Source: an uncultured Pelagibacteraceae bacterium
GTDB taxonomy: Bacteria > Pseudomonadota > Alphaproteobacteria > Pelagibacterales > Pelagibacteraceae
Assembly (NCBI GenBank): GCA_902589155.1
Contig: CACIRV010000006.1
Span: 1-37,118, forward strand
Direction of reading: 5' to 3'
Length of the DNA stretch: 37,118 nt
In this document: one piece after another, positions 1-37,118 of the stretch
Numbering within the stretch: position 1 is the first letter of the stretch
How the letters are laid out: the number at the start of each line of letters is the position of its first letter
Notes under the pieces: generated by a model
What the model was told of the DNA's origin: nothing
What the model saw: the letters and a program-made list of their open reading frames with translations, nothing else
Databases searched by the model: none
Program-made: the position numbers and the translations under genes

Positions 1-2
1 TC

Positions 3-146
3 GAACTCATTTTCAAACATAATACGCCAAAAAATGTTGTTATTAGTGAGTACGTTAAAGCTTCCGAATTCTTTTTGGAAAAGTCTCAAATAAGCTACCT
101 GAATGCTATTTTAGATAAGTTGTCGAAACTTATCAGAAAAGAGTGA
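3..146 (+). CDS. nusB: Transcription antitermination factor NusB, C-terminal end (partial)
   Basis: An open frame entering from the left edge gives 47 residues and stops at TGA 144-146. It carries a VVISEYVKASEFF segment and ends LNAILDKLSKLIRKE, the layout of the last two helices of NusB (a valine-rich VINEYVELA-type helix, then a LNGVLD-type helix). NusB binds boxA RNA with NusE/S10 in rRNA antitermination. The 5' part lies outside the window. The fragment is short, so the assignment depends on this one motif pair. Confidence 0.7.
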   Translation, partial: ELIFKHNTPKNVVISEYVKASEFFLEKSQISYLNAILDKLSKLIRKE

Positions 147-170
147 TTAACTGACATTTTGCCACTAATA

Positions 171-219
171 AGGGATAAGTTTAACTTGCCTTTCTTAAAT
201 ATTTTTGGCATTTATCCCT
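171..219 (+). promoter_or_regulatory. Inverted repeat in the hppA leader
   Basis: AGGGATAA (171-178) is perfectly complementary to TTATCCCT (212-219), and inside it TGCC (187-190) pairs with GGCA (207-210). The outer stem is 8 bp, the inner 4 bp, with an asymmetric internal loop. The structure ends 7 bases before the hppA ATG and no T-run follows, so it does not look like a nusB terminator. A translational or transcriptional control element for hppA is an inference. Confidence 0.4.
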
Positions 220-226
220 CATATAA

Positions 227-2332
227 ATGAATAACTATTTAGAATTACTATACTTAATATCATTCACAGGAATTCTCGCTGTAGCATATAGCTATCTATT
301 ATCAGGTCAAATTCTTTCATCAAGTCCAGGGAATAATAGAATGCAAGAAATAGCTGAAGCAATACAGGTGGGTGCAAAAGCTTATCTTAATCGTCAATAC
401 AAAACAATAGCAGTCGTAGGAATTATAGTATTAGCAATCGTGACCTATTTTTTTAATTATCTTGTAGGCTTAGGATATTTTATTGGAGCATTTTTGTCTG
501 GAGTCGCTGGATATGTTGGCATGCTTATTTCTGTTAAAGCCAATGTAAGAACCGCAGAAGCATCCAGAAAAAGTTTACAAGCTGGTTTAACAATTGCTTT
601 TAAATCAGGTGCAATAACAGGTCTGTTAGTTGCTGGATTGGCATTATTAGCTATTACAATTTATTATATAATATTAATTGAATTGGATGTAGATAGCAGA
701 GAAATCATTAATGCTTTAGTCGCATTGGGTTTTGGAGCTTCGTTGATTTCAATTTTTGCTAGATTGGGCGGTGGTATATTTACTAAAGGGGCTGATGTTG
801 GAGCTGATTTAGTTGGTAAAGTGGAAGCTGGCATTCCAGAAGATGATCCAAGAAATCCTGCTGTTATAGCTGACAACGTTGGAGATAACGTTGGCGACTG
901 TGCAGGAATGGCTGCAGATTTATTCGAAACATATGCTGTAACAATCGTTGCTACTATGGTTTTAGCATCTATATTTTCACCTCAAGATTATAATCTTATG
1001 ATTTATCCTTTAGCCATAGGTGGTGCATGTATAATTACTTCAATAGTCGGTACATGGTTTGTTAAATTAGGTAAAAATAAAAATATCATGGGAGCACTTT
1101 ATAAAGGATTTATAGTAACAGCAGTTACATCTTTGTTAGTTTTGTACCCAGTTACAGAAGCTATTGTTGGATTAAAAAGTACTTATAATAATAATGCAGG
1201 GGCAATTTTTTCTGGTTTAGATCTTTATATTTGTGGAGTAGTTGGTTTTATAATTACAGGTTTATTAATTTGGGTTACTGAATATTATACTGGAACTAAT
1301 TATAGGCCAGTCAAATCTGTAGCAAAGTCATCAACAACTGGGCACGGAACAAATGTTATACAAGGTTTAGCTGTTTCTATGGAAGCAACAGCAATACCAG
1401 CTTTGATTATAGTTGCGGGAATTTTATATACAAATAGTTTAGCTGGACTTTTTGGAATTGCGATAGCTGTAACAGCAATGCTGGCTTTAACGGGAATGGT
1501 TGTCGCTTTAGATGCATATGGCCCGGTCACAGATAATGCTGGTGGAATAGCTGAAATGTCTAAGCTCCCAAAAAATGTTAGAAAAACTACAGATGCGCTC
1601 GATGCCGTAGGCAATACAACTAAAGCTGTAACTAAAGGTTATGCAATAGGATCAGCTGGACTAGGTGCTCTAGTTTTATTTGCGGCCTATACTGAAGATA
1701 TTAAATATTTCTCTACAGTTAAAAATTCAGCTTTAGAAGGTGTAAATGTAACTTTTGATCTATCTAATCCATTTGTAGTAGCTGGGTTATTAATTGGTGG
1801 TATGTTACCATATCTATTTGGTTCTATGGGAATGCAAGCAGTAGGACGAGCAGGTGGAGCAGTTGTAATTGAAGTAAGAAGACAATTTAAAAAGATACCT
1901 GGAATCATGAAAGGTAAAAGAAAACCAGACTATGGAAAATTAGTTGATTTACTCACAAGAGCAGCAATTAAAGAAATGATTATACCATCTTTGCTACCAG
2001 TTTTGTCGCCAATTATTTTATATTTTATAATTTTGCAAATAGGTGGTCTTGAAGCCGCTCTTTCTTCTTTAGGCGCTATGTTGTTAGGCGTTATAATTAC
2101 CGGATTATTTGTAGCTGTCTCAATGACTGCAGGGGGTGGTGCATGGGACAATGCTAAAAAATATATTGAAGATGGAAATTTTGGTGGAAAAGGTTCTGAA
2201 GCTCATAAATCTGCTGTCACAGGCGATACTGTTGGAGATCCTTACAAAGATACAGCCGGGCCAGCAGTTAATCCGATGATTAAGATAACTAATATTGTAG
2301 CTTTATTGCTGTTAGCTGTTATCGCACATTAA
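227..2332 (+). CDS. hppA: K+-independent proton-translocating membrane pyrophosphatase
   Basis: The gene encodes a 701-residue integral membrane pump that couples pyrophosphate hydrolysis to H+ export. About 15-16 hydrophobic segments can be seen. The catalytic and Mg-PPi-binding signature is intact: [13 protein letters not shown] at about 188-200, then [13 protein letters not shown] and DNVGD near 205-224. A second acidic site ([12 protein letters not shown]) lies near 429-440, and a third near the C-terminus. The GNTTKA motif near 462-467 has lysine (K466) where K+-dependent enzymes have alanine, which marks the K+-independent H+-pumping class. Length is normal for bacterial enzymes. The start is the ATG at 227, just after a hairpin. 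Such pumps save energy in slow-growing marine alphaproteobacteria by using biosynthetic pyrophosphate. The reverse-strand bamE ends one base beyond its stop. Confidence 0.96.
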
Positions 2333-2333
2333 G

Positions 2334-2798
2334 TTATTTTTTTCCGTACATTTTATTCTTAACACTTTGCAAGAAGTTTTCTACAAAACTTCTTCTTCTT
2401 AAATCATTTACAGTAGTTTTTTCAGAAAATTTGATTTTGTTAATATCATTTTTGTCATAAAAATTTTTTGTTTTTAACACCCCATATTTATCAAAATATA
2501 ATATTAATGTATTATTTGTTTTTAGTTTATGGCGACCTAAATTATGGTATTTTCCTTTAGACAAAGTTCTCTCTATATAAATCCAAACATCATCCTCATC
2601 AAAGGTTTTAGCATGAGGGTGTCCTAATATATTTAATACGTCATTTTTATTAGATTTATTAATAGTTAATTTATCTGATCTATTGTCCAAAAATAGTATT
2701 CCATGGTTTTTAGCTGGCTCTTGTAATTGACAGCCTAATAAAATAAAAAATGTAAAAAAAAGAATTTTTTTGACATGATATTTAAAATTAAAAATCAT
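2334..2798 (-). CDS. bamE: Outer membrane assembly lipoprotein BamE (SmpA/OmlA)
   Basis: A 154-residue lipoprotein with a basic, hydrophobic signal peptide ending in the lipobox ILLGC (Cys about 23). The mature part has the BamE fold pattern: LTINKSNKNDVLNILGHPHAK near 44-64 (the 'G.s..dV...LG.P' helix), a VWIYIERT strand, and LILYFDKYGVL ('v.FD..G.v'). BamE is a subunit of the BAM complex that inserts beta-barrel proteins into the outer membrane. No alternative start codon lies between the ATG and the signal peptide, so the gene starts at 2798 and overlaps the divergent chaperone gene by 24 bases. In alphaproteobacteria bamE is usually next to that chaperone, which supports both calls. The C-terminal tail after about residue 125 is not conserved in any way I recognise. 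Confidence 0.85.
   Translation of the reverse strand: MIFNFKYHVKKILFFTFFILLGCQLQEPAKNHGILFLDNRSDKLTINKSNKNDVLNILGHPHAKTFDEDDVWIYIERTLSKGKYHNLGRHKLKTNNTLILYFDKYGVLKTKNFYDKNDINKIKFSEKTTVNDLRRRSFVENFLQSVKNKMYGKK
2371..2394. terminator. Perfect 10-bp hairpin at the hppA/bamE convergence
   Basis: AAGAAGTTTT (2371-2380), a CTAC loop (2381-2384) and AAAACTTCTT (2385-2394) form a perfect stem 39 bases after the hppA stop, inside the 3' part of bamE. It could stop hppA transcripts running into bamE. The bases after it are CTTCTT rather than a clean T-run, so termination is uncertain. Confidence 0.35.
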
Positions 2799-3269
2799 AA
2801 TTTAGATCTTTATAACACATTATTGAGTTTGTCTCGAAATTTGTATTTTTATAATAAAATCAATTTAAAAGACACCTTTGAAACCAGAATTTATCTAATG
2901 TTTATACATTTTTCATTAATTCTAATAATTTATAAGAGAAATAAAATCAATTTTTCTCAAGACTCATATGACGATTTATTTAACGCAATAGAAAATAACT
3001 TACGCGAATTAGGTTTGGGAGACGTAGCTGTTAATAAAAAAATGAAAAATCTCAACAAAATTTTTTATGATATTTTATTAAAAATAAATAAGTCAAATGA
3101 CAACCTTATAATAAACAAAAATTTGGTTATAAAGTATTTTCCCCAATTAGATGATTCCAACTCTAAAAAATATGAGTATTTTAATCAATATTTCATTAAT
3201 TTTTACAATTTTTGTTTTGAATTACATCCTGAAACTATGATAAAAGATGCCTTAAATTTTAAGGTTTAA
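2775..3269 (+). CDS. Ubiquinol-cytochrome c chaperone family protein (Cbp3-like)
   Basis: A 164-residue protein of the Cbp3 / ubiquinol-cytochrome c chaperone family, which helps assemble cytochrome bc1 (complex III). Visible family features are the N-terminal LYNTLLSLSRNLYFY helix, then KDTFETRIYLMFIHFSLIL (family pattern: D T ... R F ... L H ... L), and the signature LRELGLGDVAVNKKMK near 75-90 (family: 'D..LRE.GvGD..V.k..k'). The ATG at 2775 overlaps the divergent bamE start. The domain begins about residue 11, so a slightly later TTG start is possible. rpmF follows 3 bases after the stop. In many relatives a DUF177 (YceD-like) gene sits between this gene and rpmF or plsX; none is present here. 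Confidence 0.8.
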   Translation: MIFKIKNHNLDLYNTLLSLSRNLYFYNKINLKDTFETRIYLMFIHFSLILIIYKRNKINFSQDSYDDLFNAIENNLRELGLGDVAVNKKMKNLNKIFYDILLKINKSNDNLIINKNLVIKYFPQLDDSNSKKYEYFNQYFINFYNFCFELHPETMIKDALNFKV

Positions 3270-3272
3270 AAA

Positions 3273-3446
3273 ATGGCTGTACCAAAAAGAAAAACATCAG
3301 TTTCCAAAAAAAAGATGAGAAGGTCTCACTATAAACTTTCTTCGGTAAATATTATCGAAGACAAAAAAAGTGGTGAATACAGATTATCTCATCATGTAGA
3401 TTTAAAATCCGGTTACTATAACGGAAAAAAAATATTAGATATTTAA
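3273..3446 (+). CDS. rpmF: 50S ribosomal protein L32
   Basis: A 57-residue protein beginning [20 protein letters not shown], the unmistakable N-terminus of bacterial L32 ('[13 protein letters not shown].mRRsH'). The zinc-type CxxC pairs found in some L32 proteins are absent, as in most alphaproteobacteria. It starts 3 bases after the chaperone stop and ends 10 bases before plsX, a linkage common across bacteria. The L32 product is part of the large ribosomal subunit near the peptidyl transferase region. Confidence 0.95.
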
Positions 3447-3456
3447 TCTTTTTAAA

Positions 3457-4494
3457 ATGAAAAAAAAAATTACTATTGCTATTGATGCAATGGGTGGTGA
3501 GGATGCACCAAAAAAAAATATTGAGGGTTTAAATATATTTTTAAATAAGAATAAGTTTAAAAATGATTTTGTTATTCATTTATATGGAAACAAATTAATT
3601 TTAGATAAAGAACTTTCAAAATTAGGTATATCAAGTGATTTAGTTAAAATTATTCATTCAGACTCTGTTGTGTCAGATGAAGAGACACCATTAACGGCAA
3701 TAAAGAATTCAAAGAACACAAGCATGTGGAATTCTATAAATGCTCAGGTTGATGGTGAAGCTGACATTAGTTTATCAGCAGGAAATACAGGTGTTCTTTT
3801 TGTAATTTCCAAAATGATTTTGAAGATGATGAACAAAGTAAGTAGGCCAGCTTTAGCTGGATTGTGGCCTAGTAAAAAAGGTATGAGTGTAGTTTTAGAT
3901 TTAGGGGCAAATATAGAATGTGATGAAAATAATTTAGTTGATTTTTCAGAAATGGGGGCGGCTTTATTTAAATCTATTTTTCCAAATCAAAAACCTTACG
4001 TTTCTCTTTTAAATATAGGATCAGAAGAAATAAAAGGAACAGAAGTATTAAAAAAAACTTATGCTAAACTAAAAAGTCTAAGCAGTGATAAAAATTTTAT
4101 ATTTAAAGGATATATAGAAGGGAATAAGTTAATGGATGGTGAAACCAATGTAATAGTTACTGATGGGTTTACTGGTAACGTTGCTCTTAAAACAGCTGAA
4201 GGTACTGCTAAATTTGTTGTAGATAGTCTAAAAAAATCTTTAACTGAAAATATATTCTCAAAGTTATCATTGATTTTTTCATATTTTTCACTAAAAAAAT
4301 TTAAATCAAAATTAGATCCAAATAAGTACAATGGTGCAATTTTTTTAGGATTAAATGGGCCTGTTGTAAAAAGCCACGGGTCTACTAGTGAAGTTGGGTT
4401 CTATTACTCAATTGATTTATGCTATAAGATTATTAAAGGTAATTTAATGGATCAGATCAAAAGTAATTTAGATCATTTAAATGGCAGAGATTAA
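3457..4494 (+). CDS. plsX: Phosphate acyltransferase PlsX
   Basis: A 345-residue enzyme that makes acyl-phosphate from acyl-ACP and phosphate, the donor for PlsY in phospholipid synthesis. The N-terminus IAIDAMGGEDAPKKNIEG (about 6-23) is the family signature ('iAvDaMGGD.aP...v.G'). SAGNTGVLF (about 107-115), the LDLGANIEC segment and VTDGFTGNVALKTAEG near 226-241 are also PlsX hallmarks. It is a soluble, membrane-associated protein of normal length. Its end overlaps the ihfA start by 14 bases. The usual neighbour fabH is not between them. Confidence 0.95.
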   Translation: MKKKITIAIDAMGGEDAPKKNIEGLNIFLNKNKFKNDFVIHLYGNKLILDKELSKLGISSDLVKIIHSDSVVSDEETPLTAIKNSKNTSMWNSINAQVDGEADISLSAGNTGVLFVISKMILKMMNKVSRPALAGLWPSKKGMSVVLDLGANIECDENNLVDFSEMGAALFKSIFPNQKPYVSLLNIGSEEIKGTEVLKKTYAKLKSLSSDKNFIFKGYIEGNKLMDGETNVIVTDGFTGNVALKTAEGTAKFVVDSLKKSLTENIFSKLSLIFSYFSLKKFKSKLDPNKYNGAIFLGLNGPVVKSHGSTSEVGFYYSIDLCYKIIKGNLMDQIKSNLDHLNGRD

Positions 4495-4780
4495 AAAAAC
4501 CAGCTTAACAAAAAAAGATATATCTAAAAAAATTAACTTAAAGACAGGGCTGTCAAATTTATACGCCAAACAAATTACCGATGATTTTATTAACATATTA
4601 AAATCTTTAATTAGAAATAAAGAAATAAACATTAAAAATTTTGCTTCATTTAAAACTATTGACAAAAAAGAAAGAACAGGTCGCAATCCAAAAAATAAAA
4701 AGATTTACAATATTGATGCAAGAAAGTCTTTAAGCTTTGTAGCATCAAAAAAACTACGTTCTAAAATTAAAAACATTTAA
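4481..4780 (+). CDS. ihfA: Integration host factor subunit alpha
   Basis: A 99-residue HU/IHF-family DNA-bending protein. It shows the N-terminal helix pair (LTKKDISKKINLKTGLSN), the KNFASFKTIDKKERTGRNPK arm region (family: 'i.GFG.F.vr.k..R.GRNPkTge') and a short C-terminal helix rich in K. The length and the plsX / ihfA / merR order match IhfA rather than HU. The loop reads NFASF rather than the usual GFGNF. It overlaps plsX by 14 bases, and the last A of its TAA is the first A of the next ATG, implying coupled translation. Confidence 0.87.
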   Translation: MAEIKKTSLTKKDISKKINLKTGLSNLYAKQITDDFINILKSLIRNKEINIKNFASFKTIDKKERTGRNPKNKKIYNIDARKSLSFVASKKLRSKIKNI

Positions 4781-5139
4781 TGGTTAAATTAATTAATATA
4801 ACTCAACTAGCTAATCTATTAAATTTAGTTAATTCTAAAACAAAAAAACCATTGAATTATGTTCTCAGGTACTGGGAAAAAGAATTCAATGAAATTAAAC
4901 CCACTATTTTGAACAAAAGACGTTATTATTCAGAAAAACAAGTAAACACCATTAAGCTAATTAAGTTTTTATTAAAAGACAAAGGAATGACAATAAATGG
5001 AGTAAAAAATATACTTAAATCTAATATAAATAGTCTTGACGATTATAATTCATATAGTTTAAAAGCTGATTATCTTAAAGAAAATATTAAGTTAAAAAGT
5101 AAAACTATTTTAGAAAAAATTAAAAAACTTAAGAAATAA
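4780..5139 (+). CDS. MerR-family transcriptional regulator
   Basis: A 119-residue protein with an N-terminal MerR-type winged helix-turn-helix. INITQLANLLNL opens the helix-turn-helix. VLRYWEKEFNEIKPTILNKRRYYSEKQV matches the 'LRyWE.eF..l.P.r...grR.Y...dv' pattern, and DKGMTINGVKNIL is the second helical motif. The rest is a lysine-rich helix suited to dimerisation, with no visible metal-binding cysteines. It is the MerR regulator usually found directly after ihfA in alphaproteobacteria; its target is unknown. The start codon overlaps the ihfA stop by one base. Confidence 0.85.
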   Translation: MVKLINITQLANLLNLVNSKTKKPLNYVLRYWEKEFNEIKPTILNKRRYYSEKQVNTIKLIKFLLKDKGMTINGVKNILKSNINSLDDYNSYSLKADYLKENIKLKSKTILEKIKKLKK

Positions 5140-5141
5140 AA

Positions 5142-5333
5142 ATGGCCAAAAAAACACATATCAAAGTTCGTATGGTTCCTGAAAGCAATCCTGACAGTAA
5201 ATTTATTTATTATGCAAAGAAACCAACTAAAGGTGAAAAGGTAAAAGAGAAATTGAAATTAAAAAAGTATAATCCGAACACTAGAAAACACGAGTTTTTT
5301 GTTGAAAAAAAACTACCTCCACACAGTAAATAA
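5142..5333 (+). CDS. rpmG: 50S ribosomal protein L33
   Basis: A 63-residue basic protein beginning MAKKTHIKVRMVPE and containing KLKLKKYNPNTRKHEFFVEKKL, which matches L33 ('l.lkKYdP..rkHv.f.E.KlK'). There are no cysteines, so it is the zinc-free form. It is slightly longer than the usual 55 residues, with a small insertion near residue 16. It lies 2 bases after the MerR gene and converges on the chorismate mutase gene with no gap. Confidence 0.92.
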   Translation: MAKKTHIKVRMVPESNPDSKFIYYAKKPTKGEKVKEKLKLKKYNPNTRKHEFFVEKKLPPHSK

Positions 5334-5615
5334 TTATTTTTTTTTGAAATTTCTAAATTCATAATTAATAAAAGCTCTAATCATACTTTTCCAAATAGTA
5401 TTCGTAATCTTAGGATCAATTTTTTTTTTTTTAGACTCCTTATTAATTTTATTTAGTATTATCTTAATTCTTTTTTGATCTATAATTTGATTTTTAAATT
5501 CTTTATGTTTTAATATTTTATTAACTAAATGACTTCTTTTTTTAATAATAAAAAGCATCTTTAGATCTAACTTATCTAATTTTTTTCTAATTATATTGAT
5601 CTTCTTATTTTTCAT
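5334..5615 (-). CDS. Chorismate mutase, AroQ type
   Basis: A 93-residue all-helical protein. IIRKKLDKLDLKMLFIIKKRSHLVNKI (about 8-34) is the first AroQ helix, with arginines at 10 and 27 at the expected 17-residue spacing. Lysine 36 or 38 and D46-x-x-R49 complete the basic pocket. The C-terminal DPKITNTIWKSMIRAFINYE fits the last helix ('dp.lv..iw..mi...i..E'). It would convert chorismate to prephenate for phenylalanine and tyrosine synthesis. It is a stand-alone domain with no dehydratase or DAHP synthase fused. Lysine enrichment reflects the AT-rich genome. Confidence 0.8.
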   Translation of the reverse strand: MKNKKINIIRKKLDKLDLKMLFIIKKRSHLVNKILKHKEFKNQIIDQKRIKIILNKINKESKKKKIDPKITNTIWKSMIRAFINYEFRNFKKK

Positions 5616-5665
5616 CGCGACAATAATATTATATTCATTTTTTAATTTAATTATATACTTTGTTT

Positions 5666-6688
5666 ATGATTGTTAATTTACATAAGAATTATGAGAAGAT
5701 CTTTATATCTTGGATAATCGCGTTAATTTTAATGGTTGCTTCGATAATTATAGTAGGTGGTTTAACAAGACTTACAGACTCGGGACTTTCTATCACTCAG
5801 TGGGAACTTTTTTCTGGAATATTGCCTCCTTATACAGAGAGTGAATGGGTTTACTATTTCAATCTATATAAAGAAATACCAGAATTTAAATTGCAAAACT
5901 ATTCGATGACTATGAGAGAATTCAAAGTAATATTTTGGTGGGAATGGATACATAGATTTTTAGGAAGATTAATTGGTCTGTCTATACTTATTCCTCTAAT
6001 TTTTTTTTCATTTAAAATAAACAAAAAAAGATTAATTAATTTATACCTCGTTTTTCTTTTAGTTTGTTTTCAAGGGTTTGTAGGCTGGTATATGGTTGCA
6101 AGTGGTCTAGTTGATAGAGTAGACGTTAGTCATTTTAGATTGTCTGCTCATTTATTTATCGCTTTTTTGATCTTATCTTGTTTAGTCTGGTATTATTTAA
6201 ACTTAAAAAACAACTCAAATAAGAATTTTTTAGTAAATGATACTAAATTAATATCTATTAAATATTTTATTTTTTTAATTTTTCTACAGATAATATTTGG
6301 AGCATTCGTATCTGGTTTAGATGCAGGAAAAATTTACCAAACCTGGCCTATGATGAATGAGTCATATTTTCCTAGTGACGTTAATTTTAAAGATTACAGG
6401 AATTTTTTAGATTTAAATGACAGAAGTGTAGTACAATTTATCCATAGAAACGTAGCTTATCTTATTTTATTCTTTATTATTTATATAGGCTATAAGATTA
6501 AGGAATTAAAGATGAAGCATTTATACAAATCTTATTCATATTTATTAGGATTTATCTTTATACAAATAATACTAGGGGTTTTAGCTCTAATTAGTAACTT
6601 ACACATAGCTATAGCTTCTATGCACCAAATTTCTAGTATCTTCCTAATAATTTTTTCATTAAACTTTTATTTTAAATCCATTAATTAA
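5666..6688 (+). CDS. ctaA: Heme A synthase CtaA
   Basis: A 340-residue membrane protein that oxidises heme O to heme A for aa3-type cytochrome oxidase. Eight hydrophobic segments are visible. The four heme-ligand histidines and their context are present: FWWEWIHRFLGR near 93-104, HFRLSAHLFIA near 156-166, VQFIHRNVAYL near 256-266 and LHIAIASMHQ near 311-320. The region after the first helix reads GGLTRLTDSGLSITQW, the CtaA signature. It is the alphaproteobacterial/mitochondrial Cox15-like form. I chose the ATG at 5666 over a TTG two codons upstream. The gene diverges from chorismate mutase across 50 bases of AT-rich DNA that should hold both promoters. Confidence 0.94.
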   Translation: MIVNLHKNYEKIFISWIIALILMVASIIIVGGLTRLTDSGLSITQWELFSGILPPYTESEWVYYFNLYKEIPEFKLQNYSMTMREFKVIFWWEWIHRFLGRLIGLSILIPLIFFSFKINKKRLINLYLVFLLVCFQGFVGWYMVASGLVDRVDVSHFRLSAHLFIAFLILSCLVWYYLNLKNNSNKNFLVNDTKLISIKYFIFLIFLQIIFGAFVSGLDAGKIYQTWPMMNESYFPSDVNFKDYRNFLDLNDRSVVQFIHRNVAYLILFFIIYIGYKIKELKMKHLYKSYSYLLGFIFIQIILGVLALISNLHIAIASMHQISSIFLIIFSLNFYFKSIN

Positions 6689-6717
6689 TTGACTTTGTGA
6701 ATTTTTCTGAGTATTTA
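6689..6717 (+). promoter_or_regulatory. Probable sigma-70 promoter of rplM-rpsI
   Basis: TTGACT (6689-6694) and TATTTA (6712-6717) are separated by 17 bases, just after the ctaA stop and 13 bases before the rplM ATG. The -35 matches the consensus at five of six positions; the -10 is weaker. Spacing and position suit a ribosomal-protein operon promoter, but there is no experimental support. Confidence 0.4.
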
Positions 6718-6730
6718 TCGCTCTATTAAA

Positions 6731-7192
6731 ATGACACCATTTATTAAAAAAAAAGAAATAAAAAAAGATTGGTATATTATAAATGCTGAAAATGCTGCAG
6801 TAGGCAGACTTGCGTCTTATATTTCAAAAGTACTAAGAGGAAAAAACAAACCTACTTTCAATCCACATATTGATAACGGTGATTTCGTAGTAGTTACTAA
6901 TATTGATAAAATTAAATTTACTGGGAAAAAATTTCAAAATAAGAAATATTATAAACATACCGGTCACCCTGGGGGAATAAAAGAAACAACTCCTTCAATA
7001 TTGAGAGAAAAAAATAAAACACAAGAAATTTTAAAGTTAGCTGTTAAAAGAATGTTGCCGGGAGGACCTTTAGCAAAAAAACAATTAACAAAATTAAAAA
7101 TATATAATGGTGAAAATCATCCACATGAAATTCAAAAACCAAAGGTCGTAGACTTTAAAAAATTAAACAAAAGAAATTTAGTTAAAAATTAA
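6731..7192 (+). CDS. rplM: 50S ribosomal protein L13
   Basis: A 153-residue protein. WYIINAENAAVGRLASYISKVLRGKNKPTFNPHIDNGDFVVVTN (about 14-57) is the classic L13 N-terminus ('w..vDA....vGRLAs.iA..LrGK.k...tP..d.GD.VvV.N'). KRMLPGGPLAKKQLTKLKIYNGENHPHEIQKP is the C-terminal signature. It is an early assembly protein of the large subunit. The start overlaps no other gene, and its TAA shares one base with the rpsI ATG, the universal L13-S9 pairing. Confidence 0.97.
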   Translation: MTPFIKKKEIKKDWYIINAENAAVGRLASYISKVLRGKNKPTFNPHIDNGDFVVVTNIDKIKFTGKKFQNKKYYKHTGHPGGIKETTPSILREKNKTQEILKLAVKRMLPGGPLAKKQLTKLKIYNGENHPHEIQKPKVVDFKKLNKRNLVKN

Positions 7193-7632
7193 TGGAAAAT
7201 TTAAGCACTGCAAACACGAACTCAAAAAAATTAAAACTTGATTTTAAAGATAGTAAATATGCTACAGGAAGAAGAAAAAGATCTATAGCAAAAGTTTGGG
7301 TAAAAAAAGGTTCAGGCAACATCTATGTAAATGGAATCAAGATGAATGATTATTTTAAAAGACCAGTTCATCAAATTATTGTTACAAGACCTTTGGAAAT
7401 ATCAGAAGTAAGAACAAACTATGACGTAAGGTGTTCTGTTAAAGGAGGAGGTTTATCTGGTCAAGCTGGCGCAATAATTTTAGGAATATCAAAGGCACTG
7501 ATTTCTCATGACGAAATTCTAAAAAAAAATCTTAAAAAAGATAAATTAACCACCCGTGACTCACGAGTTGTTGAGAGAAAGAAATACGGGCATAGAAAAG
7601 CCAGAAGAAGTTTCCAATTCTCTAAAAGATAA
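7192..7632 (+). CDS. rpsI: 30S ribosomal protein S9
   Basis: A 146-residue protein with ATGRRKRSIAKVWVKKGSGNIYVNG (about 24-48), VKGGGLSGQAGAIILGISKAL, and a basic C-terminal tail ending ERKKYGHRKARRSFQFSKR. These match S9, whose tail reaches the P-site tRNA. It has an extended N-terminus of about 20 residues, as in other alphaproteobacteria. It is translationally coupled to rplM by a one-base overlap. Confidence 0.97.
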   Translation: MENLSTANTNSKKLKLDFKDSKYATGRRKRSIAKVWVKKGSGNIYVNGIKMNDYFKRPVHQIIVTRPLEISEVRTNYDVRCSVKGGGLSGQAGAIILGISKALISHDEILKKNLKKDKLTTRDSRVVERKKYGHRKARRSFQFSKR

Positions 7633-7675
7633 TCATTTAAATTTAACAATTAACTTGACAGTGTTATAAGATCAA

Positions 7676-8710
7676 ATGTCTAAAAAAAAGATTAATATAG
7701 CTGTAATAGGAGCCACAGGATATACAGGTTTAGATTTAGTTTTATTACTTTCTAAACATCCAAAAGCAAATATTATTAACCTATGTGCTACACAAAATTT
7801 AGGGAAAAGAATATCTTTTTTTGATAAAAGAATTAAAAAAAAGTTACCAAAAATATCTTCTGTAAGTAAAATAGTTTGGTCAAAAATTGATATAGTCTTT
7901 CTTTCATTGCCAAATGGAGAAGCTCAGAAGCTTATAAAAAAAATTTATTATAAGTATCAAAATGTTAAATTTATTGATTTGTCTGCGGACTTTAGAATTA
8001 CAAATTCACAAGAATACAAAAAAAATTATAAAAAAAAACACAGAGCATTGAAGCTTATAAAAAGCTCAATCTATTCAATTTCAGAATTTGTAAAAAAAGA
8101 TATAAATAAATACAGAATTATAGCAAATCCAGGTTGCTACCCGACTTCAATACAAATCCCTTTAATGCCATTGATTAAGAAAAAATTAATTAATACTAAA
8201 CATTTAACTATAGATTCAAAATCTGGTTATTCAGGAGCAGGTAAAAATTTTAAAAAAAAATTTAAATATAAAAATTTATATTCCTCGACTTATGCCTACA
8301 GCACTAAATATCACAGACATATTCTGGAAATAGATCAAGAACTTAAAAAATATACAAAAAAACATGTTAATTATAGTTTTAATCCACATATACTTCCAAC
8401 ATTTAGAGGTATTTTAACTTCTATATATGTTGAGTTAAAAAAAGGTTCATCTTCTAAAATGCTGAGAAGTGAATTATTAAAATATTATAAAAAAGATAAA
8501 TTTATAAAGATATTAAAATTAAATTCAGAACTAGGTTCAGGTAACGTGATAAATACTAATAATTGTGAAATTTCTATTTGTAACACTAGAGTTAAAAATA
8601 AAATTGTTATTTTTTCAGCTATAGATAATTTGATTAAAGGAGCATCAGGTCAAGCAATTCAGAATATGAATTTAATTTTCAAATATCCCGAAAGTTTAGG
8701 TTTAAAATGA
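7676..8710 (+). CDS. argC: N-acetyl-gamma-glutamyl-phosphate reductase
   Basis: A 344-residue NADPH-dependent enzyme for the third step of arginine synthesis. The Rossmann motif is AVIGATGYTGLDLV (about 9-22). LSLPNGEA (near 76-83) and DLSADFRI (101-108) are typical, and the catalytic cysteine is C154 in NPGCYPTS. HRHILEIDQEL and HILPTFRGIL fit the substrate-binding half. It is the ~345-residue type that also occurs in E. coli, not the short mitochondrial-like form. Its stop overlaps the lipoprotein start by four bases (ATGA). The 43-base gap after rpsI suggests its own promoter, although none with good spacing is visible. Confidence 0.94.
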   Translation: MSKKKINIAVIGATGYTGLDLVLLLSKHPKANIINLCATQNLGKRISFFDKRIKKKLPKISSVSKIVWSKIDIVFLSLPNGEAQKLIKKIYYKYQNVKFIDLSADFRITNSQEYKKNYKKKHRALKLIKSSIYSISEFVKKDINKYRIIANPGCYPTSIQIPLMPLIKKKLINTKHLTIDSKSGYSGAGKNFKKKFKYKNLYSSTYAYSTKYHRHILEIDQELKKYTKKHVNYSFNPHILPTFRGILTSIYVELKKGSSSKMLRSELLKYYKKDKFIKILKLNSELGSGNVINTNNCEISICNTRVKNKIVIFSAIDNLIKGASGQAIQNMNLIFKYPESLGLK

Positions 8711-9276
8711 AAAAGCTATTATTTTTATTTATGGTTTTAGTAATGTTTGGGTGTAACAAACCTAAAACAGTTTTAATCTGCGGAGATCATGTTTGTGTAA
8801 ATAAAGCAGAGGCAGAGCAGTATTTTGAAGAAAATCTAACATTGGAGGTTAAAGTTATAAACAATAAGAAATCTAAGGAAATAAATCTTGTTGAGATTAA
8901 TTTAGAATCAAGTCCGGAAGGTAAAAAAGCTGTTAGTGTTATTAAAAAAAAACAAACTAGTAAAAAATTAAAAGACTTATCAAATTTAGAAATTAAAGAA
9001 AAAAAGGCCGAAATTAGAAAAAAGAAAAAAATTAAAAATGAAGAAATTAAGAATACAAAAATATCTAAACAAACAAAATTGAAGGAAATAAAAAAAAAAG
9101 AAAAAACTCAAGTTAGTATAATAAAATCAAAAGAAGTTGTTAATAAAAGCACTAAAGAAATAACTGATATTTGTTCTATACTAGAAAAATGTAGTATTGA
9201 TGAAATATCTAAATATTTAGTTAAACAGGGTAAAAAGAAAAAATTTCCCGATATTACTACAAGAGAAAATGAATGA
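8707..9276 (+). CDS. Lysine-rich lipoprotein of unknown function with two cysteine pairs
   Basis: A 189-residue protein with a lipoprotein signal peptide (MKKLLFLFMVLVMFGC, Cys16). The mature region opens with a small conserved-looking block, ICGDHVCVNKAEAEQYF (24-40), holding cysteines 25 and 30. A strand-like stretch (LEVKVI) follows, then a long, low-complexity, lysine/glutamate-rich helix (about 75-150). The C-terminus holds ICSILEKCSIDEISKYLVKQG with cysteines 156 and 162. The design suggests a periplasmic or outer-membrane anchored protein with two disulfide-closed modules on a charged linker. It overlaps argC and hom by four bases each, so it is embedded in an amino-acid operon. I do not recognise a named family. 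Expression with hom and argC does not prove a role in amino-acid synthesis. Confidence 0.75.
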   Translation: MKKLLFLFMVLVMFGCNKPKTVLICGDHVCVNKAEAEQYFEENLTLEVKVINNKKSKEINLVEINLESSPEGKKAVSVIKKKQTSKKLKDLSNLEIKEKKAEIRKKKKIKNEEIKNTKISKQTKLKEIKKKEKTQVSIIKSKEVVNKSTKEITDICSILEKCSIDEISKYLVKQGKKKKFPDITTRENE

Positions 9277-10565
9277 TAAATAAAAAACTCAACATAGCTA
9301 TTGTAGGATTAGGTAATATTGGTAGTTATTTATATAAATATTTAAAAACTAATAAAGAAATATTATCAAAAAAAAATAATTGTATTCCCAATATTATCTT
9401 TGTATCTGCAAGGAATAAGAATAAAAAAAGAAATATAAAGATAGACAAAAAAAAATGGCTAAATAATTACTTAGATGCGACTAAATCAAAGAATGTAGAT
9501 ATTATTGTTGAGTTGATTGGTGGATCTGAAGGAGCAGCAAAAAAACTTGTTTTTAATGCATTAAAAAATAAGAAACATGTTGTTACAGCCAACAAGGCTC
9601 TAATAGCGAAATATGGTGATCAATTATCTAAAATTGCTGAAGAAAATAATGTTAATTTAGAGTTTGAAGCTGCTGTTTGCGGAGGCGTTCCTATTATTAG
9701 GTCATTAAAAGAAGGCTTAATAGCAAATAAGATTAGTAGAGTTTATGGAATTTTTAATGGAACATCTAATTATATCCTTTCAACAATGGATAAAGAAAAA
9801 AAAAATTTTGTTGATGTTTTAGCAGATGCAAAAAAACTAGGTTATGCAGAGTCAAATCCTTTAGCTGACTTGAATGGTGATGATGTCGCTGCAAAGTTAA
9901 AAATATTATCTTCTCTATGCTTTAATTCATTTATTGATGATAATATTCATGTTGAAGGGATTCGTTTTATAGATAAATTAGATATAGATAATGCTAATAA
10001 ACTTGGGTATAAAATAAAATTGTTAGGTGTTTCTGAAATTATTAATAATAAAGTGTATCAAAGAGTCCATCCTACGTTGATTAAAAAGACATCTTATATA
10101 GCCAGTATAGATGGTGTTTTAAATGCCGTCATAGTTGATGGGAAACCTGTTGGCCAAAACGTCATCCAGGGAGCAGGTGCTGGGCCAGAAGCAACTACGT
10201 CAGCGTTAATATCAGATATTTCATCTATTTTAAGGGGAAATATTAAATTTCCTTTTTCTATTTCAAGTAAAGAAAGAAAAAAATTGAAATATCAGAGTAT
10301 ATCTGAAAGATCTTTTTCTGCATACTTGAGATTTGAAGTATTAGATAAACCTGGAGTCTTATCAAATATTACAAGAATATTTTCTAAAAATAAAGTTTCA
10401 ATTAAAAGGCTCATTCAAAATCCTAATAAATCAAAAAAGTTTTCATCAATCATTATAATTACTCATATCTGTAAAGATAAATCTTTAAATAAAATAATTA
10501 AACAAACTCAAAAAAAACCTTACATAATTAAAAAACCAAAATTAATTAGAATTGGAACTAATTAA
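9273..10565 (+). CDS. hom: Homoserine dehydrogenase
   Basis: A 430-residue enzyme that reduces aspartate semialdehyde to homoserine, the branch point to threonine, isoleucine and methionine. Domains in order: a Rossmann fold with IVGLGNIGSYL (about 9-19); a catalytic domain with GGSEGA, VVTANKALIAKYG and GIFNGTSNYILSTM; DLNGDDVAAKLKIL near 205-218 (the 'D..G.Da..Kl.iL' signature with the catalytic lysine); and a C-terminal ACT domain (about 350-425; LRFEVLDKPGVLSNITRIF) for feedback control by threonine. The start ATG overlaps the lipoprotein stop; the stop shares one base with glpX. Confidence 0.95.
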   Translation: MINKKLNIAIVGLGNIGSYLYKYLKTNKEILSKKNNCIPNIIFVSARNKNKKRNIKIDKKKWLNNYLDATKSKNVDIIVELIGGSEGAAKKLVFNALKNKKHVVTANKALIAKYGDQLSKIAEENNVNLEFEAAVCGGVPIIRSLKEGLIANKISRVYGIFNGTSNYILSTMDKEKKNFVDVLADAKKLGYAESNPLADLNGDDVAAKLKILSSLCFNSFIDDNIHVEGIRFIDKLDIDNANKLGYKIKLLGVSEIINNKVYQRVHPTLIKKTSYIASIDGVLNAVIVDGKPVGQNVIQGAGAGPEATTSALISDISSILRGNIKFPFSISSKERKKLKYQSISERSFSAYLRFEVLDKPGVLSNITRIFSKNKVSIKRLIQNPNKSKKFSSIIIITHICKDKSLNKIIKQTQKKPYIIKKPKLIRIGTN

Positions 10566-11506
10566 TGTCAATCAAACCTGAGTATTTAAAGTTATTTGTA
10601 AATGCCACTGAAAAAGCTGCTTATGGTGCGTCTAAATTTATAGGCAAAAATGATAAAATTGCAGCTGATCAAGCAGCAGTCGACAATATGAGAAGAGAAT
10701 TTAATAATATCGATATGGACGGCAAGATAGTTATTGGTGAAGGAGAAATGGATGAAGCGCCAATGCTTTATATTGGTGAAAAAGTTGGAACTAAAAAAGG
10801 TCAAAAGCTAGATATTGCTGTTGATCCATTAGAAGGAACAAATTTTGTAGCAAAAAATTTACCAAATTCTTTTTCTGTTCTTGCAGCTTCTGAAGAAAAT
10901 AATTTATTTTTTGCTCCTGACACCTATATGGAAAAGATAGCTATAGGGTCTGACTTACCAAGGAATTTAGTTGATCTTGATAACAGCGTAGAAAAAAATG
11001 TATCTCTTTTAGCAGAAGCTAAAAAAACAGCACCTAATAAGTTAACTGTATGTGTTTTAGACAGACCTAGACATAGTAAAATAATAACTTCATTAAAAAA
11101 ATTGAATGTAAAATTAAAGCTAATCACTGATGGTGATGTTTCAGGAGTTATGTACATAGTTGATCAAAATTCCCCAGTTGATATGTATATGGGGACTGGG
11201 GGAGGCCCAGAGGGAGTTTTAGCTGCTGCGGCATTAAGTTGTTACGGAGCTCAAATTCAAACTAGGCTTGTATTAGACGCCGAGGAGTCTGTTAGAGCAA
11301 AAAAAATGGGAATAACCGATTTAAAAAAAAAGTACAATATTGATGATATGATAAAAGGTGATGTTATGTTCTGTGCTACTGCTATAACAAATGGTGATTT
11401 AGCAAAAGGAATTGATGTTCAAAATGATTTCTACGAAACAAGTACAATAGCTATGCATAAACATGGCAATATTAATACCTTATTTAAGAATAAACATAAA
11501 AAATGA
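10565..11506 (+). CDS. glpX: Fructose-1,6-bisphosphatase, class II (GlpX)
   Basis: A 313-residue metal-dependent phosphatase for gluconeogenesis. Motifs visible are GEGEMDEAPMLYIGE (about 58-72), DIAVDPLEGTNF (about 83-94, the metal-binding DPLEGT) and GDVSGVMY, followed by MGTGGGPEGVLAAAAL near 209-224. These are exclusive to the GlpX family and not class I FBPase. It lies in the hom-glpX-recJ run typical of alphaproteobacteria and overlaps recJ by four bases. With no phosphofructokinase in sight, it would serve gluconeogenic carbon flow. Confidence 0.94.
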   Translation: MSIKPEYLKLFVNATEKAAYGASKFIGKNDKIAADQAAVDNMRREFNNIDMDGKIVIGEGEMDEAPMLYIGEKVGTKKGQKLDIAVDPLEGTNFVAKNLPNSFSVLAASEENNLFFAPDTYMEKIAIGSDLPRNLVDLDNSVEKNVSLLAEAKKTAPNKLTVCVLDRPRHSKIITSLKKLNVKLKLITDGDVSGVMYIVDQNSPVDMYMGTGGGPEGVLAAAALSCYGAQIQTRLVLDAEESVRAKKMGITDLKKKYNIDDMIKGDVMFCATAITNGDLAKGIDVQNDFYETSTIAMHKHGNINTLFKNKHKK

Positions 11507-13287
11507 ATTCAGTATCGGTTACTGGAAAAAATTGGATATTAAGGAAATTTGATCAAGAAGAAATAATTTATTTAAAAGATAATTTTTTCTTGGACGAAAT
11601 TACTGCAAAATTACTCGTTTTAAGAAATATTAAAAAAGAGGATATCAAGAGCTTTTTAAATCCATCAATAAAAAATTTTTTACCAAACCCTAACACTTTA
11701 TTAGATATGGAAAAATCTACCTTGAGAACTTTAAAAGCAATTAGCAATAAAGAAAAAATAGGTGTATTTGGTGACTATGACGTAGATGGAGCTACTTCTA
11801 CAGCATTACTAGGAAGATATTTTGATGAACTTAAATTAAATTATGAAATATACATACCTGATAGAAAAACCGAAGGTTACGGTCCATCTATAAAAGCTTT
11901 TAAACAACTAATTGAAAATAATGTTAAGATTATTTTTACAGTTGATTGTGGAACACTTTCATTTGAAGCTATAGATTATGCAAAAAGTAAAAATATAGAT
12001 GTCATAGTCTTAGATCATCATCAATCTGAAATTAATTTACCAAAAGCTTATTCTGTAGTTAATCCAAATAGACTTGATGATAAATCTAATCTTCAATATT
12101 TATGTGCTGCAGGAGTAACATTTATGTTTTTAGTTTCAATAAATAGACATCTAAGACTAAATGGTTGGTTTAACAAAAATGTTATAGATGAACCAAATTT
12201 AATAAATTATTTAGACCTAGTTTCATTAGGAACTGTATGCGATGTGGTACCTTTAATTGGTTTAAATCGAGCTATAGTAAAACAAGGACTACAAATTTTA
12301 AAAGCAAAAAAGAATTTAGGTTTAAAAACTTTATTAGATATTTGTAAAATTGAAGTTAGTCCATCTATTTATCATTTAGGATATATTTTAGGACCCAGAA
12401 TAAATGCTGGCGGAAGGGTTGGCAAATGCTCACATGGAGCGAACCTATTATTAAATTCAAACCCTAAAGAAGTTTACAAACTAGCTACAGAATTAGATCA
12501 GTTTAATAATGAAAGAAAAATGTTAGAAAAAGATTTAGTAGAAAAAATATTAACAGAATCACAGGTTAATTCAAAAGATCCAGTTTTAATTTTAAAAGGT
12601 AAAAATTGGCATGAAGGAGTTATCGGTATTGTGGCAGCTAGATTAAAAGATAAATTTAATAAACCAACTATTATCATTTCAATAAATGGAGATATAGGAA
12701 AAGCATCAGCTAGATCAATTTTTGGTTTTGACATTGGATCTGCAATTATTTCTGCTACTCAAGAAAAAATTTTACTTAAAGGTGGAGGTCACAAAATGGC
12801 AGGGGGATTTTCAATAAATATTTCTAATATAGAAAGATTTAGACAATTTATATTTGGTAAGTTTAGAAAAATTAATGAGAATTTGTTTGAAAAAAAACCA
12901 TTATTTCTTGATAGTAAAATTGCCCCATCAGCAATTAATTTAGAGTTCTATAATAAAGTGAATGCTTTATCTCCTTTTGGATCCGGAAACCCAGAACCTA
13001 AATTCATTGTTGAAGATTTAAAGCAAGTAAATAGCAAAATAGTTGGAGAGAAACATATTAAATCTGTTTTAGTTGGCCCAGAGGGCACGAGTCTTAAAAC
13101 AATAGCTTTTAATGCTACTGATAATGAACTAGGAGCTTATCTGCTTAAAAAAAACAATAAGTTATTCAATATAGCTGGTAAATTGTCTCTAAATGAATGG
13201 AGGGGACAAAAAAATGTAGAGTTTATTATCGATGACATATCTGTTAATAAGAACCACAAAAATACGGTCCCATCGTCTATCGGTTAG
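11503..13287 (+). CDS. recJ: Single-stranded-DNA-specific exonuclease RecJ
   Basis: A 594-residue 5'-to-3' ssDNA exonuclease of the DHH superfamily, used in recombination and mismatch repair. Motif I is GVFGDYDVDGATSTALL (about 87-103). VDCG and the DHHQ motif (about 166-169) follow, then LGYILGPRINAGGRVG and the DHHA1 motif KGGGHKMAGGF near 426-436. The C-terminal OB-like domain is present (SPFGSGNPEPKF and the closing strands). Length is normal. The last eight codons (NTVPSSIG and TAG) read through the 5' end of the tRNA-Glu gene, so 22 bases belong to both. Confidence 0.95.
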   Translation: MNSVSVTGKNWILRKFDQEEIIYLKDNFFLDEITAKLLVLRNIKKEDIKSFLNPSIKNFLPNPNTLLDMEKSTLRTLKAISNKEKIGVFGDYDVDGATSTALLGRYFDELKLNYEIYIPDRKTEGYGPSIKAFKQLIENNVKIIFTVDCGTLSFEAIDYAKSKNIDVIVLDHHQSEINLPKAYSVVNPNRLDDKSNLQYLCAAGVTFMFLVSINRHLRLNGWFNKNVIDEPNLINYLDLVSLGTVCDVVPLIGLNRAIVKQGLQILKAKKNLGLKTLLDICKIEVSPSIYHLGYILGPRINAGGRVGKCSHGANLLLNSNPKEVYKLATELDQFNNERKMLEKDLVEKILTESQVNSKDPVLILKGKNWHEGVIGIVAARLKDKFNKPTIIISINGDIGKASARSIFGFDIGSAIISATQEKILLKGGGHKMAGGFSINISNIERFRQFIFGKFRKINENLFEKKPLFLDSKIAPSAINLEFYNKVNALSPFGSGNPEPKFIVEDLKQVNSKIVGEKHIKSVLVGPEGTSLKTIAFNATDNELGAYLLKKNNKLFNIAGKLSLNEWRGQKNVEFIIDDISVNKNHKNTVPSSIG

Positions 13288-13340
13288 GACAGTTGGTTTT
13301 CATCCAACAAAGAGGGGTTCGATTCCCCTTGGGACCGCCA
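13266..13340 (+). tRNA. tRNA-Glu (UUC anticodon)
   Basis: A full cloverleaf can be drawn. The acceptor GGTCCCA (13266-13272) pairs with TGGGACC (13330-13336), with discriminator G and an encoded CCA (13338-13340). The anticodon stem GTTGG/CCAAC holds the loop TTTTCAT, anticodon TTC. The T arm is GGGG-TTCGATT-CCCC. The first 22 bases are also recJ coding sequence, and the recJ TAG lies in the D loop. Confidence 0.97.
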
Positions 13341-13342
13341 AC

Positions 13343-13369
13343 TTGAAAAGAAAAGATTTTATATATAAT
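13343..13369 (+). promoter_or_regulatory. Possible promoter of the aldehyde dehydrogenase gene
   Basis: TTGAAA (13343-13348) and a perfect TATAAT (13364-13369) lie between the tRNA and the ATG at 13389. The spacer is 15 bases, shorter than ideal, and the expected start would leave a leader of only about 12 bases. Confidence 0.4.
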
Positions 13370-13388
13370 CTACTTTTTAAGAAATAAT

Positions 13389-14828
13389 ATGTACGAAAAA
13401 TTTGGTCAATTTATAAATGGCAAATGGCAAAAATCATCAGGTGGAGAAACCTTCGATGTAATTAATCCTGCAACAGAAGAATTAATAGGTAAAGCTTCGA
13501 AAGCAAATAAAAAAGATATCGATTCTTGTCTTAATTCCGCAGAAGAGGGTTTCAAGATATGGAAAAACATTTCACCTTGGGAAAGATCTAAAATAATAAG
13601 AAAAATTTCAGATTTAATTAGAAAAAAAAATGATGTTTTGTCTAGATGGTTAACCTTGGAAGTAGGAAAACCAATCAATGAAGGATCAGCTGAAGCTAGT
13701 GGTGCAGCAGATATTTTTGAGTGGAGTTCTGAAGAAGCAAAAAGAATTTATGGTGAGACCTTACAAGGAAGATCACCAGAAACTAGAATACATGTTTACT
13801 ATCAACCTGTAGGAGTTGTTGCAGCACTTGTTCCCTGGAATTTTCCAATCACTCTAGCATCAAGAAAAATTGCTACTGCTTTATCTGCAGGATGTTCGGT
13901 AATAGTAAAACCAGATGTAATAACTCCAGGTTCTGTGATGGAATTAGTTGATATTTGCAATGAAGCTGGGGTTCCTAAAGGTGTGGTTAATCTTTTATCT
14001 GGCGATCCAGCATATATTTCAGACCAACTCCTTTCTTCAGATATAATTAAAAAAGTTTCAATCACTGGCTCTACACGTGTTGGAAAACTTATTTTAAAAA
14101 AAGCAGCTGAAAAAGTTCAACGAGTAACAATGGAATTAAGCGGCCATTCTCCTTTTATAGTTTTTGATGATGTAAATTTAGATAAAGTTACTGATATGGC
14201 AATATCCGCTAAATTTAGAAATAATGGGCAAGTTTGTATTTCTCCTAGTCGATTCTATATACATGAAAGTAAAAAAAATGATTTTATAAAATTAATGGTT
14301 GAAAAGACAAAAAAATTAAAGATAGGAAATGGAATGGATAAGGATACAGTTTTAGGTCCATTAACTACTAAAAAAAGATTGGAAGAACTAGAAGCATTAG
14401 TTGAGACTACAAAAAAAGAAGGGGCAAATATTCTTTGCGGTGGAAAAAAACCAGCGGGGTTTAACAAAGGATATTTTTATGAACCCACAATATTTGATAA
14501 CATTAAAGATGATTATACGATCATGCATCAAGAGCCTTTTGGGCCTTTAGTTCCAATTCTATCTTTCAAGGATTTTGATGAAGTGATTAAAAGAGCAAAT
14601 AATAATGTTCTTGGACTAGCTAGCTATATTTATACTAATAATCTTAAAAAAGCACATACAGCCTCAGAATTAATGGAAACAGGCACTGTAGCTGTTAATA
14701 CAGGAGTTGTTGCTCTTCCCGAAGCACCGTTTGGTGGAATTAAACAAACTGGTTATGGAAGAGAAGGAGGCTCTATGGCTATCAAAGATTATTTAAATAT
14801 TAAATATACTCATTTAGGTCTTCATTAA
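13389..14828 (+). CDS. NAD(P)-dependent aldehyde dehydrogenase (succinate-semialdehyde dehydrogenase-like)
   Basis: A 479-residue ALDH-superfamily enzyme. The cofactor and active-site landmarks are in place: VPWNFP with the oxyanion asparagine at 151, K174 in VIVKPD, SITGSTRVG (225-232), the general base E249 in MELSG, the nucleophile C283 in NNGQVCISPSR, and EPFGPLVPI near 384-392. The C-terminal PEAPFGGIKQTGYGREGG also matches. The ELSGHSP segment, where most members read ELGG, and the single cysteine leave the exact substrate open: succinate semialdehyde and ketoglutarate semialdehyde are both plausible. It has its own likely promoter after tRNA-Glu. The GIY-YIG gene follows 5 bases later. 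Confidence 0.85.
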   Translation: MYEKFGQFINGKWQKSSGGETFDVINPATEELIGKASKANKKDIDSCLNSAEEGFKIWKNISPWERSKIIRKISDLIRKKNDVLSRWLTLEVGKPINEGSAEASGAADIFEWSSEEAKRIYGETLQGRSPETRIHVYYQPVGVVAALVPWNFPITLASRKIATALSAGCSVIVKPDVITPGSVMELVDICNEAGVPKGVVNLLSGDPAYISDQLLSSDIIKKVSITGSTRVGKLILKKAAEKVQRVTMELSGHSPFIVFDDVNLDKVTDMAISAKFRNNGQVCISPSRFYIHESKKNDFIKLMVEKTKKLKIGNGMDKDTVLGPLTTKKRLEELEALVETTKKEGANILCGGKKPAGFNKGYFYEPTIFDNIKDDYTIMHQEPFGPLVPILSFKDFDEVIKRANNNVLGLASYIYTNNLKKAHTASELMETGTVAVNTGVVALPEAPFGGIKQTGYGREGGSMAIKDYLNIKYTHLGLH

Positions 14829-14833
14829 GATAG

Positions 14834-15082
14834 ATGAGCTATTATGTTTATATGCTTAAATCTAAAGGCATTAAACCGGTTACTTACGTAGGATACACCA
14901 AAAACATTAAAGAAAGACTAAGTCTTCATAATTCAGGAAAAGGGGCGAAATTTACTAGGGGAAGAAAATGGAGGTTGATTTATAAAGAAGTTTTTGAATC
15001 AAAAAGTAAAGCAATTTCTAGAGAATATTATATAAAGAAAAATAAGACATTTAGAAATAAAGTAAAAAATAAATATAAATGA
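14834..15082 (+). CDS. GIY-YIG domain protein (YhbQ/UPF0213-like)
   Basis: An 82-residue single-domain protein of the GIY-YIG nuclease superfamily. YYVYMLKSK (3-11) and TYVGYTKNIKERLSLHN are the GIY and YIG elements, with the catalytic-type arginine in KERL and a glutamate in ISREYYIKK. KGAKFTRGRKWRLIYKE is typical of the short stand-alone YhbQ-type members. The biological role of these small proteins is poorly known; DNA repair and mobile origins are both discussed. It overlaps the next glycosyltransferase by four bases, so it is transcribed with the sugar cluster. Confidence 0.85.
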   Translation: MSYYVYMLKSKGIKPVTYVGYTKNIKERLSLHNSGKGAKFTRGRKWRLIYKEVFESKSKAISREYYIKKNKTFRNKVKNKYK

Positions 15083-17211
15083 AAATTTCAATATTATTAC
15101 CTTATAAAGAAAATTTTTCGCCTGAATATCCTGGGGCAGTTTCGTTATTTGTTTATGAAACAACAAAAATAAGTAAATTTAGAAAAAATATTACTGTTTT
15201 TGGTAATACGGATTATAAAAAAATATTCCCGATTAAATATGTAAATATTAAAACATCCAAAAATCTCTTATCTAGTCAAACAAAAACTTATGTAAAGAAA
15301 TTTATATTATTAGAAAAAACTAATAGTTCCTCTATTATTGAAATTCATAATAGACCAACTTATGTAAAAATTTTATCATCCAAATTAAAAAGAAAAATAA
15401 TATCTCTTTATTTTCATAATGATCCTTTATCTATGGATGGATCTGAATCCATTGAAGATAGAAAATTTCTTTTAAAAACTTGCTATAAAATAATTTTTAA
15501 TAGTAATTGGTCTAAAAAAAGGTTTTTAGAAGGTATGGAAGGCAAATTTGTAAACAGCGATAAACTTTCTGTCTTTTATCAATCAGCTAATAAAGGTAGT
15601 TTTTCATTATTAAAAAATAAAAAAAAGTGGATAACCTTTGTTGGTAAACTTAATAAAGCCAAGGGTTATGATATTTTTTGTAAAGCTATTAAAGACGTTT
15701 TAAATAAAAATCCAAAGTGGAAAGCTCAAGTCATTGGTGATGAAAAAAGAGAAAAGATTGAATTAAATCATAAAAATGCAAATTTATTAGGTTTTAAAAA
15801 ACATTCAGATGTTATTAACATTTTCAAAAAATCAAGTATAGCAGTTGTTTGCTCTAGATGGGAAGAACCATTTGGGAGAACGAGTTTAGAAGCCTCTGCA
15901 AATGGGTGCGCAGTTATCATAACTAATCGAGGTGGTTTACCCGAAACCATAACAAACGCAAAAATATTAAAGAACTTATCAAGCATCGAATTAAAAAAAC
16001 TATTAAACTCATTAATTAAAAATAGTTTTCTAAGAAAAAATCTACAGAGATTATCAATAAAAAATTTTTATTTAACACATAAATTTGTAGCCAATAATAT
16101 AGATAATTATAGGCAAGATAAAATTCAAAGTGTTAAGAAAATTTATATTCCTAAAAAGAAATCTAAGCTTAGAATCTTACATATTACCAATTTTAATGAA
16201 CGATTAGATGGAAGATTATTTTTTAATACTGGTCGAAGAATAAATAATGGATTTATAAGAATGGGTCATAGTGTATTAGGATTTAGTGACAGAGATATAC
16301 AGAAGTACTATAGATCTATTAATGACTTTAAAGGTTCTAAGATTTTAAATGATAAACTTAAAAGAACTTGTTATAATTATAAACCGGACTTAATTGTTCT
16401 AGGACATGCCGATCTTATTTCTCCTGATCAAATAAATGAACTAAAAGATGATTATCCGAATGTAAGAGTAGGTCAATGGTTTTTAGATCCTCTTAATCCT
16501 AATGGACCTGATTATTATAGAAACAAAGAAAGAGTATTGAATAAAATTGAATGTGTCGACTCAAGTTTTATAACTACAAGTCCATCAGCTTTAAATTTTT
16601 TACCAAATAAAAGCAAATCATTTTATATACCAAACCCAAGCGATAGATCCTTTGAGACTTTGAATAATTTTGATAAATCTTGCTCTGTTGATGTATTCTT
16701 TGCTCTTAGCCATGGAGTTCATAGAGGGGTTTTAAAAAGAGGAAAAATGGATGATAGAGCAGAGTTTATAAAAGATTTATTAAAAAAGACACCCGATACT
16801 AAATTTGATATATATGGGCTCGACAGAATCCAACCTATTTGGGCAGATCATTACTTTAAAACTATCAGTAATGCAAAAATGGGTTTAAATTTAAGCAGAG
16901 GAGATGCGATCAAATATTACAGTAGCGATAGAATAACACAAATTGTAGGAAACGGATTAGTTTGTTTAATAGATGAAAAAACCCAATATAGAGATTTTTT
17001 TTCCGATAATGAGATGGTGTTTTATAAAAATATTAATGATTTATCAGAAAAAATATTAAAAATTTCTAGAGATGATAAAAAACGAAGAAGTATTGCTAAA
17101 AAAGGAAAAGAAAAGTATATGAAATATTTTAATTCAGATTTAGTAGCTGAATACATAATTAATAAAACAATGAATATAAATAGTAAGAAATCTTTTTTAT
17201 GGCACAATTAA
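15079..17211 (+). CDS. Two-domain glycosyltransferase: GT4-like plus CgeB-like
   Basis: A 710-residue fusion of two GT-B modules. The N-terminal part (about 1-345) is GT4-like: WITFVGKLNKAKGYDIF near 191-207 opens the donor domain, and EEPFGRTSLEASANGCAVI near 259-277 has the E-x7-E nucleotide-sugar motif followed by TNRGGLPETI. A lysine-rich linker (about 346-360) leads into a second module (about 361-705) resembling CgeB/Glyco_trans_1_2 proteins: ILHITNFNERLDGRLFFNTGRRINNGF, a VGQWFLDPLNP acceptor-domain strand, and a DRITQIVGNGLVCLIDE donor-domain end. It would add two sugars in succession, cytoplasmic side. It is first of the sugar enzymes and overlaps gmd by 13 bases. The sugars are not predictable. 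Confidence 0.82.
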   Translation: MKISILLPYKENFSPEYPGAVSLFVYETTKISKFRKNITVFGNTDYKKIFPIKYVNIKTSKNLLSSQTKTYVKKFILLEKTNSSSIIEIHNRPTYVKILSSKLKRKIISLYFHNDPLSMDGSESIEDRKFLLKTCYKIIFNSNWSKKRFLEGMEGKFVNSDKLSVFYQSANKGSFSLLKNKKKWITFVGKLNKAKGYDIFCKAIKDVLNKNPKWKAQVIGDEKREKIELNHKNANLLGFKKHSDVINIFKKSSIAVVCSRWEEPFGRTSLEASANGCAVIITNRGGLPETITNAKILKNLSSIELKKLLNSLIKNSFLRKNLQRLSIKNFYLTHKFVANNIDNYRQDKIQSVKKIYIPKKKSKLRILHITNFNERLDGRLFFNTGRRINNGFIRMGHSVLGFSDRDIQKYYRSINDFKGSKILNDKLKRTCYNYKPDLIVLGHADLISPDQINELKDDYPNVRVGQWFLDPLNPNGPDYYRNKERVLNKIECVDSSFITTSPSALNFLPNKSKSFYIPNPSDRSFETLNNFDKSCSVDVFFALSHGVHRGVLKRGKMDDRAEFIKDLLKKTPDTKFDIYGLDRIQPIWADHYFKTISNAKMGLNLSRGDAIKYYSSDRITQIVGNGLVCLIDEKTQYRDFFSDNEMVFYKNINDLSEKILKISRDDKKRRSIAKKGKEKYMKYFNSDLVAEYIINKTMNINSKKSFLWHN

Positions 17212-18248
17212 AAAAAAAGATTGCATTAATATTTGGTATTACAGGGCAAGATGGATCTTATCTTGCAGAATTATTGCTTAAAAAAAATTACATTATTCAT
17301 GGTGTTAAAAGAAGATCTTCAAGCGCTAATACAGAAAGAATAGATCATTTATTTGATAGCGTAAACTTTAGCAATAAAAGAATTTTTATTCACTATGGTG
17401 ATATATCTGATGGAACAAGCACCTTAAATATAATTAACAAGATTAAACCAGACGAAATTTATAACTTAGCTGCCCAAAGTCATGTTAGGGTTTCCTTTGA
17501 TATTCCAGAATATACAGCTGATATAACGGCGCTAGGTGCTTTAAGAATATTAGAAGCTATTCGAATTCTTAATTTAAAAAAAACAAAATATTACCAAGCT
17601 TCAAGCTCTGAAATGTATGGTTTAGTTAAAAACAAAAAATCTTTAAATGAACTTACTCCTTTTCACCCTAGATCTGTTTATGGAGTTTCAAAAGTTTTTG
17701 CATACCATACAGCTGTGCATTATAGAGAGGCATATGGAATTTTTGCAAGTAATGGTATCCTTTTTAACCATGAATCGCCAAGAAGAGGACCAACATTTGT
17801 TACCAAAAAAATTGTTCAAGGCTTAACTAGAATAAAAAAGGGGATTCAAAAAAAACTTACACTTGGAAATTTATATGCCGTAAGAGATTGGGGGCATGCA
17901 AAAGATTATGCTATTTCGATGTGGAAAATTTTACAATACAAAAAACCTGATGATTGGGTTATTGCTACTAATAAAGAAAATACTGTCAAAAAATTTCTTA
18001 ATGCTACTGCAAAAAAACTATCTATAGATATAATTTGGAAAGGATCTGGAATAAAGGAAAAAGGTATAGACAGAAAAACAGGTAGAACAATCGTAGACAT
18101 AGATCCAAAATATTTTAGACCAAGTGAAGTCGACTTCTTGAAAGGAAGTTACTCAAAAGCAAAAAAATATCTAAAATGGAAACCTTCCATCTCTACTAAT
18201 GAATTGATTGAAGATATGATTAAATATGAATTGTCTAAAATAGACTAG
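17199..18248 (+). CDS. gmd: GDP-mannose 4,6-dehydratase
   Basis: A 349-residue extended SDR that turns GDP-mannose into GDP-4-keto-6-deoxymannose, the precursor of GDP-fucose, GDP-rhamnose and GDP-perosamine. The N-terminal FGITGQDGSYLAELLLKK is diagnostic for Gmd. HGVKRRSSSANTERIDHL is the NADP/substrate segment, NLAAQSHVRVSF follows, and catalysis involves SSSEMYG and the YGVSKVFAYH tyrosine/lysine. NHESPRRGPTFVTKKI and LYAVRDWGHAKDY are also Gmd-specific. It has full length and no missing residue that I can see. The adjacent SDR gene is the probable next step. Confidence 0.95.
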   Translation: MAQLKKKIALIFGITGQDGSYLAELLLKKNYIIHGVKRRSSSANTERIDHLFDSVNFSNKRIFIHYGDISDGTSTLNIINKIKPDEIYNLAAQSHVRVSFDIPEYTADITALGALRILEAIRILNLKKTKYYQASSSEMYGLVKNKKSLNELTPFHPRSVYGVSKVFAYHTAVHYREAYGIFASNGILFNHESPRRGPTFVTKKIVQGLTRIKKGIQKKLTLGNLYAVRDWGHAKDYAISMWKILQYKKPDDWVIATNKENTVKKFLNATAKKLSIDIIWKGSGIKEKGIDRKTGRTIVDIDPKYFRPSEVDFLKGSYSKAKKYLKWKPSISTNELIEDMIKYELSKID

Positions 18249-18266
18249 ACTATTTGGTTAAAGCCT

Positions 18267-19100
18267 TTGAAAAAGACATATAAAAAAAAAATTGTAATAA
18301 CCGGTGGATCTGGCCTACTTGGCAGTTATTTCTACAAGAAATATAAAAATATTTATTCGATAACAAAATATCCGCACAGAATAGAAAAGTTTAAAAAATT
18401 CAAAAAATGGATATCAAAACGAAAATTTAATCATTTTATTCACTTCGCTGCAATTACTAAGAATGAAAGTAAACAATTTAAAAAGATTCTTAACTTAGTT
18501 AATGTCAAATCACCTATAAGAATTTTAAACACTATTAATAAGAAAAAAATTAATGATTTTAGTTACTTTTTGTTTATTTCAAGCTCACACGTTTACGGAT
18601 ATTCTAAGGTAAAAATTAAAGAAACAAAAAAAAGAGTCCCTAGAAATATTTATGGGAAAACAAAGAAAAAAGTTGAAGATTATATTATCAATAATAGAAA
18701 AAAATTTAATTTTAAAATTGGAATAGCTAGAATATTCAATATAACTGGTCCAAAACAAAAAAAAGGATATTTTGTACCTGATATGATTTCTAAAATGAAA
18801 AATATAAAAATGATAAAAAACATTAATCAATTCAGAGATTTCATACATATAGATGATGTTTCAAAATCGATTAAACTTCTGATAGAAAAAAAAATTGAAA
18901 ATCCTATCAATCTATCTAGTGGAGAAAAAATTAATCTAATTAATGCTTGTAAAATTCTAAACAAAAAATTTGTAAAAAAAGAAATATCCTTTGATACGAA
19001 AAGAGGCAAAGATATTTTTGGAGATAACACTTTTTTGAAAAGACTTGGTGTAAAAAAATTTAAAAGCGTTAATCAATCTCTTTTATCATACAAAAAATGA
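18267..19100 (+). CDS. NAD-dependent epimerase/dehydratase (probable GDP-4-keto-6-deoxymannose reductase-type SDR)
   Basis: A 277-residue extended SDR. The nucleotide motif is ITGGSGLLGSYF (about 11-22); FIHFAAIT and FISSSHVYG follow, and YGKTKKKVEDYI holds the catalytic Tyr-x3-Lys. FRDFIHIDDVSKSI and INLSSGEKINL are typical of NDP-sugar SDRs. Directly after gmd, the simplest role is reduction (or epimerisation and reduction) of the Gmd product to GDP-rhamnose or another GDP-6-deoxyhexose. It is shorter than RmlD or GDP-fucose synthase (about 300-320). The start is TTG at 18267; no ATG lies close enough, and the Rossmann motif begins 10 codons later. The exact product is inference. Confidence 0.75.
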   Translation: MKKTYKKKIVITGGSGLLGSYFYKKYKNIYSITKYPHRIEKFKKFKKWISKRKFNHFIHFAAITKNESKQFKKILNLVNVKSPIRILNTINKKKINDFSYFLFISSSHVYGYSKVKIKETKKRVPRNIYGKTKKKVEDYIINNRKKFNFKIGIARIFNITGPKQKKGYFVPDMISKMKNIKMIKNINQFRDFIHIDDVSKSIKLLIEKKIENPINLSSGEKINLINACKILNKKFVKKEISFDTKRGKDIFGDNTFLKRLGVKKFKSVNQSLLSYKK

Positions 19101-19116
19101 AGAGATTTATTTTTTA

Positions 19117-20124
19117 ATGACTGTTAAAAAAAAAATATTAATAATTGATAATTCTAATCAAGCTTTTACTGGAAAGGATATTAATGGAACTTTTTTAAGA
19201 GGTACAGAAACTTCTTTGATATTGCTCGCAGAAGAGTTTGTTAGAAAGAATATTGATGTTTTTTTTGTTACAAAAACACTTAAAGAACTGGAAGTAAATG
19301 GAGTAAATTATATAAATTTTGAGTCAAATGCTCTTAAAGAAAATTTCAATTTAGCAATAGCTGTTTCAAATGCAAATTTATTTAAAAACATAAAGTCTTC
19401 AAAAAAAGCAATCTTTTCAGTAAGTAATCAAACATTTGAAAAATTTTTCAGAAAAAAACAATTAATATCTACCTATAAATACAAGCCAACTATTGTAACT
19501 TTATGCGATTATCAATTTAAAAAGAGAAGCTTCATTACTTCACCTTTTGGAAAAGTTATTATACCTATTACAGTTGACAATTCATTTATTAATGAAAAAG
19601 TAGATATAAATAAAATTCCAGATAAGATTGCAATTTACAACATAAGATCAAATAGAAATTTAGATGAGCTAATTAATATCTGGACGAAGTATATTTATCC
19701 AAAAGATAAAAGTTTACGATTAAATATCACTCCAAATTTAATTAATTATTCAGATATACATAAAAAAAATAATATTTTTTTACGTACGATTGGTAATAGA
19801 TCTAGAATGATTGAAGAATTAAGGGAGTCTAGGGTGCTTTTATATTTAGGTCATAAGTCTGATATTTTCACATTAACTGTAGAAGAAGCAATAAGACTGT
19901 GTGTTCCAGTAGTAACCTACGGCACTGGATCTGTAAAAGAAAGAGTAAGTCATGGTGTTAATGGTTTTATAGCTAAAAATGCAAAAGAATTTTCAGATTA
20001 TACTATGAAAATAATGAATGATGATAAGTTATTAAGAAATCTAAAAATGAATATGTTTAATTCTAGATTAAAAAACGGCTGGTCAAGTATAGCAGATAAA
20101 TGGATTGAGATATTTTTAAAATGA
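19117..20124 (+). CDS. Glycosyltransferase, GT4-like
   Basis: A 335-residue GT-B protein. The N-terminal domain has the acceptor-side pattern with FLRGTETSLILLAEEFVRKNIDVFFVT near 27-53. The C-terminal domain shows a donor site with LYLGHKSDIFTLTVEEAIRLCVPVVTYGTGSVKERV near 247-282, where D(I)FTLTVEEA replaces the usual E-x7-E. GVNGFIAKNAKEFSDY follows, as in GT4 enzymes. It is compact for the family. It lies 16 bases after the SDR gene and overlaps the GT9-like gene by four bases. Likely acts on a lipid-linked or LPS acceptor at the cytoplasmic face; donor unknown. Confidence 0.75.
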   Translation: MTVKKKILIIDNSNQAFTGKDINGTFLRGTETSLILLAEEFVRKNIDVFFVTKTLKELEVNGVNYINFESNALKENFNLAIAVSNANLFKNIKSSKKAIFSVSNQTFEKFFRKKQLISTYKYKPTIVTLCDYQFKKRSFITSPFGKVIIPITVDNSFINEKVDINKIPDKIAIYNIRSNRNLDELINIWTKYIYPKDKSLRLNITPNLINYSDIHKKNNIFLRTIGNRSRMIEELRESRVLLYLGHKSDIFTLTVEEAIRLCVPVVTYGTGSVKERVSHGVNGFIAKNAKEFSDYTMKIMNDDKLLRNLKMNMFNSRLKNGWSSIADKWIEIFLK

Positions 20125-21137
20125 AAAAAATAATTATTTTTAAGAATGATAGGGTGGGTGATTTATTCCACTCATTAAAAGGCATTAATCAACTTTTAAA
20201 TGAGCATATGAACTATCAAATTGATATTTATTTATCAAATTATTCGAAAGGTTTCAGTTTTTTATTCAATAAAGAAAATATAAAGATTAAAATACTAGAT
20301 TATAGAATTAGTTTTTTAGAAAAAATAAATTTGTTAATTGAAATTTTTAATCCTTCAATTGAAAAAGTTTATATTTTATCACCAAAAAAGTTTCTTTTTT
20401 TTTTACCCTACATTCAAAGGAAAATTAAATTTTATGGAATTTGTGTAAATGAAGGTGTTAAATTTAGGCCAAATAAATATTTACGAAACTTCCTTTTTAG
20501 AAAAGAAATAAATGACAGAAATTATAAAAAAAAAGGCGATAGTATATCTAACTTGATATACAAACTTTGTAAGTCAAAAAATGAATATAAGAATCAACTA
20601 GTAAATATAAACCCTCATTATAATAGAGAATTATTAACTCTCAATAAGTATAGGTACTGCCATTTTCATTTTAAAAGAGGTATTTATGTTAAAAATAAAT
20701 GGGATTTGGAAAATCTTAAAGAATTATTCAAAATATTAAATGAGAATAAATACAAAATTTTATTAACTAGTGATATTGAAAAATCTGAATTTAATAATTA
20801 CTTTAAAAAGATATACCCAACTTTCAATTTTGAAAATCCTATTAATAAGAAATTTTCTCTAATTTTTAATAAAGAAATAAATTATTTAGAAAATATTAAA
20901 AGTATCGATCTTTTTCACGTTATTAAACAATCATCCTTAGTTATAACACCCCATGGGACTATGAGTGTAGCTGCTTCATATTTAAATATACCAGTGATTG
21001 ATATTTTCGATGATACAATTAACAAAATTGCTTTTAGAGAATATAAACCTGATAATATTAAATATAATTTTTTAATTTTAAAACCCTTTTCAAGTAAAAT
21101 TTTAATCAAGTTTAAAAGAATTTTATCAAATGTTTAG
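20121..21137 (+). CDS. Glycosyltransferase family 9 (heptosyltransferase-like)
   Basis: A 338-residue protein whose opening IIIFKNDRVGDLFHSLKGINQL (about 4-25) matches the GT9 start ('il.i....iGD.v...p.i..L'). The C-terminal half has a VITPHGTMSVAASYLNIPVIDIFD stretch near 274-297, the GT9 'v..DsG..HlAaalg.p.v.lfg' site with the usual aspartate replaced. Such enzymes add heptose or other sugars to LPS core. Very AT-rich and lysine/asparagine-rich. Its end overlaps the FkbM gene by 8 bases. Because the donor-site residues are altered, the sugar need not be heptose. Confidence 0.72.
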   Translation: MKKIIIFKNDRVGDLFHSLKGINQLLNEHMNYQIDIYLSNYSKGFSFLFNKENIKIKILDYRISFLEKINLLIEIFNPSIEKVYILSPKKFLFFLPYIQRKIKFYGICVNEGVKFRPNKYLRNFLFRKEINDRNYKKKGDSISNLIYKLCKSKNEYKNQLVNINPHYNRELLTLNKYRYCHFHFKRGIYVKNKWDLENLKELFKILNENKYKILLTSDIEKSEFNNYFKKIYPTFNFENPINKKFSLIFNKEINYLENIKSIDLFHVIKQSSLVITPHGTMSVAASYLNIPVIDIFDDTINKIAFREYKPDNIKYNFLILKPFSSKILIKFKRILSNV

Positions 21138-21897
21138 AAAATTTATAATTTATTTATATTCTTTTAATACATTAAGAAGAGTTATTCCTTCATTGTTAAG
21201 AATTATGTCAGTTTTTAATTTTCATCAAAAAATTCAAATTATGAATTTTAAAATTTTACTATATTTAGCTTCTTCAATCGACAGAGAAATTTTCTTAAAG
21301 GGCTCTTATGAAACAAATCAAATAAATTATGTTTTGAACATTTTAAGTGAAGACTCATTTGATTATTTTTTCGATGTTGGCGCTTATATAGGTTATTATT
21401 CTTTGGTTGTTAATCATTTAGTTAAAAATACTGCTGCTTTTGAACCTAATAACTTAAATTATTCTAGATTAAAAAAGAATGTTGAAATTAATAAATTTAA
21501 GATTTCTTGTTATAATTATGCTTGTTCAGATAAAAAAGAACAACGCAAGTTATGGTTTACTGATAAAAATAAGAGGGGTGGTTCCTCAGTTCTTACAGTC
21601 GATGACCAGGAATTAAAAAAGTATAACACTAATAAAATTTTTTATGAAACGATAAACTGTATTAAATTAGATGATTTATTCGAATTAACAAATAAAAAAC
21701 TTTTTTTTAAAATTGATGTAGAAAGACATGAATTAAATGTTTTGAATGGAGCTCTTAATCTTTTGTTAAATAATAGTGTCTTTATGCAAATTGAAATTTT
21801 TCCTCACTTACGAGATGAAATTCTAAATTTCCTCAATCAAAAAAATTTTAAGCTTTTAAAAAACATTAATAATGATTATTACCTAAAGAATTTTTAA
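21130..21897 (+). CDS. FkbM-family methyltransferase
   Basis: A 255-residue SAM-dependent methyltransferase. FDVGAYIGYYSLVVNHLVK near 82-100 is the SAM-binding motif I ('DvGAniG.ys'), AAFEPNNLNYSRLKKNVEIN is motif II, and LFFKIDVERHELNVLNGA is the FkbM-type signature ('KiDveG.E..VL.Ga'), with an arginine where many members have glycine. This group often O-methylates sugars on glycans or glycolipids. It is the last gene of the sugar cluster and converges on the recombinase, sharing 4 bases at the 3' end. Methylation of the deoxyhexose made by gmd is an inference from position. Confidence 0.85.
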   Translation: MFRKFIIYLYSFNTLRRVIPSLLRIMSVFNFHQKIQIMNFKILLYLASSIDREIFLKGSYETNQINYVLNILSEDSFDYFFDVGAYIGYYSLVVNHLVKNTAAFEPNNLNYSRLKKNVEINKFKISCYNYACSDKKEQRKLWFTDKNKRGGSSVLTVDDQELKKYNTNKIFYETINCIKLDDLFELTNKKLFFKIDVERHELNVLNGALNLLLNNSVFMQIEIFPHLRDEILNFLNQKNFKLLKNINNDYYLKNF

Positions 21898-22850
21898 ATT
21901 TTAATTTTGTTTAAAGCATTATTTTTAAACAAATTTGCCTCCTTTATATACCTTCTTACCATTTCTGTAGATTTATGACCTGTCATAGCCATGATAGTTC
22001 TTTCTTCCACACCTGACTCTGCAGCTGTAGTAGCAAATCCTGATCTCAAACTGTGTCCTGAGTAGTTTTTGCTATCAATGCCAGCTTCATTTAGATAGTT
22101 TTTGATTATTATAGCTACTGATTGATCAGTTAATCTATTGTTAGATAAGTTAGATCCCTTTGAAAACCTTCTAAATATTGGGCCTTTATTGATTTTTGAT
22201 ATTTTAAGCCATCTCTCTAAAGTTGTTACAGGACAATAGGGGCTTTCCTTTGTATACGGCAAAGCTTTTATTGTACCTTCTCCAAATTGGTCTGTTTTAG
22301 ATTTTTTAACAGTTATTTTAAGTCCTTCATATACAAAATCTAGATCTTCATAATCTAAGGAAATAATTTCATTTCTTCTAAAACCTCCTGAAAATCCAAT
22401 TAATATTATTGATTTATCTCTTAATTTTTTTATATCTGGTGAATTTTGTTCATCTATAACATTAAGAATTTTTCTTAATATATTGATTAATATAGGTTTT
22501 TTTCCTTTTTGAACTGACCCTTTTCTTCGTTTTATTCCTAACAAGTTCTCAACGATTATTGGATGTTTTGTATCTAAATAATGACCTTTCATTTTATGAA
22601 TTACCCCGATAGATACCAGTCTACGTTTGATTGTGCTTAATTTAACATCTTTTGTAGACAAGTGAGTTAAATATAAAGAGATAATTTTTGGATCACTCGG
22701 CAGGCTCTTAAAGCTATTTTTAACACAGAATAAACCAAAATCTTTAAAATCAGACTTATAAGCTCTGACAGTATTATTTGCCTTTGAACTTTGTAAATTC
22801 TTTAAAGTTTCTTCTTGTAGTGTTTTAATATCAGTAACTAAATTTTTCAT
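21894..22850 (-). CDS. Tyrosine recombinase / site-specific integrase
   Basis: A complete 318-residue tyrosine recombinase. The N-terminal SAM-like core-binding domain is at about 10-110 (NTVRAYKSDFKDFGLFC). The catalytic domain has R158 in GGFRRNEI, K185 in KSKTDQ, H266-x-x-R269 in GHSLRSGF, H292 in TGHKS and the nucleophile Y301 in VRRYIKE. All six expected catalytic residues are present, so it should be active. It belongs to a stand-alone integrase group that I associate with 'TGH.S...RRYI.E..LF..N' endings, not clearly XerC, XerD or IntI. It faces away from the cupin gene. An inverted repeat with a 7-base centre begins 10 bases upstream of its start. Its presence between the sugar cluster and the GC-shifted block suggests the region has been moved. 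Confidence 0.93.
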   Translation of the reverse strand: MKNLVTDIKTLQEETLKNLQSSKANNTVRAYKSDFKDFGLFCVKNSFKSLPSDPKIISLYLTHLSTKDVKLSTIKRRLVSIGVIHKMKGHYLDTKHPIIVENLLGIKRRKGSVQKGKKPILINILRKILNVIDEQNSPDIKKLRDKSIILIGFSGGFRRNEIISLDYEDLDFVYEGLKITVKKSKTDQFGEGTIKALPYTKESPYCPVTTLERWLKISKINKGPIFRRFSKGSNLSNNRLTDQSVAIIIKNYLNEAGIDSKNYSGHSLRSGFATTAAESGVEERTIMAMTGHKSTEMVRRYIKEANLFKNNALNKIKI

Positions 22851-22860
22851 AACTTTAGTT

Positions 22861-22897
22861 TATTACTATTGATAACCATTAATTATCGTTAGTAATA
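22861..22897. repeat. 15-bp inverted repeat with 7-base centre beside the recombinase
   Basis: The left arm TATTACTATTGATAA (22861-22875) and right arm TTATCGTTAGTAATA (22883-22897) match at 13 of 15 positions around the centre CCATTAA (22876-22882). Two inverted arms around a 6-8 base spacer is the geometry of tyrosine recombinase core sites, and the ATAA...TTAT inner arms resemble dif. It could equally be an operator between the divergent recombinase and cupin genes. AT-rich DNA yields such repeats by chance fairly often. Confidence 0.5.
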
Positions 22898-22937
22898 TAA
22901 TAGATGATTTCTAGTGTCAAGTGTTTAAATTGAGATC

Positions 22938-23324
22938 ATGTTTGAGAGTCGAAAAAGATTGCTTTTGGATCGTGGGCCCAGTTGGCCAGACTATGACAAA
23001 GCTGAGCCGTTCATGGTTAGATACTATTTGCTTTTTCGGAAAAGACCTAAATGGTTCCCTTTCAATATTCTTCTTCATAAGATCTTGAAGAGTGATTTGG
23101 GTGATTTACACGATCATTATTGGTCATACATAACAATTATCCTTAAAGGTGGGTACTGGGAAACCAATGAAAATGGCACTTTCTGGAGAGGTCCTGGCTA
23201 TATAGGCTTTAGAAATGCCTCAGATAGGCATAGTTTGAAGATTCCCAAAGGTAAACCGGCTTGGACACTGCTATTAGCTGGGCCAAATAAGGGTTCTAAA
23301 CAGTTTGCAAAATACTCTAAATGA
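22938..23324 (+). CDS. Small cupin-fold protein
   Basis: A 128-residue single cupin. GDLHDHYWSYITIILKGGYWE (about 55-75) contains the H58-x-H60 pair and a glutamate (E75) of the first cupin motif, and ASDRHSLKIPKGKPAWTLLLAGP holds H98 of the second, so a metal site is likely. The substrate is unknown. The gene and its downstream partner have a markedly higher GC content than the rest of the window (hand counts of 26, 19, 22 and 25 G+C per 60 bases over 22981-23220, against about 13 in 60 in the sugar cluster). It is divergent from the recombinase, and its stop overlaps the MGMT start by four bases. It may be an imported gene. Confidence 0.8.
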   Translation: MFESRKRLLLDRGPSWPDYDKAEPFMVRYYLLFRKRPKWFPFNILLHKILKSDLGDLHDHYWSYITIILKGGYWETNENGTFWRGPGYIGFRNASDRHSLKIPKGKPAWTLLLAGPNKGSKQFAKYSK

Positions 23325-23620
23325 ATCCAAATCACGCATTAAATAAGGTTTTTAAAGGCACTGAATTTCAAAAAAAGGTATGGAATTACGTAAAAACTAT
23401 TAAAAAAGGCTCTGTAATGACCTATAAACAAGTAGCTATAGGTATAAATAGGCCTAAATCAGCTAGAGCCGTAGCAAATGCAGTTGGGAAAAACCCCTTG
23501 GCTCCGACAATACCTTGTCATAGAGTGGTCAGATCAGACGGTTCTTTGGGAGGATATTCCGGTAAAGGTGGGATTAAAACTAAGAAAAAACTCCTAAAAA
23601 AAGAAGGTATAATCGTCTAG
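23321..23620 (+). CDS. Methylated-DNA-protein cysteine methyltransferase, short form
   Basis: A 99-residue protein equal to the C-terminal catalytic domain of Ogt/Ada-type O6-alkylguanine-DNA alkyltransferases. FQKKVWNYVKTIKKGSVMTYKQVA is the domain start, the helix-turn-helix and arginine finger lie in SARAVANAVGKNP (47-59), and the active-site cysteine is C66 in IPCHRVV, followed by SLGGYSGKGGIKTKKKLLKKEG. The cysteine makes it a real repair enzyme and not an Atl protein, which has tryptophan there. The usual N-terminal domain is absent and there is no room for it, as in other minimal MGMTs. Translationally coupled to the cupin gene and shares its higher GC. Confidence 0.9.
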   Translation: MNPNHALNKVFKGTEFQKKVWNYVKTIKKGSVMTYKQVAIGINRPKSARAVANAVGKNPLAPTIPCHRVVRSDGSLGGYSGKGGIKTKKKLLKKEGIIV

Positions 23621-23635
23621 AATTGTTATTAGACG
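23614..23635 (+). terminator. Weak hairpin at the end of the MGMT gene
   Basis: CGTCTA (23614-23619) pairs with TAGACG (23630-23635) around a 10-base loop and overlaps the MGMT stop. GGCGTTTTAG follows, with only four Ts, so it would be a weak intrinsic terminator. Confidence 0.3.
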
Positions 23636-24031
23636 GGCGTTTTAGTTGATCTACCCTACTCCGCCTACTATTTTATTGGATACACCGGTTAGTTGTACTC
23701 CATATTAAGAAATTGCAAAAAATAGATGCTCTATGGACGTTTAAACGGTATATTCCCGTACTGCAATGCTCCCAGAAATATTGCTATTAGCGGCTTTTAA
23801 CTCGACTAAAACTGTTGTTATTATTGATTATTTTATCCCTCTTTTTAATATTTGTGTTGTTATTAGCTAGTTTTAGCTTTTAATTCCCCCTTTTTTTTTA
23901 TTTTAAACTTTAAAAGATGCTTAAATTAACTATATTCATCAACGTTTATTTACCTTTTTACCTATATAAGTAAATATTACTTACTTATATATTAATAATT
24001 TACATTATTAATTGAATTTAACTCATTGTAT
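23621..24031. other. 411-base convergent non-coding region with short repeats
   Basis: No convincing reading frame is seen on either strand. The first ~210 bases keep the higher GC of the preceding genes (24, 19 and 23 per 60 over 23641-23820), then it drops sharply (9 per 60 in 23941-24000). It holds four copies of TTGYTATTA (23623, 23781, 23815, 23857), the palindrome CGTTTAAACG (23738-23747), a small hairpin AGCTA/TAGCT (23865-23878) that could serve as a terminator, and a perfect 11-bp inverted repeat near its end. It may be the decayed edge of an inserted element or contain an unrecognised RNA. Confidence 0.5.
23963..23991. repeat. Perfect 11-bp inverted repeat with 7-base centre
   Basis: TATATAAGTAA (23963-23973) and TTACTTATATA (23981-23991) are exact inverted copies around ATATTAC (23974-23980). 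The centre length equals that of the repeat beside the recombinase, and both centres have ATTA at positions 3-6. It lies 41 bases beyond the stop of the AEC permease gene, where a terminator is also possible, but no T-run follows on either strand. Confidence 0.5.
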
Positions 24032-24931
24032 TTATTGAAAATATTTTAAACTGTAAAATACAACTATTGGAACTGTAATTAATGACATCACCGTAGAAGT
24101 TACAATTACACTTGCTACACTATCTACAACTTTCCTCTCTGAGTACATAGAGCCTACTAAATAAGTTAAAACTGCACTAGGCATCGCAGATTGAATTAAC
24201 AAGACTCCAGCTGCAAACCCATCTAAATTTAAATATCTTATTAATCCTAATCCTATTATGGGTCCTATTATAACTCTCACAGCTCCTAAAATTGATGCTT
24301 TAGTCCAAGAAACAACCTGAAATCTTGATAGAGCTATTCCCAAAGACATTAAAACTAAAAAAATAGTTGTATACGTCAGAAGAAAAGTGGTGTTTTCAAT
24401 GTACCCTGGAACATCCCATTTAAAATACAAAAAGATTACTGATGCTAAAATAGCATAAATTGGAACATTTTTAATTAATATATCCATTGAAAAACTTTTT
24501 TTAGCTAGCAAAACTCCTAATGTAAAATGAAGAAGTATTATTACTGAAGCAACAGCCGAGGCAACTCCTAGGCCACTTGTTCCATAAGCAAAAAGACATA
24601 TAGGGACACCCATATTCCCTGTATTAGGCAGAATTAAAGGAGGCAATTCACTTACGATATCTTTCTTAAGCAAAAACAAAGAGAGCAATCCGACTAATGA
24701 AAAACCAGTAATTATAATCAATGAATAAATAAAGTATTCAATAAATATTTCAAGAGTTATTCCAGTTGTAGTAATCGTATAAAAAATCATTGCTGGAGTT
24801 CCAATATTTCCAGCAAAATTAGTTATAAATTTAGTATCAAAATTTGGGTCTTTTTTACCTAAATAATATCCTACGCCTATTACAAAAAAGACTGGAAATA
24901 GTACGTCTACAAGTTTGAGATAGAGCTCCAT
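24032..24931 (-). CDS. AEC-family transporter (auxin efflux carrier type)
   Basis: A 299-residue hydrophobic protein with about nine or ten membrane segments. The opening PVFFVIGVGYYLGKKDP and the conserved NTGNMGVPICLFAYGTSGL segment near 103-121 (family: 'l.N.gf.GlPl....fG..gl') identify the AEC family. QSAMPSAVLTYLVGSMYSER near 253-272 matches the second conserved half ('a.MP.a....la..y'). Family members export or import small carboxylates and other organic anions across the inner membrane. It is last in the reverse-strand block, its ATG overlapping the stop of the preceding gene (TAATG). In this context a carboxylate linked to DMSP or acyl-CoA breakdown is possible, but the substrate cannot be read from sequence. 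Confidence 0.87.
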   Translation of the reverse strand: MELYLKLVDVLFPVFFVIGVGYYLGKKDPNFDTKFITNFAGNIGTPAMIFYTITTTGITLEIFIEYFIYSLIIITGFSLVGLLSLFLLKKDIVSELPPLILPNTGNMGVPICLFAYGTSGLGVASAVASVIILLHFTLGVLLAKKSFSMDILIKNVPIYAILASVIFLYFKWDVPGYIENTTFLLTYTTIFLVLMSLGIALSRFQVVSWTKASILGAVRVIIGPIIGLGLIRYLNLDGFAAGVLLIQSAMPSAVLTYLVGSMYSERKVVDSVASVIVTSTVMSLITVPIVVFYSLKYFQ

Positions 24932-25938
24932 TAAGCTCTTACATCAGATTTATTAGGTTTTCTCAACTTCTTTTTAAAATTAATAGCAGTTTCAAATTCC
25001 ATGAGACGCTTATGTATAGATCTTAATCTGTTTATTTGTACCCAGTTGTATAGAAAAACATTAAATGCATCTTTAATTTCGCCAAAAGCATTTACTGCCC
25101 TCATCATAATTCCTAAAGTATAGGCTCCTGTAAATAAACCTGGTCCCATAATTAAGAAGGGCACAATTACAAATACTTGTCTGTATAGTATTGACCATAA
25201 ATCAAAATATCCATAATGCAAGAAAAGTCTGTGATAATTAAATTTTATACCGGTAAATAATTTTAAAACAGTTGGTGCTTGAGCATAACCAATTCTATCG
25301 TCCTCACCATAGACAAGTTCTTTCCTAAATGCAGCCTCAGCTTTTTGATTATTATATTCTAATCCAGGTAATTTTATTCCAACAAACCAACTTATTGTAA
25401 GCCCTCCTACGCTAACTAATAAAGCGACCCAAACTAATGAACCTGAAATATTTTCTAAATAAGGCGCAACGACATTTTCTGAAAGTACCCATAAAATAGG
25501 TAAAAATGCTATTAGGGTCATTAAAGCTCTAACAATATCAAGGCCTATATTTTCAACTATATTTGCAAAATCTCTACAATCTTCTTGGATTCTTTGTGAA
25601 GCACCCTCAACTTTTGCATCAACGCTACGCCAATAAGGCATATATGAAAATGTGATAGCTTCTCGCCATCTGAAAGTCCACATCCTAGTAAACCAATTTG
25701 TAAACGACATAGTGGTTACATATGGGATAGCTAAATATAGAAAAAATATTAATCTTTCGTAAAATTTTTCAAGACCCCCTGTCTCTGGTGGTTTTTGCAA
25801 TAAATCATAAAAAGATCCATACCAAGTGTTAAATTGTACAGACAACCATGTTTGAAAAACTATTAAGATTAAGATAAGTGAACCGCCACCATAGCACCAA
25901 TACATCCACTTTTTATCTGTAAAAAAACTACGCCACAT
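24931..25938 (-). CDS. SbmA/BacA-like inner-membrane transporter, short form
   Basis: A 335-residue membrane protein matching the SbmA/BacA family. NTWYGSFYDLLQ (about 37-48), EGASQRIQEDCRDFANIVENIG (111-132), GIKLPGLEYNNQKAEAAFRKELVYGEDD (207-234) and the closing IHKRLMEFE all correspond closely to conserved blocks of E. coli SbmA. SbmA/BacA import peptides and other compounds using the proton gradient and lack the ATPase of the ABC fusion relatives. The protein begins at a point equal to about residue 70 of SbmA (~406 residues), so the N-terminal one or two membrane segments are missing, and the preceding gene ends 3 bases upstream, leaving no room for them. It shares a TAATG overlap with the AEC gene. 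Confidence 0.87.
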   Translation of the reverse strand: MWRSFFTDKKWMYWCYGGGSLILILIVFQTWLSVQFNTWYGSFYDLLQKPPETGGLEKFYERLIFFLYLAIPYVTTMSFTNWFTRMWTFRWREAITFSYMPYWRSVDAKVEGASQRIQEDCRDFANIVENIGLDIVRALMTLIAFLPILWVLSENVVAPYLENISGSLVWVALLVSVGGLTISWFVGIKLPGLEYNNQKAEAAFRKELVYGEDDRIGYAQAPTVLKLFTGIKFNYHRLFLHYGYFDLWSILYRQVFVIVPFLIMGPGLFTGAYTLGIMMRAVNAFGEIKDAFNVFLYNWVQINRLRSIHKRLMEFETAINFKKKLRKPNKSDVRA

Positions 25939-25940
25939 AA

Positions 25941-26225
25941 TTAATCCTTAAGAAAATTGTCTGCATAAGATTTTATAACAAATTCCTTTTTTTTAGGCTC
26001 TATAACAGTATAAGAAATATTATTTGATTTTGCGTATTCAACAGCTTTTTCTTTAGATGAAAATTTAAGAATTATTTCACCAAGAGTATCTGTAGAAGTT
26101 TCCCAGCCCATTAGGGGGTTAATAGAACTATCTTTAGTTCTAAATTCTAAAACCCATTTTTTTAATTTACCCCTACCCGACTGCATTGCTGTTTTTGTTG
26201 GAATATAAATTTTAGCCTTCTTCAT
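25941..26225 (-). CDS. NDUFS4-like NADH dehydrogenase accessory protein
   Basis: A 94-residue protein of the complex I 18-kDa (NDUFS4 / ETC_C1) family. AKIYIPTKTAMQSGRGKLKKWVLEF near the N-terminus ('a.Iy.P.ktamQSG....k.W.lef'), LMGWETSTDTLGEIILKFSSKEKAVEYAKSNNISYTV and a terminal KSYADNF are diagnostic. In mitochondria and alphaproteobacteria it is a stabilising subunit near the NADH-oxidising arm. I start it at the ATG 26225; a TTG at 26249 would add eight residues overlapping dmdA and has no family support. It lies 2 bases after dmdA, an unusual place far from the nuo genes. Confidence 0.88.
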   Translation of the reverse strand: MKKAKIYIPTKTAMQSGRGKLKKWVLEFRTKDSSINPLMGWETSTDTLGEIILKFSSKEKAVEYAKSNNISYTVIEPKKKEFVIKSYADNFLKD

Positions 26226-26227
26226 AA

Positions 26228-27334
26228 TTACAAAATAGGTAAATTGCAAATCTCTCCAGAAATCGAATTATTGTTAAGTTTAATTTGGAATTTTTCTGAA
26301 ATGTTACAAAATTCTTTTTTAACCATTGCAATACCAACTACTTTATTAAAATTTGGTGAATAAGCAGCAGATCTTAATTGGCCTATTACATTATCTTTTA
26401 AATCAAGCATAGGAATGCTTTGGGAAACATTAATAGACTTTGTTTCAATCTTTACACCCATAAGTTTTCTAGTAATCCCTTTTTCTTTGATTTTTTTTAA
26501 ACTTTCTTTTCCAAAAAAAACTATATCAGAATTTAAATCAACATATTTATCAAATCCACATTCAAAAGGGTTGTCAAAAATGTCCATATCGCTTCCATAT
26601 GATAACAATCCCCCTTCTATTCTTTCAGGATGATTAGGGGCTCCTGGTTTTAAATTGAATTCGTTACCAATTTCAAAAAAATAATCATAAAGCTCTAAAG
26701 CACCTTCTGGGTTGTCAGTATGAATTTCAAATCCTCCTTGCTTAGAATATCCTGAACGAGAAATTAAATATTTTTTATTATTGAAAGAAAAATAATCAAA
26801 TCTAAAAAATTTTAAATTATTAATTTCTTTACCAAACACTTTTTCCATTATTTTTATAGATTTTGGTCCTTGTATAGCTAAAGTGTCAATTTTTGCTTCA
26901 AAAACATTAACATTGAATTTTTTTGCAGAAGCTATTCCTTTTGCAAATAACAATACATCTGAGTCAGCTATACAAACTCTCCATCTATTTTCCTCTAGTT
27001 TATAAATTAATGGGTCATTAATCAGACCTCCATCTGAATCTACTAATGGCGCATAATAACAACTGCCTATCTTTGAATTTGACAAATTTCTACAAGTCAT
27101 TAACTGAACTAATTCTGAGGAATTTTTTCCTGTAATCTCAATTTCTCTTTGCACTGATACATCCCAAATTTGAACATGTTCTTTTAAATGATTATATTCT
27201 TCCTCAGGTGATGAAAAAGTTGTGGGTAATAACATATGATTGTAAACCGTAAAGCTTTTTACTCCATGTTTTTCTAGTCTTGAAGTAAATGGAGTTCCTC
27301 TTAATCTTCTAGATCTTGTAATAATAGTTTTCAT
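26228..27334 (-). CDS. dmdA: Dimethylsulfoniopropionate demethylase DmdA (GcvT family)
   Basis: A 368-residue member of the GcvT aminomethyltransferase family. It resembles DmdA more than GcvT: VYNHMLLP (30-37), EEEYNHLKEHVQIWDVS (44-60), QLMTCR (77-82), RSGYSKQGGFE (193-203), ERIEGGLLSYGSDM (237-250) and NPFECG (255-260). GcvT proteins usually carry a DD pair where this one reads GGLINDP (102-108); the ND form is what I recall of DmdA. DmdA moves one methyl group from DMSP to tetrahydrofolate, giving methylmercaptopropionate. The neighbouring acyl-CoA ligase and DmdC-like dehydrogenase support this. It overlaps the hydrolase by four bases. Non-DmdA paralogues of this family exist in marine bacteria, so an alternative methylated substrate is possible. 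Confidence 0.77.
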   Translation of the reverse strand: MKTIITRSRRLRGTPFTSRLEKHGVKSFTVYNHMLLPTTFSSPEEEYNHLKEHVQIWDVSVQREIEITGKNSSELVQLMTCRNLSNSKIGSCYYAPLVDSDGGLINDPLIYKLEENRWRVCIADSDVLLFAKGIASAKKFNVNVFEAKIDTLAIQGPKSIKIMEKVFGKEINNLKFFRFDYFSFNNKKYLISRSGYSKQGGFEIHTDNPEGALELYDYFFEIGNEFNLKPGAPNHPERIEGGLLSYGSDMDIFDNPFECGFDKYVDLNSDIVFFGKESLKKIKEKGITRKLMGVKIETKSINVSQSIPMLDLKDNVIGQLRSAAYSPNFNKVVGIAMVKKEFCNISEKFQIKLNNNSISGEICNLPIL

Positions 27335-28107
27335 TTTTTTAAGAATTCATTAATTTTTTCTCTCATTTCAAAAGCATTTTCTAAAATTATCATATGTCCA
27401 CAATTTTTTATTATATGTATTTTTGAATTGGGAATTAATCCAGCAAATTCTTTCCCTTTTTCAACTTTAATCATCTTATCTAATTCTCCCAAAATAAAAA
27501 AAGTTGAACAATTAATCTTTTTTGCTGCTTTTGCTCCATTTTTATAATTATTACAAGCTATCAAATCTACAGCTAATACCTCTCTTATTTCCCTAGCAGA
27601 ATTTAGAATCTTCTGTAAGGGATTCCCTCCAATAAATTGTTTAGATTTTCCATAGCCCCATTTCATCATTAGATTTAAAGACTCCATATCACCTGAGTAA
27701 GCTAAATCAATAAGACTTTTATTCACTGGAATTTCATAAGAACCAGAAACAAAAATAATGTTCTTTAAATTTTTAGGATATCTACTGGCATACTCTAAAG
27801 CTACCAAACATCCTTGAGAGTGACCAACTAAAGAAAGATCTTTTATGCCTATTTTATTAATAACTTTTTCTAACCATACTGCCATTTCTTCTATTGTTTT
27901 TAAACATTCACCCTCTGAGTTCCCGTGGCCTGGAAAGTCTATAGCAAATACATTAAAATTTTGATCAGACAAATATTGAGTTGTTAGAGACCATACTACA
28001 TGCGATTGACCGCTACCATGTAATAATATTATAGAATGTTTTTTTGGATCAAACTCTGTCCCGGTGTCCATCAAGAAAACTTCATTACTGTTAATTAAAA
28101 AATTCAA
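27331..28107 (-). CDS. Alpha/beta hydrolase
   Basis: A 258-residue alpha/beta-hydrolase fold. LLHGSGQSHVVW (about 28-39) is the oxyanion strand, DFPGHGNSEG follows, the nucleophile is S97 in VGHSQGC, the acid is the aspartate of LGELDKMI, and the histidine is in NCGHMIILE near the C-terminus. All three catalytic residues are present. The substrate is unknown. Between a crotonase and dmdA it could be a thioesterase or esterase of the same pathway, which is inference. The start is TTG at 28107; a later ATG (28071) would remove the first beta strand. It overlaps dmdA by four bases. Confidence 0.85.
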   Translation of the reverse strand: MNFLINSNEVFLMDTGTEFDPKKHSIILLHGSGQSHVVWSLTTQYLSDQNFNVFAIDFPGHGNSEGECLKTIEEMAVWLEKVINKIGIKDLSLVGHSQGCLVALEYASRYPKNLKNIIFVSGSYEIPVNKSLIDLAYSGDMESLNLMMKWGYGKSKQFIGGNPLQKILNSAREIREVLAVDLIACNNYKNGAKAAKKINCSTFFILGELDKMIKVEKGKEFAGLIPNSKIHIIKNCGHMIILENAFEMREKINEFLKK

Positions 28108-28137
28108 TTTAAGCCCTAATATTATAATTATTGATTA

Positions 28138-28947
28138 TTATTTATCTTGCCAGCTGGGTTTACGTTTCTCTATGAAGGCACCTATTCCTTCTTCAGCGTC
28201 AAGTTTTAACATATTTTCTACCATAACATTCGATGCATAATCATATGCTTCGGACAATGTCATATCAATTTGTTTATAGAATGCTTCTTTCCCGATTTTT
28301 AAAGTCATAGCTGATTTTTTAGATATTTTTTGAGCCGTTTCTAATGTTTGTTTTTTTAATAAAATTCCATCCACTGCTTGATTAATTAAACCAATTCTTT
28401 CCGCTTTATCTGCAGATATCAAATCTCCAGTTAAAAGCATTTCCATAGAATGTTTATTAGATATATTTCTTGATACTGCTACCATTGGTGTAGAACAAAA
28501 TAGACCAATATTTACACCAGGTGTAGCAAATGTTGCTGTTCTACTTGCATAAGCTAAATCACAACTAGCAACTAATTGACAGCCTGCTGCTGTTGCTACA
28601 CCTGCAACTTCTGCAATTACTGGTTTTGGGCAATTAACTATAGTTTGCATTAACTTAGAGCATTTGCCCATTATTTCTTTAAAATATTTTCTTCCTTTAT
28701 CAGGATTTTTCCGAGCACTTGTTAACTCTTTTAAATCATGACCAGCTGAAAAAGTAGGACCATCAGCTGAAATTATAATCACTCGTATTTGTTTATTATT
28801 AATAGACTCATCTAACGCTGACTGAATATTAAACATCATATCTTCTGATAAAGCGTTATGATTATGAGGGTTATTTAGTGTAAGAAAGAAAATTCCATCA
28901 GCGCTGATAGAAGTTTTCAAAATTTTGTTATCTTTTTTAAAATTCAT
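28138..28947 (-). CDS. Crotonase-family protein, ECHDC3-like, lacking both catalytic glutamates
   Basis: A 269-residue crotonase/enoyl-CoA hydratase-fold protein. The CoA-binding elements are SAGHDLKEL (67-75) and GVATAAGCQLVASCDLAYAS (116-135). Hydratases carry glutamates at two sites 20 residues apart; here they are Q124 and G144 (in ATPGVNIGL). The sequence block ATPGVNIGLFCSTPMVA and the ending GAFIEKRKPSW are those I recall of the ECHDC3 branch. Thus simple hydration of an enoyl-CoA is doubtful, and it is not a normal DmdD. It sits 7 bases after the OsmC gene and 30 bases before the hydrolase. A hydrolase, isomerase or carrier role is open. Confidence 0.87.
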   Translation of the reverse strand: MNFKKDNKILKTSISADGIFFLTLNNPHNHNALSEDMMFNIQSALDESINNKQIRVIIISADGPTFSAGHDLKELTSARKNPDKGRKYFKEIMGKCSKLMQTIVNCPKPVIAEVAGVATAAGCQLVASCDLAYASRTATFATPGVNIGLFCSTPMVAVSRNISNKHSMEMLLTGDLISADKAERIGLINQAVDGILLKKQTLETAQKISKKSAMTLKIGKEAFYKQIDMTLSEAYDYASNVMVENMLKLDAEEGIGAFIEKRKPSWQDK

Positions 28948-28953
28948 AATAAT

Positions 28954-29403
28954 TTAATTAATTAAAACTTTTACTTCATCAGATAATGAATTAGCAATAA
29001 AACAGTACCTGTGGGCCCTATCTTGAACCTTTTTTATTTCATCAGGATCAATTGTAAATTTATCAGAAAATGAAACCTTAGGATTCAATTCTAATTGAAT
29101 AACTGACATTTTACCTTTAGAATTTTTTCCTAAAGTTGCAATCGCATTATCTTTATATTTAATTATAGGCCATTTCATTTTTGCTGCTAAAGCTAAAAAT
29201 GTCATCATATGGCAGCTACTTAAAGAAGCTGCTAATGTTTGTTCTGGATTACTATTTAATTTATCACCTTTCCAATCAGGAGCGGAGTCACCTATAATTT
29301 TTATTTTAGGTGTAAAAGTAATCTCATGCTGATTAGAATAATTTCCTGGTGTCATTTTTCCATTACCAAGCTCCCATATTAAATCTATAGATATTTTTGA
29401 CAT
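28954..29403 (-). CDS. OsmC-family protein
   Basis: A 149-residue OsmC/Ohr-fold protein. The two redox-type cysteines are visible, one in LAASLSSCHMMTFLALAAK (near 55-73) and one in AHRYCFIANSL near 130-140. The fold's strand-helix order and the usual length of about 140-150 agree. Members reduce organic hydroperoxides, though many have other thiol-based roles. Placed four bases after an acyl-CoA ligase and before a crotonase, it could protect the sulfur-compound pathway against oxidation or act on a thiol intermediate such as methanethiol. The latter is speculation. Confidence 0.85.
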   Translation of the reverse strand: MSKISIDLIWELGNGKMTPGNYSNQHEITFTPKIKIIGDSAPDWKGDKLNSNPEQTLAASLSSCHMMTFLALAAKMKWPIIKYKDNAIATLGKNSKGKMSVIQLELNPKVSFSDKFTIDPDEIKKVQDRAHRYCFIANSLSDEVKVLIN

Positions 29404-29407
29404 AAGC

Positions 29408-31036
29408 TTACTTAATTTCTTTAGCTTTTTTTCTTAGCTCAAATTTTTGAATTTTCCCCGTTGACGTTTTTGGGAGATCACAAAATTCTATCTTTTTTGG
29501 TACTTTAAAATTAGCCAATGTTTCCTTACAAAAACTTATTAGTTCCTTTTCGGTGGCTGGTTTATCTTTTACAATTTCTATGAAAGCACAAGGAACTTCT
29601 CCCCATTTATCATCTGGTTTTGCAACAACAGCTGCTATTGATACAGATGGGTGTTTGGCTAAAGTATTCTCAATCTCGATGGAAGATATATTTTCACCTC
29701 CCGAAATAATTATATCTTTTGATCTATCTTGAATTTTTACATAACCATCCGGATGCATTACTGCTAAATCTCCCGAGTGGAACCAACCATCTTTCATAGC
29801 TTTTTCTGTTGCTTCTTTATCTTTAAAATAACCTTTCATTACTACATTTCCTTTAATCATAATCTCGCCTATTGTTTTTCCATCATTTGGAACTTCTTTC
29901 ATTGTTTCAGGATTCATAACAGTTATACCCTCTGTGTTTGGATATCTTACTCCCTGTCTAGCTTTAATTTCATTTTGTTTATCTTCATCAAATTCATTCC
30001 AATCATCATTCCAGGCGCATTGTGTTACGTGTCCATATGTTTCAGTTAAACCGTAGACATGCATTACTTCAAAACCAAGTTGTTTCATCTTTTTAAATAT
30101 TATACTTGGTGGTGGAGCTCCCGCTGTTAAGACATAAACTTTTTGTTTTAATTTTCTTTTATCATTCTCCGCTGCACCTGTTATCATATTTAATACTATT
30201 GGTGCACCTCCGAAATGGGTAATGTTATATTTTTCAATTAGTTCAAATATTTTTTTAATATCAATATTACGTAAACAAATTGTTCTTCCATTTAACATTG
30301 GAACAGTCCAAGGATAACACCAGCCATTACAATGAAACATTGGAACAATAGTTAAAAAATTAAGTCCATTAGGCATATTCCATGCTGTAGCACTGCCAGT
30401 AGACATTAAATATGCCCCTCTATGATGATAAACTACTCCTTTTGGATTTCCTGTAGTTCCAGATGTGTAGCTTAGTGATATTGCTTGCCACTCATCATCA
30501 GGCATTTTCCAATCAAAATCTTTATTTCCTGTATTTAAAAACTCCTCATACTCTAAATCGCCAATTTTTTCCAATTTTGATTGATCTGCATGCTTATCGT
30601 TAATATCTATAATGGTAATTTTTTTTTTTAAAGAATTTAAAGCTTTTTTAACTTCAACGTGAAGCTGTCTATCTACAACCAAAACTTTTGCTTCACTGTG
30701 CTCTAGTATATATAATATTGTTTTAGCATCTAACCTGATGTTAATAGTATTTAATACTCCTCCTGTCATAGGAACTGAGTAATGAGCTTCAAATATCTCT
30801 GGGGTATTGAATGCTAGAAAAGAAACTGTATCACCTTTTTTGATTCCTATCTTTGTTAAAGCACTCGCAAATTTTACACATCTTTCATAAACATCTTTCC
30901 ATTTATATTTTCTATCTTCGTATACTATTGCTTCGTAATTTGGGTATATGTCCTTAACTCTAGTCAAAAATGATAAGGGCGATAAAGGTACAAAATTCGC
31001 TTTATTTTTGCTTAAATTGGTTTCGTAAGAATTCAT
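29408..31036 (-). CDS. AMP-dependent acyl-CoA ligase (DmdB-like by context)
   Basis: A 542-residue ANL-superfamily enzyme. The P-loop SLSYTSGTTGNPKGVVYHHRGA (near 188-209), a YGLTETYGHVTQC motif, GWFHSGDLAV with the adenylate-binding aspartate, IISGGENISSIEIE, and the catalytic lysine in KTSTGKIQKF near the end are complete. It belongs to a medium-chain-type group starting 'N.YE..L..N.ANF.PLSPLSFL'. In the DMSP demethylation route, DmdB activates methylmercaptopropionate to its CoA ester; the neighbours dmdA and a DmdC-like dehydrogenase make this the simplest job. Sequence alone would also allow short or medium fatty acids. It begins 1 base after the dehydrogenase stop. Confidence 0.85.
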   Translation of the reverse strand: MNSYETNLSKNKANFVPLSPLSFLTRVKDIYPNYEAIVYEDRKYKWKDVYERCVKFASALTKIGIKKGDTVSFLAFNTPEIFEAHYSVPMTGGVLNTINIRLDAKTILYILEHSEAKVLVVDRQLHVEVKKALNSLKKKITIIDINDKHADQSKLEKIGDLEYEEFLNTGNKDFDWKMPDDEWQAISLSYTSGTTGNPKGVVYHHRGAYLMSTGSATAWNMPNGLNFLTIVPMFHCNGWCYPWTVPMLNGRTICLRNIDIKKIFELIEKYNITHFGGAPIVLNMITGAAENDKRKLKQKVYVLTAGAPPPSIIFKKMKQLGFEVMHVYGLTETYGHVTQCAWNDDWNEFDEDKQNEIKARQGVRYPNTEGITVMNPETMKEVPNDGKTIGEIMIKGNVVMKGYFKDKEATEKAMKDGWFHSGDLAVMHPDGYVKIQDRSKDIIISGGENISSIEIENTLAKHPSVSIAAVVAKPDDKWGEVPCAFIEIVKDKPATEKELISFCKETLANFKVPKKIEFCDLPKTSTGKIQKFELRKKAKEIK

Positions 31037-31037
31037 T

Positions 31038-32798
31038 TTAGTTAAATTTTGCTTTCATAATAGAGTCGCTACCAGCTTTAGCTGACTTATAGTGTGCTTC
31101 TACTCTAGGTAAAATTTTATCAAAATAATAGTTGGCAGTATTAACTTTCTCTTCATAAAAATTTTTATTTTCATTTAGTCTATCCAAACTTACTTTTGTA
31201 ATTTTAAACCAAGAATAAGCAAGAGAAACATACCCTAATACTTTTAAAAAATCATTACATGCTGAACTTACATCGTCTTTTTTATTTTTATTTTTTTCTT
31301 CAAGCCACTTAGCAAATTCCTCTAAATGATTGATACTGACTCCTAATATTTTTGAAAATTTTTCTAATTCTGGTTTTCCATTTTCCTCTTTTATTTCTTT
31401 TTTAATAATAGATATGAAATTTGATAAGACTTTATTATTTAAAACTTTTCGAAAAACTAAATCTATAGCTTGAACTGAATTTGTCCCTTCATATATAGGT
31501 GTTATCCTATTATCTCTGAATAATTGTTCTATTCCTTGATCTTTAGTATAGCCATACCCCCCAAATATTTGAATTGCCTCATTTGTAATTTCAGTTCCCA
31601 TATCAGTAAAAAAAGATTTTACGACAGGTGTAATTAAAGAAACCAATTCTTCAGCCGATTTTCTGATTTTTTCATTGGAATGATTTAAGCTCACATCTAT
31701 TTGTTGGGATAGCCAAAAAGCTAAAGATCTTTGACCTTCTATAATTGATTTCATGCTTAATAAACTTCTTCTAATATCGGCATGTTTAATGATTTCATCT
31801 GTTTGATTGTTTTTATTATTATTTGACTTACCTTGCTTTCTTTCTTTAGCATATGATAAAGAATTTTGATAAGCGGTTTCAGCAATTCCAAGTCCCTGTA
31901 TGCCAACTATAATCCTTTCAAGATTCATCATTGTAAACATTGAGCTTAAGCCCTTATTCTCTTCTCCTATAAGAAAACCTTTAGCATTGTCGAAATTAAG
32001 CACACAGGTTGGTGATCCTTTTATTCCCATTTTGCTCTCAATAGATAAAGTGTTAACTCCATTTTTTGTACCTACAGATCCATCATCATTTACATTGAAC
32101 TTTGGAACCAAAAATAAACTTATTCCCTTTGTTCCAGCTGGCCCACCTGGGACCTTAGCTAGAACAAGATGAATAATATTTTCAGTTAAGTCATGATCTC
32201 CTGAAGTTATAAAAATTTTTTGACCTGTAAGTAAAAAGGAACCATCTTTTTGTTTTGATGCTTTAGTTTTAATTAATCCCAAATCTGTTCCACATTGAGA
32301 CTCTGTTAAACACATAGTTCCGCTCCATTTTCCTTCAACTATTTTTGGAAGAAATTTATCTTTAATTTTTTCATTAGCGTGATGAAGAATACAATTGTAT
32401 GCTCCAATACTTAATTCACTATATAACTTAAAAGATAAACTTGCCGATGATAACATTTCCTCAAAAAAAGTACTGACTGTTTTTGGCATGCCTTGACCAC
32501 CGTACTTGGGATCACATGATAAAGATGTCCATCCATCATTAATAAATTTTGAATAAGCTTCTTTGTAACCAGGAGGAGATCTAACAATTCCATTTTCATA
32601 AACGCATGGATTTTCATCACCAACTTGGGCTAAGGGATGAATGATTTCTTGATTCATTTTAGCAGCTTGATCTAATATATCTTTTACTAAATCAGAATTA
32701 ATGTCTTTAAATTTTTCTATTTCATTATAGTTTTCATTGTCCTTAAGATTGTTAAATAAGAACATCATTTCATCAATTGGAGCATTATATATAGTCAT
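31038..32798 (-). CDS. Acyl-CoA dehydrogenase with extra C-terminal domain (DmdC-like)
   Basis: A 586-residue flavoprotein. The FAD and substrate elements CLTESQCGTDLGLIKTKA (163-180) and GQKIFITSGDHDL (192-204), a GLGIAETAYQNSLSYAKERKQG helix (302-323) and FGGYGYTKDQGIEQLFRDNRITPIYEGTN (412-440) are present, with the catalytic-base glutamate at E437. Unlike ordinary ~380-residue enzymes it has an added N-terminal stretch and a C-terminal helical domain (about 455-586), the architecture of methylmercaptopropionyl-CoA dehydrogenase DmdC. It would oxidise methylmercaptopropionyl-CoA to methylthioacryloyl-CoA and pass electrons to ETF. Other substrates are possible for this subfamily. Confidence 0.87.
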   Translation of the reverse strand: MTIYNAPIDEMMFLFNNLKDNENYNEIEKFKDINSDLVKDILDQAAKMNQEIIHPLAQVGDENPCVYENGIVRSPPGYKEAYSKFINDGWTSLSCDPKYGGQGMPKTVSTFFEEMLSSASLSFKLYSELSIGAYNCILHHANEKIKDKFLPKIVEGKWSGTMCLTESQCGTDLGLIKTKASKQKDGSFLLTGQKIFITSGDHDLTENIIHLVLAKVPGGPAGTKGISLFLVPKFNVNDDGSVGTKNGVNTLSIESKMGIKGSPTCVLNFDNAKGFLIGEENKGLSSMFTMMNLERIIVGIQGLGIAETAYQNSLSYAKERKQGKSNNNKNNQTDEIIKHADIRRSLLSMKSIIEGQRSLAFWLSQQIDVSLNHSNEKIRKSAEELVSLITPVVKSFFTDMGTEITNEAIQIFGGYGYTKDQGIEQLFRDNRITPIYEGTNSVQAIDLVFRKVLNNKVLSNFISIIKKEIKEENGKPELEKFSKILGVSINHLEEFAKWLEEKNKNKKDDVSSACNDFLKVLGYVSLAYSWFKITKVSLDRLNENKNFYEEKVNTANYYFDKILPRVEAHYKSAKAGSDSIMKAKFN

Positions 32799-35021
32799 CT
32801 AATTTACTAACGGTTTTCCTGTTTTCAGAGTATGATTAATTCTTTTTTGAGTTTTATCTGTTTCAATTAATTTCATAAAGCTATCTAGTTCTAGTTTATA
32901 CATTTGATCTTCTGTTACCTCTTTACCCAGAGTAGTATTTCCTCCACTCAAAACATATGCTAATTCTTTACCAACATCCATACCATGATCTAAAATTTTC
33001 TTTTTATTGTATAAATCTTCAAGAATTTTTATCATTTTTTTTCTCACTTGTTCTCCTGATAAATTAAATTCACATTTTTGGGGTGTAGCTAAATCTTTAT
33101 TTTTCAAGATAAAAGACCTTGCCGCAGGCAATAGATTATTTCTATTAATTATTACTTCATGGTTGTTATCTAGAAATAAAAGAGGCTTTGCTTCCTGCGG
33201 TGAAGATGCAGTTTTAGCATAGCCAATTATATCAAAAACTTTTAATGGTGCAAAATCAGGATCATTTTTAGCTTTATCTGTCTGCGTCCACCTCCATAGA
33301 AGTTCTTTACAACCACCGCCAGCAGGAACTAATCCAACTATTGTCTCTACTAAACCCATAACAATATTTGTATGAGACACTACATAATTGCTTTGTAATA
33401 ACACTTCCTCACCTCCACCAATTGCTAGACCTGAAGGCGCTGATATGACAGGATTTTCACAATATTTTAAATGCTTACAAGTTTCTTGAAAGTATTTTAC
33501 AAATTTTTCTACCGATTTTAAATCTCTTTTTTTAACAAACTCCATAACATAATTTAAATTCACACCCGCAGAAAATTGCATACTTTCATTTATAATAATT
33601 AAAGGTTTATCAGTTGCTTTCATTAATGCATCCATTGAATTATAATCAAGAGCATTTGCTTTAGTATTAAACTCAACTATATTAAATTCTTTAAATCTAA
33701 AAATTTCTGCTGAGTCATTTTTGTCGGTTGTAACTACTAATTTTTTTGCTTTCGCTAATGTTTCAATGTTTGTATATTTTTGTCTTTCGCCATAAAATTT
33801 CTTTAAATTTTTCTTTTTTAAATTTTCCAAAAAATGATTATCTTTTACTTCTCCGATTTTAGTGAAAAAATGATCAACACCTATAGACTCTAGCATTTCA
33901 AAAGGTCCCATAGACCAATTAAATCCAAGTCTTAACGCTTCATCTATGTCATTATATTCATTAGTTATTTGAGGAACTAAAGAAGAAGAGTATAAAATAA
34001 TCTTTGAAATAACCGACCAAGCATAAGAACCATACTTATCATCACGATTTATCAATTTTGAAAGATCTATTTTTTTTATTTGAAGATCAATTTTTTTTGA
34101 AGGGAAATATTCATTTTTTGATATATCAAGAGCTTCTAAAATTTTTTTTCCATCAGATTTATTAACTCTATAAAATCCACCTTTTCCTTTTCTGCCTGTA
34201 TAGCCAGTTTCTATCAATTTTTTTATTATTGGAAGATCTTCAACAACTTTTTGAAATTTGTCATGCTTAGGTAATTCTTTTTTAAAACTTTTTAATACAT
34301 CAGACATTAAGTCTATACCTATTAAATCGTACAAAGCAAAAACTCCTGTTTTTGGTATACCCATAGGACGTCCAAAAATTGCATCTGCTTCTTCTACTGA
34401 CAAATTCATTTTTATTGCTTCAGTCAAAGCAACTTGCATTGCATAAACACCAATTCTATTACCTAAAAAACCAGGTGTATCTCCACAAATAATTACACCT
34501 TTTCCCAATTTCTCTTCACAAAAATTTTTTAACAAATTAATTTTATCTTTATTATTATTTTGTTCTCTAACGATCTCTAGTAAGCCCATATACCTAACTG
34601 GATTAAAAAAATGCGTAATACAAAAATCTTTTTTGTCATTTTTACTTAACTTTTCAGAAAGTATCTTTAAAGGTATAGTCGAGGTATTAGATGAAACTAT
34701 AGAATCTATCTTTCTTTTCTTAAAGATTTGTTCATAAATTTTATGTTTGATATCAATTCTTTCTACAACAGCTTCAATAATCCAGTCAGCTTTTGAAATA
34801 ATGTCAAAGTCATCAGTAATGTTGCCTATTTTTAGAGAGTCAATTTTAGACTTTTCAAACAGTAAGGGTGGTCTAGATTTTAATATTCGTTCTTTTGCTT
34901 TTTCTACAATTTCTGTTTTTAAATCAAGAAGGGTAACTGGAATATTAGCATTGCATAAATGTGCTGCTATACCGCTTCCCATTGTGCCAGAACCAACTAT
35001 TGCTACATTTTTAATCTTCAT
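32799..35021 (-). CDS. 3-hydroxyacyl-CoA dehydrogenase / enoyl-CoA hydratase fusion (FadN-type order)
   Basis: A 740-residue bifunctional beta-oxidation enzyme. The N-terminus is the dehydrogenase: NAD motif AIVGSGTMGSGIAAHL (7-22), SSNTSTIPL and the catalytic pair H137 (THFFNP) and E149. A second helical dehydrogenase domain reaches about 410. The crotonase domain follows (about 430-740), with SAGVNLN and both catalytic glutamates, E539 (IGGGEEVLL) and E559 (GLVETIVGLVPAGGG), 20 residues apart. This dehydrogenase-first order is that of FadN, opposite to FadB/FadJ. It is first in the reverse block. Since the other crotonase lacks its glutamates, this domain may supply hydration of the enoyl-CoA. 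It touches the dehydrogenase gene with no gap. Confidence 0.9.
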   Translation of the reverse strand: MKIKNVAIVGSGTMGSGIAAHLCNANIPVTLLDLKTEIVEKAKERILKSRPPLLFEKSKIDSLKIGNITDDFDIISKADWIIEAVVERIDIKHKIYEQIFKKRKIDSIVSSNTSTIPLKILSEKLSKNDKKDFCITHFFNPVRYMGLLEIVREQNNNKDKINLLKNFCEEKLGKGVIICGDTPGFLGNRIGVYAMQVALTEAIKMNLSVEEADAIFGRPMGIPKTGVFALYDLIGIDLMSDVLKSFKKELPKHDKFQKVVEDLPIIKKLIETGYTGRKGKGGFYRVNKSDGKKILEALDISKNEYFPSKKIDLQIKKIDLSKLINRDDKYGSYAWSVISKIILYSSSLVPQITNEYNDIDEALRLGFNWSMGPFEMLESIGVDHFFTKIGEVKDNHFLENLKKKNLKKFYGERQKYTNIETLAKAKKLVVTTDKNDSAEIFRFKEFNIVEFNTKANALDYNSMDALMKATDKPLIIINESMQFSAGVNLNYVMEFVKKRDLKSVEKFVKYFQETCKHLKYCENPVISAPSGLAIGGGEEVLLQSNYVVSHTNIVMGLVETIVGLVPAGGGCKELLWRWTQTDKAKNDPDFAPLKVFDIIGYAKTASSPQEAKPLLFLDNNHEVIINRNNLLPAARSFILKNKDLATPQKCEFNLSGEQVRKKMIKILEDLYNKKKILDHGMDVGKELAYVLSGGNTTLGKEVTEDQMYKLELDSFMKLIETDKTQKRINHTLKTGKPLVN

Positions 35022-35083
35022 ATTTTTATCTTTACAAGAAAATTAGCTGTAGGAAAATCTTTAATATTGTTCATATTCAAATT

Positions 35084-35089
35084 ATTATA
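35084..35089 (-). promoter_or_regulatory. Possible -10 element of the reverse acyl-CoA/dmdA block
   Basis: Read on the reverse strand this is a perfect TATAAT, 62 bases upstream of the ATG at 35021, in the 101-base divergent gap to the GMC-like gene. No good -35 is visible 16-18 bases before it. The gap is the only intergenic space before the ten-gene block. Confidence 0.3.
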
Positions 35090-35122
35090 GTGTAGAAATC
35101 TCCTTTTAGAAAATAATTAATT

Positions 35123-36490
35123 ATGGAACTACAAACTGTCATTATAGGAACTGGATTATCAAGTTTGTCCTTCATAGACAAGTACCTAGAAAAAAATAAA
35201 AAAATAGATATTATTTCTCCAGATAAAGATTTTTTATATGACTCAAATAGTGCCAATATACATTTACTTCAAAACTTGCCGTATCATATAATCAAAAATA
35301 AAAATAAAATTAATAATTATTTTGAGTCAAATAACATTGCGGTCAACAAAAGTTCAAAAATTCTTGGTATCTTAGGGCTTGGTGGTTTATCAAACTATTG
35401 GGGAATGCAAATAGATAATAATATAATTGATGATATTAAATATCTAAGCAGTAAAACAAGAAAAGATATAATTGATTCCTTTTTTGAAATATTAAGAAAA
35501 TTTAAATTAAAAGGGAATTTTAAATTTAAAAATAAAGAGTATTTAAATAATTACAAAGTTGATGCTTTTTTTAATAAATTATTGAAAAAAAAATTTAATG
35601 ATCTATTGGTTTCTAAACCTATTCTTGCATACTCGAAAAAACAAAAATTAACCGCCGATTTATACTTAAGGAGATATATAAATAAAAAAAAAATAAAAAT
35701 TTACAACTTGTCTGTTCAAGAAATTTTTTATAATAAAAATAAAATTACAATTAAGTGTGTTGACGCAAATAAAAAAGAAAAAGTAATCTTTGCGAAGAAA
35801 GTTATTTTTGGGTGTGGAACAATTGTTACTACAAAAATTATTCTTAAATTTTTAAAAATTAAAAATGAGGTTAAGATTAAACATCACCCAAGACTCGTTT
35901 CTGCTTTTTTTTCAAAAAGAAAAATTCAAAATTTAGAAAAATTGCAGGCTTCACAACTTAATATTCGTTCTAAAAGTAAAGTGAATTCCTTCATTATTGA
36001 TCTAAGAACAGGAAACGAGACAATTGTGGAGTCCGTTATTAGACTAAAAAAGTTCTTAATGCCATTTAAATTTATTTTGAATTTATTTAAAAATCATTTA
36101 ATATTTTCTAATATTTTATTAGACTCAAAGTTTAGTAATTTATTCATTAAAGTTTCAAAAAATAAAACCTACATATACTCAAAGAAAAGTAATTTAGAAG
36201 AAATCTTAAGAAAAATTCACATCAGTTTCTTAAGAATTTTAAAACAAGAAAATTTAGTTTTTCCATTTTCAAATAATTTTTTTGGAGGATATGGAAACGA
36301 CTTCCATTACTTTGGTACTATACCAATATCAAAAAATAAAAAAAAATTATCAGTAAATGAAAATTGTCAATTAAATGGATATCCAAATATATACATTATT
36401 GACGGATCGGTTTTAGATTTTAAAGAAAATAAATATCCAGTTGGACTAGTTATGGCCAATGCTAGAAGAGTAGCAAAAATATTTAAATAA
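35123..36490 (+). CDS. FAD-dependent oxidoreductase, GMC-like
   Basis: A 455-residue flavoprotein. The N-terminal dinucleotide motif is TVIIGTGLSSLSFIDKYL (5-22), with LGLGGLSNYWGMQ near 83-95 as the FAD-binding loop seen in GMC-type proteins. The C-terminal FHYFGTIPI, then NIYIIDGSVLDFKENKYPVGLVMANARRVA near 422-451, corresponds to the GMC C-terminal signature ('n.yv.DgSvlP......p..t..AlA.r'). The middle is divergent and lysine-rich. Many such proteins act on sugars or alcohols. It starts a forward cluster with a DegT-type aminotransferase 3 bases downstream, which suggests a sugar or nucleotide-sugar pathway. Confidence 0.78.
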   Translation: MELQTVIIGTGLSSLSFIDKYLEKNKKIDIISPDKDFLYDSNSANIHLLQNLPYHIIKNKNKINNYFESNNIAVNKSSKILGILGLGGLSNYWGMQIDNNIIDDIKYLSSKTRKDIIDSFFEILRKFKLKGNFKFKNKEYLNNYKVDAFFNKLLKKKFNDLLVSKPILAYSKKQKLTADLYLRRYINKKKIKIYNLSVQEIFYNKNKITIKCVDANKKEKVIFAKKVIFGCGTIVTTKIILKFLKIKNEVKIKHHPRLVSAFFSKRKIQNLEKLQASQLNIRSKSKVNSFIIDLRTGNETIVESVIRLKKFLMPFKFILNLFKNHLIFSNILLDSKFSNLFIKVSKNKTYIYSKKSNLEEILRKIHISFLRILKQENLVFPFSNNFFGGYGNDFHYFGTIPISKNKKKLSVNENCQLNGYPNIYIIDGSVLDFKENKYPVGLVMANARRVAKIFK

Positions 36491-36493
36491 AAA

Positions 36494-37118
36494 ATGTTTA
36501 GAATAAATCTTTATCTTTCATTAAAAGTTTTTTTTAAATCTCTTTTTTCTTCGTACCCAAAAATCAAAGAGGAAAAAAGTCATAAAATTATAAAAAGATT
36601 AAGTAATAAAAAATATCTACTCTTCACACCACTATGTAGGGTTTCTTTTATGTTAATTTTAATGTTTTTAAAGTCAAAATATAAAAATAAAAATGAAATA
36701 ATATTATCTCCATATAATTTACCTGAAATGATCAACGTTGCGAATAATCTAAAATATAAAATAGTTTATTCAGACATTAATTATAAAACTGGTTTTTTTG
36801 ATCTTAAAAAATTATCACAAAATATTAACAAAAAAACTTGTGCTATATTGTTGACTAATATGTTTAATTCATATGAGGAGTCAAAAGCAATCAAGAATAT
36901 TTGTAAAAAAAAAAAAGTTTTTTTAATTGAAGATAATGCAATTTATTTTGATAATTATAGTCAAAAAGGTAAAAATCAATTTAATAGTGGATCTTTAGGG
37001 GATTTCACAATTTATAGCTTTAATATTATGAAAAATATTTCAGCTCTATTTGGAGGAGCTGTAACAACCAATAATTTAGATTTTTACCTTTTTGCAAAAC
37101 GTAAGTTAGATAATTTTA
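36494..37118 (+). CDS. DegT/DnrJ/EryC1/StrS-type aminotransferase (partial, cut by window end)
   Basis: The first 208 residues of a PLP-dependent enzyme run off the right edge. Seen are a PLYRV-like strand, ILSPYNLPEMINVANNLKYKIVYSDIN, VFLIEDNAIYFD (family: 'viEDaAqa.g') and GSLGDFTIYSFNIMKNISALFGGAVTTN, where the family reads 'G..gd...fSF...K.l..geGG.v.t'; the lysine in NIMKN is the expected PLP-binding residue. The family makes amino sugars on NDP-sugars. The residues before the lysine and the NAIYF segment differ from the usual, so a divergent subgroup is likely. It follows the GMC-like gene by three bases. Confidence 0.8.
   Translation, partial: MFRINLYLSLKVFFKSLFSSYPKIKEEKSHKIIKRLSNKKYLLFTPLCRVSFMLILMFLKSKYKNKNEIILSPYNLPEMINVANNLKYKIVYSDINYKTGFFDLKKLSQNINKKTCAILLTNMFNSYEESKAIKNICKKKKVFLIEDNAIYFDNYSQKGKNQFNSGSLGDFTIYSFNIMKNISALFGGAVTTNNLDFYLFAKRKLDNF

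Follow-up and report, generated by a model that had tools for sequence, protein, structure and literature searches.

DMSP Demethylation Genes in SAR11 and Roseobacters

In P. ubique, sulfur from DMSP is assimilated by way of methanethiol (MeSH). The roseobacter operon dmdC-dmdD-ligase-dmdA (Phaeobacter inhibens pPGA1_262) includes a DmdD with both catalytic Glu residues. According to PMC3660561, mutating one Glu of DmdD abolishes activity, and mutating the other slows the enzyme approximately 88,000-fold. A passage in PMC5069961 describes P. ubique as having no DmdD orthologues and the alternate enzymes as "hypothesized". For SAR11 Ia, the DMSP gene set given by Sun et al. (2011, PMC3160333) consists of dmdA, mhpC, fadD, and mmgC, with mhpC as the hydrolase; the core dmdA-hydrolase-ligase-dehydrogenase set is already published for SAR11. 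Neither FadN nor a hydrolase of the type described below was found proposed for the methylthioacryloyl-CoA (MTA-CoA) step in the titles and abstract openings of papers listed by searches of an open-access library, and the current study narrows this step in one SAR11 genus to that candidate pair.

The window analyzed here is a stretch of 37,118 nucleotides from an uncultured Pelagibacteraceae bacterium (assembly GCA_902589155.1, contig CACIRV010000006.1). Its cassette shares DmdA, the alpha/beta hydrolase, the ligase, and the dehydrogenase with the SAR11 Ia set of PMC3160333; FadN, OsmC, and an ECHDC3-like crotonase are extra, and the cassette occupies a different chromosomal place. The order in the legend of PMC3160333 is the order found around dmdA in genus g4, where the dmd locus lies between LeuB- and Asd-like genes (these two names were read by eye). 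Compared to the P. inhibens operon, the first three reactions are expected to be the same; however, that operon has DmdD and lacks FadN, the window-type hydrolase, and OsmC. The window FadN has the same domain order and catalytic residues as the FadN-type 3-hydroxyacyl-CoA dehydrogenase/crotonase of Bacillus fadNAE, but no thiolase beside it.

Gene Content and Proposed Pathway

Ten minus-strand open reading frames (ORFs) in the ORF listing of the window, named by Pfam and NCBIfam profiles, make up the block (Table 1), and the largest gap between them is 30 bases (28107/28138), exactly as the earlier note had described. As listed, the NDUFS4 ORF (TTG at 26249) overlaps DmdA; an alternative ATG at 26225 lies 2 bases past the DmdA stop, and NDUFS4 matches in most relatives begin at query residue 6-9. 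The block consists of two units, a FadN-DmdC-ligase-OsmC-crotonase-hydrolase-DmdA cassette followed by NDUFS4-SbmA-AEC. The seven cassette genes occur in the same order in 15 of 21 same-genus or sister-genus loci taken around DmdA matches, and the order is therefore not due to chance; the crotonase is split in two in one of the 15 (L045). Of the remaining six loci, two are truncated at a contig end. The other four have neither OsmC nor the crotonase, and in three of them an extra gene separates the hydrolase from DmdA.

Table 1. Features of the block at positions 24032-35021 and its upstream flank.
Feature	Position	Strand	Basis
AEC-type permease (Mem_trans), separate unit	24032..24931	-	PF03547
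SbmA/BacA-like transporter, separate unit	24931..25938	-	PRK12369, 457 bits (cut-off 385)
NDUFS4-like protein, first gene of separate unit	25941..26225	-	PF04800
DmdA, DMSP demethylase family	26228..27334	-	NF009133; tree with 3tfh
Alpha/beta hydrolase, proposed CoA-thioester hydrolase	27331..28107	-	Invariant Ser/Asp/His; DmdA or MetY adjacency
ECHDC3-like crotonase without catalytic Glu pair	28138..28947	-	PRK08139; best PDB match 2vx2 (ECHDC3)
OsmC-family protein, accessory (probable)	28954..29403	-	Pfam; two-cysteine motif
Acyl-CoA synthetase, DmdB candidate	29408..31036	-	NCBIfam PRK08162
DmdC-like acyl-CoA dehydrogenase (candidate MMPA-CoA dehydrogenase), 586 aa	31038..32798	-	PF12806 C-terminal domain; phmmer
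FadN-type fusion, 740 aa: 3-hydroxyacyl-CoA dehydrogenase (N) + crotonase (C)	32799..35021	-	Pfam/NCBIfam; motifs
Intergenic region before FadN, no tRNA-Pro in window	35022..35122	.	tRNA-Pro at this place in relatives

The identification of the GcvT-like protein as a DmdA family member, proposed in the earlier note, was borne out by its score against the curated DMSP demethylase model NF009133 (489.4 bits, cut-off 410) and by its place in a 48-row SAR11 clade together with the crystallized P. ubique enzyme 3tfh (support 98/91), apart from GcvT; the four other GCV_T matches of genome G000 fell outside this clade.

The reading that we favor, at slightly better than even confidence, is that the cassette serves DMSP demethylation and demethiolation, with FadN and the hydrolase replacing the missing DmdD and releasing MeSH for methionine. 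DmdA would demethylate DMSP to MMPA with tetrahydrofolate as the methyl acceptor, the ligase would convert MMPA to MMPA-CoA, and the DmdC-like dehydrogenase would convert MMPA-CoA to MTA-CoA, three steps assigned because the proteins belong to known families. The crotonase domain of FadN would then hydrate MTA-CoA, whereupon MeSH would leave, and the hydrolase would cleave the CoA ester of malonate semialdehyde-CoA, such that the pair would divide between them two functions that DmdD combines in a single protein. MetY would then use the MeSH to make methionine.

FadN and the Acyl-CoA Enzymes

FadN combines an N-terminal 3HCDH domain with a C-terminal crotonase domain that has its catalytic residues. 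The hydratase Glu pair (E539, E559) and the dehydrogenase residues H137 and E149 are invariant in nine aligned sequences, and the catalytic residues were found by motif in all 25 FadN proteins of the fetched dmd loci. The separate crotonase has Gln and Gly at the two catalytic Glu positions in 16/16 sequences (both Glu in 0/16), lacks the equivalents of DmdD Glu121 and Glu141, and is 24% identical to P. inhibens DmdD over 212 residues; with both catalytic Glu missing, it is ruled out as a DmdD or AcuH. Judged by aligned residues, FadN is the only one of the cassette crotonase domains that keeps both Glu. In each of the 17 cassette-bearing genomes of the genus that were searched, all PF00378 matches (E up to 1e-4) lay within the cassette; this was a census of incomplete genomes (3/17 at 90% or more; G000 at 70%) in which one member (G163, 84% complete) had FadN alone and another (G114) had its cassette spread over two contigs. 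This confinement of the crotonases to the cassette, with the FadN domain alone having both catalytic Glu, is newly reported here.

The acyl-CoA ligase scored 855 bits against NCBIfam PRK08162 (cut-off 677) and 270-273 bits against PDB 6ihk/6ijb. It was filed as a PRK08162 synthetase because it did not reach the cut-off of the 3-(methylthio)propionyl-CoA ligase model (339 versus 822 bits), and it may work like DmdB. The dehydrogenase has the length of about 590 residues and the PF12806 domain expected of DmdC, features that are not exclusive to DmdC, and phmmer gave it 528 bits to 6ijc, which we take to be a DmdC structure, and a higher score, 559 bits, to 8png.

It is possible, though rather unlikely, that the cassette is instead an operon for the beta-oxidation of short-chain acyl-CoAs (FadD-FadE-FadN), with DmdA and the hydrolase as passengers or in a secondary role. 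The acyl-CoA families of FadN, DmdC, and the ligase are broad and have generic names, the best PDB match of the dehydrogenase is 8png rather than 6ijc, and the ligase score lies under the DmdB-model cut-off. Ordinary beta-oxidation is possible because a thiolase is encoded elsewhere in the genome (the single match of the window genome is on another contig), and thiolases were found in 28 of 31 genomes. In addition, a distant family member (G054) contains FadN-DmdC-ligase-hydrolase with no DmdA match, and genus g4, where other crotonases exist, has its FadN outside the dmdA locus; both observations speak against the DMSP reading. No thiolase was identified by Pfam or NCBIfam among the ten genes. 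Against the beta-oxidation reading, thiolase presence is unlinked to the cassette (7/7 cassette-free versus 14/17 cassette-bearing same-genus genomes). FadN and DmdC were found almost only with the hydrolase: among 101 same-genus genomes, the hydrolase was present in 26, FadN in 25, DmdC in 24, and all three in 23. In other lineages, neighboring MetY and MetF genes suggest that methyl groups and MeSH are put to use, and in three other SAR11 genomes the cluster contains a methylene-THF reductase gene (Pfam-checked in one).

The Hydrolase Lies Beside Either DmdA or MetY

Two alignments of the hydrolase, one of 10 and one of 14 sequences, show Ser97, Asp210, and His238 to be invariant. Each family genome had one match, which was located less than 2 kb from DmdA in 81 of 104 genomes and, in the fetched family loci, mostly between the ligase and DmdA. 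In 14 genomes, all of genus g4, the match is a distant form (45-48% identical) sited away from DmdA, and MetY adjoined it in 12 of 12 fetched. In other families, MetY adjoined the hydrolase in 20 of 20 fetched loci (of 105 matching genomes). FadN shared this cluster in five of the 20, all DmdA-positive (5/11 DmdA-positive versus 0/9 DmdA-negative), and in G482 and G378 the MetY-hydrolase-FadN genes are divergent from DmdA. No PLSDB plasmid matched the hydrolase at E 1e-12. That the hydrolase sits beside DmdA in some genomes and beside MetY in others is a new observation and provides an independent reason for suspecting a role in the MeSH-releasing step.

This adjacency (20/20 and 12/12 fetched loci, some in genomes without DmdA) could also mean that the hydrolase serves MetY, acting on MeSH or O-acetylhomoserine, for example by freeing MeSH from S-methyl thioesters, while a different enzyme hydrolyzes malonate semialdehyde-CoA or its CoA ester breaks spontaneously. 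The hydrolase-MetY pair occurred without a DmdA above the cut-off in 9 of 20 fetched outside-family genomes; therefore, its first function is unlikely to be DMSP-specific. The explanation that the hydrolase serves MetY is unlikely, given the proximity of the hydrolase to DmdA in most family genomes and its usual place between the ligase and DmdA; moreover, MetY was not found in the fetched stretches with a DmdA-linked hydrolase.

A quite improbable variant of the pathway is oxidative, with FadN hydrating MTA-CoA and its NAD-dependent domain oxidizing the hydrated product while MeSH is still attached. The resulting S-methyl malonyl thioester of CoA would be cleaved by the hydrolase to MeSH and malonyl-CoA (or malonate). 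If this were true, DMSP carbon would reach lipid synthesis as malonyl-CoA rather than ending up as acetaldehyde and CO2, and the same hydrolase, where it lies beside MetY in other genomes, would release MeSH from S-methyl thioesters.

Active-Site Columns of DmdA

Relative to 3tfh (chain index), the window DmdA keeps E204 and differs at three columns (S122 to Cys, W197 to Tyr, Y206 to His), and in the rows of its type column 122 is Cys in 43/43, column 197 Phe or Tyr in 43/43, and column 206 His in 36/43. PMC7487153 names W171 as DMSP-specific and 99S, E178, and Y180 as folate-binding; W, E, and Y were matched to the 3tfh columns by an inferred offset of 26, and the equation of 99S with S122 is unsure. 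These changes, which count against the DMSP reading, might indicate that DmdA of this clade demethylates another methylated sulfonium or ammonium compound. This is very doubtful, as Tyr at column 197 is shared with roseobacter DmdA rows, the protein scores above the cut-off of the DMSP demethylase model, and the downstream genes of the cassette fit MMPA.

OsmC and the ECHDC3-like Crotonase

The two-cysteine motif of OsmC is present in 16/16 sequences. Neither OsmC nor the ECHDC3-like crotonase was found in the 20-kb regions fetched around dmdA from other SAR11 genera; because of this and their absence from some cassette carriers, both are probably accessory, with a role in side reactions or in thiol or peroxide stress. 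A roseobacter plasmid module (Lrp-GcvT-like-OsmC-crotonase-acyl-CoA synthetase) likewise groups OsmC (49% identical), an ECHDC3-like crotonase (62%), and a ligase (51%) with a GcvT-family protein, but its GcvT-like protein falls outside the DmdA clade in the tree, and no DmdC, FadN, or hydrolase is annotated in the module.

The Cassette and NDUFS4-SbmA-AEC Are Separate Units

The seven-gene cassette is present or absent as one block. In all 20 fetched cassette-free relatives, NDUFS4-SbmA-AEC is intact with none of the seven cassette genes nearby, and NDUFS4 was found in 69 of the 101 same-genus genomes compared to 24-26 for the cassette genes. DMSP demethylation in this genus thus comes down to a single-site block that a genome either has or lacks, found in approximately a quarter of the genomes sampled (24-26/101, many incomplete). 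The suggestion that the accessory genes belong to DMSP use held for FadN, OsmC, the crotonase, and the hydrolase, which share presence and absence with DmdA/B/C, and failed for NDUFS4, SbmA, and AEC; for these three genes the block does break apart in close relatives, the outcome that the earlier note had named in advance as telling against all ten acting together. A ten-gene operon is ruled out as a conserved unit. That all ten nevertheless form one functional DMSP operon, as the tight spacing and a DmdA-NDUFS4 gap of 0-6 bases in 17 of 19 fetched collinear relatives (ORF calls overlap in the other two) might suggest, is scarcely credible given the 20 cassette-free relatives, the inversion of NDUFS4-SbmA-AEC away from DmdA in L047, L048, and L082, and the dmd clusters without these genes in fetched loci of other SAR11 genera. 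NDUFS4-SbmA-AEC may be co-transcribed behind the cassette and would be unrelated to it in function.

On a flanking-gene tree of 22 cassette-bearing and 20 cassette-free members, cassette status required five changes, and starred branches force four of them. Because the SbmA gene has a mosaic look, this tree does not separate gain from loss.

Upstream Flank and Regulatory Scans

No RNA switch was found at the block by Rfam at gathering thresholds over the whole window, the sole match being one tRNA. Promoter-like sites (72 versus 61.2 expected, sd 8.7) and terminator-like sites (5 versus 3.9 expected, sd 2.3) were near chance, and these scans say nothing about transcription of the block. Upstream of FadN, the window lacks a tRNA-Pro gene that precedes FadN in 21 of the 23 cassette loci examined.

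Gene content and conserved units

The ten reverse-strand genes, with the order and spacing described in the earlier note, were confirmed from open reading frames, and domain searches returned the same gene names. The most likely start of the NDUFS4 gene is the ATG at 26225, 2 bases past the DmdA stop. The Pelagibacteraceae genome containing the contig (G000) is 778 kb long and 70% complete.

The dmd core of the block is already known. The order FadN-DmdC-ligase-OsmC-crotonase-hydrolase-DmdA was found in 15 of the 21 dmdA loci from the window's genus (g1) and a second genus of the family (g2), with the crotonase broken in one (L045); of the remaining six, two were cut by contig ends and four lacked OsmC and crotonase, three of these having an extra gene before DmdA. 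The proposal that all ten genes act as one system was unsupported: NDUFS4-SbmA-AEC was intact in 20/20 cassette-free relatives fetched, with none of the seven cassette genes in the stretch, and the NDUFS4 side was inverted relative to DmdA in L047, L048 and L082. In one cassette-free locus (L165), the NDUFS4 frame was missed by clustering and matched by tblastn. DmdA absence in these relatives was established by genome-wide DmdA search without a match in 13, and rests on the lack of hydrolase, DmdC or FadN matches in the other seven. Of 101 g1 genomes, 69 gave a match for NDUFS4, 26 for the hydrolase, 24 for DmdC and 25 for FadN; 23 matched hydrolase, DmdC and FadN alike.

Coordinates of features in and beside the ten-gene block
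Feature	Position	Strand
Tyrosine recombinase	21894-22850	
SbmA/BacA-like transporter	24931-25938	-
DmdA	26228-27334	-
Alpha/beta hydrolase	27331-28107	-
ECHDC3-like crotonase	28138-28947	-
FadN (3HCDH and crotonase fusion)	32799-35021	-
Left-flank gene (no Pfam match)	35123-36490	

Flanks of the cassette

In 21 of the 23 cassette loci examined, a tRNA-Pro(TGG) gene ends at most 15 bases ahead of FadN; in 20/20 cassette-free loci one ends within the same distance of NDUFS4, which there comes after an Na+/H+ antiporter gene in divergent orientation (Pfam on one copy). The cassette loci without this tRNA before FadN were L084, whose contig begins inside FadN, and L039, the window's closest relative. 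The window and L039 share a different left-flanking pair, one gene that matches no Pfam family (35123-36490) plus a DegT-family aminotransferase, so the left side seems to have been rearranged there. Neither a repeat nor a dedicated integrase marking a mobile element was noticed at the site, and the tyrosine recombinase is present to the same extent next to loci that lack the cassette. It stays close to the AEC permease in g1 genomes with and without the cassette, as well as in several genomes of g4, a genus we infer to be Pelagibacter. The best aligned piece of SbmA was 91-93% identical in L071, L098 and L099 versus 65-75% in other relatives, an unevenness that suggests gene exchange at SbmA.

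Identity of DmdA

The GcvT-like protein was upheld as DmdA by family score and tree. It scores 489 bits against a curated family cut-off of 410, with 3tfh (P. ubique DmdA) as its best PDB match. In a 90-row tree it fell within a 48-row SAR11 clade including 3tfh (support 98/91), apart from the four other GCV_T matches of G000 and roseobacter-plasmid GcvT-like proteins; the deep root is uncertain owing to long outgroup branches, which leave this clade unaffected. Its sub-clade comprised 30 rows (support 100/99), and 43 rows of the same type in the full alignment, with altered columns: Cys at 3tfh index 122 and Phe/Tyr at 197 in 43/43 and His at 206 in 36/43. PMC7487153 describes a Trp specific to DMSP and a Ser, a Glu and a Tyr that bind folate; an offset of 26 maps its Trp, Glu and Tyr to 197, 204 and 206, the Ser placement being unsure. 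Tyr at 197 is shared with roseobacter DmdA rows, and column 197 alone therefore does not exclude DMSP as the substrate.

A second DmdA paralogue, 43-45% identical, occurs in L035, L036 and L258 (g4 genomes G109 and G158) and L267 (G422, another family), beside a GcvT-like protein, an FMN 2-hydroxyacid dehydrogenase and a thiamine-diphosphate enzyme, with an ABC transporter near; domains are from L267, the other loci being matched by clustering or by eye. We would guess its substrate to be a 2-hydroxy-acid relative of DMSP.

Hydrolase, MetY and FadN

The hydrolase already appears as mhpC among SAR11 DMSP genes, with no function attached (Sun et al. 2011, PMC3160333). Across 197 family genomes, DmdA was matched in 101, hydrolase in 104 (a single match in each at the chosen threshold) and both in 96. 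In 81 of the 104, hydrolase and DmdA are no more than 2 kb apart; in nine further genomes the contig of the hydrolase, or its genome, had no listed DmdA match, and the other 14 were g4 genomes with a more distant form (45-48%) located elsewhere. MetY, about 60% identical to the protein of genome G482 (NCBIfam: O-acetylhomoserine aminocarboxypropyltransferase), lies directly upstream of this distant form, 20 bases off, in 12/12 fetched of the 14. The rest of the class added 105 genomes with a hydrolase match, and MetY was directly upstream on the same strand, within 76 bases, in 20/20 loci fetched. FadN lay within this cluster in 5/20 (three families), that is, 5/11 genomes with DmdA over the cut-off versus 0/9 without (hypergeometric 0.03 by hand, ignoring kinship and with author-chosen loci); in G482 and G378, DmdA is divergent from MetY-hydrolase-FadN.

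MetY is described as making methionine from methanethiol (MeSH) and O-acetylhomoserine (PMC5069961). Since the hydrolase lies beside either the demethylase or a MeSH-consuming enzyme, it is best placed as acting between the two. MetY can also use sulfide. The MetY-hydrolase adjacency held in 32/32 loci (class L285-L304, g4 L305-L316), including genomes without DmdA over the cut-off, and the pair seems widespread in Alphaproteobacteria; a search for a function assigned to it came up empty. The original role of the hydrolase was probably broader than DMSP, because it and MetY also occur in DmdA-free genomes.

The methylthioacryloyl-CoA step

According to PMC3660561, R. pomeroyi DmdD hydrates methylthioacryloyl-CoA and, once MeSH has left, also hydrolyses the CoA ester. 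Without one of its catalytic Glu residues the enzyme is inactive; without the other, MeSH release is about 88,000-fold slower and hydrolysis is lost. P. ubique is stated to be without DmdD orthologues (PMC5069961), and AcuH is given as the commoner hydratase (PMC5395565). Among 17 g1 genomes with the cassette (three at least 90% complete, 14 below, G000 at 70%), all PF00378 matches (E up to 1e-4) lay inside the cassette: 15 genomes have FadN and crotonase, G110 has FadN with a split crotonase, and G163 has just FadN. One of the 15, G114, carries the two genes on separate contigs, and its FadN contig reads tRNA-Pro-FadN-DmdC to its end, making it the other half of the cassette. The crotonase, whose closest solved structure is ECHDC3, has Gln and Gly at the two Glu positions in 16/16 copies; FadN has both hydratase Glu and the dehydrogenase His/Glu in 25/25. 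The census and these residues together indicate that FadN would be the only standard crotonase-family hydratase in these g1 genomes, unless assembly gaps hide another. At least one further crotonase lies outside the dmd locus in the g2 (three) and g4 (four) genomes searched, which limits the argument to g1. That FadN and the hydrolase together replace DmdD in the window's SAR11 genus is a specific, testable proposal.

Several observations count against this reading. G054 has FadN-DmdC-ligase-hydrolase with no DmdA match, which would suit a broader acyl-CoA role. The cassette ligase is below the curated cut-off for MMPA-CoA ligases (MMPA being the demethylation product of DMSP), the dehydrogenase resembles other acyl-CoA dehydrogenases no less than 6ijc, and the genome contains a thiolase.

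Accessory genes

In G422, too, OsmC and the ECHDC3-like crotonase lie next to a DmdA, and on roseobacter plasmids they accompany a GcvT-like protein and an acyl-CoA synthetase. That they recur in such settings points to a real link to methyl-sulfur or methyl-nitrogen compounds, though to no given reaction. The two-piece crotonase of L045 (G110) suggests that it may be dispensable. On Phaeobacter and Loktanella plasmids (L209, L210, L213, L215), the module reads Lrp-GcvT-like-OsmC-crotonase-acyl-CoA synthetase. Plasmid pP30_b has a further cluster of selenium-binding protein (of the methanethiol-oxidase family), rhodanese, MBL hydrolase, crotonase, synthetase and GcvT-like protein. In three SAR11 genomes (L066, L068, L069), a member of one gene cluster lies between DmdC and ligase, the L069 copy being a methylenetetrahydrofolate reductase (Pfam).
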